In this document: positions 1 to 39,678 of the stretch, in pieces
Position numbering within the stretch: the stretch's first letter is position 1
Layout: each line of letters opens with the position of its first letter
From: Rhodospirillales bacterium
Lineage (GTDB): Bacteria > Pseudomonadota > Alphaproteobacteria > BOG-932 > Roseiterribacteraceae
Assembly: GCA_028291365.1 (NCBI GenBank)
Contig: JAQGIE010000047.1
Location: 1 to 39,678 of the forward strand
Direction: 5' to 3'
Length of the DNA stretch: 39,678 nucleotides
The notes under the pieces: generated by a model
What the model saw: only the letters and a program-made list of their open reading frames with translations
Database searches by the model: none
What the model was told of the DNA's origin: nothing
Made by a program: the position numbers and the translations under genes

Positions 1-352
1 TGCCGAACTGGTGCACCCAGCGATGGCCGTGACAGCAGATCTCGTCGCCGCGCGCGACGATGGCGCGAGCGAGGTCGGGGGCGCGCTCGAGCGCCAGCGC
101 CGCGGCCGTCCAGGTCGCGCGCACACCGTGCTGATCGAGCAGTTCGAGAACCCGCGGCGCGCCTTCGGTGATGCCGTAGCGATAGTTGGATTCGTTGCCG
201 TGCATGCGCACCGGCTTTTTCATCACCACGCCCAGCTCGTCGACGGGCTCGGGCACGCGGTCGCCGTCGGCCAGCAACATCTGTGCGCCTTCTTCGACAT
301 TGACGACGATCGACAGCGCCAGACGGGCGCCGTCGGGCCAGCGATAGGTCAA
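1..352 (-). CDS. Polysaccharide deacetylase family protein (PuuE/allantoinase-like), partial
   Basis: Only the N-terminal ~117 residues are in the window; the C-terminus lies beyond base 1. The frame reads TYRWPDGARLALSIVVNVEEG, then HGNESNYRYGITEG, and later RGDEICCHGHRW. This matches the start of PuuE-like NodB-fold deacetylases, where the EI(A/C)xHG segment carries a metal-binding His. Such proteins hydrolyse allantoin or other C-N/amide bonds, so the substrate is not decided here. No ATG or GTG lies between the nearest upstream in-frame stop and the conserved start. The likely start is a TTG at 352-350 overlapping the TGA of the preceding gene (TTGA), which implies translational coupling. 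It is the last visible gene of the operon beginning at 1982. Confidence 0.75.
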   Translation of the reverse strand, partial: MTYRWPDGARLALSIVVNVEEGAQMLLADGDRVPEPVDELGVVMKKPVRMHGNESNYRYGITEGAPRVLELLDQHGVRATWTAAALALERAPDLARAIVARGDEICCHGHRWVHQFG

Positions 353-825
353 CGCGCGCCTGCCGAGGCCGTGCGCATCACGTCATAGACGCCGCCGAGG
401 AAACGATCCTCGCGCTTCACGTCGTCGGGTTCGCGCATGCGCGGGCGCAACGCCTGGTTGGGCTCGCCGACATAGGTGCGGCCGTCCCACTGCGCCGCCA
501 GGAAATCGAGCGGATCTTTCGGTGACATGCGGCCGAAGTCGCAGCGCACGTTGCGGCGAGTGTCGCCGACCTTGAGAACCGCCAGCACCGAAATGATGCC
601 GGGATATTTCGGATTGCTCACGATGCCGTGCGAGGTCGCCTGCGCCTTGCCCGACACGAAATCGACGATGCGCGGATTGTCCGAGGAATATTTCGCGCCC
701 TGCACGCAGGCCGCCAGCAGAATGTCCTCGAGCGTCGCCTTGCCTTGCGCGCGCGCCGCTTGCGGCGCCGCGGCCAGCAGTGCCGCCGTCGCAACAACGT
801 AGGACAGGGTTTTTCCGATTCGCAT
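349..825 (-). CDS. Secreted hypothetical protein
   Basis: This is a 158-residue protein with a classical signal peptide: MRIGK, a hydrophobic Ala/Leu stretch, then cleavage near AARA-QG (about residue 26). The mature part has two cysteines (LAACVQG and VRCDFG) that could form one disulfide in the periplasm. I do not recognise the family. It starts 3 bp after the stop of the SDR gene, and its own TGA overlaps the TTG start of the deacetylase gene, so it is translated within a four-gene operon. A periplasmic accessory role for the operon's pathway is only an inference from position. Confidence 0.75.
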   Translation of the reverse strand: MRIGKTLSYVVATAALLAAAPQAARAQGKATLEDILLAACVQGAKYSSDNPRIVDFVSGKAQATSHGIVSNPKYPGIISVLAVLKVGDTRRNVRCDFGRMSPKDPLDFLAAQWDGRTYVGEPNQALRPRMREPDDVKREDRFLGGVYDVMRTASAGAR

Positions 826-828
826 GGC

Positions 829-1671
829 TCAGTGCACCTCCTCGCCGCCCGAGACGTTCATCGCCTCGCCGGTGATGTACGACGCCTGGTCGGAACAAAG
901 AAAGGCACAGGCGTTTGCCGTGTCCTCGACCAACCCGGGCCGGCCCAGTGGAATCCGCGCCCGCATCGCCGCCAGATACTCGTCCATCGTCTGGCCGCGC
1001 GCCTTGGACATGAACTCGTTCTGCCAGGCGCCAAGGCCGGTTGTTACGTGATTGGGGCAGATCGCGTTGACGGTGATGTGGTGCGTGCCGAATTCCTGGG
1101 CCGCCGCGCGCGTCAGCCCGACCAGCCCGTGCTTCGACGCGCTGTAGGCGGCAGCAAAGGCGAAGCCGGATTTGGCCGCCTGGCTTGCGATCGACACGAT
1201 GCGACCGCCCTGGCCCTGACGGATCATCTGTGTTGCAGCGTGTTTCATGCCGAAGAAACAGCCGCGCAGATTGACGTTCAACACCGCGTCCCAATGTGCC
1301 TGCGACGTTTCGGTCAGCGGGCCGAAGAGATAGCCGATGCCGGCATTGTTCACGAAAATATCGAGCCGCCCATACGTCGCGACCGCGTGCGCGACCAGTC
1401 GCTGCACGTCGTCTTCGAGCATCATGTCGCCCTGGAACGTGGAGCATTCACCGCCGGCGGCACGAATCTCGTCGGCGACCTGGCGCAGCTCGTCTTGCTT
1501 GCCGATGCCGTGCGCAGGCGCGGTGTCGCCGGCAACGCGCCCGAGATCGTGCACGACGACGCGGCAGCCTTCGGCCGCGAGCCGTTTGGCCATCGCTTCG
1601 CCGAGCCCCTTGGGACGGCCGGCGCCGGTGACGATCGCGACTTTGCCGGCAAGTTCGGGGTAGGTCGCCAT
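829..1671 (-). CDS. SDR family NAD(P)-dependent oxidoreductase
   Basis: This 280-residue classical short-chain dehydrogenase has a glycine-rich cofactor motif TGAGRPKGLG (residues 15-24, with two extra residues compared with TGxxxGIG). It also has NNAG at 108-111, the catalytic serine near 160-163 and YSASK with Tyr176/Lys180. The C-terminus SYITGEAMNVSGGEEVH is typical of FabG-like enzymes. It should oxidise or reduce a hydroxyl/keto substrate in the cytoplasm; the substrate cannot be read from sequence. The ATG at 1671 shares one base with the stop of the upstream REDY-like gene, and the next gene starts 3 bp downstream, so it sits in the middle of an operon. Confidence 0.93.
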   Translation of the reverse strand: MATYPELAGKVAIVTGAGRPKGLGEAMAKRLAAEGCRVVVHDLGRVAGDTAPAHGIGKQDELRQVADEIRAAGGECSTFQGDMMLEDDVQRLVAHAVATYGRLDIFVNNAGIGYLFGPLTETSQAHWDAVLNVNLRGCFFGMKHAATQMIRQGQGGRIVSIASQAAKSGFAFAAAYSASKHGLVGLTRAAAQEFGTHHITVNAICPNHVTTGLGAWQNEFMSKARGQTMDEYLAAMRARIPLGRPGLVEDTANACAFLCSDQASYITGEAMNVSGGEEVH

Positions 1672-1982
1672 CAGCCGAGCTTGTCGCAGAGGAGGAAGAT
1701 CGGATCGTCGGCGTAGCTGCGGAATTCACCCGCGACGCGCTGCATCGTTTCGCTCGCGACGTCGCTGCCGAACTGCGCCATGTCGTCGACCTCGATCAGC
1801 TCGACATATTGATAGGGCAGCGCCCGGTCGCTGCCGAGCAGGCCGGTGGCGCGATAGACGTCGAACCCGCCGATCGAGGGCAGGCCGCGCACGATCGGCA
1901 GATCGGTCGCCCGCGCCCAGGCTTCATAGGCGGCGGCGTCGACGCCTTGCTTCAGATTGAACAGAACGACGACCTGCGGCAT
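1671..1982 (-). CDS. REDY-like protein (HapK family)
   Basis: This is a 103-residue single-domain protein. Its N-terminus VVVLFNLKQGVDAAAYEAWARATDLPIV and middle part PYQYVELIEVDDMAQF match the small ferredoxin-like REDY/HapK family. That family was named from prodigiosin-type pigment clusters but is widespread elsewhere with no proven function. It is the first gene of a minus-strand operon with the SDR, a secreted protein and the deacetylase. Its start at 1982 faces the methyltransferase gene across 278 bp. Nothing else in the window suggests prodigiosin-like biosynthesis, so I would not infer pigment production. Confidence 0.8.
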   Translation of the reverse strand: MPQVVVLFNLKQGVDAAAYEAWARATDLPIVRGLPSIGGFDVYRATGLLGSDRALPYQYVELIEVDDMAQFGSDVASETMQRVAGEFRSYADDPIFLLCDKLG

Positions 1983-2140
1983 GGCGTGCGGCTCCGGCTC
2001 GAATGGACCCGAGCGTTATAGGAGCCCGCTGCCGCCCGGGAACAGGAAAGCCGGGGCGGGCCGGGCCGTGGTGGTCCCGCCGCGATCAGCGGGGTCCGCC
2101 TGCGATCTCGCATGTCGTTCGCCGCATGCACCGCCGATCT

Positions 2141-2160
2141 ATAAGTAAGCGCTTATATAA
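2141..2160. promoter_or_regulatory. Palindromic operator candidate between divergent genes
   Basis: The sequence reads ATAAGTAAGCGCTTATATAA. Its core TAAGCGCTTA (2146-2155) is a perfect 10-bp palindrome, and two further outer pairs match. It is AT-rich in a GC-rich intergenic region of 278 bp separating the REDY-SDR operon (minus) from the methyltransferase (plus). AAGTAAGCGCTTA-like sites resemble operators of TetR-family repressors, but no regulator gene is adjacent. The TATATAA end could also serve as part of a -10 region. The rest of 1983-2260 holds nothing I recognise. Confidence 0.4.
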
Positions 2161-2260
2161 ATGTCCAGCCGCGCGGGCAGCCAATGGACGCGGGGTCGGC
2201 GGATGCTTGAGACGTCGCCGGCCGGGATCCAGATTGAGTGCAACTTGGACGGAGCATGCG

Positions 2261-3472
2261 ATGGCCGATCAGACTGTTTCGCGGCCGAAGCCGGTCGGGC
2301 CGCCGCCTTGGACCGATGTCGGCCGGCACGCCGTGTTTCCCGAGGGGAAGCACGACGAGATCGCGCGCTTCAATTTCCTCGCGTCGCTGAACCAGCATAT
2401 CGCGACGCGGATTTTTCCCGGCAACCGCCTCGCCTACGAAGCGCGGGTGAAGCCTGCCTTCGAAAAGGCGGCCGGTCGCGCCCCCAAGGACCGGCACGAA
2501 GTCCGGCGCGCAATGTCGAAGGACGAGTATTACCGGTTCTGGTCGTCCTTGCGCCGGACCTACATGGAGATGCGGCAGGAGAACGGGCGCGCCATGGTGC
2601 TGCGCCAATTGCCCGAGCTGATCGACAAGGTGAAGCAGATCAACGAGGGCGCGACGACGCTGCGGCTGGATCCGACCGTCGCGGTGCCGAATTATCTCAG
2701 CGCGGTCGACACGCATTGCATGCCGGGCAGCTACTACACCGAAGTCGCACCCGACGACGTCAGCGCCGCGGCCAATTACGACAGCGGCATCTTCGCCACC
2801 ACGGGCGGGCTGCTCGGGCGCTTCAACGATGGCGGCGGCCGCGCCATGCTGGCGTGGTTGCGCCGCGCCTATCCCGACTTCAAGCCCAAGCGCATTCTCG
2901 ATATCGGCGCCGGGCTGGGTCACAACACGGTGCCGTTTGCGACCGCGTTTCCCGATGCGCGCATCGTCGCCATCGACGTGGCGGCGCCGATGCTGCGCTA
3001 TGGCCATGCCCGGGCGCAGTCGATGGGCGCCAGGAACATCGAATTCGTGCAGATGAACGCCGAACGGATGGATTTCGCCGACGGCGAGTTCGACCTGATC
3101 GTCACCGCGCAATTCTGGCACGAGACCTCGTCCAAGGCGCTGCCGGTGCTGATGCGCGAAATTCATCGCGTGCTGGCGCGCGGCGGCATGACCGTGTCGC
3201 TGGAGCAGCCGCCCTATCACAATATGGCGCCCTATGACGCGTTCATCCGCGACTGGGATTGCCACTACAACAACGAGCCGTTCTGGACGACCGTGCACGA
3301 CACGCAGATGGTCGAGATGATGGTGCGGGCGGGCTTTGGCAAAGAAGACTGTTTCGAAGCCGAATTCCCCGCCGTGCTCGAAAGCGATTTCGCCGCCGAG
3401 ACCAAGATGGACAAGGGCAAGGACTTTGGCCGCGGCGGCATGTGGTACGGCTTCGGTGCGTGGAAGGCATGA
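2261..3472 (+). CDS. Class I SAM-dependent methyltransferase
   Basis: This 403-residue protein has a C-terminal Rossmann methyltransferase domain: motif I RILDIGAGLGHNT (~211-223), the acidic residue of motif II in IVAIDVAAPML, and NAERMDFADGEFDLIVTAQFWHE for motifs III/IV. The ~200-residue N-terminal part, with helical segments and an RLDPTVAVPNYLS stretch, is unfamiliar and may bind the substrate. I chose ATG 2261 because GGACGGAGC lies just upstream and family-like sequence begins there; the frame is open upstream but looks non-coding. The stop overlaps the start of the next gene (ATGA), so the two are coupled. The methyl acceptor is unknown. Confidence 0.88.
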   Translation: MADQTVSRPKPVGPPPWTDVGRHAVFPEGKHDEIARFNFLASLNQHIATRIFPGNRLAYEARVKPAFEKAAGRAPKDRHEVRRAMSKDEYYRFWSSLRRTYMEMRQENGRAMVLRQLPELIDKVKQINEGATTLRLDPTVAVPNYLSAVDTHCMPGSYYTEVAPDDVSAAANYDSGIFATTGGLLGRFNDGGGRAMLAWLRRAYPDFKPKRILDIGAGLGHNTVPFATAFPDARIVAIDVAAPMLRYGHARAQSMGARNIEFVQMNAERMDFADGEFDLIVTAQFWHETSSKALPVLMREIHRVLARGGMTVSLEQPPYHNMAPYDAFIRDWDCHYNNEPFWTTVHDTQMVEMMVRAGFGKEDCFEAEFPAVLESDFAAETKMDKGKDFGRGGMWYGFGAWKA

Positions 3473-3834
3473 CCGAATTCGATCCCAGGCTGCTCGATCC
3501 GCGCCTCAAGGCGAAAGGGCGCAGGCCGTATTTTTTCGATGATCCAGCGATCGACAAGCTGCTGACTATCGCCATGGCGCTGGCGGGCGAGCTTGCGGTG
3601 GCGCGCGAGCGGCTCGACACGGTCGAGCGCATCCTGGCGCAGAAAGGCCTGCTGACGCCCGACGAGATCGACGCCTATCGGCCGGACGAGGCGTCAAAAG
3701 AGGAACGCGCCGCGTGGCGTGCCGACTATATCGCGCGGGTCCTGCGCATCCTGCAGAACGAATACGAGGCGCTGGACCAGACGCGCGCCGACGCCGATTA
3801 CGACGACGTCGTGCGCGATCTGGCCCGCGACTAA
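3469..3834 (+). CDS. Small hypothetical protein coupled to the methyltransferase
   Basis: This is a 121-residue acidic, helix-rich protein. The segment from about 30 to 70 (LLTIAMALAGELAVARERLDTVERILAQKG) is amphipathic and probably coiled-coil. It is followed by LLTPDEIDAYRPDEA and a second helical region. There is no signal peptide or membrane segment. Its ATG overlaps the TGA of the methyltransferase gene (ATGA), which argues for a stoichiometric partner. I do not recognise a named domain. A role as accessory subunit of the methyltransferase is inferred from coupling only. Confidence 0.75.
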   Translation: MTEFDPRLLDPRLKAKGRRPYFFDDPAIDKLLTIAMALAGELAVARERLDTVERILAQKGLLTPDEIDAYRPDEASKEERAAWRADYIARVLRILQNEYEALDQTRADADYDDVVRDLARD

Positions 3835-3845
3835 AGTTGAAAGCC

Positions 3846-4514
3846 CTACCGCGCCGGGTCGATCAAGACGGCTGAGATTTTGCCCGGCATGTTCCAGCCT
3901 TCGCGCAGCGCGCGGAATTCCGGATCGAGCCACAAGGCCGCGACCGCGCCGCGCGACGGGAACGCGACGACGCGCCACGCACCCTTGGGCGGCGTGCCTT
4001 CGAGCACGTCGATGTCGCTTTCACTGAGCCGCGCGACGAGCACACCGCCATAATGCTTGATCGCGTCGGCTTCGGCCGCGTCGGACGGAGGCAATTCTCC
4101 GCGCAGCAGAAGGAAGGCCGGATGCGCGCTCGGCATCGGCGTCGCGGCGCTTTCGAATGCGGCCAGCCAGTAGCTGCCGGTATTGGCGCGCAACGGAAGG
4201 GACTGCTGATACGCGTCGCTCTTGTACCAATCGCGCACGCCGCGCGCGGTCGGAAAGCGCACCAGCGTGATCGTCTCGGCGGGCGGCGTGCCCATCAGCG
4301 GTTCGATCTGCCCGCCGGGCGCGAGGACGAAATGTTCGGCACCGCGCTGGGCAAATTGCTGGCCGACGCGCTCGACATAGGTCGTCAGCGACGGCGTCGT
4401 GCGTTGGCCGTCAACGCCGACCAGCAGCCAGCTTGCGCGCGGCACCTCCGGCGTGCGCGACGACGCGCAACCGGCCAACAGCAGCAGCGCCAGAATCGAA
4501 ACCAGCGAACGCAT
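3846..4514 (-). CDS. Lipoprotein with duplicated DUF1330-like domain
   Basis: This 222-residue protein has a lipoprotein signal ending in LLAGC (Cys16). Two halves resemble each other. The first has ITLVRFPTARGVRDWYKSDAYQQSLPLR and the second has WRVVAFPSRGAVAALWLDPEFRALREG. Both carry the 'xFPSxxAxxxWxxxxEYxxxxxxR' signature of DUF1330 ferredoxin-like proteins, so this looks like an internal duplication exported to the envelope. It lies 88 bp downstream of the pilus gene at 4603 on the same strand and might be the last gene of that cluster. It converges with the gene ending at 3834. Confidence 0.75.
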   Translation of the reverse strand: MRSLVSILALLLLAGCASSRTPEVPRASWLLVGVDGQRTTPSLTTYVERVGQQFAQRGAEHFVLAPGGQIEPLMGTPPAETITLVRFPTARGVRDWYKSDAYQQSLPLRANTGSYWLAAFESAATPMPSAHPAFLLLRGELPPSDAAEADAIKHYGGVLVARLSESDIDVLEGTPPKGAWRVVAFPSRGAVAALWLDPEFRALREGWNMPGKISAVLIDPAR

Positions 4515-4602
4515 TTTCGCCCCCGAGAATCACACCCAAGCAGCGTTGATACACGGAAGGCCGGATTCACTACAGGCCGCGTCGACTGACAGCCGCGAAA
4601 TG

Positions 4603-5472
4603 CTATCTCGGGCGCAGCATCTGCGCCGCGATCGGCGCTTGCGCGATGGCGGCGTCCGGCGAAGCTGCAGGCGGAGTCGCCGCCTTGGCCGGACGCGTCG
4701 CCGGGGTCGGCGCCTCGCTGTCGAATTCGTTGGCTCGCGGCGTCCCGGCGCCGGGGCGCAGCACCTGCCGCGCCTCGCCGTGCAGCGCCACCAGCACGAC
4801 CGAGCGTTCGTCGATCGACTCGACTCGCCAGCGATCAGCGAGCAGGTCGCCGGTGCGCACGACGCGCGCGCCTTCACCGGGCAGCATCAGCCGAGCCGCC
4901 CATTCACCGTCGCGGCCAAAGACCGCCTGCACCGCCAGGCCGCGCCCGCCCCGCACGCCGTCACGTTCGGCCATCCGGTCGAGCAACGCTTCGACGCCCG
5001 ATGCTTCACCTGCGAGGTCGGGCGCGAGCTTCGCGGTTTCGGCTTGGGTCTGCGCCAGCTCGCGTTTCAGCCGCGCCAGCACGAGCTGCATCTGCAGCGC
5101 GCCGATCTGGTCGATCAGCGTTGCCCGCGTCGGATCGGTGCCGTTCAGCGGCGCTTCGTTGGCGACGATCGATGGCGGCAGTGCCGACAGGATCGCGGCC
5201 GGCGGCGATGGTTGCGGCTGCGTTGCCGCCGATTGCGGCGGCACCATCGCGGGCGTCGCGCTCACCGGCTGCGGTGCCGACGGCAGACGCGAGGCCATGA
5301 CGGGCGGCGGCGCTTCGCCACCAACGCCGAGCCAGCGCCCGATCGGCAGGTCGCGCGCCAGCCACAGCGTCGCCAGCAGGCAGGTGCCCGCGACCAGCGC
5401 CTTGGCACCCGGAAAGCGCCTGGGCGGCGCGTTGAATTCCTCCACCGGTTCGTCGTCGTGCAGGATGGCCAT
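4603..5472 (-). CDS. PilP-like type IVb pilus inner-membrane protein
   Basis: This 289-residue protein has a short cytoplasmic N-terminus, one membrane segment (ALVAGTCLLATLWLA, about 26-40), a long Pro/Ala-rich periplasmic linker, a helical stretch (RATLIDQIGALQMQLVLARLKRELAQTQAE) and a compact C-terminal domain. That domain contains EWAARLMLPGEGARVVRTGDLLADRWRVESIDERSVVL, the gate-like pattern of PilP/GspC-HR domains that contact the secretin. A disordered Pro/Ala tail follows. It starts 43 bp after the PilO2 stop, matching the PilN-PilO-PilP gene order of R64-type thin pili. The family call rests on this pattern plus gene order, not on strong overall similarity. Confidence 0.7.
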   Translation of the reverse strand: MAILHDDEPVEEFNAPPRRFPGAKALVAGTCLLATLWLARDLPIGRWLGVGGEAPPPVMASRLPSAPQPVSATPAMVPPQSAATQPQPSPPAAILSALPPSIVANEAPLNGTDPTRATLIDQIGALQMQLVLARLKRELAQTQAETAKLAPDLAGEASGVEALLDRMAERDGVRGGRGLAVQAVFGRDGEWAARLMLPGEGARVVRTGDLLADRWRVESIDERSVVLVALHGEARQVLRPGAGTPRANEFDSEAPTPATRPAKAATPPAASPDAAIAQAPIAAQMLRPR

Positions 5473-5515
5473 CGAGCCCCTCGCTAGGGTCTGAGATCCA
5501 GCAGCGCTGTCGCGC

Positions 5516-6826
5516 TCACTGTTTGAGGTAGATGAGCGCCGTCGCGCTCCAGGCCGGCACCGCGCCGGCATTGCGCAACGTCGCCTCGCGCAGCGTCGCG
5601 GCGGGCAGGCGCGCGAGCGCTGCGGCGACGTCATCCAGCGGCAGCAGCACGCCGGTCAGCGCGATCTGCACCGAAGGCGCGCCGGGCGGCCGGCGCACGA
5701 TCGGACCGCTGCCGGTGTCGCGCGGCGGCGGTTCGGTCGCGGGCATTTCGGTCGTCGTCGCGGCAAGCCGTGCCGCATCGAGCGGATCGAGCAGCGACGC
5801 GGCCAGCGCTTCGCGCGTCGACGGATGCTCGGTCGCGCGCGGAACCAGCCCGCGCATCGGCACGTCGATGGTCAGAAAATCGGCGCGCGCAGCGCGCAAG
5901 CTGGCGCGCGTCGGCGGACGCCTCGTCCACCAGCTCTTGGCGAGCGCCAGGCTGCCGTCCTGCCGCGCGTAGCTGGCCGAAGCGCGCACGCCGTCGCAGG
6001 TCGCTTCGACCCAGCGCCAGCCCGGCACCGCCACCACCGCGTCGCGCATCGCGTCGATGCAGCTTGCCGCCCAGCGCGTCGCGGATGCTTCGCGATTCCA
6101 CGGCTCATCGGGCGGCAGCATGATTTCGGGACGGCGCGCAGCGGGCGCGACCTCGCGCGCGGCACGGCGCGCCTGCGCCTCGGCCTCGCGGATGCGTTCG
6201 CGGCGATCGAGCAGACCGGCGACGACGACGGCGATCGCCGCGACGCAGGCAGCGACATGAATCCAGGTGCGGCGTTCGAAGCGCGGCAGCAGCGTCGTCG
6301 GCATCAGCCGCAGCCGCGGTCCGCGCGCGAGCTGGGACGCGAGATCGAGCGACGAACCTCCGATCTGCCACGCGCGCGGCGCGTACCAGCGCGGCGAGCC
6401 GTCGGTGATGCGCTGACGGAACAGGGCCTGGATTTCGGCTTCGCGGCCGACGATGTCGGTGCGCGGATCGATGCCCTCCTGGCGTACCGCGACGAGCCAG
6501 AAGAGCGGCGCGCCATCGCGGCGATCGACCTTGCCCGGCAGTTCGAACGCGCCGACCCAATGGCCCGGCATCGAGCGGGCCAGCGACGCGGCGGCGGCGG
6601 GCATGCCGGGCCGGTGTCCCTGCCCTCGCGCGCCCAGACCGAAGCACGGCGTCAGCGTCTGCGGCACGCAGAACAGATCGGTGTCGATCGCTTCACGTGC
6701 GTCCTGCAGCGCGCGTTTGCGCAGATTCACGCCGGGCGTCGTGACGACCTGCCAGGCCAGGCCCAACGCCCAGCTGCGGCCGTCAAGCGTCAGCACATGG
6801 GGACCGTCTTCCCGCTGCCGCGCCAT
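5516..6826 (-). CDS. pilO2: Type 4b pilus protein PilO2
   Basis: This is a 436-residue protein. The N-terminal ~180 residues are soluble and actin-like/PilM-like (VLTLDGRSWALGLAWQVV, later FWLVAVRQEGIDPRTDIVG). A single transmembrane helix follows (WIHVAACVAAIAVVVAGLL, ~188-206), then a predicted coiled coil (RRERIREAEAQARRAAREV) and a periplasmic C-terminal domain ending in TALIYLKQ. This bipartite layout and length (about 420-440) are those of PilO2 of type IVb pilus systems. The protein builds the inner-membrane platform and links to the secretin. The ATG at 6826 lies 8 bp after the secretin stop. The frame stays open far upstream, but that part is antisense to or out of phase with the secretin and is not coding. 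Confidence 0.82.
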   Translation of the reverse strand: MARQREDGPHVLTLDGRSWALGLAWQVVTTPGVNLRKRALQDAREAIDTDLFCVPQTLTPCFGLGARGQGHRPGMPAAAASLARSMPGHWVGAFELPGKVDRRDGAPLFWLVAVRQEGIDPRTDIVGREAEIQALFRQRITDGSPRWYAPRAWQIGGSSLDLASQLARGPRLRLMPTTLLPRFERRTWIHVAACVAAIAVVVAGLLDRRERIREAEAQARRAAREVAPAARRPEIMLPPDEPWNREASATRWAASCIDAMRDAVVAVPGWRWVEATCDGVRASASYARQDGSLALAKSWWTRRPPTRASLRAARADFLTIDVPMRGLVPRATEHPSTREALAASLLDPLDAARLAATTTEMPATEPPPRDTGSGPIVRRPPGAPSVQIALTGVLLPLDDVAAALARLPAATLREATLRNAGAVPAWSATALIYLKQ

Positions 6827-6834
6827 GCCGAAAT

Positions 6835-8433
6835 TCAGTGCAGGTCGCTGGCGCCCGCGTTCATGCCGACTCCCGGCACGACGGTCGGCGTCATCACGAT
6901 GACCGACAATTCGCGGCGTTGCGCCCCGTTCTGTCCGCCGCCCAGCAGGACGGTCTGCGGCGTGCCGACCCCCTGCTCGGCGAGCGAGGATTGCGACTGG
7001 CGGAAACTGGCCAGCACCAGCGTGTCGCCCGAACGCATGCGAACCTGTTGCTGAAAGGCGCGCTGCGCGACTTCGGGTGCTTCGATCGAGACCTGGCTCG
7101 AGGTGATGGTGCGCAGCCGGATCAGGTCGGTCTGGGTCAGGCCGTAGCGCAGGATCAACTGGCCGTTGGCGAGAATGCGCGGCAGCAGGGTGATCACGAA
7201 GCCGACCGTCACCGTGCCCGGCGTCAACGCGGTCGAGCTGCCGACCTGCGCCACCTGGTTGGTGGTGACCTGTTTCAGATACGAGATCGACTGGGTCGCG
7301 TTGACCGGCGTCGGCACATTGTTGAGCGCGGTCACGTCGTTCGACGTGACCAGCGAGACCGCGCCATATTCGCTGAGCGCGTCGAGCACCAGTTTGCTGC
7401 CCGCAAGCCGGCCCAGCGTGCCGTTGGTGGCCGTGTTCAACACCGCGCCCGAAAGCGATGCCGCGTTGCCGATATCGCCGCTGATCGGCACGCCATGGAT
7501 GTTGAAGCTGTAGAGCTTCTTGCCGAGGTCGCTCAGCACCAGCGACGGGTTGAATCCCCACTGGTCGGAATCGTTCACCGAGATCGAATAGACCGCGTAA
7601 TTGATCACGACCTGACGGCCGTGGCGGCGATTCTCGTTGCGGATCAGGTCATCGACCTGTTCGAGCAGATGCGGCGTCGTACGCACCGTGACCCGCCCGG
7701 TCGCCTCCGACAGCGACAGCACGCCGCTGCCGCCGATCAGCGATTCGATCGCCGCCTTGAGATCGGCCCACGGCTTGAGTTCGCCGGCATAGGAGGTCGC
7801 GACCGAGACCGCCCCGGCCACCGCGCCCGCATCGCTGCCGCTGCCGCTATTGCTGCCGGTGCCGGTGCTGCCGCTCGAGCTGCCGCCACCCGACGTCACC
7901 GTCGCATGCACGTCGCTGCCGCCGGCGAGCGCGTACAAAGTCCAGCTGCGCGTCACCCAGCGTTGAAAGCGCACGGCACCGCCGCGCACTTCCCATTCCG
8001 CGTCGCTCGATTTGGCGATCTTGTCGAGCAGCGCGGTGGCGCTGCCGCGATGATTGATGCGCACGCGGCCGCGGCCGAATCCCTCCTCGGCGCGGACCGG
8101 GAGGCCCAGCGCCGCCGAGGCGGAGTCGGTCAACTCGCTCATGGTGAGACCACCCTCGCCGGTGTCGAACACCACCGCGCTCGACCTCGTCAGCGCCGCC
8201 GGCAGGGCTTCGCCGTGCCGCTCGCGCAGCACCTCGTCGCCCGCGAAGACGTCGTCGACGATCTCGACGGTGTCCATCTTGCGCCCGTCGGCGGGACGCT
8301 GGATCGCCCGCGCCAGCCGCTCGGCTTCTTCATTCGACGTGTCGATGGCGCCGCGGCTGCGCCCGATCGCTTCGCAGCCCGCCAGCAGCTGCGACGCGAT
8401 CAACAGGACCGCAACCGGGAGCCGCGCGCTCAT
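6835..8433 (-). CDS. pilN: PilN-family type IVb pilus secretin (outer-membrane lipoprotein)
   Basis: This 532-residue protein has a lipoprotein signal (LLAGC, Cys20) and an N-terminal domain. It then has N0/N1-like modules (TMSELTDSASAALGLPV ... RVRINHRGSATALLDKIA), a low-complexity Gly/Ser linker (about 181-200) and a second ring domain (GRVTVRTTPHLLEQVDDLI). The C-terminal secretin domain runs from about 275 (VTVGFVITLLPRILANGQLIL, ending RRELSVIVMTPTVV). It should form the outer-membrane gated channel. It starts by ATGA overlap with the TcpQ-like gene and is followed within 8 bp by PilO2. The order TcpQ/PilL, PilN, PilO2, PilP is that of R64/TCP-type pili, but no ATPase, platform protein, prepilin or prepilin peptidase gene is present here. 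Confidence 0.92.
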   Translation of the reverse strand: MSARLPVAVLLIASQLLAGCEAIGRSRGAIDTSNEEAERLARAIQRPADGRKMDTVEIVDDVFAGDEVLRERHGEALPAALTRSSAVVFDTGEGGLTMSELTDSASAALGLPVRAEEGFGRGRVRINHRGSATALLDKIAKSSDAEWEVRGGAVRFQRWVTRSWTLYALAGGSDVHATVTSGGGSSSGSTGTGSNSGSGSDAGAVAGAVSVATSYAGELKPWADLKAAIESLIGGSGVLSLSEATGRVTVRTTPHLLEQVDDLIRNENRRHGRQVVINYAVYSISVNDSDQWGFNPSLVLSDLGKKLYSFNIHGVPISGDIGNAASLSGAVLNTATNGTLGRLAGSKLVLDALSEYGAVSLVTSNDVTALNNVPTPVNATQSISYLKQVTTNQVAQVGSSTALTPGTVTVGFVITLLPRILANGQLILRYGLTQTDLIRLRTITSSQVSIEAPEVAQRAFQQQVRMRSGDTLVLASFRQSQSSLAEQGVGTPQTVLLGGGQNGAQRRELSVIVMTPTVVPGVGMNAGASDLH

Positions 8434-8876
8434 TCGCCCATCTCGTCGCCGGGCGTGACGATGCGCAGCTCGTGATTGCGCAGATAGAAGCGCGCGATCG
8501 GCGGCGGATTGAGTTGGCGGAAGCTGCGGATGAGGTCACCGGCGGCCTGGACGAAATCACCATCGAACGAAGCGCGGCCCTTGATCGGATAGGTCCGGTC
8601 GCTGGCCCAGCGCACGGTCCAGCCCGAGGGCACGGCCCAGCGCTCGAGCGTTTCGCGCAGCGTCGTCCCCGGCAGCATGTCAAAGCGCGGCACGTTGGTG
8701 CGCGCAGCGGCCGGTTCGAGCGCCGGGATCGGCGGCCGTTCGTCGGCGCGATCGGCCCGTTCGGCGTCGGCCACGCGCAGCGACGAATCGGTTTCGATCG
8801 GCGCCCGCGCGCACGCGGCCAGCACCGACAATGTCGCGATCGCGACGAGGCGACCTGCGCGGCCTGTCCCTTTCAT
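8430..8876 (-). CDS. TcpQ/PilL-like pilus assembly lipoprotein
   Basis: This 148-residue lipoprotein has a signal ending in VLAAC (about Cys17). After a charged, disordered linker, its C-terminal ~80 residues (LPGTTLRETLERWAVPSGWTVRWASDRTYPIKGRASF, then VQAAGDLIRSF) match the TcpQ/PilL C-terminal domain. TcpQ helps the type IVb secretin reach or stay in the outer membrane. I start at the ATG at 8876, the methionine just before the signal (MKGTGRAGRLVAIATL); 12 more codons upstream are open but atypical. It is the first gene of the pilus module, and its stop overlaps the secretin start (ATGA). Confidence 0.78.
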   Translation of the reverse strand: MKGTGRAGRLVAIATLSVLAACARAPIETDSSLRVADAERADRADERPPIPALEPAAARTNVPRFDMLPGTTLRETLERWAVPSGWTVRWASDRTYPIKGRASFDGDFVQAAGDLIRSFRQLNPPPIARFYLRNHELRIVTPGDEMGE

Positions 8877-9017
8877 CCGCCGACCTCTATCGCAGGCCTC
8901 GGCCTCAGGCAATATACTTGTTCGTAGTTATCACGCTATAACGCGATCTTCTGGAAAACTGGCAATCCGGCTACTGCCCGTTTGCCGCCGCGCGCCGCGG
9001 TAGGCACAGTCGGCGCA

Positions 9018-11228
9018 ATGTTGAGTTTTCTACGTCCGCCGGCGCGACGCTGGTTCGGCGCCGTCGCCGCCTTGCTGCTGCTGTCCGCGTTGGTCATGGC
9101 GATCAAGGAACCGCCGCCGCCGGTGCTGCGCTTCCGGCTCGCCGTTCTCGATCTGTATCTGGCGTGGTGGCCGCGGCCGGCCGATCCCGGAAATTCGGTG
9201 CGCATCGTCGACATCGACGACGAAAGTCTGCGCCGGTTCGGCCAATGGCCGTGGCCGCGCACGCAGCTCGCCGAACTGGTCGACCGTCTCGCCGCGCTCG
9301 GTGCCAAGGCGATCGTGTTCGACGTGCTGTTCGACCAGCCCGATCGCACCTCGCCGCCCCAGCTTGCGCCGGTCCTGGCGCCGCGGCCCGACCAGGCGTC
9401 GCTGCGTAACGCCATCGCGGCGCTGCCCGATCACGACAAGATCTTCGCCGGCGCCATCGCCCGCGCACGCAACGTCGTGCTCGGCTTTTCCTTGGTCGAC
9501 GAACCGACCCGCGAGACCGAGCAGCCGACGCTGAAGACGCGCTTCGAGGTGCCCAGGAACATTCCGCTGCTGGCGATGGTCGGTGCGGCGCGCAATCGCC
9601 CCGAATTCGAAGCCGCCGCGGCGGGCAACGGGCATTTCAACCTGCGGCCCGATCCGGACGGGCTGGTGCGGCGCGTGCCGCTGCTGGCCGAGTTGGTGAA
9701 TAGCCGCGCTCGCATCGCCTATCCGTCGATCGACCTCGAAGCGGTGCGGCTCGCCACCGGCGCCGACCGGATTTCGCCGATCGCGCCAGACGACCGTCTG
9801 ACCACGCTCAAGATCGGCGGGCTGGGCGTGCCGGTCGAAGCCGACGCGACCAACACGATCGACGGGTTTTTCCGGCTGTGGTTCAGCAACAATGACGACC
9901 ATGCCCGCTTCCTGCCCGCCTATCGCGTGTTGGAGAACGGCGTCGATACCGCCTTCGTCAAAGGCCGTGTCGTGCTGCTGGGCGCCTCGGCCAAGGGGCT
10001 GCTCGATCTGCGCCCGACGCCGCTGAACCAGCTCGCGGCCGGCGTCGAGAATCACGCCGAAGCGATCGAGCAGATGCTGTCGGGCCAGTTCATCACGCGG
10101 CCCGAATGGGCGTGGCAGGCGGAATGCGGCGCGCTGCTCGCCGCCGGGCTGCTGGTCATCGCGCTCGCGCAGCGACGCCGCGCGGTGCTCGCCGCGATCG
10201 CGGGCGGGCTGTGCATCGCGGGCGGCTGCGCCGCCGCCTATCAGCTGTTCGATCACAAACATCTGATGCTCGATCCGCTGACGCCGTCGGTTGCGCTGAC
10301 GATGGTCTATGCCCTCGCCGCGGCCGCCGCCTTGGCGCGCAGCGAGGGCGAGAAACGCCATGTGCGAGAAGCGTTCGGACATTATCTCGCGCCGGCGCTG
10401 GTGGAACGTTTGGCGGCTCAGCCCGAGCGGCTGCGGCTGAACGGCGAGCTGCGCGACATGACGGTGTTGTTCAGCGAGATTCGCGGCTTCACTGCGATGA
10501 GCCAGCGCCTGGATCCGACCGAGCTGACCGCGCTGCTCAATGGCTATCTGACGCCGATGACGGCCACCCTGCTAAGCCGCGGCGGCACGATCGACAAATA
10601 TATCGGCGACGCGATCATGGCGTTCTGGAACGCGCCGCTCGACGACCCGGCGCATGCCGAGCATGCCTGTCGCGCGGCGCTGGCGATGCTGGCCGAGCTC
10701 GACCGGCTCAATGGTTTGCGGCCCGACCGTCCGCAGCTGCGCATCGGTGTCGGCGTGAATACCGGCGCCTGCTGCGTCGGCAATCTCGGGTCGGCGCAGC
10801 GCTTCGCCTACTCGGCGATCGGCGACACGGTCGGTGTCGCCGGCCGGCTCGAAGGCCAGACCAAATTCTACGGCGTGCCGATCCTGATCGGCGAAACGAC
10901 GCGCGCATCGCTGCCGGGCTTCGCCGTGCTCGAGGTCGATCACCTGCGCGTGGCCGGTCGCGACGAGGCCACCCGCCTCTACGCGCTGCTGGGCGACGAG
11001 CGGATGGTCGACGCCAGGTTCGCGTCGATGAGCCAGGCGCACGAGGCGATGCTGCAATTCTATCGCGACCGGCGTTGGGAGCAGGCGGCCGAGATTGCGG
11101 GCGCCCTGGCGATCGCGCTGCCCGCGATGGCGACCGTGTACGCGACGTACGAAGCTCGCGTACGCGCCTTCGCGGCCGAACCGCCGCCGCCCGGATGGGA
11201 CGGAACCGTGATCGCCGACGGCACGTAG
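9018..11228 (+). CDS. CHASE2-domain class III adenylate/guanylate cyclase with altered active site
   Basis: This 736-residue protein has TM1 (~12-29), an extracytoplasmic CHASE2 sensor (~40-350: VRIVDIDDESLRRFGQWPWPR ... GRVVLLGASAKGLLDLRPTP), three TM helices (~368-440) and a C-terminal cyclase domain (~475-660). The cyclase has the adenine-specifying Lys527 (GGTIDK), metal Asp531 (YIGDAIMAFW) and Arg610. Three expected residues differ: Glu487 replaces the first metal Asp (FSEIRGFT rather than FSDIRGFT), Ser599 sits at the second specificity position, and Gly606 replaces the transition-state Asn (GDTVGVAGR for GDTVNxAxR). It may have low or altered activity. It is divergent from the pilus operon and 12 bp ahead of PPK2, whose Shine-Dalgarno overlaps its stop. 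Confidence 0.9.
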   Translation: MLSFLRPPARRWFGAVAALLLLSALVMAIKEPPPPVLRFRLAVLDLYLAWWPRPADPGNSVRIVDIDDESLRRFGQWPWPRTQLAELVDRLAALGAKAIVFDVLFDQPDRTSPPQLAPVLAPRPDQASLRNAIAALPDHDKIFAGAIARARNVVLGFSLVDEPTRETEQPTLKTRFEVPRNIPLLAMVGAARNRPEFEAAAAGNGHFNLRPDPDGLVRRVPLLAELVNSRARIAYPSIDLEAVRLATGADRISPIAPDDRLTTLKIGGLGVPVEADATNTIDGFFRLWFSNNDDHARFLPAYRVLENGVDTAFVKGRVVLLGASAKGLLDLRPTPLNQLAAGVENHAEAIEQMLSGQFITRPEWAWQAECGALLAAGLLVIALAQRRRAVLAAIAGGLCIAGGCAAAYQLFDHKHLMLDPLTPSVALTMVYALAAAAALARSEGEKRHVREAFGHYLAPALVERLAAQPERLRLNGELRDMTVLFSEIRGFTAMSQRLDPTELTALLNGYLTPMTATLLSRGGTIDKYIGDAIMAFWNAPLDDPAHAEHACRAALAMLAELDRLNGLRPDRPQLRIGVGVNTGACCVGNLGSAQRFAYSAIGDTVGVAGRLEGQTKFYGVPILIGETTRASLPGFAVLEVDHLRVAGRDEATRLYALLGDERMVDARFASMSQAHEAMLQFYRDRRWEQAAEIAGALAIALPAMATVYATYEARVRAFAAEPPPPGWDGTVIADGT

Positions 11229-11240
11229 GAGGTGCCCCAA

Positions 11241-12053
11241 ATGGCAAAGAGCGTGGCACGCAAGAAGAAGGACAAGACGCGGCGGGCGCCGCCGCTCAGC
11301 GACCATGCCTACAAGACGAAGCTGCACGACCTGCAGGTCGAGCTGGTCAAGCTGCAGCGTCACGTCATCAAGTCGGGCGAGCGGATCCTGATCCTGTTCG
11401 AGGGTCGCGACGGCAGCGGCAAGGACGGCGCCATCAAGCGCATCACCGAACATCTGTCGCCGCGCGAGACGCGGGTGGTGGCGCTGCCGGCCCCGTCCAA
11501 CCGCGAGCAGACGCAGTGGTACTTCCAGCGCTTCGTTCCGCACCTTCCCGCCGCCGGTGAAATCGTCCTGTTCAACCGCTCCTGGTACAATCGTGCCGGC
11601 GTCGAGCGGGTGATGGGCTTCGCCACCGAGAAGGAGGTCGACGCCTTCTTCGCGACGGTGCCGCAATTCGAAGCGATGGTGGCGCAGGACGGTATCCGTC
11701 TCTGCAAATACTATCTCGACATCACCAAGGCCGAGCAGAAGCGGCGCATGAAGGCGCGCGCGGAGGATCCGCTGAAACAGTGGAAGATCAGCCCGATCGA
11801 CGCGGTCGCGCTGAAGCAGTGGGATGCGTACAGCGCCGCCCGGAACGAGATGTTCGCGCGGACCCATTCGCTGGTCTCGCCCTGGACCGTGGTCCGGGCC
11901 GACGACAAGAAACAGGCGCGGATCAATCTGATCCGGCACCTGCTGGCGCGCCTGGACTATCCCGGCGCCGACTCGCGGCTCACCCTGCCCAATCCGGAGA
12001 TCGTCTTCCCCTACGAAGAGCAGTGCCTGGAAGCCGGGATGATCGCGCCGTAG
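11241..12053 (+). CDS. ppk2: Polyphosphate kinase 2 (PPK2)
   Basis: This 270-residue one-domain PPK2 catalyses reversible phosphate transfer between polyphosphate and nucleoside diphosphates. The basic N-terminus (SVARKKKDKTRR) precedes a Walker A loop FEGRDGSGKDGAIKRI (Lys61, Asp62), a lid-region LPAPSNREQTQWYFQR, and Walker B FNRSWYNRAGVERVMGF. Length and motifs fit one-domain class I enzymes; class I versus III cannot be settled by eye. The ATG at 11241 has an excellent AGGAGGTG at 11227-11234 (6-nt spacing) that overlaps the stop of the cyclase gene, so the two genes are co-transcribed. Confidence 0.95.
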   Translation: MAKSVARKKKDKTRRAPPLSDHAYKTKLHDLQVELVKLQRHVIKSGERILILFEGRDGSGKDGAIKRITEHLSPRETRVVALPAPSNREQTQWYFQRFVPHLPAAGEIVLFNRSWYNRAGVERVMGFATEKEVDAFFATVPQFEAMVAQDGIRLCKYYLDITKAEQKRRMKARAEDPLKQWKISPIDAVALKQWDAYSAARNEMFARTHSLVSPWTVVRADDKKQARINLIRHLLARLDYPGADSRLTLPNPEIVFPYEEQCLEAGMIAP

Positions 12054-12069
12054 GCGCGCAGCGCCTCCC

Positions 12070-12093
12070 GGTCAGCGCAAGCGCTGGCCTCTT
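12070..12093 (+). terminator. Weak hairpin downstream of ppk2
   Basis: GGTCAGCGC (12070-12078) pairs with GCGCTGGCC (12081-12089) with one G-U pair and a 2-nt gap, followed by TCTT. It sits 17 bp after the ppk2 stop. The T tract is poor, so termination may be weak or Rho-assisted. A second small hairpin (GACGC/GCGTC, 12116-12128) follows. The rest of 12129-12310 shows nothing recognisable. Confidence 0.35.
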
Positions 12094-12310
12094 ACCCCGC
12101 GCAGCGCCTCTCGCAGACGCGAAGCGTCGGCGCTTCTGGCGTGGAAGAAGTCAGAGCGGCTTTGCCGCCAGGAAAGGACCGACGGACGATATCGCCGTGA
12201 GGCGGCACCGCCCGTCGTTCCAAACCGATGACCCGCGCGAGGCAAGGCCCGCGCGGGTCTCGAGAGTAGTGGTCGGCGCATTGATGCGTACGCACCGATC
12301 TCGCAGAAGC

Positions 12311-12337
12311 AAAACGAGCCGCGCCGAAGCGCGACTC
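12311..12337 (-). terminator. Intrinsic terminator of the histone H1-like gene
   Basis: On the minus strand a 9-bp stem (12337-12329 with 12324-12316, one G-U pair) and a 4-nt loop are followed by GTTTTGCTTC. It lies 7 bp after the stop of the H1-like gene and is a plausible Rho-independent terminator for it. Confidence 0.6.
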
Positions 12338-12343
12338 AACGAA

Positions 12344-12715
12344 TTACTTCTTCTTACGAACCGAACGCTTGGTCGCCGGCTTCTTGGCCGCGGCCTTGCG
12401 GGTCGCCTTGCGAGCGGTCTTCTTGCGACCGCCCTTCTTCGCGGCGGCCTTGCGAGCGGTCTTCTTGCGACCACCCTTCTTCGCGGCGGCCTTACGAGCG
12501 GTCTTCTTACGCGCAGTCTTCTTTGCGCCCGTCTTACGGGTCGCCTTGCGCGCGGTCTTCTTACGACCGCCGGTCTTCTTGGCAGCGGCCTTACGCGTGG
12601 TCTTACGACCGCGCTTCGTCGCTGCCTTCTTCGCCGCCGCCTTACGCGTGGTCTTGCGACCGCGCTTCACCGGCGTAGCCGGCGTCGCCGGCGTCGTGCT
12701 ATCAATATCAGCCAT
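12344..12715 (-). CDS. Histone H1-like (Hc2/AlgP-type) Lys/Ala/Arg-rich DNA-binding protein
   Basis: This is a 123-residue protein. After an acidic/Thr-Pro N-terminus (MADIDSTTPATPATPVKRG) it is built almost wholly of RKTTRKAAAKK, GRKKTARKAAAKKG and related repeats. It has no aromatic residues and a very high positive charge. This composition is that of eukaryotic H1 C-terminal tails and bacterial H1-like nucleoid proteins, which bind and compact DNA and may influence transcription. A 42-bp (14-codon) unit is exactly tandem at 12425-12466 and 12467-12508. I start at the ATG at 12715, preceded on the minus strand by a GAGGGGGGG Shine-Dalgarno. Confidence 0.9.
   Translation of the reverse strand: MADIDSTTPATPATPVKRGRKTTRKAAAKKAATKRGRKTTRKAAAKKTGGRKKTARKATRKTGAKKTARKKTARKAAAKKGGRKKTARKAAAKKGGRKKTARKATRKAAAKKPATKRSVRKKK
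12425..12508 (-). repeat. Two tandem 42-bp units inside the H1-like gene
   Basis: Units 12425-12466 and 12467-12508 are near-identical and encode GRKKTARKAAAKKG twice. Neighbouring blocks are degenerate relatives, which suggests growth by unequal crossing-over or replication slippage while keeping frame (14 codons). Confidence 0.8.
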
Positions 12716-13237
12716 TACGGCCCCCCTCAAACGTGTCGTCAGATGAACGCCGCGCTGAAAACAAGCGGGTGATTCGCGACGTTACACCGTTTTCAGCATA
12801 GCACATTTGTGAATCTGTCCAGCGCATTCGAGACTCGCGTGCGGATTTTTCGCGCGTCTTGAGTCGTGCGCGCCACAAAAACGGTGCACGACGACGCGCC
12901 GCGAACGCCGCCGATGCGCGCGAAATGACTCCCGAAAAAAGATCGTGTCGTGCGTCGCACGATGCAGCACGCGCACAATGTTCATGCGGATTTTTGCGCA
13001 ACGTGCGCGACGACACGCATCGTCGCCGTGCGCCGGCGCGGGGGCGCGCGCGAGCGGTCGCGACGGCGCCCGCGGGCGTCCGTCGCGAGGGCTAAAAAAA
13101 ATTGCGATCGAGGGTGCCGAGACCCCGAAAATGATGTCCGCGAGGGGTGTCTTCGGTGCGCAACGGGGTCTCCGCAGCGCGAATCACTCGTCCCGCCGGC
13201 GCGTCGAAATCCGCGTCGAAACCGACCGCCGAACGAG
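12716..13237. other. Gene-free, A/T-tract-bearing stretch upstream of the H1-like gene
   Basis: I find no convincing gene in these 522 bp; the open frames have shadow-like composition. It holds scattered homopolymer tracts (T5 near 12846 and 12990, A5 near 12877, A6 near 12936, A8 near 13095). It also has a repeated TGCGGATTTTT motif (12840-12850 and 12984-12994), an inverted repeat TCGTGCG/CGCACGA (12948-12962) and GAGACCCC/GGGGTCTC arms at 13119-13126 and 13165-13172. On the minus strand the last pair precedes a T8 tract and may end the transcript of the gene at 13238. The remainder presumably holds the promoter of the H1-like gene. Confidence 0.5.
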
Positions 13238-13759
13238 TCATTCGGCGGCGAGTTTGAGCTTCTTGTTTTCGCCGCCCTCGGACGGCTTTCCGGTCAGCGC
13301 CGCCTTCGCCTTGCCGAACAGATGCAGCATCGTCGACGACGGTGCATCCCAGTATTCGGCTTTTTCGACATCGACGCGGAGCAACGCGAGATCCGGATCG
13401 TCGAGTCCTTGCGGGAACCAGACCTTGAGTGACGACGACCACAGCTGGCGCGCCCGCGACCGGTCGCGCACCAGACGCGCGCGACCCGAGACCGAGACGT
13501 ACGTGTGCTTCTCGGGCGACGCGTACGCCAGATTCACCTCGTCGGTCTCCTGCAGCTCGAGCACTTTGTGCGAGGACGCGCGGGTGAGGAACCATAGCGT
13601 GCCGTCGAATGTGTCGGCCTGCCGATTGCCCATCGGACGCGAGCGTAGCGCCCCGTCCTCATCGACGGTCGTCATCATCGTGGTGTCGACGTCCTTGATC
13701 ATCTCGAACAGCTTCGCGCGCTCGGCGGTGTCCGCCGCGCCTTCTTCCTCGTCGTGCAT
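13238..13759 (-). CDS. Pyridoxamine 5'-phosphate oxidase-fold general stress protein
   Basis: This 173-residue protein of the split-barrel FMN-binding family is related to general stress protein 26. It has TTMMTTVDEDGALRSRPMGNRQADTFDGTLWFLTRASSHK near the N-terminus, where the RPM segment is typical. It continues with VNLAYASPEKHTYVSVSGRARLVRDRSRARQLW and SLKVWFPQGLDDPDLALLRVDVEKAEYWD. Members bind FMN/FAD or F420; enzymatic activity is often unproven. I chose the ATG at 13759 because GGAG lies 6 nt upstream and the family-like sequence starts there. It is monocistronic, just downstream of the repeat/terminator array that ends the liv operon. Confidence 0.88.
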   Translation of the reverse strand: MHDEEEGAADTAERAKLFEMIKDVDTTMMTTVDEDGALRSRPMGNRQADTFDGTLWFLTRASSHKVLELQETDEVNLAYASPEKHTYVSVSGRARLVRDRSRARQLWSSSLKVWFPQGLDDPDLALLRVDVEKAEYWDAPSSTMLHLFGKAKAALTGKPSEGGENKKLKLAAE

Positions 13760-13795
13760 GTGAATCTCCGCTGCACTGGAATTGCCGTGCGCACA

Positions 13796-13823
13796 AAGAA
13801 AAACCCCGGGCAAAAGCCCGGGG
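13796..13823 (-). terminator. Strong intrinsic terminator of the liv operon
   Basis: CCCCGGGC (13804-13811) and GCCCGGGG (13816-13823) form a perfect 8-bp stem with an AAAA/TTTT loop. On the minus strand it is followed by TTTTTCTTTG, a classic Rho-independent terminator. On the plus strand TTCCTTTTATTT follows, so it can work both ways. It lies about 110 bp after the livK stop and just upstream of the PPOX-family gene. Confidence 0.85.
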
Positions 13824-13835
13824 TTCCTTTTATTT

Positions 13836-13917
13836 GCGGAACGCGCCGGGCTTTCGCCCGGGCTTCCTTGTTGGTTGCGCGGAACGCGCCGGGCTTTCGC
13901 CCGAGGTTCCTTGTTGG
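13836..13917. repeat. Tandem 43-bp-period hairpin repeats after livK
   Basis: Two near-identical 39-bp units (13836-13874 and 13879-13917) each begin GCGGAACGCGCCGGGC. Each contains a CCGGGC-TTTC-GCCCGG hairpin and ends TTCCTTGTTGG. A degenerate third version is the adjacent terminator at 13804-13835. The units look like duplicated terminator-type hairpins rather than coding DNA. Confidence 0.75.
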
Positions 13918-13934
13918 CGCCAAACGCGTCCGCG

Positions 13935-15053
13935 TCAGCTCTGCGGGAGCGGCTTCCAGGCGCCCTGCGTCCACGTGTAGACGAGGTAAGCGGGCGTGGT
14001 GAGATCGCCCTTCTTGTCGAAGGCGAGCGAGCCCATGACCGTATCGGCGGGCGCCGCGCGAAGCTGATCGGCGACCTTCTTCGGATCCATGCTGTTCGCC
14101 TTGGTCACCGCCTGCGCCCAGGCCTGTACCGCAGCGTACGTGTAGAGCGTGTACCCTTCCGGCGGGAACCCGGCGTCGACGAACTTCTTCACGACGGCCG
14201 CATTCTTCGGATCAAGCGTCGGGTCGGGACCGAAGGTGAAGAGCGCGCCCTCGCCGGCCGCACCGGTGATGCCCCAGAACTCTTTCGTCGCCAGCGCGTC
14301 GCCGCTGATCAGCACCGTGTTCATGCCCTGCTCGCGCATCTGGCGAATGATGAGCCCGGCCTCGGTGTGGTACCCGCCGTAATAGAGCACCTCGACCTGG
14401 GCCTGTTTCAACTTGGTCACGAAGGCCGAATAGTCCTTCTCGCCGGGCGTCACCGTGTCAAACAACACTTCCTGCACGCCGGCCGCGTTGAGCGCTCGCT
14501 TGGTCTCTTCGGCGAGGCCCTGGCTGTAGGCCTGCTTGTCGTGCGCGATGGCGAGCTTCTTGCCGGCGAAGCGCTGCGCGATGAACGCACCGGCGACCCT
14601 GCCCTGCTGATCGTCGCGGCCGCAGACGCGGAACACGGTCGACTTCTTGGGATCTTCCGTCAGCTTCGGATTGGTCGAAGCGGGCGAGATCTGCAGCACG
14701 CCGCCTTCGGCATAGACGTCGGACGCCGGGATCGACGAGCCCGAGCAATAATGGCCGATCACCACCGGCACCTTGTCGGACACCATCGAGTTGGCGACCG
14801 CGACCGCCTGCTTCGGATCGCAGCTGTCGTCGCCGATCTTGATCTTGAGCTTCTTGCCGAGGACGCCGCCGGAAGCGTTCAGGTCCGCGATCGCCATCTC
14901 GGCGCCGCGCTTGAACTGCTCGCCGAAGGCCGCGTACTGGCCGGTGATCGGCGCCGCGGTACCGACCGTGACTTCACCGCCGCCGCCTTTGTCGTCGCAT
15001 GCCGCGACGCCGATCACGAGCGCAACCGCCGCGATCCAGTTCGAGACCTTCAT
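13935..15053 (-). CDS. livK: Branched-chain amino-acid ABC transporter substrate-binding protein (LivK-like)
   Basis: This is a 372-residue periplasmic-binding protein type I. EVTVGTAAPITGQYAAFGEQFKRGAEMAIADLNASGGVLGKKL is the hallmark N-terminal lobe of LivK/LivJ-like receptors. QISPASTNPKLTE, VFRVCGRDDQQG and LISGDALATKEFW follow the family. The signal ends VAAC-DDKG, so it is a lipoprotein (Cys19) rather than a freely periplasmic receptor. An Asp at +2 is the inner-membrane retention signal in E. coli, if the rule holds here. The ATG at 15053 has GAGGAGGGG upstream. It is the last gene of livHMGFK; the ligand could be Leu/Ile/Val or another amino acid or amide. Confidence 0.92.
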   Translation of the reverse strand: MKVSNWIAAVALVIGVAACDDKGGGGEVTVGTAAPITGQYAAFGEQFKRGAEMAIADLNASGGVLGKKLKIKIGDDSCDPKQAVAVANSMVSDKVPVVIGHYCSGSSIPASDVYAEGGVLQISPASTNPKLTEDPKKSTVFRVCGRDDQQGRVAGAFIAQRFAGKKLAIAHDKQAYSQGLAEETKRALNAAGVQEVLFDTVTPGEKDYSAFVTKLKQAQVEVLYYGGYHTEAGLIIRQMREQGMNTVLISGDALATKEFWGITGAAGEGALFTFGPDPTLDPKNAAVVKKFVDAGFPPEGYTLYTYAAVQAWAQAVTKANSMDPKKVADQLRAAPADTVMGSLAFDKKGDLTTPAYLVYTWTQGAWKPLPQS

Positions 15054-15081
15054 CGTCCCCTCCTCTGTTCGTTTGTAGACG

Positions 15082-15797
<716 letters not shown>

Positions 15798-15798
<1 letters not shown>

Positions 15799-16601
15799 CA
15801 GGCAGCCTCCGGCTCGCCGAGATAGGCGCGGATGACGGCGGGATCTTCCTTGATCACGGCGGGCGCCGCGTCGGCGATCTTGCGGCCGTAATCCAGCACC
15901 ACGATGTGGTCCGAGATTCCCATCACCATGCCCATGTCGTGCTCGATCAGCAGGATCGCGAGCCCGTGCTCGTCGCGCAGCTCGCGCAGGAAGCGCGCCA
16001 GTTCGGCGGTCTCGCTGCCGTTGAGACCGGCCGCCGGCTCGTCGAGGCAGAGCAGCACCGGCTCGGTGCAGAGGGCGCGGATGATTTCGAGCTTGCGCTG
16101 CTGGCCATAGGGCAGCGACCCGGCCTGCGCGTCGGCCCACGAGGTCAGCCCGACCCGGTCGAGCCAGAAACGCGCGCGTTCGACCGCATCCTTCTCGGCC
16201 TTGCGATAGGCAGGCAGGCCGAACAGGCCGGCGAAGGAGAAGAGCGACGCGCGCTGCAGCCGGTTGTGCTGCGCCACGATCAGGTTCTCGAGCACCGTCA
16301 TGCCGGCGAAGAGACGAATGTTCTGAAAGGTGCGCGCGACCTTGGCGCGGGCCGAGACCTGATGCTTGCGCAGGTTCTGCAGCTCGATCGTGCCGTGCTG
16401 GCTCTTGAGCGCGATACGTCCGTGGGTCGGGTGGTAGAAGCCGGTCAGGCAGTTGAAGACCGTCGTCTTGCCGGCGCCGTTGGGACCGATGATGGCGGTG
16501 ATCGCTGACGCCGAAGCGGCGAACGAAACATCGTTCACCGCTTTCAGCCCGCCGAACTGCATTGTCAGATGCTCGACGCTGAGAAGCTTGTCGCCGCTCA
16601 T
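15798..16601 (-). CDS. livG: Branched-chain amino-acid ABC transporter ATP-binding protein LivG
   Basis: This 267-residue ATPase has Walker A GPNGAGKTT and ARTFQNIRLFAGMTVLENLIVAQH, a LivG hallmark. It also has the unusual signature SLPYGQQRKLEIIRAL, Walker B LLCLDEPAAGLN and H-loop LLIEHDMGMVM. The start ATG at 16601 overlaps the livM stop by ATGA. It pairs with LivF as the second nucleotide-binding subunit of the importer. Confidence 0.95.
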
Positions 16602-18001
16602 GTCGCATCTCCCAACCGGATGGAAGGCTCGCGCCGGCTGATCAGGCCCGACGGGCGCCACACCATGATGGCGACCATGGCGACGCCGAACGCGAGCATG
16701 CGGTACTCGGCGAGCTGACGGACCAGTTCGGGCACGCCGATCATCACGATCGCGGCGAGCACGACGCCGAGCTGCGAGCCGACGCCGCCCAGCACGACGA
16801 TGGCGAGAATCACTGCGCTTTCGAGAAAGCTGAAGCTTTCGGGGCTGATGAAGCCCTGGCGCACGGCGAAGAAGGCGCCCGCGAAACCACCCCACGCCGC
16901 CGCGATCGCATAGGCCGAAAGACGGATGCGCTGCAGATTCAGGCCCAGCGACTGGGCTGCGATTTCATCTTCGCGCAGCGCTTCCCAGGCGCGACCGAGC
17001 GGCAGCTTGCGCGAGCGCGCGATGAAGGCGTTCACCGCCAGCGCCAGCGCCAGGATCACGTAGAAGATGAAGATCTGGCGATGCGCCGGGTCGAACGAAA
17101 TGCCGAACAGTTCGTGGAAGGCGCGACGTCCGGGATCGGGCGTCGCGGTGAAATCGGCAAGGCCGAAGAAGCTGATGCGCGGAATCTGCGCGATGCCCTG
17201 GCTGCCGCCGGTGAGCGAGCTCCAATTGATCGCGACCAGCCGCACGATCTCGCCGAAGCCCAACGTGACGATGGCGAAATAGTCGCCGCGCAGCCGCAGG
17301 ATCGGACCGCCGACGATGAGGCCCGCGGCGGCGGCGCAGAGGCCCGCAATCGGCAACGCGCCCCAGAAGGAGAGGCCCGCCGTCAGCGACAGCAGCGCAT
17401 AGGCGTAAGCGCCGATGGCGAAGAAGGCGACGTAACCGAGGTCGAGCAGGCCGGCGAGACCGACCGTGATGTTCAGGCCCCAGCCCAGCATCACGTAGGT
17501 CAGCACCAGGACCGCGATGTCGAGCAGGCGGCGGTCGATCACCGGCGTCAGCGGCAGCACCACCAGCAACAGCAGCAACACCAGCGGCGCGCGCTTGATC
17601 GCGACCGGCGGAACGCGAATGCCGCCGCTGATGCGGCCGGCGACTCCGGGGAAGGCAAGCAGGGCCGAACGCAGCGCCACGAACAGCCCGCCGATGGCGA
17701 GCGCGGCGCCGAATTCAGGCGCGGCACTTGCGAACGGGGCCGCGATCGCGACCAGCAGCGCGATCAGCAGGATCGGCCGGGGCTTCCCCGCTTCGGCGAC
17801 GCCGAGCGCAAAGCGTCCGAGAAACACCGCAACCGCGAAAGCGATCGCTTCGGGAATCCGCGGACGCAGCACGAGACCGTGGGCGGTTTCCGAGGTCGGC
17901 AAGCCGACAATCGGGAACGCCAGCACGAGGGCGACGAGACCGGCGAGCACCCCGTCGCGCAGCGGCACGAGAAAAGTCGTGCGCGAAGCTTTCGTCAGCA
18001 T
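16598..18001 (-). CDS. livM: Branched-chain amino-acid ABC transporter permease LivM
   Basis: This is a 467-residue multi-spanning permease. The N-terminal ~160 residues form an extra hydrophobic region with four or so predicted helices (GVLAGLVALVLAFPIVGL, IAFAVAVFLGRFALGV and others). The LivM core follows: LTYVMLGWGLNITVGLAGLLDLGYVAFFAIGAY, LRGDYFAIVTLGFGEIVRL, and the EAA-like loop GRAWEALREDEIAAQSLGLN. The ATG at 18001 shares one base with the livH stop. The long N-terminus is seen in E. coli-type LivM as well. Confidence 0.94.
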   Translation of the reverse strand: MLTKASRTTFLVPLRDGVLAGLVALVLAFPIVGLPTSETAHGLVLRPRIPEAIAFAVAVFLGRFALGVAEAGKPRPILLIALLVAIAAPFASAAPEFGAALAIGGLFVALRSALLAFPGVAGRISGGIRVPPVAIKRAPLVLLLLLVVLPLTPVIDRRLLDIAVLVLTYVMLGWGLNITVGLAGLLDLGYVAFFAIGAYAYALLSLTAGLSFWGALPIAGLCAAAAGLIVGGPILRLRGDYFAIVTLGFGEIVRLVAINWSSLTGGSQGIAQIPRISFFGLADFTATPDPGRRAFHELFGISFDPAHRQIFIFYVILALALAVNAFIARSRKLPLGRAWEALREDEIAAQSLGLNLQRIRLSAYAIAAAWGGFAGAFFAVRQGFISPESFSFLESAVILAIVVLGGVGSQLGVVLAAIVMIGVPELVRQLAEYRMLAFGVAMVAIMVWRPSGLISRREPSIRLGDAT

Positions 18002-18921
18002 CAGACTTTCTCGATCGCAGGACGGCCGAGCAGGCCTTGCGGCCGCACCGTCAGCACCAGCACCAGAATGCCGTAAACGGCCACGTCCTTGTATTCGGCG
18101 GCCGCGTAGCCCGACCAGAAGGCTTCGATCAGGCCGATCAGAAGCCCGCCCAGCATTGCGCCGGGCAGCGAGCCGATGCCGCCGAGCACGGCGGCGGTGA
18201 AAGCTTTGATGCCGGCAAGGAAGCCGATGAAGAAGTCGATCACGCCATAATAGAGCGTGACCAGCATGCCCGCGACCGCGGCCAGCGCGGCGCCGATCAC
18301 GAAGGTCGTCGAGATCGTCTTGTCGACGTCGATGCCGAGCAGCGACGCCATCTTGAGATCCTGACTGCAGGCGCGCTGCGCGCGACCAAGGGAGGTGCGC
18401 GCGATCAGCAAGGTGAAGCCGATCATCAGCACCGTCGTGAACACGACGATGAAGATCTGCAGCCAGCTCACCGTCACCGCGAAGGCGCCGTCGCCGCCGC
18501 CATACAGCGTGACGCCGCCGCGCAAGAACGGCTGGATCGCTTTCGAGCGCGCGCCCTGCGTCAGCTGCACGAAGTTCTGCAGGAAGATCGAAACGCCGAT
18601 CGCCGAGATCAGCGGCGCCAGTCGCGGCGAGTTGCGCAACGGTCGATACGCGACGCGCTCGACCGTCCAGCCCCAGGCCGCGGTGAAGGTCACCGAGACG
18701 ACGAGAACGATCACGAGGGTGATCGGCACCGACGAAAGTCCGATCGCCGAGAGCGCCACGAAGGCGATCAAGGCAAGGAAGGCGCCGAGCATGTAGATCT
18801 CGCCATGGGCGAAATTGATCATGCCGACGATCCCGTAGACCATCGTGTAGCCAATCGCGATCAGCCCGTAGATCGAGCCGAGCACCAGCCCATTGATGAG
18901 CTGTTGAAGAAAATACGCCAT
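18001..18921 (-). CDS. livH: Branched-chain amino-acid ABC transporter permease LivH
   Basis: This 306-residue permease starts MAYFLQQLINGLVLGSIYGLIAIGYTMVYGIVGMINFAHGEIYMLGAF, the diagnostic LivH N-terminus. It has an EAA-like loop RAQRACSQDLKMASLLGIDVDKT and ends VRPQGLLGRPAIEKV. It is the first gene of the liv operon. No good Shine-Dalgarno precedes the ATG at 18921; a GTG six codons upstream is an alternative start. The promoter must lie in the ~105 bp shared with the divergent TonB receptor gene. Confidence 0.94.
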   Translation of the reverse strand: MAYFLQQLINGLVLGSIYGLIAIGYTMVYGIVGMINFAHGEIYMLGAFLALIAFVALSAIGLSSVPITLVIVLVVSVTFTAAWGWTVERVAYRPLRNSPRLAPLISAIGVSIFLQNFVQLTQGARSKAIQPFLRGGVTLYGGGDGAFAVTVSWLQIFIVVFTTVLMIGFTLLIARTSLGRAQRACSQDLKMASLLGIDVDKTISTTFVIGAALAAVAGMLVTLYYGVIDFFIGFLAGIKAFTAAVLGGIGSLPGAMLGGLLIGLIEAFWSGYAAAEYKDVAVYGILVLVLTVRPQGLLGRPAIEKV

Positions 18922-19026
18922 CGGCGGCGGAACCTGCACGAACCATGTCCCGCGGGCAATACAGGCCCGCGCAGACCGGGACGCCGCGGCTCGACGGGCG
19001 TTCACTGCTTCGTTTAGCGCTGGCCC

Positions 19027-21192
19027 ATGAGATTCCGCACCTTCTACCTCGCGCTCCCGACGCTGCTTGGTTTCGGCCTGCCCGAAACCGCGTCGGCCCA
19101 GATCGAAGAAATCGTCGTCACCGCGCGCCAGCGTGCTGAAAAACTGCGCGACGTGCCCGCCACGGTGACCGTTCTGGACGAACAGACGATTGCGCGGGCA
19201 AGGATCGACTCGCTGGCCGAAGTGGCGGCGCGCGTGCCGGGCTTTGTGATTTCCGATCCATTCGGGCGATTGAACCCGTCGCCGGCGGTTCGCGGCCTGG
19301 TGCAGGCCGGCATCGGCGACGAGCCCAATGTCGGGCTGTTTCTCGACGGCACCTATGTCGGCGGCCGCTCGTCGATCAACGGCCTGTTGTTCGATCTGGA
19401 AAGGATCGAAGTCGTGAAGGGCCCACAATCGGCTCTTTACGGACGCAATACGTTCGGCGGCGCGATCAACCTGTTGCAGAAGCAGCCGACCGACCAGATC
19501 GACGGCTATGTCGAAGGCACGGTCGGCACGCATTCGCGCTACGAGGTGAAGGGCGCCGTCGGCGGACCGATCGTCGACGGCAAGCTGTCCGCGCGAATTG
19601 CCGCGGTGTGGCACGATTTCGGCGGCTTCTATCGCAACCAGGCCGGCGGCACGCTGGGCGACCAGATGACTCGCGCCGTAACATTGGCGCTGCGCTTCAC
19701 GCCGTCCGACGCGCTCGAAATCCTGGCGCGCAGCACCTACTCGCTCGATCGCGACCAGCAGCCCCCGCTCTATCCGCTGCAACCGAACTGCTCGGCGACG
19801 CTGCCGAGCGGCCCGTTCAAGCTCTATTGCGGTGAAGTGCCGGCGCGAAGCGGCCCGTTCGCGGTCAACAACTACCCGTACGGCTTGTTGCGCGAAACTG
19901 CGCGCCAGACGCTGCAGGCAACCTTGTCGCTCGGCGACGTATCGCTGCGTTCGCTGAGTTCGTTCGCGCAGGACCAGTCGAATTTCGTGCGCGACGACGA
20001 TTACACGCCGGTGCTGGACTTCACGCGCCAGCAATCGACGACGCGCAAGGATCTGCAGCAGGATGTGCGGCTGCAGAGCATCGATGGCGGCCCGCTGACC
20101 TGGCTCGCCGGCGCCAACTACTATCGTTTCCAGAACGATATCCGTCAGCGCGACATCAACAATTTCCTCGGCCTGCCGCCGGCCGGCCCGCGCTCGATCA
20201 CCACCACGACCGCGGTGGCGGGCTACGGCTCGGCGACGTGGCGCGTGCGTCCCGACGTCTCGCTGACCGGTGAGTTGCGCTTTTCCGACGAGCGCAAAAG
20301 CTTCGTCAGCGAAATTCTCGACCGCAACGGGCGACCGCTCGATCTCGAGGCGCGCTGGACGAGTTGGACGCCGAAATTCGCCGCCACCTGGGACGTGAGT
20401 CGCGACGCGACGCTGTATGCGTCGGTGGCGCGCGGCTTCAAGACCGGCGGCTTCAACGACATGACCAACCTGTTCGATTCCCAGCGTGCCTATCAGCCGG
20501 AAACGAACTGGACCTATGAAGTCGGCGCCAAGACGAGCTGGCTCGATCGCCGCCTCCAGGCCGACCTCTCGCTGTTCTGGATCGACTGGAGCAACCAGCA
20601 GGTCAGCGCCTCGAGCGCCGCCGGCCAGAGCCTCAATTTCTACAACACGAATGCGGGCGCAACGACGAGCAAAGGGTTCGAGCTGGCGTTGCGGGCCAAG
20701 CCCACCGAGCGCTGGTCGATCGATGTCGGCTATGCCTTCACCGACGCGCGGTTCGATTCCTACAGCGATCCCGATCTCGCCAACGCCGCGGGATTCGCGC
20801 CGACCGGCTCGGTCGCGGACCATCTGCTGCCGCGCTATTCGCGCAACCAGGTCTCGGCGAGCACCGAATACCGGACCCCGATCGAAGGGCTGGGCCGCGA
20901 CCTCGATGGCTATGTCAGGCTCGAAGGCACCTGGCAGTCGAAGCAATATGCCGAGGCCTCGAACACTGCCTATGTCGGTGACGACACCAAGCTGAACGCC
21001 CGAATCGGCCTGGTCGGCGGGCCGTGGGAGCTGTCGCTCTGGGTGAAGAACCTGACCGACGACCTCACCCCGCCGGTGGTGATCCGCTTCAACACCCGCC
21101 AGCAAGGCACCGCGACCCGCGCATTCCTGGTCGAAGCGGCCGACGGGCGTACCTTTGGCGCCACCTTCCGCTGGCATTTTGCCGGACGTTAG
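19027..21192 (+). CDS. TonB-dependent outer-membrane receptor
   Basis: This 721-residue protein has a signal peptide cleaved near TASA-QI, followed at once by a TonB box-like IEEIVVTARQR. The plug domain carries VPATVTVLDEQTIARA ... VRGLVQAGIGDEPNVGLFLDGTYVGGR ... DLERIEVVKGPQSALYGRNTFGGAINL. A 22-strand barrel ends in GATFRWHFAGR; the final aromatic is set back from the last residue. This type imports iron chelates, vitamins, plant compounds or sugars with TonB energy. No neighbouring uptake or degradation genes identify the ligand, though the divergent liv importer could share regulation. Confidence 0.94.
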   Translation: MRFRTFYLALPTLLGFGLPETASAQIEEIVVTARQRAEKLRDVPATVTVLDEQTIARARIDSLAEVAARVPGFVISDPFGRLNPSPAVRGLVQAGIGDEPNVGLFLDGTYVGGRSSINGLLFDLERIEVVKGPQSALYGRNTFGGAINLLQKQPTDQIDGYVEGTVGTHSRYEVKGAVGGPIVDGKLSARIAAVWHDFGGFYRNQAGGTLGDQMTRAVTLALRFTPSDALEILARSTYSLDRDQQPPLYPLQPNCSATLPSGPFKLYCGEVPARSGPFAVNNYPYGLLRETARQTLQATLSLGDVSLRSLSSFAQDQSNFVRDDDYTPVLDFTRQQSTTRKDLQQDVRLQSIDGGPLTWLAGANYYRFQNDIRQRDINNFLGLPPAGPRSITTTTAVAGYGSATWRVRPDVSLTGELRFSDERKSFVSEILDRNGRPLDLEARWTSWTPKFAATWDVSRDATLYASVARGFKTGGFNDMTNLFDSQRAYQPETNWTYEVGAKTSWLDRRLQADLSLFWIDWSNQQVSASSAAGQSLNFYNTNAGATTSKGFELALRAKPTERWSIDVGYAFTDARFDSYSDPDLANAAGFAPTGSVADHLLPRYSRNQVSASTEYRTPIEGLGRDLDGYVRLEGTWQSKQYAEASNTAYVGDDTKLNARIGLVGGPWELSLWVKNLTDDLTPPVVIRFNTRQQGTATRAFLVEAADGRTFGATFRWHFAGR

Positions 21193-21265
21193 GCCCGCGA
21201 CTGCGGGCCATCTGGGCCACAGGAGCAAGCCGATTTCGCTTCGCGAAGGCGGCGGGCGATTTTTT
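21192..21265 (+). terminator. Terminator region of the TonB-receptor gene
   Basis: A perfect 7-bp hairpin GGCCCGC/GCGGGCC (21192-21209) begins at the stop codon. A longer 11-bp stem with one mismatch follows (21229-21239 with 21243-21253), then T6 at 21260-21265. The second is a convincing intrinsic terminator. Confidence 0.7.
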
Positions 21266-21267
21266 AA

Positions 21268-21602
21268 CTTGAATTCAAGGGCGATCGGGGCGATATGGCC
21301 CCCGATCGCTAACGCGCACGTGCCGCTGGCCCTCGTCGCTGCCTTTGAGGCCCGACCTGCTGGTTTATGCAACGACGCAACGCGTATCCACCGACCGTCC
21401 CTTAAGCAAGGCGGCGTCTTGGAGGGTATGATGTTGAAAGTTGTTGTCGGTGGGCACACGCCCATCCCGATTCCTGTCCGAGCCGAGTTTCTCGCTGACG
21501 ACGCGTGTCTCACGCGCCGATCAGCCTGATTCGCGCCCGCCTTTCCGCACTTGGAAGACAAGAACCTGGATCGCCCCTCGGGGCGAGTTGGGAGCCGTTG
21601 CT
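21268..21602 (+). promoter_or_regulatory. Structured 5' leader of the decarboxylase gene (speF-type candidate)
   Basis: About 335 bp separate the upstream terminator from the decarboxylase ATG. Within it are a 12-bp palindrome CTTGAATTCAAG (21268-21279), a perfect 10-bp stem hairpin (21281-21290 with 21300-21309) and a short ORF with its own ribosome site (21431-21529). A GC hairpin (TCGCCC/GGGCGA, 21571-21586) ends 3 nt before the decarboxylase Shine-Dalgarno GGGAG (21590-21594). A leader RNA family named speF has been described upstream of alphaproteobacterial ornithine decarboxylase genes. I propose this is a member or relative but cannot test the covariance model. Confidence 0.5.
21431..21529 (+). 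CDS. Candidate leader peptide upstream of the decarboxylase
   Basis: This is a 32-codon ORF (33 if the immediately preceding ATG at 21428 is used). It begins MLKVVVGGHTPIPIPV and ends CLTRRSA. GGAGG at 21421-21425 is placed 5 nt before the ATG at 21431, a better ribosome site than many genes in the window have. It ends 73 bp before the decarboxylase ATG. Gammaproteobacterial speF genes are controlled by an ornithine-sensing leader peptide of similar length (SpeFL), but I see no obvious sequence likeness. Its function as a sensor peptide is inferred from placement. Confidence 0.45.
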   Translation: MLKVVVGGHTPIPIPVRAEFLADDACLTRRSA

Positions 21603-22733
21603 ATGACCGCTAAAATCGCCCGCTACTTCGCCGAACGACGACCGGTCACACCGTGCCTGGTGGTGGACCTCGACGTCGTCGAGGAGAACTTCAAGAACCT
21701 GCGCAAGGCGCTGCCCGATTCGGCGATCTATTACGCCGTGAAGGCCAACCCGGCGCCCGAGATCCTGACCCTGCTCGCGCGCCTGGGCTCGAGCTTCGAT
21801 ACGGCGAGCGTCGCCGAGATCGACATGGTGCTGGCGGCGGGCGCGACGGCCGAGCGGATCAGCTACGGCAACACGATCAAGAAAGAGTGCGACATTGCCG
21901 CCGCCTTTGCGCGCGGCGTGCGCCTCTATGCCTTCGACAGCGAAGCCGAGCTGGAAAAGATCGCCCGCGCGGCGCCGGGCAGCGAAGTCTTCTGCCGCAT
22001 CCTGACCTCGGGCAACGGCGCCGACTGGCCGCTGAGCCGCAAGTTCGGCTGCGACGTCGCGATGGCCAAGTCGCTGCTGCTGAAGGCGCGCGAGATGAAC
22101 GTCGAGCCGATCGGCGCGTCGTTCCATGTCGGCTCGCAGCAGCGCGATCCGAAACAGTGGGACGAGGCGCTGGCGCAGACCGCCAACCTGTTCCGCGAGC
22201 TCGAGGCTGACGGCCTGACCCTTCGCATGGTCAATCTCGGCGGCGGCTTCCCGGCCAAGTACAAGAAGTCGGTTCCGACTGCGAAACAGTACGGCATCGC
22301 GATCACCGACGCGCTGCGCCGTCATTTCGGCAACCGTATTCCCGAGACCATCATCGAGCCGGGACGCGGCATGGTCGGCAATGCGGGCGTGATCCAGACC
22401 GAGGTCGTGCTGATCAGCAAGAAGTCGGAAAATGACGAGCGGAGTTGGGTGTTCCTCGACATCGGCAAGTTCGGCGGCCTGGCCGAGACGATGGACGAGG
22501 CGATCCAGTACCCGCTGGTCGTCAACGGCCGCCAGGGCACGCCCAAGCCCGTGATCATCGCCGGCCCGACCTGCGACAGCGCCGACGTGCTCTATGAAAA
22601 GGCCGACTATCGCCTGCCCGAAGACCTGGCGATCGGCGACAAGATCGAAATCTTGGCGACAGGGGCCTACACGACGACGTACTCTGCCGTGGCGTTTAAC
22701 GGCTTCGAGCCGCTAAAAGCGCATTACATCTAA
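21603..22733 (+). CDS. Ornithine/lysine decarboxylase, type III PLP (eukaryotic-type ODC fold)
   Basis: This 376-residue enzyme converts ornithine (putrescine) and possibly lysine (cadaverine), using PLP. The PLP lysine is in YYAVKANPAPE (Lys ~44). SFDTASVAEID, SFHVGSQ, the glycine loop NLGGGFP, IIEPGRGMVG and GPTCDSADVLYEK (active-site Cys-Asp) with AYTTTYS at the C-terminus are all present. The length fits bacterial alanine-racemase-fold ODCs (~375-400). The ATG at 21603 has GGGAG 8 nt upstream and follows the leader described above. Ornithine versus lysine preference cannot be decided by eye. Confidence 0.93.
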   Translation: MTAKIARYFAERRPVTPCLVVDLDVVEENFKNLRKALPDSAIYYAVKANPAPEILTLLARLGSSFDTASVAEIDMVLAAGATAERISYGNTIKKECDIAAAFARGVRLYAFDSEAELEKIARAAPGSEVFCRILTSGNGADWPLSRKFGCDVAMAKSLLLKAREMNVEPIGASFHVGSQQRDPKQWDEALAQTANLFRELEADGLTLRMVNLGGGFPAKYKKSVPTAKQYGIAITDALRRHFGNRIPETIIEPGRGMVGNAGVIQTEVVLISKKSENDERSWVFLDIGKFGGLAETMDEAIQYPLVVNGRQGTPKPVIIAGPTCDSADVLYEKADYRLPEDLAIGDKIEILATGAYTTTYSAVAFNGFEPLKAHYI

Positions 22734-22778
22734 GGGAAGCTTCGCGTCCGCAAAGAGACGCTTCGCACAAAAGCGCGG

Positions 22779-22808
22779 AATGGCGGTCACCCCGGTGACC
22801 GCCATTTT
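22779..22808 (+). terminator. Intrinsic terminator after the decarboxylase gene
   Basis: A perfect 12-bp stem AATGGCGGTCAC (22779-22790) / GTGACCGCCATT (22795-22806) with a CCCG loop runs into TT. The stem's own terminal T pairs give a T4 tract. It lies 45 bp past the stop and also precedes the end of the convergent gene at 22817. Confidence 0.8.
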
Positions 22809-22816
22809 CGCATGCG

Positions 22817-23125
22817 CTAGCGATCCGGCTTCGAGTCGCCGGGTTCGATCTTCGGATTCGGCATGCGCTCGGAATCCTTGCCGTTCAGCATCGCGGGCGC
22901 TTTCGGATCGTTGGGTCCGAGCGGCGCGGCGCTGCTGCCAGTGCTGCCCTGGTCAAGCGAGCGATCCTTGGCGGCGGGCTTCGCGGTGTGGTCGGTGCTG
23001 CGGCTGGTGCCGCTGCTGGGCATCGAGTGATCGATCGGCGGCGGCCCAACATCGGCCGGCTGCTGCGGCTGCTGCGCATAGCCGGCGCTCGACAGGCCGA
23101 GCGCGACCAGAAGTGCGAGACGCAT
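22817..23125 (-). CDS. Small secreted Pro/Ser/Asp-rich hypothetical protein
   Basis: This is a 102-residue protein with a signal peptide (MRLALLVALGLSSAGYAQ-QP). The mature chain is low in hydrophobics and rich in Pro, Ser, Asp and Lys (PPPIDHSMPSSGTSRSTDH, PNPKIEPGDSKPDR), so it is probably disordered in the periplasm. No family is recognised. It stands alone between the decarboxylase terminator and the response-regulator gene. High GC at third positions and the clean signal peptide support a real gene, but the length keeps confidence moderate. Confidence 0.6.
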   Translation of the reverse strand: MRLALLVALGLSSAGYAQQPQQPADVGPPPIDHSMPSSGTSRSTDHTAKPAAKDRSLDQGSTGSSAAPLGPNDPKAPAMLNGKDSERMPNPKIEPGDSKPDR

Positions 23126-23223
23126 GGCGCTGGCTCCATGTTGCGCGGGTCACCAGCAGAACCTTCGGTGCCGAACCCGGTTCCTCGTTTCCCGACCTGC
23201 CGCGTTTTCGCCGGCGAAAACGC

Positions 23224-23691
23224 TCAGCTGGGCCGGGACGCCCGTGCGCGCGCCAGCGCTTCGCGCAGGCTGGCCTCGTCGAGCGGCTTGGGCAGGATGC
23301 CGAAATTGGGCAGCGCCTTCATGCGTTCAGCAATCGGACCTTCGTGGAACGCGGTGAGGAAAATCACCTTGGGCGACTGGCGTTCGAAGATCTTTGCCGC
23401 CGCTTCGATCCCATCCATCGGGCCGAGCAGCTTCACGTCCGAGAGAATCACTTCGGGCCTGTGCAATTCGGCCATGGTGATCGCCTCCGAACCGGTGACG
23501 CAGACGCCCACCACCGCGTAGCCCCAACTCTCGACCAGCATTTCCAGGTGCAAGGCGATGAAAGGATCGTCCTCGACGATCAGCAGCCGCACGCGGGCCA
23601 CGCCCTCGAGATCGTCGTCGTCGTCGTCCTCGCGCGCGGTGAGCGACAGGAAATCGGGAGGCGGGTCGCCGGGCGCGCAATCGCTGCTCAC
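23224..23691 (-). CDS. Single-domain response regulator
   Basis: This is a 155-residue protein. A ~33-residue acidic extension containing six consecutive Asp residues precedes one receiver domain: LLIVEDDPFIALHLEMLVESWGYAVVG (Asp41/Asp42), phospho-acceptor Asp85 in VILSDVKL, Thr113 in IFLTAF and Lys135 in LPKPL. There is no output domain, so it acts by protein contact or as a phosphate shuttle, as is common for partners of HisKA_2/HWE kinases. The GTG start at 23691 overlaps the kinase stop (GTGA), giving coupled translation with its cognate sensor. Confidence 0.9.
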   Translation of the reverse strand: MSSDCAPGDPPPDFLSLTAREDDDDDDLEGVARVRLLIVEDDPFIALHLEMLVESWGYAVVGVCVTGSEAITMAELHRPEVILSDVKLLGPMDGIEAAAKIFERQSPKVIFLTAFHEGPIAERMKALPNFGILPKPLDEASLREALARARASRPS

Positions 23692-25328
23692 GCGACCTCG
23701 TGCAAGCTGGTTTCGGGCGCGTCGAAGGCGATGACGAGTCGCGTTCCCGGCGCAAGGTCAACGACCTCGACATCGGCGCGTAGCGAGCGTGCGAAGGAAC
23801 GAATCAGCCTCATCCCCAGTCCTTGGCCTAGTTCGTGGCCTGAATCCGCGCTGTCGTCGGCAGTTGCGGGCGACCCTACGCCGTCATCTTCGATGGTCAA
23901 GGTGACGCGCACACCCCGCACCTCGAGCCGGACGAGCACGGCCCCCCGGCGGCGATCGGGGAATGCATGTTTCAACGCGTTCGACAGTGCCTCGTTCGCA
24001 ATCAAGGCCAAGGGCGTGCCGAGATCGAGCGCGAAGCGCACCAGCGGCGCCTCGATCCGTACGTCGATCCGGTCCTCGGCGCCGGCCAGCGCGATCTGAT
24101 TCCGCACCAGCCGTTCAAGATAAGCGCCAAAATCGACGCCTTCGATTTCATCCTGCTGGTAGAGCTGCTTGTGCAGCGACGCCATCGTCTCGATCCGCTG
24201 CGCCGCGGCGCGGAATTGCCCCTGCAGCGGCCCGCCCACCGCCGCCCCCTGGATCGCGAGCAGACTCATGATGGTCTGCATGTTGTTCTTCACGCGGTGA
24301 TGGATCTCGCGAACCAACAGTTCCTTCTCGTCCAGCCCGCGCGCGAGTTCGCCGGTGCGCGCATCGACGGCGCGTTCGAGCTGGGCGCGGAATTCGGCCT
24401 CGGCAAACGCGCGCCGCCGGATGCTGAGCGCGATCGCAACCAGCGCGGCCGACGACAGCAGCGCCAGCGCCGCGTAGCCGGCACAGGCGCGCAGCCAGGC
24501 GCCCTCGACGGCGCGATCGGCGATGCCGACGACGAGAAAAAGCGGCCATGGATCGGCACGACGGAAGGCGTAGGTGCGTGCGATGCCGTCGAGCGACGAG
24601 GTGGCATGGTAGATGCCGCGCGCAGCGCCTGCCGCAACGCGCCGCAACGGGCTGACCGACGGCTCGCCCGCGCCGAGCTTGCCGAGCACCGGCGCGCGCG
24701 CCAGCACGACGCCGTCGGCGAGAAACAACGTCGCCGAACCGTCGCGCGGCACCAGCGTATTCCAGAAGGCGGTAAAATAAAGCGGCGCCGCGGTAATCAC
24801 GGTGGTGCATCCGCTGGCTGGGTCGCGGTGCGCCAGGGCATAGACCGGCGGTCCTTCGGCGGTGAGCGCCGGACCCGGCGGCGTCACGACGATCGTGCCG
24901 GGCGCGGCAGCGGCCGCCGCGGCGGCGGTGATGCGCGCGAAGTCGGTCGAGGCATGCAGCCCCGGATCGCTGGCGATGCGCACGCGCCCTGCCCCGTCCA
25001 GCACCAGGATCGCATCGATCTGCGGCAACCGCTCCGCGGTTTGCGCGAGGAAGTTCTGCACCAGCTCCAGGTCGCTGCGACCCATGTCGAGGTCGGTGAT
25101 GCGCGCCTCGACCTGTTCGAGCACCAAAGCTTCAGTCTCGAGGACCTTCTGCGCGTGTTCGTGCAGCACGTCGACGAGCCGGTCGGATTCACGCTCTGCC
25201 TCGTGCCGCAGACGGACACGTGTTTCGGCGGCGGCGAGCAGAAACAACGCCAGCGGAAGTGCAATACAGGCCGCGAGCAACAGATCGATCGACCGGATCG
25301 CGCCTTTGGGGGTTCGCCGGCGAGCCAT
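23688..25328 (-). CDS. Membrane sensor histidine kinase, HisKA_2 type
   Basis: This 546-residue kinase has TM1 at ~14-34, a ~250-residue extracytoplasmic sensor of the double-PAS/dCache sort (ILVLDGAGRVRIASDPGLH, GSATLFLADGVVLARAP) and TM2 at ~283-303. The HisKA_2 dimerisation helix has EIHHRVKNNMQTIMSLL (phospho-acceptor His343 or 344), and the HATPase domain has NEALSNALKHAFPD and IEDDGVG. This family often signals in general stress or light/nutrient responses in alphaproteobacteria. The sensed ligand is unknown. The adjacent coupled receiver gene is the likely partner. Confidence 0.92.
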   Translation of the reverse strand: MARRRTPKGAIRSIDLLLAACIALPLALFLLAAAETRVRLRHEAERESDRLVDVLHEHAQKVLETEALVLEQVEARITDLDMGRSDLELVQNFLAQTAERLPQIDAILVLDGAGRVRIASDPGLHASTDFARITAAAAAAAAPGTIVVTPPGPALTAEGPPVYALAHRDPASGCTTVITAAPLYFTAFWNTLVPRDGSATLFLADGVVLARAPVLGKLGAGEPSVSPLRRVAAGAARGIYHATSSLDGIARTYAFRRADPWPLFLVVGIADRAVEGAWLRACAGYAALALLSSAALVAIALSIRRRAFAEAEFRAQLERAVDARTGELARGLDEKELLVREIHHRVKNNMQTIMSLLAIQGAAVGGPLQGQFRAAAQRIETMASLHKQLYQQDEIEGVDFGAYLERLVRNQIALAGAEDRIDVRIEAPLVRFALDLGTPLALIANEALSNALKHAFPDRRRGAVLVRLEVRGVRVTLTIEDDGVGSPATADDSADSGHELGQGLGMRLIRSFARSLRADVEVVDLAPGTRLVIAFDAPETSLHEVA

Positions 25329-25375
25329 CGCGCTGGTATAGAGGCGGCGTCAGCACGCCGCCAGGATCAGCGCAT

Positions 25376-27253
25376 TTAGAAGCGCAAGCCGAACCGTCCG
25401 CCGATCGCCCAGTCGCGGCCGTCACTCTTGCCGACGGTGGTCGAGCCGCCGACCGAGGCGATCAACGGTCCCACCTGCAGCAATTCGAGCGTCGCGCCGA
25501 CGCGCGCCCAGGTGTCGTCGTAGCGGCCAAGCATCGTATTGGTCGCGATGGTCGATTGCGACACGATGCGCGTCGTCAACAGCCGCGCGGTATCATCGAA
25601 ATCGTGTTCCAGAGTCGCGATCACCGTTCCGCGTAGCGCGGCACCGCCGAGCGACATGTCGGCTTGCGCGAAACCGCCCCCGTCGCCGCGCACGGCGGTG
25701 AGGTCTTTCTGCGGATCGACGATCTGCGCCAGGAACGGCAAGCCTGACTCGGTGTAGCCGTCGATGCGTCCATGCGAGTAGCGGATGCCGCCGATCGGAC
25801 CGACGCGAAACGAACCCAGCGGCATCGCATATTGCGCCGACAGGCCGAAGCCGGTCGTTGCGCCGTCGGTTTCACCGCGTGTTTCGAGTCCGGCAGCGCC
25901 GACCGGGCGCCGGATGTTGCGATACTCGTCGCGCGCATAGTCGACATAGGCGCTCGCCGCAAAACCACCCGCCGTGTAGGCGGCGTGGAAGGCACCGAGC
26001 ACCGAACGATAGTCGGCCTTGCCGCCGGCGAGCTCGAAATCTGCCGAGCCGCTCGACACGCCGATCGCAGCACCCACCGTCCAGCCCGGCGCAACCTGCC
26101 AATCGAGCGCGACGACGCCCGAGCCGGTGTCGTACTCGAATCCGCGCCGACCCTGCACGCCGTCGCGCGTGCCGTGCCCATAGGTGCCCGAGACGCGCAA
26201 CACCAGCGGACGGTCGCTTTGACCCAGCTGCGCCGTCGCGACATTGCCGGAAGCCGCGTCGAAACCGGCAACGGACACGATCTGCGCTTCGACCTGGCGG
26301 CGCGACACGTCGCCCAGCTCCTGCAACCCCGCGAACACGCCCGGCCCGCTCAAGACATGCGCCATCATGGCGCCGATCGTGGCGTGCACGTTGGCCGTCG
26401 GATGCACCGTGTCCCAGAACAGGAACTGGTTCTGCGTCGCGGCCGAACCGGTGACGCAGCTCGGCACGGTGACGCAGGCCTGCGTGACGTTGGTCAGGCC
26501 GTAGCGGGCCGGATTGGTGATCAGATCGTTGAACACGGCAGCGACATCGAACGGCACGATGCGCACCTGCGCCGCTTGCTGCGCCAGAATGCCGGCGAGC
26601 GCCGCGTTGAAATTCTGCGCGTAGAGCGAGGCCAGACCCTGCGCCGCCGGTCCGCCCGCGATGGCGCTCGGCGTGCGGCCGAGATCCGGCAGGTTGGGAA
26701 CGACAAACTGTGCCGCGCCGGTCGCGGTCAGACGGCCGATCGAATCGAGCGTGCTGGTGATGGCGCTGGTGATCGAGGCCTGCACCAGGGCCGGCACCTG
26801 TGCGGCGGGTGCGGCCTGCGCCTGGGCGAACGTGCGCAGCGCGTCGTTCGCGCCGCCGAACACGATGAACAGGTCGCGCGCATCGGCGCGCGGTCGCGTC
26901 GCGACATAGCGTTCGATCTGATCGGTGATGCCGGGCAGGTTCGGAACCGGCACCGGGCTGTTGCCGTTGCCGCGCCCGGCAAAGGCGCCGCCGACGGCAT
27001 TGTTGCCGACCGTGCTGAAGCCGAGCAGCGCCGGCAGATATTCGGCGTAGACCGGGCCGTTGGAAAAGCGGGACTGAAAATATGGCGCGGGCGGATAGGT
27101 GACGCCGCTCAGGCGCGGAATGTTGCCGTTGTCGCTGAGGCTGTCGCCGAACACGTAGAGGCCGCGATATTCGCTGCCGTCCGCGAACGCACTCGATGCA
27201 GATGCAAGCGTGGCGAGCGCCGCCAGCGCGGCGGCTTTACCTGTCCGAAGCAT
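25376..27253 (-). CDS. GDSL esterase/lipase autotransporter (EstA-like)
   Basis: This is a 625-residue protein. The signal peptide ends near SAFA-DG. An N-terminal GDSL hydrolase has LYVFGDSLSDNGN (catalytic Ser38), block II around GNNAVGGA, block III FGGANDA and Asp-His in FWDTVHPT. A C-terminal autotransporter beta-barrel runs from about residue 360 (VLRVSGTYGHGTRDG...) and ends in GGRFGLRF with a terminal Phe. Such enzymes display an esterase on the outer membrane. The ATG at 27253 has a strong GGGAGGA 5-6 nt upstream; 24 upstream codons are open but unlikely to be coding. Confidence 0.93.
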   Translation of the reverse strand: MLRTGKAAALAALATLASASSAFADGSEYRGLYVFGDSLSDNGNIPRLSGVTYPPAPYFQSRFSNGPVYAEYLPALLGFSTVGNNAVGGAFAGRGNGNSPVPVPNLPGITDQIERYVATRPRADARDLFIVFGGANDALRTFAQAQAAPAAQVPALVQASITSAITSTLDSIGRLTATGAAQFVVPNLPDLGRTPSAIAGGPAAQGLASLYAQNFNAALAGILAQQAAQVRIVPFDVAAVFNDLITNPARYGLTNVTQACVTVPSCVTGSAATQNQFLFWDTVHPTANVHATIGAMMAHVLSGPGVFAGLQELGDVSRRQVEAQIVSVAGFDAASGNVATAQLGQSDRPLVLRVSGTYGHGTRDGVQGRRGFEYDTGSGVVALDWQVAPGWTVGAAIGVSSGSADFELAGGKADYRSVLGAFHAAYTAGGFAASAYVDYARDEYRNIRRPVGAAGLETRGETDGATTGFGLSAQYAMPLGSFRVGPIGGIRYSHGRIDGYTESGLPFLAQIVDPQKDLTAVRGDGGGFAQADMSLGGAALRGTVIATLEHDFDDTARLLTTRIVSQSTIATNTMLGRYDDTWARVGATLELLQVGPLIASVGGSTTVGKSDGRDWAIGGRFGLRF

Positions 27254-27361
27254 GGCATTCCTCCCGCTCGGCACACTGACGGTGCCATTGCTGCGGATTG
27301 GAAGACGAGTTCGGTATTGGCGCAAGAGCTGCGATTTGCAGCCCAGTGCAACAGGCTGCTT

Positions 27362-27784
27362 TCAGAGCAGGCCGAGCTCGCGCAGCTCCTGCAGCATTTC
27401 CGTCGGCATGGGCGCTGTGTCGGAGGCGCCGAGATCGGGCGGGGCGTCGTTGCCGTCGAGATAGCGCCACCCTTGGAACGGACGGCGCGCCACCGGCTGC
27501 GTCGTTACAATTTTGGGCGCCAGGATGATCTTGCAGAACGGCACGCCGTCCTCGACGCCGGTGTCGAATCCCAACACGGCCTGACGGCAGCGAATAAGCC
27601 CGTCCATCACCCAATAGATCGAACCGCCGGCGATGATTTCGGCGTCCCGGCTCGGCTTGTGACGCGTCCGGTGAAAGGTCGCGTTCTTGCGCCCGTATTT
27701 GATGACGCGCTTCTTCTGCCAGCCGGCGAGCTGCTTGGGCTCGCTGACGCCGACGCAGAGTTTGATCAGGTGCAGCTGCGTCAC
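27362..27784 (-). CDS. DUF1489 family protein
   Basis: This is a 140-residue protein. LHLIKLCVGVSEPKQLAGWQKKR ... HRTRHKPSRDAEIIAGGSIYWVMDGLIRCRQAVLGFDTG ... ILAPKIVTTQPVARRPFQGWRYL matches DUF1489, which is conserved nearly exclusively in Alphaproteobacteria. No function is known. The GTG start at 27784 overlaps the stop of the upstream SDR (GTGA), so the two are co-translated. It is the last gene of that operon. Confidence 0.85.
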   Translation of the reverse strand: MTQLHLIKLCVGVSEPKQLAGWQKKRVIKYGRKNATFHRTRHKPSRDAEIIAGGSIYWVMDGLIRCRQAVLGFDTGVEDGVPFCKIILAPKIVTTQPVARRPFQGWRYLDGNDAPPDLGASDTAPMPTEMLQELRELGLL

Positions 27785-28452
27785 CAGGGCAGGCCCTCGC
27801 CGTCCCAGGCAACGAAGCGTCCGCTGTTGCCGAGAGTCGTTTCTTCGATCCGAAGGCGCAGGCCGCGCACCGAGCCTTCCGGATCCAACGGCGCGTCCTT
27901 GCCGCCCATCTCGGTATGGACCCAGCCCGGATGCAACAGCACGACCGCAACGCCGCGATCGGCGAATTCGTGCGCCAGGCATGTGCCCAGCATGTTCACC
28001 GCCGCTTTCGACGTGCGGTAGGCATAGAAGCCGCCGCTGCCGATCTTGGTCATCGAACCCATGCCGCTGGACATGATGGCGATCCTCGAGCCTTCGCGCA
28101 GGCACGGAAGCAGCGCGCGCGTCAGGTCAAAGGGACCAAGCAGGTTGACGCGCAACACGCGTTCGAACTCGTCGCGCGTCGTTTCCGTCAGCGACTTGCC
28201 CCAGCCTTCGAGCACGCCCGCATTGTGCAGCAGCAGGTCGAGCCTGGTGCCGTCCAGGCGCGCTGCCGCGGCCTTGATCGAGGCCGGATCGGCAACGTCG
28301 AGTGCGAAGGGTTCGACCTCGAGATCGTGAAGCGCGCTTGCCGTCTTCGGGTCGCGACAGCCGGCGATCACGCGCCAGCCTTCGGCCGCATATTGACGCG
28401 CGAACTCCAGTCCCAGGCCGCGATTTGCACCGGTAACGAGAATGGTTGGCAT
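27781..28452 (-). CDS. SDR family oxidoreductase (C-factor-like)
   Basis: This is a 223-residue short-chain dehydrogenase with TGANRGLGLEFARQYAAEGW (cofactor motif TGANRGLG, residues 7-14), HNAG, catalytic Ser in IMSSGMGS and YRTSKAAVNML (Tyr/Lys). LHPGWVHTEMGG follows. This resembles the C-factor/sniffer-like subgroup of small SDRs, whose substrates are mostly unknown. The ATG at 28452 follows a palindromic hairpin region after maeB. It is coupled to the DUF1489 gene. Confidence 0.92.
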   Translation of the reverse strand: MPTILVTGANRGLGLEFARQYAAEGWRVIAGCRDPKTASALHDLEVEPFALDVADPASIKAAAARLDGTRLDLLLHNAGVLEGWGKSLTETTRDEFERVLRVNLLGPFDLTRALLPCLREGSRIAIMSSGMGSMTKIGSGGFYAYRTSKAAVNMLGTCLAHEFADRGVAVVLLHPGWVHTEMGGKDAPLDPEGSVRGLRLRIEETTLGNSGRFVAWDGEGLPW

Positions 28453-28512
28453 GGCGCCGTTCTAGCAAACCATGCGCGCCCGAGTCCCGGTGCGCGTGGT
28501 CGCGGCGTGCCT

Positions 28513-28541
28513 GTCCGAGACGTTGCTTGAACGTCTCGGAC
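28513..28541. terminator. Perfect 12-bp hairpin between maeB and the SDR gene
   Basis: GTCCGAGACGTT (28513-28524) and AACGTCTCGGAC (28530-28541) are perfect arms around a 5-nt loop. It lies just after the maeB stop (minus strand). There is no T tract, so it may be a Rho-dependent end, an mRNA 3' stabiliser or a protein site. Confidence 0.5.
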
Positions 28542-28565
28542 AAGCAGGTCACGCAAACAAGATGC

Positions 28566-30854
28566 CTAGACCCCCAAGCGCCCCTCGTCCCGCACCTGGG
28601 CGTCGACGCCCGCGATGGCCGAGATGTTCACGATGCCGCGCACCGTGACCGACGGCGTCAGGATATGCACCGGCCGTTGGGCGCCGAGCAGGATCGGCCC
28701 GATCGACAGCCCCTCCGACAGCACCTTCAGCAGGTTGAACGAAATATTCGCTGCATCCAGCGTCGGCATCACCAGCAGGTTGGCGCAGCCGCGCAGCTTC
28801 GACTGCGGGAAGATGGCCTGGCGGATTTCTTCCGACACGGCGGCGTCGGCATGCATCTCGCCCTCGACTTCGAGGTCGGGATCGCGCGCCAGCACCTCGC
28901 CCAGCGCCTCGCGCATCTTGCGCGCGGGCGGGTCGTCATGCGTGCCGAAATTCGAGTGGCTCAGCATTGCGACCTTGGGCTCGAGCCCGAAGCGGCGCAC
29001 CTGCTCGGCCGCGAGCAAGGTCGCTTCCGCGATCTCGGCCGGGCTGGGGTCGTAGCTGACATAGGTGTCGACGATGAAGAACGTGCCCTTGTCGAGGATC
29101 AGCACGCTCATCGCCGCCGGCTTCTTCACGCCGCGCGCCAGGCCGATCACGTCGAGCACGTGTTTCAGATGGCGCTGATACTGGCCGATCGTGCCGCAGA
29201 CGAGCGCGTCGCACTCGCCTTTGCGCAGCAGCATCGAGCCGATCACCGTCGTGTTGGTGCGCATCAGCTGGCGCGCATGCGCCGGCGACACGCCGCGGCG
29301 GGCCATGAATTCGTGATAGCTCTTCCAGTAATCCGGATAGCGCGGATCGGATTCGGGATCGACCAGATCGAAATGATCGCCGCGCCGGATTCGCAGGCCG
29401 AGCTTTTCGATGCGGCGGTCGACCACCTCGCTACGACCGACCAGCAGCGGCCGCGCGAGATTCTCGTCGACCACGACCTGCACCGCCCGCAGCACGCGCT
29501 CTTCCTCGCCCTCGGCGTAGCAGACGCGTTTCGGCGCCGCCTTGGCGCGCGAGAACATCGGCCGCATGACGAGGCCGGAGCGGAAGACGAACTGCTCGAG
29601 CTGCTCGCGATACGCGTCGAAATCGGCGATCGGCCGCGTCGCCACGCCCGAATCCATCGCCGCCTTGGCGACGGCTGGCGCGAGTTGCGTGATCAGGCGC
29701 GGGTCGAACGGTTTCGGAATCAGATAGTCGGGACCGAACGACGCGGTCTCGCCGCCATAGGCGGTCGCGACCACGTCGGAGGCTTCGACCAGAGCGAGGT
29801 CGGCCAGCGCGTGCACGCAGGCAATCTTCATCGCTTCGTTGATCGCAGTCGCGCCGACATCGAGCGCGCCGCGGAACACGAACGGGAAACAGAGGACGTT
29901 GTTGACCTGGTTGGGATAGTCCGAGCGGCCGGTGGCCATGATCGCGTCGGGGCGCACTTCGCGCACCAGCTCCGGCATGATTTCGGGCGTCGGGTTGGCC
30001 AGCGCCAGGATCAGCGGCTGCTTGCCCATGTTCTTGATCATCTCGGGCTTGAGCACGCCCGCGGCAGACAACCCCAGGAACATGTCGGCGCCGTCGAGCA
30101 CCTCGGCGAGCACGCGGGCCGAGGTCTTCTTGGCGTAGCGATCCTTGCGCGGATCCATGTGCTCGTTGCGGCCTTCATAGACCACGCCGGCGATGTCGGT
30201 GACGGTGATGTTCTCGACCGGCACGCCCATGTCGACGAGCAGATCCATGCAGGCGATGGCGGCGGCGCCGGCGCCCGACGACACCAGCTTGAACTCGTTC
30301 AGCTTGCGGCCGGTGATTCGCAGCCAGTTGGTGACCGCGGCCGCGACGATGATGGCGGTGCCGTGCTGGTCATCGTGGAAGACCGGGATTTTCATCCGGG
30401 CGCGAAGCTTCGCTTCGACGATGAAGCATTCGGGCGCCTTGATGTCTTCGAGATTGATGCCGCCGAAGCTCGGCTCCAGCGCCGCGATCACTTCGACCAG
30501 CCGGTCGGGATCATTCTCGGCGATCTCGATGTCGATCGCATCGAGGCCGGAGAATTTCTTGAACAGGACGGCTTTGCCTTCCATCACCGGCTTGGCGGCG
30601 AGCGGCCCGATATTGCCGAGACCGAGCACCGCAGTGCCATTGGTGATGACGGCGACTAGATTGCCGCGCGCCGTCATTCGGCTGGCTTCGGCCGGGTCGG
30701 CCACGATCGCTTCGCACGCGGCGGCGACGCCGGGCGAATAAGCCAGAGCCAAGTCGCGCTGAGTCATCAGCGGCTTGGTTGGAACGATCGCAATTTTCCC
30801 GTACGGGAGCTGCGTGTGATAGGCGAGGGCGCTGTCGAATAGGCTTTCGGACAT
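28566..30854 (-). CDS. maeB: NADP-dependent malic enzyme (MaeB-type, with phosphotransacetylase-like C-terminus)
   Basis: This is a 762-residue cytoplasmic enzyme that oxidatively decarboxylates malate to pyruvate. The N-terminal malic domain has [31 protein letters not shown] and [17 protein letters not shown]. The Rossmann domain has [20 protein letters not shown]. The C-terminal ~330 residues (from about 430: [37 protein letters not shown]) are a phosphate-acetyltransferase-like regulatory domain. The length equals that of E. coli MaeB (~759). It links the TCA cycle to pyruvate/acetyl-CoA and NADPH supply. It is the first gene of a minus-strand run that includes the SDR and DUF1489. Confidence 0.96.
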
Positions 30855-30924
30855 ACGCCCGACCTTAGGACGGCCCGGGTTCGCTATGAAAGGGAGCGTC
30901 GAGGAAAACGCTCAGGAACAATGA

Positions 30925-31011
30925 TGGTGCGGTCGAGAAGACTCGAACTTCCACGGGGGTTAGCCCACAGCGACCTCAACGCTGCGCGTCTACCAATTCC
31001 GCCACGACCGC
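30925..31011 (-). tRNA. tRNA-Leu (anticodon GAG)
   Basis: Read on the minus strand, an acceptor stem GCGGTCG/CGACCGC with discriminator A and an encoded CCA frames a class II tRNA of 87 nt. The D-arm contains GGCGGAATTGGTAGACGC. The anticodon stem CAGCG/CGCTG encloses loop TTGAGGT, giving anticodon GAG (reads CUC/CUU). A long variable arm (GGGCTAACCCC) and a T-arm with TTCGAGT follow. The gene is complete. It lies 70 bp upstream of maeB on the same strand. Confidence 0.95.
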
Positions 31012-31072
31012 ACGAGGTGGCGGGATATAGCGGATCGATCCCGCAGGCACAACCGGAGAACGGCCAGACCCA

Positions 31073-31744
31073 ATGATGCCGCCCTTGCCGCCCTTACAAT
31101 GGCGAATCGCGCCCGGCCTGACCGAGTACGAGGCCGCCGTGGCGCAGATGGAGGCACGGGTCGAGGCGATCCGTCGCGGCCAGGACTCCGAGCTGGTCTG
31201 GCTGCTCGAACACCCGCCGCTCTACACGGCCGGCACCAGCGCCCGGGTCAGCGACCTGCTGCAGCCACGTTTTCCGGTCCATGCCAGCGGGCGCGGCGGG
31301 CAATACACCTATCATGGGCCCGGCCAGCGGGTCGGCTACGTGATGCTCGACCTCAAAGGCCGCGATCGCGCCGATTTGCGCCGCTACGTCCACGACCTCG
31401 AAGAATGGGTGATTCGCGCGCTGGCGCGCTTCAACCTGACCGCAGTCCGTCGCGAAGGCCGAGTCGGGCTGTGGGTCGAGCTGGAAAAACACGGCGGCCT
31501 GCCCGGCACCGAGGCCAAGATCGGCGCCATCGGCGTGCGCGTGCGCCGTTGGGTCGCCTATCACGGGGTCGCTATCAATCTCGATCCCGAGCTGTCGCAT
31601 TTCGCCGGCATCGTGCCGTGCGGCATTCGCGACCACGGCGTCACCTCGTTGGTGGCGCTGGGCTATCCGGTGACGATGGCCGATCTGGACGTGGCGCTGC
31701 GGCAATCCTGGACGGAAGTCTTCGGCGACGAGATGTTCGGCTAG
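31073..31744 (+). CDS. lipB: Lipoyl(octanoyl) transferase LipB
   Basis: This 223-residue enzyme moves octanoyl from acyl carrier protein to lipoyl domains of 2-oxoacid dehydrogenases and GcvH. It has [31 protein letters not shown], the catalytic Lys in [24 protein letters not shown], and the catalytic Cys in [15 protein letters not shown]. The start is ATG 31073, or the adjacent ATG at 31076; the ribosome site is weak (GGAG ~12 nt upstream). It is divergent from the tRNA and is followed by the inverted-repeat element. Confidence 0.96.
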
Positions 31745-31749
31745 AGCCA

Positions 31750-31849
31750 GAAGTATACTGCCGATAACCGCCCGGCCATTTGCAGAAATTTTCGCCTGAA
31801 AGCTTGCTGACAATCTCCCAATCTCGCATTGAAGTCGGCAGTATACTTC
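31750..31849. repeat. 100-bp element bounded by a perfect 15-bp inverted repeat
   Basis: GAAGTATACTGCCGA (31750-31764) and TCGGCAGTATACTTC (31835-31849) are exact reverse complements, 70 bp apart. Each arm itself contains the palindrome AGTATACT. The element starts 6 bp after the lipB stop and ends 26 bp before the start of the next gene. Its interior is AT-richer than the flanks. It may be a MITE-like remnant, a pair of operator sites, or a long RNA hairpin. Confidence 0.7.
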
Positions 31850-31874
31850 CGATGTCGGTGTGCGGGAGATGGCG

Positions 31875-32378
31875 ATGGGCGAGTCGGATCCGGTCCTCAG
31901 CAAGGCCAAGGCTTGGCGTGAGGCGTATGGCGAGCATATGCGCTGGAGCCGGGAACAGGCGCGGCTCGAGACCGAGCTGGTACGGCGGGTCGGGTTTCCG
32001 GGAATCGATATCGAAGTTCCCGGCAAGCCGACGCCCGCTTTCGTGCAGGACCTCCCGACCTTGCACTTGCTGCTGGGCAAAGGACCCGCCGCCAAGGCGG
32101 CCGAACACCAACTGCGCATCGCCTTGCGTGCATGGGAGGCGGAAGCGAAGCGATCAGGCTTTGTCGATGCCAAGGAGCGCGAAAAGGAAACCGGCCTCGT
32201 CGCCGAGCGTCTTGCGAAGGACGCGCTGACGACCGAGGCGGCCACGCTCGAAGGCGCGATCGCGAAGCTCGACATTCTGCTGCAAGTCGAAGCGCCCGGA
32301 CCCGAGGTGAGCGAAGATCCGTGGCCGTCGCTGCGCCTGCTCGTCAGTGATCTGCGGCGCCTCGCGGCGGGGAAATGA
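31875..32378 (+). CDS. Hypothetical protein, helical
   Basis: This 167-residue cytoplasmic protein starts MGESDPVLSKAKAWREAYGEHMRWSREQARLETELVRRVGFP. The middle contains a short IEVPGKPTPAFVQDLPTLHLLLG. The rest is charged amphipathic helix (LRAWEAEAKRSGFVDAKEREKETGLVAERLAKDALTTEAATLEGAI). It looks coiled-coil; I recognise no family. I prefer ATG 31875 because GGGAG lies 6 nt before it; ATG 31869 is the alternative. Its promoter region is the inverted-repeat element at 31750-31849, so it may be controlled there. Confidence 0.75.
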   Translation: MGESDPVLSKAKAWREAYGEHMRWSREQARLETELVRRVGFPGIDIEVPGKPTPAFVQDLPTLHLLLGKGPAAKAAEHQLRIALRAWEAEAKRSGFVDAKEREKETGLVAERLAKDALTTEAATLEGAIAKLDILLQVEAPGPEVSEDPWPSLRLLVSDLRRLAAGK

Positions 32379-32407
32379 CTGCGCGAAACGCGCCAAATCA
32401 AAAAGCT

Positions 32408-32445
32408 GGAAAGCATCATCCGATGTTCGATCGGATCATGCTTCC
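32408..32445 (-). terminator. Imperfect 16-bp hairpin between convergent genes
   Basis: Arms around GTTCG (32408-32424 and 32430-32445) pair over about 16 bp with one bulge and one mismatch. On the minus strand CTTTTTGATTT follows, so it should end the GNAT transcript. On the plus strand there is no T tract. Confidence 0.65.
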
Positions 32446-32447
32446 GT

Positions 32448-32900
32448 CTAGAGTGGCAGCTTCATGCCTTGGTGCGACGGCACGAAACCGAGCCGCTCGT
32501 AAAAGCGGATTGCGCCTTCGCGTCTTTTGTCGCTGGTCAGTTGCAGCATGACGGCGCCCCGCGCGCGGCCACGCTCGATCGCGTGACGGACCATCTGTTC
32601 ACCGACCCGCTGGCCGCGCATCGAAGCGGCGACGCGCACCGATTCGAGCAGCGCGCGCGTGGCACCCCGGCGCGACAGATTGTGCAGGATGGTGAGATGG
32701 CAGCAGCCGACCACCGCGCCGTCTCTGGTCGCGACGATCAGCTCGTGCATCGGATTCGATTCGATCGCGTCGAACGCGGCGCGATAGGGCGCGAGATCAC
32801 TCGGATCTTCGCGCGTGGCGCCAAGCTCGTCATCGACCAGCAAGGCGACGATGGCGACGAGGTCGTCACGCGCCGCGGGGCGGAAACCGAGCCCGCTCAA
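32448..32900 (-). CDS. GNAT family N-acetyltransferase
   Basis: This is a 150-residue acetyltransferase. The N-terminus is LGFRPAARDDLVAIVALLVDD, and the acetyl-CoA loop is RVAASMRGQRVGEQMVRHAIERG (the R/Q-x-x-G-x-G/A pattern). The C-terminus LTSDKRREGAIRFYERLGFVPSHQGMKL is typical of GNAT proteins of the YhbS/ElaA kind. The substrate is unknown. The only start near the conserved N-terminus is a TTG at 32900 overlapping the stop of the amidohydrolase gene (TTGA). Confidence 0.9.
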   Translation of the reverse strand: MSGLGFRPAARDDLVAIVALLVDDELGATREDPSDLAPYRAAFDAIESNPMHELIVATRDGAVVGCCHLTILHNLSRRGATRALLESVRVAASMRGQRVGEQMVRHAIERGRARGAVMLQLTSDKRREGAIRFYERLGFVPSHQGMKLPL

Positions 32901-33760
32901 TCCGCCGCCGCCGCGAGCAGCTGGTCGCGCGTCCAGGCGGTGATGAGGTGCATCAGCCGGTCGAGATCGGCGGCGAGGCGATCGTAGCCGGCACTGCGTT
33001 CGAGCGTGCGCTCGTCCATGTAAAGCCGGCGATTGATTTCGAGCTGCAGCGCATGAAACCCGTCCCGCGGACGGCCCCAGCGGCGGACCAGCTCGACGCC
33101 TTTATAGGGATCGTTGACGCGCACGCTGTAGCCCATCTCGGTCAGCGCCAGGCGCAGCAACTCGCGAAAGGACGGATCGCAACTGGTTCCGTCACGATCG
33201 CCGAGCACGAAGTCGGGCCGTTCCCAGGTGGCGCCGACGGGACTCGCCGACGGCATCGAATGGCAATCGACGAACCACACCGCGCCGAAGCGGCGCGCGC
33301 GATCTTCGATCACACGCTCGAGCGCGGCGTGATAGGGCCGCCAGAAATCGGCGAGGCGGCGCTCGACCTCCGACGCGCCGAGCCGGCGCTTGTACAGCGG
33401 CTGGCCCGGCTTCGCGACGCGGCGGATCAGGCCCATCCCGACCCGCGACTTTTCACTGGGCTTCAGTCGGCCTGCAAAGGCCGGTTCAACCAGCAACGGA
33501 TCGAGGTCGTCCTCGGCCCGGTTGGCGTCGACATACGAGCGCGGGAAAGATGCGGCGAGCAGCGCCGCCCCGTGCGCGGGGGCGGAGCCGAACAGCGCAT
33601 CGACATGCGCGTCCTCGGCCGAGCGCAGCGTCTCGAGCGGAACGTCGGGGAGAAAATCGGCGGGATAGTCATTGCCGCTATGCGGGCTGTCGAACACGAC
33701 CGGCGCCGGGTCGTTATCCGAATCGGTCAGCACGAGCACGCCAGGCAGGACGAAACGCAT
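32897..33760 (-). CDS. N-formylglutamate amidohydrolase family protein
   Basis: This 287-residue hydrolase has VVFDSPHSGNDYP near the N-terminus, where the His is metal-binding. It continues with DAHVDALFG, SYVDANRAEDDLDP, FVDCHSMPS and the late LQLEINRRLYMDE. All are signatures of the N-formylglutamate amidohydrolase family, the last step of a histidine degradation route. No other hut genes are nearby, so a role in another deformylation or amide hydrolysis is possible. It is coupled by TTGA to the downstream acetyltransferase gene. Confidence 0.9.
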   Translation of the reverse strand: MRFVLPGVLVLTDSDNDPAPVVFDSPHSGNDYPADFLPDVPLETLRSAEDAHVDALFGSAPAHGAALLAASFPRSYVDANRAEDDLDPLLVEPAFAGRLKPSEKSRVGMGLIRRVAKPGQPLYKRRLGASEVERRLADFWRPYHAALERVIEDRARRFGAVWFVDCHSMPSASPVGATWERPDFVLGDRDGTSCDPSFRELLRLALTEMGYSVRVNDPYKGVELVRRWGRPRDGFHALQLEINRRLYMDERTLERSAGYDRLAADLDRLMHLITAWTRDQLLAAAAD

Positions 33761-33918
33761 GACTTTGGGGATAGAAGAACCGCCGCCCGTTGACTAGACC
33801 GGTGCCGACCAAATCGGCGTCGGTCCGGTCGCTCATATGGTCGCGTTCTCTGGCGGGCACCCTTTCGCCGGAAAACGCGTCCAGCTTGGCCGACGCCGCA
33901 GATCCAGAAAGGAAGATG

Positions 33919-34389
33919 ATGTCTGCTTCGCCCGAAGACACCCTGTATCTCGACCTTGAGACCGGCCGCGTCACCATCGCGCTGCGCCCGGACCTCGCCC
34001 CCGGCCATGTCGCGCGTATCAAGGAACTTGCCCGCGACGGTTTTTACGACGGTGTCGTGTTCCATCGCGTCATCGAAGGCTTCATGGCGCAGACCGGCGA
34101 TCCGACCGGCACCGGCACGGGCGGTTCGGGCAAGAAGCTCAAAGCCGAGTTCAACGCCGCCCCGCACAAGCGCGGCACCTGCTCGATGGCGCGTGCCGCC
34201 AGCCCCGATTCGGCCGACAGCCAGTTCTTCATCTGCTTCAAGGACTCGCGCTTTCTCGACCGGCAATACACGGTGTGGGGCGAAGTCACCGACGGGATGG
34301 AGCTGGTCGACCAGATCAAGCGCGGCGAGCCGGTCGAAAATCCCGACAAGATCGTCCGCATGCGCGTCGCCACTGACGTCGAAGCCTGA
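33919..34389 (+). CDS. Peptidyl-prolyl cis-trans isomerase, cyclophilin type
   Basis: This 156-residue cytoplasmic cyclophilin has TGRVTIALRPDLAPGHVARIKELARDGFYDGVVFHRVIEGFMAQTGDPTGTGTGGSG (catalytic Arg in FHRV and Gln in MAQTGDP). FNAAPHKRGTCSMARAASPDSADSQFFI and WGEVTDGMELVDQI complete the fold. It has no signal peptide. ATG 33919 is preferred over ATG 33916 because AGGA at 33910-33913 is then 5 nt away. Confidence 0.95.
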   Translation: MSASPEDTLYLDLETGRVTIALRPDLAPGHVARIKELARDGFYDGVVFHRVIEGFMAQTGDPTGTGTGGSGKKLKAEFNAAPHKRGTCSMARAASPDSADSQFFICFKDSRFLDRQYTVWGEVTDGMELVDQIKRGEPVENPDKIVRMRVATDVEA

Positions 34390-34463
34390 TCCAGCCGCCT
34401 GCAACGCGCCCGACTGCGCCCTGCCCGCCTCGTGCAGGCCGCGGTCGAGGCCGCGCAGCTCTT

Positions 34464-35402
34464 TTAGTTGCGGCTGCGCCGCGCCAGGGCCACGGCCAGC
34501 ATCGCACCGCTGCGGCGTGCGGCATCGACGCCGTCGCCGACACACCAGTCGCCGCACAGCGCCAGATTCTGCTGCGGATCGAGCACGTAATCTTCGCCGA
34601 GCGGCGTTGCGACACGCGCGAACCGCCAGCGATGCGCCGTCATGTAGCGCGCGCGCGGCAACGCCATGCCGAATCCCATCGTTTCGCCGAAACGCTTCAG
34701 CAAGGCCGGCGCGACACGGCCGGCGGGCTGTTCGAATTGCGCGCGGGCCCAGGATGGCGTCGTGTAGATGGTCCAGGCATCGGGCCGCGACACACGCCCC
34801 GGCTTCGCGCTTTCGCGCACGGCACGCGCCAGCACCGGATCGTTGAAGGTGATGGTGTCGAATTCGACCGGCAGCTTCTCGCCGAACGCCACCATCAGGG
34901 TCCAGCACGGATCCATGCGCACCCCGGCGACGCGCGACGACAGCATCGGCGCCAGCAATTTGACCTGCGGCGCGGGCACGGTGAGCGCCACCCAATCGAA
35001 CGGGCCAATCACGTCGCCGCCGAGTTCGCCGAGATGCCAGCTTCCCTGCAGGCGGGTCATCGCGGTGACGTGGCAGCCGGAGCGAATCGCGAGATCGCTC
35101 GTCAATTCGCGCGCCACCGCGTTCATATCAGGCAGGCCGACGCGCACCGCTCTGGCGGGCGCATCCTTCTCGGCGAGATGCCAGCTTTGGCCCAAGGTCG
35201 AATCGGGCGGAAGAAACGGCGCGCCATAGTCGAAGCGAATCGAGTCGACCCGATGGGTCGCGAGCCGGCCGCCCGGACGCTCGTCTTTGTCGAACAGCTC
35301 GACCGCAAAGCCGGCCCGGGCCAGCGCTCCGCCGCAGGTCAGTCCCGCAACACCGGCGCCGATGACCGCTATCCGCGTCGGGCCGCCGGTTGCGTTGTTC
35401 AT
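34464..35402 (-). CDS. FAD-dependent amine oxidase-like protein (renalase family)
   Basis: This 312-residue flavoprotein begins RIAVIGAGVAGLTCGGALARAGFAVELFDKDERPGGRLATHR, a full Rossmann FAD-binding motif plus the GG motif. The middle contains FDWVALTVPAPQ. The end is LALCGDWCVGDGVDAARRSGAMLAVAL, the second FAD contact. Size and layout match bacterial renalase-like proteins, some of which oxidise isomeric NAD(P)H forms; the substrate is unproven here. It is divergent from the DUF962 gene, with 39 bp between start codons. Confidence 0.88.
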   Translation of the reverse strand: MNNATGGPTRIAVIGAGVAGLTCGGALARAGFAVELFDKDERPGGRLATHRVDSIRFDYGAPFLPPDSTLGQSWHLAEKDAPARAVRVGLPDMNAVARELTSDLAIRSGCHVTAMTRLQGSWHLGELGGDVIGPFDWVALTVPAPQVKLLAPMLSSRVAGVRMDPCWTLMVAFGEKLPVEFDTITFNDPVLARAVRESAKPGRVSRPDAWTIYTTPSWARAQFEQPAGRVAPALLKRFGETMGFGMALPRARYMTAHRWRFARVATPLGEDYVLDPQQNLALCGDWCVGDGVDAARRSGAMLAVALARRSRN

Positions 35403-35441
35403 GACGACAGAGCCGGCGACACGCGTGTACTCTCAGCCTCC

Positions 35442-35897
35442 ATGCGGACCTTCACCGAACGCCAGATGGCGCAGTACCGGTCCTTTCACCAGGACCGACG
35501 CAACCTGGTCACCCATATCATCGGGATCCCGGCCATCGTAGTGGCCATCGATCTCGGCGCCGCCGCAGTGCCTCTGTGGGGCGGCGTTACCCTGGCCGAT
35601 TTGCTGGTCGGAGCGACGGTTCTTTTGTGGCTCTGGATGGATGTACTGCGGGGCCTCGCCCTGGCGGTGCCGCTGGTGCTGGTGACCTGGGGCGCACACC
35701 GGCTGGTCGCGAGCGCGCCGGACCAGGTGCTGCCGCTCTTTCTGGTGCTGTTCGTCGGCGGCTGGGTGCTGCAGTTCTACGGACACAGCGCATTCGAGGG
35801 AAAGCGGCCCGCCTTCCTGTCGAATTTGTTTCAAACCCTGGTCGCGCCGCTCTTCCTGATGGACGAAGCGTTTCGCGCCATCGGGCTGCGCCACTAG
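35442..35897 (+). CDS. Mpo1/DUF962 family membrane protein
   Basis: This is a 151-residue protein with about four transmembrane helices. The N-terminal YRSFHQDRRNLVTHIIGIPAI contains the HxxxxNxxxH-like pattern and the later QFYGHSAFEGKRPAFL the GHxxxEGKRPA pattern. The His residues could bind Fe2+ as in yeast Mpo1, a 2-hydroxy fatty acid dioxygenase. Bacterial members are mostly uncharacterised. It sits in the inner membrane. Confidence 0.88.
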   Translation: MRTFTERQMAQYRSFHQDRRNLVTHIIGIPAIVVAIDLGAAAVPLWGGVTLADLLVGATVLLWLWMDVLRGLALAVPLVLVTWGAHRLVASAPDQVLPLFLVLFVGGWVLQFYGHSAFEGKRPAFLSNLFQTLVAPLFLMDEAFRAIGLRH

Positions 35898-35917
35898 GGC
35901 GCCACGAAACGAAAAGG

Positions 35918-36154
35918 TCAGTGCAGAAACGGCGTCGCGGCGAGATCTTCGTCGTCGACGAGCATGCTCGCCGCCTGCAGCCAGGCCAGCGCGGCTTCGT
36001 CTTCACCCATCTCGTGCGCTTCCATCGCGAACCGCGCCGCAGCGCGGGCAGCGCGTTGACCGAAAATCGCGCGTAACGCCTGGGCGCGCGTCTCGGGCGT
36101 GCCGAGCGGGGCCAGGACCGCGCGCGAAACTGCGAGATTGGTGCGTGACGACAT
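35918..36154 (-). CDS. Small hypothetical protein
   Basis: This is a 78-residue helical protein starting MSSRTNLAVSRAVLAPLGTPETRAQALRAIFGQRA and ending LVDDEDLAATPFLH. The middle (RFAMEAHEMGEDEAALAWLQAASML) looks like a TPR-like helix pair. No family is recognised. ATG 36154 is preferred to the TTG at 36160. It converges with the DUF962 gene, 20 bp apart. Natural amino-acid composition and high third-position GC support it. Confidence 0.6.
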   Translation of the reverse strand: MSSRTNLAVSRAVLAPLGTPETRAQALRAIFGQRAARAAARFAMEAHEMGEDEAALAWLQAASMLVDDEDLAATPFLH

Positions 36155-36281
36155 GCCCAAAGCCTATGGGGGAAAGGGTTAGCGAAACGTCACCAGACCG
36201 TTCGAGATCGTTCGCAGCGCCTTGGGCGTCTTTAACGCGCGTCAACGATCTAGTCAGACCTGACGCCTAGATTTCGCCCCC

Positions 36282-36728
36282 ATGAGCGCCACCAACACCA
36301 CCAGCACCCGGCTCGCCCGCCCGCGTTACGAGCGATGGACGATCATTCTCGGACTCGTCGGCCTCGCCGCGGTTTGCGCGCCGTCGACGTTGTTCCTGCT
36401 CTTTGCGTTGTTGCCGACGCTTGTGACGGCGATGCTGGAGCAGAATCCGCGCCGCAGCGTCACCATCGCCGTTGGCGCCACCAATCTCGCCGGTGCCGTG
36501 CCCGGCCTGCTGCATCTTTGGCACCAGGGCGGCACGATGGATCGCGCGATCGAGTTGCTCAACGACCCGGCCCGCTGGGGCTGGGCCTATGCCGGCGCCA
36601 TGGCAGGCGGCCTCATCGCCGCCGCGCTGCCCAAGCTGGTCGCGCACGTGATGGCGGGCACGCTGGAACGTCGGGTGAACGAGCTCGAACAGCGCCAGAA
36701 GCAGCTCACGGCGCAGTGGGGCATCTAG
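36282..36728 (+). CDS. Small inner-membrane hypothetical protein
   Basis: This is a 148-residue protein. TM segments are at about 21-47 (IILGLVGLAAVCAPSTLFLLFALLPT), a weaker one at ~61-78 and another at ~100-120 (WGWAYAGAMAGGLIAAALPKLVAHV). A C-terminal coiled coil (LERRVNELEQRQKQL) follows. I recognise no named family. It stands alone, with 127 bp upstream shared with the divergent small gene at 36154. Confidence 0.7.
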   Translation: MSATNTTSTRLARPRYERWTIILGLVGLAAVCAPSTLFLLFALLPTLVTAMLEQNPRRSVTIAVGATNLAGAVPGLLHLWHQGGTMDRAIELLNDPARWGWAYAGAMAGGLIAAALPKLVAHVMAGTLERRVNELEQRQKQLTAQWGI

Positions 36729-36919
36729 CCCACGTTTGATTCAGGGCCCGTGCGTCCAAGCATCGCGTGCACTTCGAGGCCGGGCATCGCCGTCCATTGC
36801 AAGCCGACATTGGCCATGAGGTGATTCTCCACGTCGCAAACGAACAGCAGCAGCACGCCGTTGTTGCTGCCGATGTAGTAATGGTTCAATGGCGTCCACA
36901 CCGACGGGGGGGCGTTCAT
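36725..36919 (-). CDS. Candidate small ORF antisense-adjacent to the DUF3224 gene
   Basis: This is a 64-residue ORF whose product begins MNAPPSVWTPLNHYYIGSNN and includes LLLFVCDVENHLMANVGLQW. Composition is protein-like (few Arg/Pro, many hydrophobics), and third codon positions are mostly G or C. Its ATG (36919-36917) lies on the same CATG as the plus-strand ATG of the DUF3224 gene (36918), so the two genes would begin on overlapping start codons in opposite directions. No Shine-Dalgarno is visible. The stop overlaps the end of the upstream membrane-protein gene. It could be a remnant. Confidence 0.4.
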   Translation of the reverse strand: MNAPPSVWTPLNHYYIGSNNGVLLLFVCDVENHLMANVGLQWTAMPGLEVHAMLGRTGPESNVG

Positions 36920-37394
36920 GCGGCAGGCGATCGGGCTGTTCCTGGCTGGCACGCTTTGCTTCGCGGTCGCGGCCGCGGCGCAAGAACCGAACAAGGTAAC
37001 GATGCAGCAGGCGACCGGCACGTTCGACGTCAAAGTTGCGCCGCTGTCGCCCGAGGACTCGCAGGACGGCATCACGCTGGCGCGCTATTCGATCGACAAG
37101 CAGTTCAGCGGCGATCTCGTCGGCGCGTCCAAGGGCGAGATGCTGGCGGTCGGCACGCAAGTCAAAGGTTCGGCCGGCTATGGCGCTGCCGAGCGCGTCA
37201 CCGGCACGCTCAAAGGCCGCAAGGGAAGTTTTGGCCTGGTGCATCGCGGCGTGATGGGCGGCGGCAGGCAGGAGATGCTGGTGCAGATCGTGCCCGATTC
37301 GGGCAGCGGCGAACTCACCGGCATCGAAGGCGCGCTGACGATCAAGATCGCCGACGGCAAACACACCTACATTCTCGACTACACGCTGCCATAA
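36918..37394 (+). CDS. DUF3224 domain-containing secreted protein
   Basis: This is a 158-residue protein with a signal peptide (MRQAIGLFLAGTLCFAVAAAAQ-EP). The mature part (TGTFDVKVAPLSPEDSQDGITLARYSIDKQFSGDLVGASKGEMLAVGTQVKGSAGYGAAERVTGTLKGRKGSFGLVHRGVMGGG) follows the DUF3224/allene-oxide-cyclase-barrel-like pattern. It ends SGELTGIEGALTIKIADGKHTYILDYTLP. Function is unknown. GGGGGGGC lies 6 nt upstream of the ATG. It converges with the VOC gene at a perfect 14-bp hairpin. Confidence 0.88.
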   Translation: MRQAIGLFLAGTLCFAVAAAAQEPNKVTMQQATGTFDVKVAPLSPEDSQDGITLARYSIDKQFSGDLVGASKGEMLAVGTQVKGSAGYGAAERVTGTLKGRKGSFGLVHRGVMGGGRQEMLVQIVPDSGSGELTGIEGALTIKIADGKHTYILDYTLP

Positions 37395-37400
37395 GCGCGC

Positions 37401-37436
37401 CGGGCTCGGGCGGGCGCGTTGCCCCGCCCGAGCCCG
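37401..37436. terminator. Bidirectional terminator between convergent genes
   Basis: CGGGCTCGGGCGGG (37401-37414) and CCCGCCCGAGCCCG (37423-37436) make a perfect 14-bp stem with an 8-nt loop, 6 bp past the DUF3224 stop and 5 bp before the end of the VOC gene. T runs are short (CGTCTTTAC on plus). Confidence 0.75.
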
Positions 37437-37441
37437 CGTCT

Positions 37442-37885
37442 TTACTTCGGCGTCATGCCGAGCGACCAGCGCACGCCGTACGGGTCGCGGATCTGGCCGT
37501 AACGATCACCCCAGAACATGTCCTGCAGCGGCATGATGACCTCGGCGCCCGCATCGACGGCGCGCTTCCACCAGCTTTCAACGTCGTCGACCTGGAGGTG
37601 CAGCGTGTAGCCCTGATGCGGCTGCACCGGATGGCCGTGTTCGGGATAGCCGTCGCTGAGCATCAACGAGCTGCCGTTGACGTAGAGGTGGATGTGCATC
37701 GTCCGGCCTTTTTCGTCGGGCGGGAAATGATTCACCTCCTGGGCGCCGAAAGCGCGCTGGTAAAATTCAGACGCCTGGCCCGCGTTGCTGACGCACAGAT
37801 AGGGCGCCACGCCGCCGCGGACCTGCGGATTGTCCTTGGGATTGAAATCGGCGGCCGTCTCGGCTGGGTTGGATTGCGTGCTCAT
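37442..37885 (-). CDS. VOC family protein (PhnB-like glyoxalase/bleomycin-resistance fold)
   Basis: This is a 147-residue protein. VAPYLCVSNAGQASEFYQRAFGAQEVNHF, MHIHLYVNGSSLMLSDGYPEHGH, GYTLHLQVDDVESWWKRAVDAGAEVIMPLQDMFWGDRYGQIRDPYGVRWSLGM follow the PhnB-like VOC pattern with the typical WGDRYGxxxDPxGxxW ending. Metal-binding activity is unproven. AAGGAG lies 9 nt before the ATG. A promoter-like TGTCGG-N17-CGTCC upstream links it to the ECF sigma factor encoded next door. Confidence 0.92.
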   Translation of the reverse strand: MSTQSNPAETAADFNPKDNPQVRGGVAPYLCVSNAGQASEFYQRAFGAQEVNHFPPDEKGRTMHIHLYVNGSSLMLSDGYPEHGHPVQPHQGYTLHLQVDDVESWWKRAVDAGAEVIMPLQDMFWGDRYGQIRDPYGVRWSLGMTPK

Positions 37886-37916
37886 TGTCTGGTCTCCTTG
37901 GGGATCGGTATGCGAA

Positions 37917-37944
37917 GGACGAACGAACCGACTTCGTCCCGACA
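37917..37944 (-). promoter_or_regulatory. Candidate ECF42-type promoter of the VOC gene
   Basis: On the minus strand TGTCGG (37944-37939), a 17-nt spacer and CGTCC (37921-37917) lie 31 nt before the VOC start. From memory, ECF42 target promoters have a TGTCGA-like -35 and a short CG(A/T)C-like -10. The same TCGTCCT segment appears upstream of the DGPF gene at the window edge (39678-39672). Confidence 0.5.
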
Positions 37945-38005
37945 GGGTCGCAAAACTTTTTCAGCCTTCGGCCGCCGCCTTCATCCCGGCGACGCGATTT
38001 TTTGC

Positions 38006-39277
38006 TCAGTGGGCGACCGCGTCGCCGGCCGGTTTGCTCTCGCGCAGGAGCCGGTCGAGATTCATGCGGATATGCGCAGCTTCGGCGGTGCTGTTGGCGA
38101 GCCCGATCGCCCGGTCGAACGCGGCGCGTGCTTCGACATTGCGTCCGAGCTGCAGCAGCAGCGCGCCGGTGACGCCGAAATAATAGAAATAGCCCGACAG
38201 GCGTGGCGCCAGCGGCTCGATCATGGCGAGCGCGTCGGCCGGCCCGCGCAGTTTCGCAACCACGACGGCGCGGTTGAGCGTCACGACCGGCGACGGCTGG
38301 AGACGTTCGAGCGTCGCGTACAGCAGGTCGATCTGGGTCCAGTCCGTGTCCTGCGGCGTCGGCGCGCGCGCATGGAGCGCCGCGATCGCGGCCTGGACCT
38401 GGTAAGGGCCGGGTCGTTGGTGCCGCATCGCCTTGTCGATCAGCGCCAGGCCTTCGGCAATCATGACGGGGTTCCACGCCTTCCGGTCCTGGTCGTCGAG
38501 CAGCACGATGTTGCCGTCGCCGTCGAACCGCGCCGCGGCGCGCGCATGCTGCAGCAACAGCAGGGCGGTCAGGCCCATGATCTCGGGTTCGGCCTGGAAC
38601 AGGCGCAGCAGCAGCCGCGCCAGCCGGATCGCTTCGTCGCACAGCGAGCCGCGCGCCTGCACCTCGGCACCGCTGGCCGAATAGCCTTCGTTGAAGACGA
38701 GGTAGATCATCGCCGCCACCGCAGCGAGCCGCTCGGCGCGCTCGGAAGCGCCCGGCGTTTCGAACGTCAGGTCGGCCTCCGCGATGCGGCCTTTGGCGCG
38801 CGTGATGCGCTGCTCCATCGCGCTTTCGCTGACCAGGAAGGCGCGCGCGATCTGCTTGACCGTCAGGCCCGAAACGATGCGTAGCGCCAGCGCGATCTGT
38901 TGCGTCGCCGGCAGGTCGGGATGGCAGCAGATGAAGAGCAGCCGCAATACGTCGTCGCGATATTGCGCACCGTCGAGCCGGTCGGCGAGATCGGCTTCGG
39001 CGTCGTCGAGATCGGAGATCAGCTCTTCGGCCGGCAGCGGCGCCTGTTTGCGCTGGCGCCGCGTCGCGTCGATCGCGGTGTTGCGGCCGACCAGGATCAG
39101 CCAGGCGACCGCGTCGCGTGGCGGGCCGTTCTGCGGCCAGGCGCGTAGCGCGCGCAGGCACGCTTCCTGGAACGCTTCCTCGGCCGCATCGAGATTGCGG
39201 AAATAGCGGAGCAGCGCCGCGACCGCTTGGGGACGCGCGGCGGTCAGCGCCGCATCGATCCAAGCGAGATCGTTCAC
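38006..39277 (-). CDS. ECF42-type RNA polymerase sigma factor with C-terminal extension
   Basis: This is a 423-residue protein. Sigma region 2 has LLRYFRNLDAAEEAFQEACLRALRAWP and AVAWLILVGRNTAIDATRRQRKQ; region 4 has LALRIVSGLTVKQIARAFLVSESAMEQRITRAKGRI. A ~220-residue alpha-helical TPR-like C-terminal domain follows (AAMIYLVFNEGYSASGAE, NPVMIAEGLALIDKAM, LNRAVVVAKLRGPADALAMIEPLA). This length and layout identify the ECF42 group, which has no classical anti-sigma factor and is linked to DGPF proteins. The GTG start at 39277 overlaps the stop of the DGPF gene. Confidence 0.93.
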   Translation of the reverse strand: MNDLAWIDAALTAARPQAVAALLRYFRNLDAAEEAFQEACLRALRAWPQNGPPRDAVAWLILVGRNTAIDATRRQRKQAPLPAEELISDLDDAEADLADRLDGAQYRDDVLRLLFICCHPDLPATQQIALALRIVSGLTVKQIARAFLVSESAMEQRITRAKGRIAEADLTFETPGASERAERLAAVAAMIYLVFNEGYSASGAEVQARGSLCDEAIRLARLLLRLFQAEPEIMGLTALLLLQHARAAARFDGDGNIVLLDDQDRKAWNPVMIAEGLALIDKAMRHQRPGPYQVQAAIAALHARAPTPQDTDWTQIDLLYATLERLQPSPVVTLNRAVVVAKLRGPADALAMIEPLAPRLSGYFYYFGVTGALLLQLGRNVEARAAFDRAIGLANSTAEAAHIRMNLDRLLRESKPAGDAVAH

Positions 39278-39573
39278 GCCGCCAGACTTCCTGGCGAGAA
39301 CAGCGCCATCGGGCGGAGCTCATAAGCGCCGCCGGGATTGACGCTGCCAAGCTGGCGCGCAATTTCGAGCGCTTCCTCGAGCGAGGCGACGTCGACGACG
39401 TAGAAGCCGAGCAGCTGCTCCTTGGTTTCGGCGAACGGCCCGTCGATCACCAGCGGCGGATCTTGATCCTTGCGCAGCGTCGTCGCGGCGGTGGTCGGCA
39501 ACAGGCGGGCGACGGGGCCGAGCTTGCCCGCTTTGGCGAGCTTCTCCTGCACCGAAGCGAGCTTCACCATCAC
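39274..39573 (-). CDS. DGPF/YCII-domain protein, partner of ECF42 sigma; start uncertain
   Basis: From GTG 39573 this encodes 99 residues: VMVKLASVQEKLAKAGKLGPVARLLPTTAATTLRK, then VIDGPFAETKEQLLGFYVVDVASLEEALEIA and NPGGAYELRPMALF. The DGPFAETKE motif is diagnostic of YCII-related DGPF proteins. Family-like residues continue upstream in frame (KLNAILCYHQEDVVGAW...KEQDDA) to about 39645, but no ATG, GTG or TTG occurs there before a TAA at 39672-39670, despite a good GAGGAG at 39662-39657. The true N-terminus may use a rare start (GTT or ATT) or reflect a base error. It is co-translated with the sigma gene (GTGA). Confidence 0.85.
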   Translation of the reverse strand: MMVKLASVQEKLAKAGKLGPVARLLPTTAATTLRKDQDPPLVIDGPFAETKEQLLGFYVVDVASLEEALEIARQLGSVNPGGAYELRPMALFSPGSLAA

Positions 39574-39678
39574 CGCGTCGTCCTGTTCCTTGGACCAGGC
39601 GCCGACGACGTCTTCTTGGTGGTAGCAGAGAATGGCGTTGAGCTTGGGCGGAACGGCTCCTCGTTTTGCTTAGGACGA

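Follow-up and report, generated by a model that had tools for sequence, protein, structure and literature searches.

In enterobacteria, a short ORF in the speF leader (SpeFL/Orf34) precedes the gene for ornithine decarboxylase, and the SpeF enzyme is of another fold type than the PF02784 decarboxylases. The function of the speF leader RNA was left open in 2005, the ligand tests having been negative, and the accessible text of PMC1273637 reports no ligand binding for the Agrobacterium speF RNA. A locus named smrC45 (speF) is listed in a 2008 survey of S. meliloti sRNAs (PMC2573895, in excerpt). According to the accessible sections of a study of Bartonella bacilliformis, the RNA ar45 (Smr45C) is expressed independently of the speF leader that lies immediately downstream (PMC7717549), as had been reported earlier in S. 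meliloti (PMC2573895, PMC7717549); ar45 is filed as an sRNA, and these papers, in their accessible parts, leave its function open. In the portion available of Brewer et al. (2021), odc1 (uORF-25-1) is an alphaproteobacterial ornithine decarboxylase (ODC) motif with a Shine-Dalgarno sequence (SD) in a stem and a uORF that begins with UUG; it has a pair of UUG starts separated by 2 nt, and its peptide is always 11 aa long (PMC8632094).

The window analysed here is a stretch of 39,678 nucleotides from a Rhodospirillales bacterium in which a leader of about 300 nt, if the promoter that we placed by eye is right, lies between a long ORF (19027-21192) and odc (21603-22733). The initial annotation had described a perfect 10-bp hairpin, a 32-codon upstream ORF led by an SD, and a GC hairpin adjoining the SD of the decarboxylase gene, and all three are present as described, the last of them just 5' of GGGAG. 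The features are as follows:

21268-21299, plus strand: putative promoter, CTTGAA (21268-21273) and GATATG (21292-21297), proposed by eye
21281-21309, unstranded: perfect 10-bp inverted repeat (21281-21290 with 21300-21309, 100% complementary), overlapping the putative -10 box
21316-21324, plus strand: GCACGUGCC, 5' conserved leader box, also in the Bartonella ar45 region
21325-21364, plus strand: P1 hairpin of variable length (fold)
21369-21377, plus strand: GCAACGACG, near-invariant strand, 5' arm of P0 (alignments and fold)
21378-21436, plus strand: P2/P3 stem-loop, predicted to pair the uORF SD and start region (21378-21382 with 21432-21436, 21383-21389 with 21424-21430, 21391-21394 with 21419-21422, 21396-21399 with 21413-21416, 21400-21403 with 21408-21411)
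21421-21425, plus strand: uORF SD, GGAGG, mostly paired in the fold
21431-21529, plus strand: uORF of 32 codons, ATG at 21431, TGA at 21527-21529, peptide MLKVVVGGHTPIPIPVRAEFLADDACLTRRSA*
21440-21447, plus strand: GUUGUUGU, Val codons, 3' arm of P0 with 21369-21376 as partner (fold; enrichment across leaders)
21449-21466, plus strand: P4 hairpin in uORF codons 7-12 (21449-21455 with 21460-21466; compensatory changes)
21499-21519, plus strand: hairpin near the 3' end of the uORF (its last third), arms of 9 nt, 89% complementary; an equivalent stem can be drawn by eye in strain TMPK1
21571-21586, plus strand: 7-bp GC hairpin 5' of the odc SD (21571-21577 with 21580-21586); by eye, a shorter version in TMPK1
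21590-21594, plus strand: GGGAG, likely odc SD
21603-22733, plus strand: odc, ornithine decarboxylase, type III PLP decarboxylase of 376 aa (Pfam PF02784/PF00278)

The nearest relative found is Rhodospirillales bacterium TMPK1, a genus mate whose ODC is 97% identical and whose leader is identical over 122 nt (21362-21483). At the place of the putative promoter, CTTT..TAT is common to the relatives; a sigma-70 consensus scan did not list this promoter, its sole match (21588-21616) lying over the odc start. Because the 10-bp repeat overlaps the putative -10 box, it may lie 5' of the transcript; by eye, it is partly kept in TMPK1 and was seen in no other relative among those listed. (Just 5' of the leader, at 21240-21256, a terminator-like stem with a T run perhaps terminates the upstream gene; 0.8 matches of this kind are expected by chance in the scan.) Note that a second in-frame ATG (21428) stands directly 5' of the uORF ATG and that most relatives carry ACG at this position, which argues that 21431 is the homologous uORF start. 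The best matches of the odc product among solved structures are lysine/ornithine decarboxylases, and no NCBIfam curated cut-off is reached.

Compared by description only, the enterobacterial SpeFL/Orf34 arrangement resembles the window in that a short ORF precedes an ornithine decarboxylase gene, and differs from it in the enzyme, which in the window is of the PF02784 type. As far as the accessible account goes, odc1 resembles the window leader in that it is alphaproteobacterial, stands before ODC, holds its SD inside a stem and has a uORF attached; the uORF of the window, in contrast, starts with ATG, encodes 32 aa and ends 73 nt before an odc that also starts with ATG. Judged by its start codons (ATG, with no UUG pair) and its peptide of 32 rather than 11 aa, the window leader is not odc1. 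In the loci compared there was no SD-preceded UUGnnUUG with an ORF of 8-14 aa, and no odc1-like family appeared in an Rfam scan of 14 loci. (Three loci, L153, L166 and L184, carry in the last 250 nt before odc a variant leader, CACGU(G/A)CC plus G(C/U)AACGAGG, that is perhaps related to odc1; it had no Rfam match at E<=0.5.) With Rfam ar45 (RF02347) and speF (RF00518), the window has in common the boxes GCACGUGCC and GCAACGACG and the position before an ODC of the same protein family, the difference being that it matches neither model. At gathering, speF has no match in the window, ar45 has none in the whole window genome, and 18 of the 20 loci scanned are without any Rfam match. The leader region (21193-21720) has no Rfam match at E<=5, and at E<=0.5 over 14 loci the leader was matched only in two ar45 loci. 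The earlier proposal of a regulated polyamine-gene leader beside a speF motif therefore stands in part: the leader is conserved, its uORF frame is kept in related genera and the RNA is kin to speF, but the Rfam speF match itself is missing.

To describe the spread of the leader we compared a first set of 80 loci that had been fetched by ODC similarity. The leader is strongly conserved in Azospirillum, Niveispirillum, Skermanella and several uncultured Rhodospirillales, and the plan of the element is GCACGUGCC...GCAACGACG...anti-SD hairpin...AUG. Where a gene for homospermidine synthase (hss) lies 5' of odc, the same boxes stand upstream of hss; the window's own homospermidine synthase locus is without them. 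(Some record names may be wrong, which is a guess from the leaders: the Asaia bogorensis MAG L012 and the Rhizobium sp. Q54 MAG L018 have the look of the hss-odc type, and the leader of the Magnetospirillum MAG L041 is identical to those of Azospirillum.)

Two covariance models were used, R1 built from 33 window-type leaders and R2 from 34 other leaders, the window excluded and only the divergent L076, L077 and L100 being of the window type. R1 matched 47 of the 385 genomes of the class and R2 matched 67, including the window genome, whose leader scored 41.7 bits (E 9.6e-6; the calibration of R2 was short, so that E-values are rough). The fact that the window leader is found by a model built without it argues for conservation beyond chance. 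Strong ODC matches (E<=1e-70) occurred at 143 places in 134 of the 385 genomes, and an R1, R2 or ar45 match lay within 4 kb upstream, on the same strand, at 74 of these places (70 of the 134 genomes); at the other 69 places the models found no element, though a few of those have one by eye or by another scan. The 89 R2 matches divide into 49 that lie less than 600 nt from ODC, 12 at 600-4000 nt (assigned by distance to ODC, whatever gene may lie between) and 28 away from a strong ODC, 19 of which precede an ODC-like paralogue (30-36% identity) or hss and one of which precedes speD-speE. The hss label was based on context and a saccharopine-dehydrogenase fold, NCBIfam having given no name. Among the 83 R2 matches examined (89 minus the contig-end L199, L202 and L212 and minus G370:C290, G118:C29 and G225:C74), a polyamine gene (odc, odc paralogue, hss or speD-speE) lies downstream in 81. 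In a control across the phylum, in which the share of genomes from outside the class is not given, 11 of 299 genomes matched, all of them of the same class. Over 55 loci, R2 gave 23 matches, four at E >0.1 (L189, L155, L164 and L180) not being counted. In the literature searched, most subscription papers being outside our reach, we found no account of such a leader before hss or in Rhodospirillales and none that links the window-type leader to ar45 or speF, which is weak evidence of novelty.

Several single loci deserve mention. The match before speD-speE is at L204 (125-1859; AdoMet_dc, Spermine_synth). At L116 (1501-2480; the same place as L196), the AUG of the element opens a class-I glutamine amidotransferase, for which a link to polyamines is a guess. 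At L197 (minus strand), the AUG of the R2 match, near 2438, opens a 136-aa ORF of no recognised kind, and no polyamine gene was recognised in the flanking stretch examined. Genome G228 has two odc genes, on contigs C51 and C74, one behind an ar45-type and one behind a general-type leader.

The models also bear on the relation between ar45 and speF. In the class sample, each of the 12 ar45 matches above the cut-off is followed within 600 nt by an ODC gene on the same strand (a thirteenth, in G261, fell below the cut-off, was not near ODC and was excluded). R2, built without ar45-type loci, matched 15 of 15 of them (L084-L086 and L140-L151; 14 with a scored ar45 match plus L086, which was not scanned with Rfam), at E 5e-5 to 0.02. 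R1 hardly recognises ar45-type leaders: it gave 6 matches in 26 loci (best E 0.005), and only L140 and L146 among these are ar45-scored loci. In the Bartonella loci L084 and L085, Rfam ar45 falls on the boxes, and Rfam speF follows directly; a scripted search of the three Bartonella loci gave no ATG with an SD at the corresponding position. R2 spans the ar45/speF boundary in all four loci in which both families were scored (L084, L085, L141 and L146); in L141, for example, R2 covers 1504-1641, ar45 1501-1584 and speF 1594-1750. By eye, the SD-side helix has its 5' arm, CUUUUUUGGU, in ar45 and its 3' arm, ACUGAAGAGG, in speF. (Where the two families abut, as at L084 1572-1877 and L141 1501-1750, the family boundary seems to cut one helix.) Because R2 runs across the boundary and the helix arms are split between the families, Rfam would appear to divide one leader, and on these comparisons ar45 and speF look like halves of it. 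Earlier publications already place ar45 and speF at one locus; what is added here is the reading as two halves of one leader. This reading names the RNA to study, which is the whole element with the AUG and first codons, and names its output, which would be initiation at that AUG. Many other Alphaproteobacteria carry relatives of the element, upstream of odc, hss and speD-speE, that no Rfam family matches.

We examined the helices by covariation, enrichment and folding. In 34 general-type leaders, P1-P3 were paired in 86.3% of cells compared with 83.1% in shuffles (0/500), and 27 cells were changed on both sides compared with 8.8 (0/500); note that the structure under test was drawn from one of the rows scored. 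Neither the pairs with a double change (6 vs 4.6; 142/500 shuffles) nor the pair types (31 vs 29; 114/500) were more numerous than in shuffles. Slid controls were all lower in cells paired, in doubly changed cells and in covariation score, and three of them exceeded P1-P3 in doubly changed pairs (7, 9 and 9 vs 6). These doubly changed pairs fall in P2 (two) and P3 (four); none falls in P1, which in the relatives is paired in 92.9% of cells with no pair changed on both sides. In the window-type leaders, RNAalifold gave 21 pairs, none of them changed on both sides.

P0, the pairing of GCAACGACG with the codons right after the AUG, was tested by enrichment. At least five contiguous pairs were possible in 33 of 54 distinct leaders, where ten control windows gave 3-8 of 54. 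Among representatives the count was 30 of 50, and seven control windows gave 3-6 of 50. In the window, P0 joins 21369-21376 to 21440-21447, and in L116 GCUACGAC pairs with GUUGUAGC. (A partner of GCACGUGCC downstream of the AUG, a 5-bp pairing in the window fold, was rejected because it showed no enrichment across leaders.) Over 56 window-type rows, the P4 stretch exceeded its shuffles in stability by 4.9 kcal/mol; offset windows from +30 onward gave between +0.4 and -1.9, and the overlapping +5 window gave -4.4. In P4, 6 of 8 pairs had compensatory changes (0/500 shuffles; further pair types 8/500) in 20 rows chosen among 36 distinct window-type windows. Because these rows were picked after the folds had been seen and divergent hairpins were left out, this count overstates uniformity; the rows omitted were near-duplicates (L027, L036, L043 and L052) or had shorter or shifted hairpins (L016, L019, L025, L033, L034, L064, L065, L067, L068, L069, L071 and L072).

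What stands behind the element varies. In window-type leaders the AUG opens a leader ORF, the ORF behind it is 13-16 codons long in 7 of 9 hss leaders, and in 13 loci (L119, L126, L129, L131, L132, L134, L169, L190, L215-L218 and L220) it opens ODC itself. Since the AUG opens a leader ORF in the one type and ODC in the 13 loci, the constant output would be initiation at the AUG. Twenty window-type leaders were folded, and in every one the SD of the uORF was mostly paired, with a probability of 0.02-0.47 of being unpaired. With the family, its distribution, its gene association, the helices and the frame conservation in relatives all computed here, our main reading, to which we give a probability of roughly 0.6, is that the leader is a cis-acting RNA, present across many Alphaproteobacteria and tied to polyamine-synthesis genes, that gates initiation at the first AUG behind it.

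How such gating might work can be proposed from the predicted structure. With GCAACGACG paired to the opening codons behind the AUG (P0) and the SD paired in P2/P3, the start codon would come to lie within one long closed stem. Taking a polyamine as the signal, we infer that the stem would be closed and the AUG silent when polyamines are plentiful and that the stem would open when they are scarce. In leaders that have a uORF, its translation would then let ribosomes reach or unmask the odc start by translational coupling; for the sign of regulation to be the same in such leaders, odc would have to be translated better when the uORF is translated. In folds in which the uORF was cleared, exposure of the odc SD rose in several Azospirillum leaders, for example from 0.02 to 0.41 (L030), from 0.00 to 0.37 (L031) and from 0.01 to 0.51 (L032); it hardly altered in the window (0.36 to 0.37), and several other leaders were likewise without coupling. 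It is conceivable, and we offer it tentatively as rather less probable than its negation, that ar45 and speF, and perhaps odc1 as well, all derive from a single ancient polyamine-responsive translation switch of the Alphaproteobacteria, acting on ODC, an ODC paralogue, hss and speD-speE. In the window form the switch would no longer be tied to the start of the enzyme and would drive a leader ORF instead, the first codons of which also serve as helix arms. Such a switch would possibly be a true polyamine riboswitch that acts with the ribosome.

The uORF might instead matter for its peptide. According to this alternative, which we regard as unlikely, the 32-residue peptide, while still in the tunnel of the ribosome, would respond to ornithine or a polyamine as an arrest peptide like SpeFL, stall the ribosome and so control odc. 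The reading frame speaks for it. A (C/T)CAGTAT or TAAGTAC motif near the uORF end was found in 45 of the 100 leaders scanned, and its distance to the AUG takes nine values that are all equal modulo 3 in 45 of 45 leaders; many of these leaders are closely related to one another, and neither the window nor TMPK1 belongs to this set. (Counts on the uORF left out L125 and L130, and L116 in the end-motif scan; no uORF start was assigned in L037 and L084-L086, and 100-101 of 107 rows were used.) A codon-substitution score, computed on peptide-guided alignments that favour frame 0, was specific to frame 0 in the 'bog' group (z 3.9, no gaps) and in Niveispirillum (z 3.3) and was weaker in Skermanella (z 2.2). 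It was not significant in Azospirillum (p 0.135 and 0.09), in group D (0.06 and 0.315) or in the pair of the window and TMPK1 (0.125 and 0.265, with 11 changed codons). Judging from the motif distances and these substitutions, the uORF frame is under selection in related genera. For the frame of the window itself, two sequences, both lacking the end motif, are too few to show this. In addition, the C-termini of the Azospirillum uORFs share S-S-M/I.

The peptide sequence argues the other way. Half of the final 14 residues (7) are not the same in the window and TMPK1, which also differ by a single 3-nt indel but retain the stop. RNA pairing accounts for most of the conservation in the N-terminal half (VVVGG...), the VVV and GG falling largely to P0 and P4, and in L040 the peptide is altered at P4 and the helix is kept. 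Behind the same RNA in other families stand unrelated ORFs, down to 9 codons (9-16 codons in 15 of 103), or ODC. The idea that the peptide is conserved as a leader peptide is therefore not borne out. Its proposed refutation, an RNA kept while the frame is lost, gave a divided answer: class-wide, the RNA stays and the ORF changes, whereas related genera keep the frame. Gating of initiation by the RNA remains our preferred reading, and the uORF is a small ORF whose 'conserved peptide' would be mostly RNA structure, a caution for uORF annotation. (A class-wide Arg-x-Arg motif in residues 9-20 occurred in 10 of 45 representatives vs 4.6 expected, p 0.015; because the other frames give 6 and 8, no class-wide peptide motif is claimed.)

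Somewhat less probable still is that the leader is a transcription attenuator that ends early as an ar45-like short RNA, with P2 as the antiterminator. The independent expression of ar45 described in the accessible parts of PMC7717549 and PMC2573895 would agree with it, and fits premature ends of one transcript; likewise, most of the ar45 leaders compared have five or six consecutive U in the 5' arm of P2. The equivalent arm in the window, however, lacks such a run, and the only match of the terminator scan (21240-21256) lies upstream, none being inside the leader. That an ar45-like RNA is made at the locus to act in trans, its place before odc being incidental, is very improbable, for although Rfam lists ar45 as 'Gene; sRNA' and Hfq co-immunoprecipitation in S. 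meliloti is quoted in the accessible text of PMC7717549, ODC lies downstream on the same strand for 12 of 12 above-cut-off ar45 matches and for 61 of 89 R2 matches, and an SD and AUG are built into the structure.

Three minor observations may be added. The Azospirillum peptide stretch '..TRLRN' resembles some ODC N-termini. About 0.5 kb upstream of the odc leader in L169, at 1521-1572, there is a sub-threshold match to the Guanidine-II riboswitch (30 bits; gathering 32). Finally, about 130 nt before odc in L084 and L085, short ORF-like stretches share SFG(Y/F)WQL and are possibly another leader peptide.
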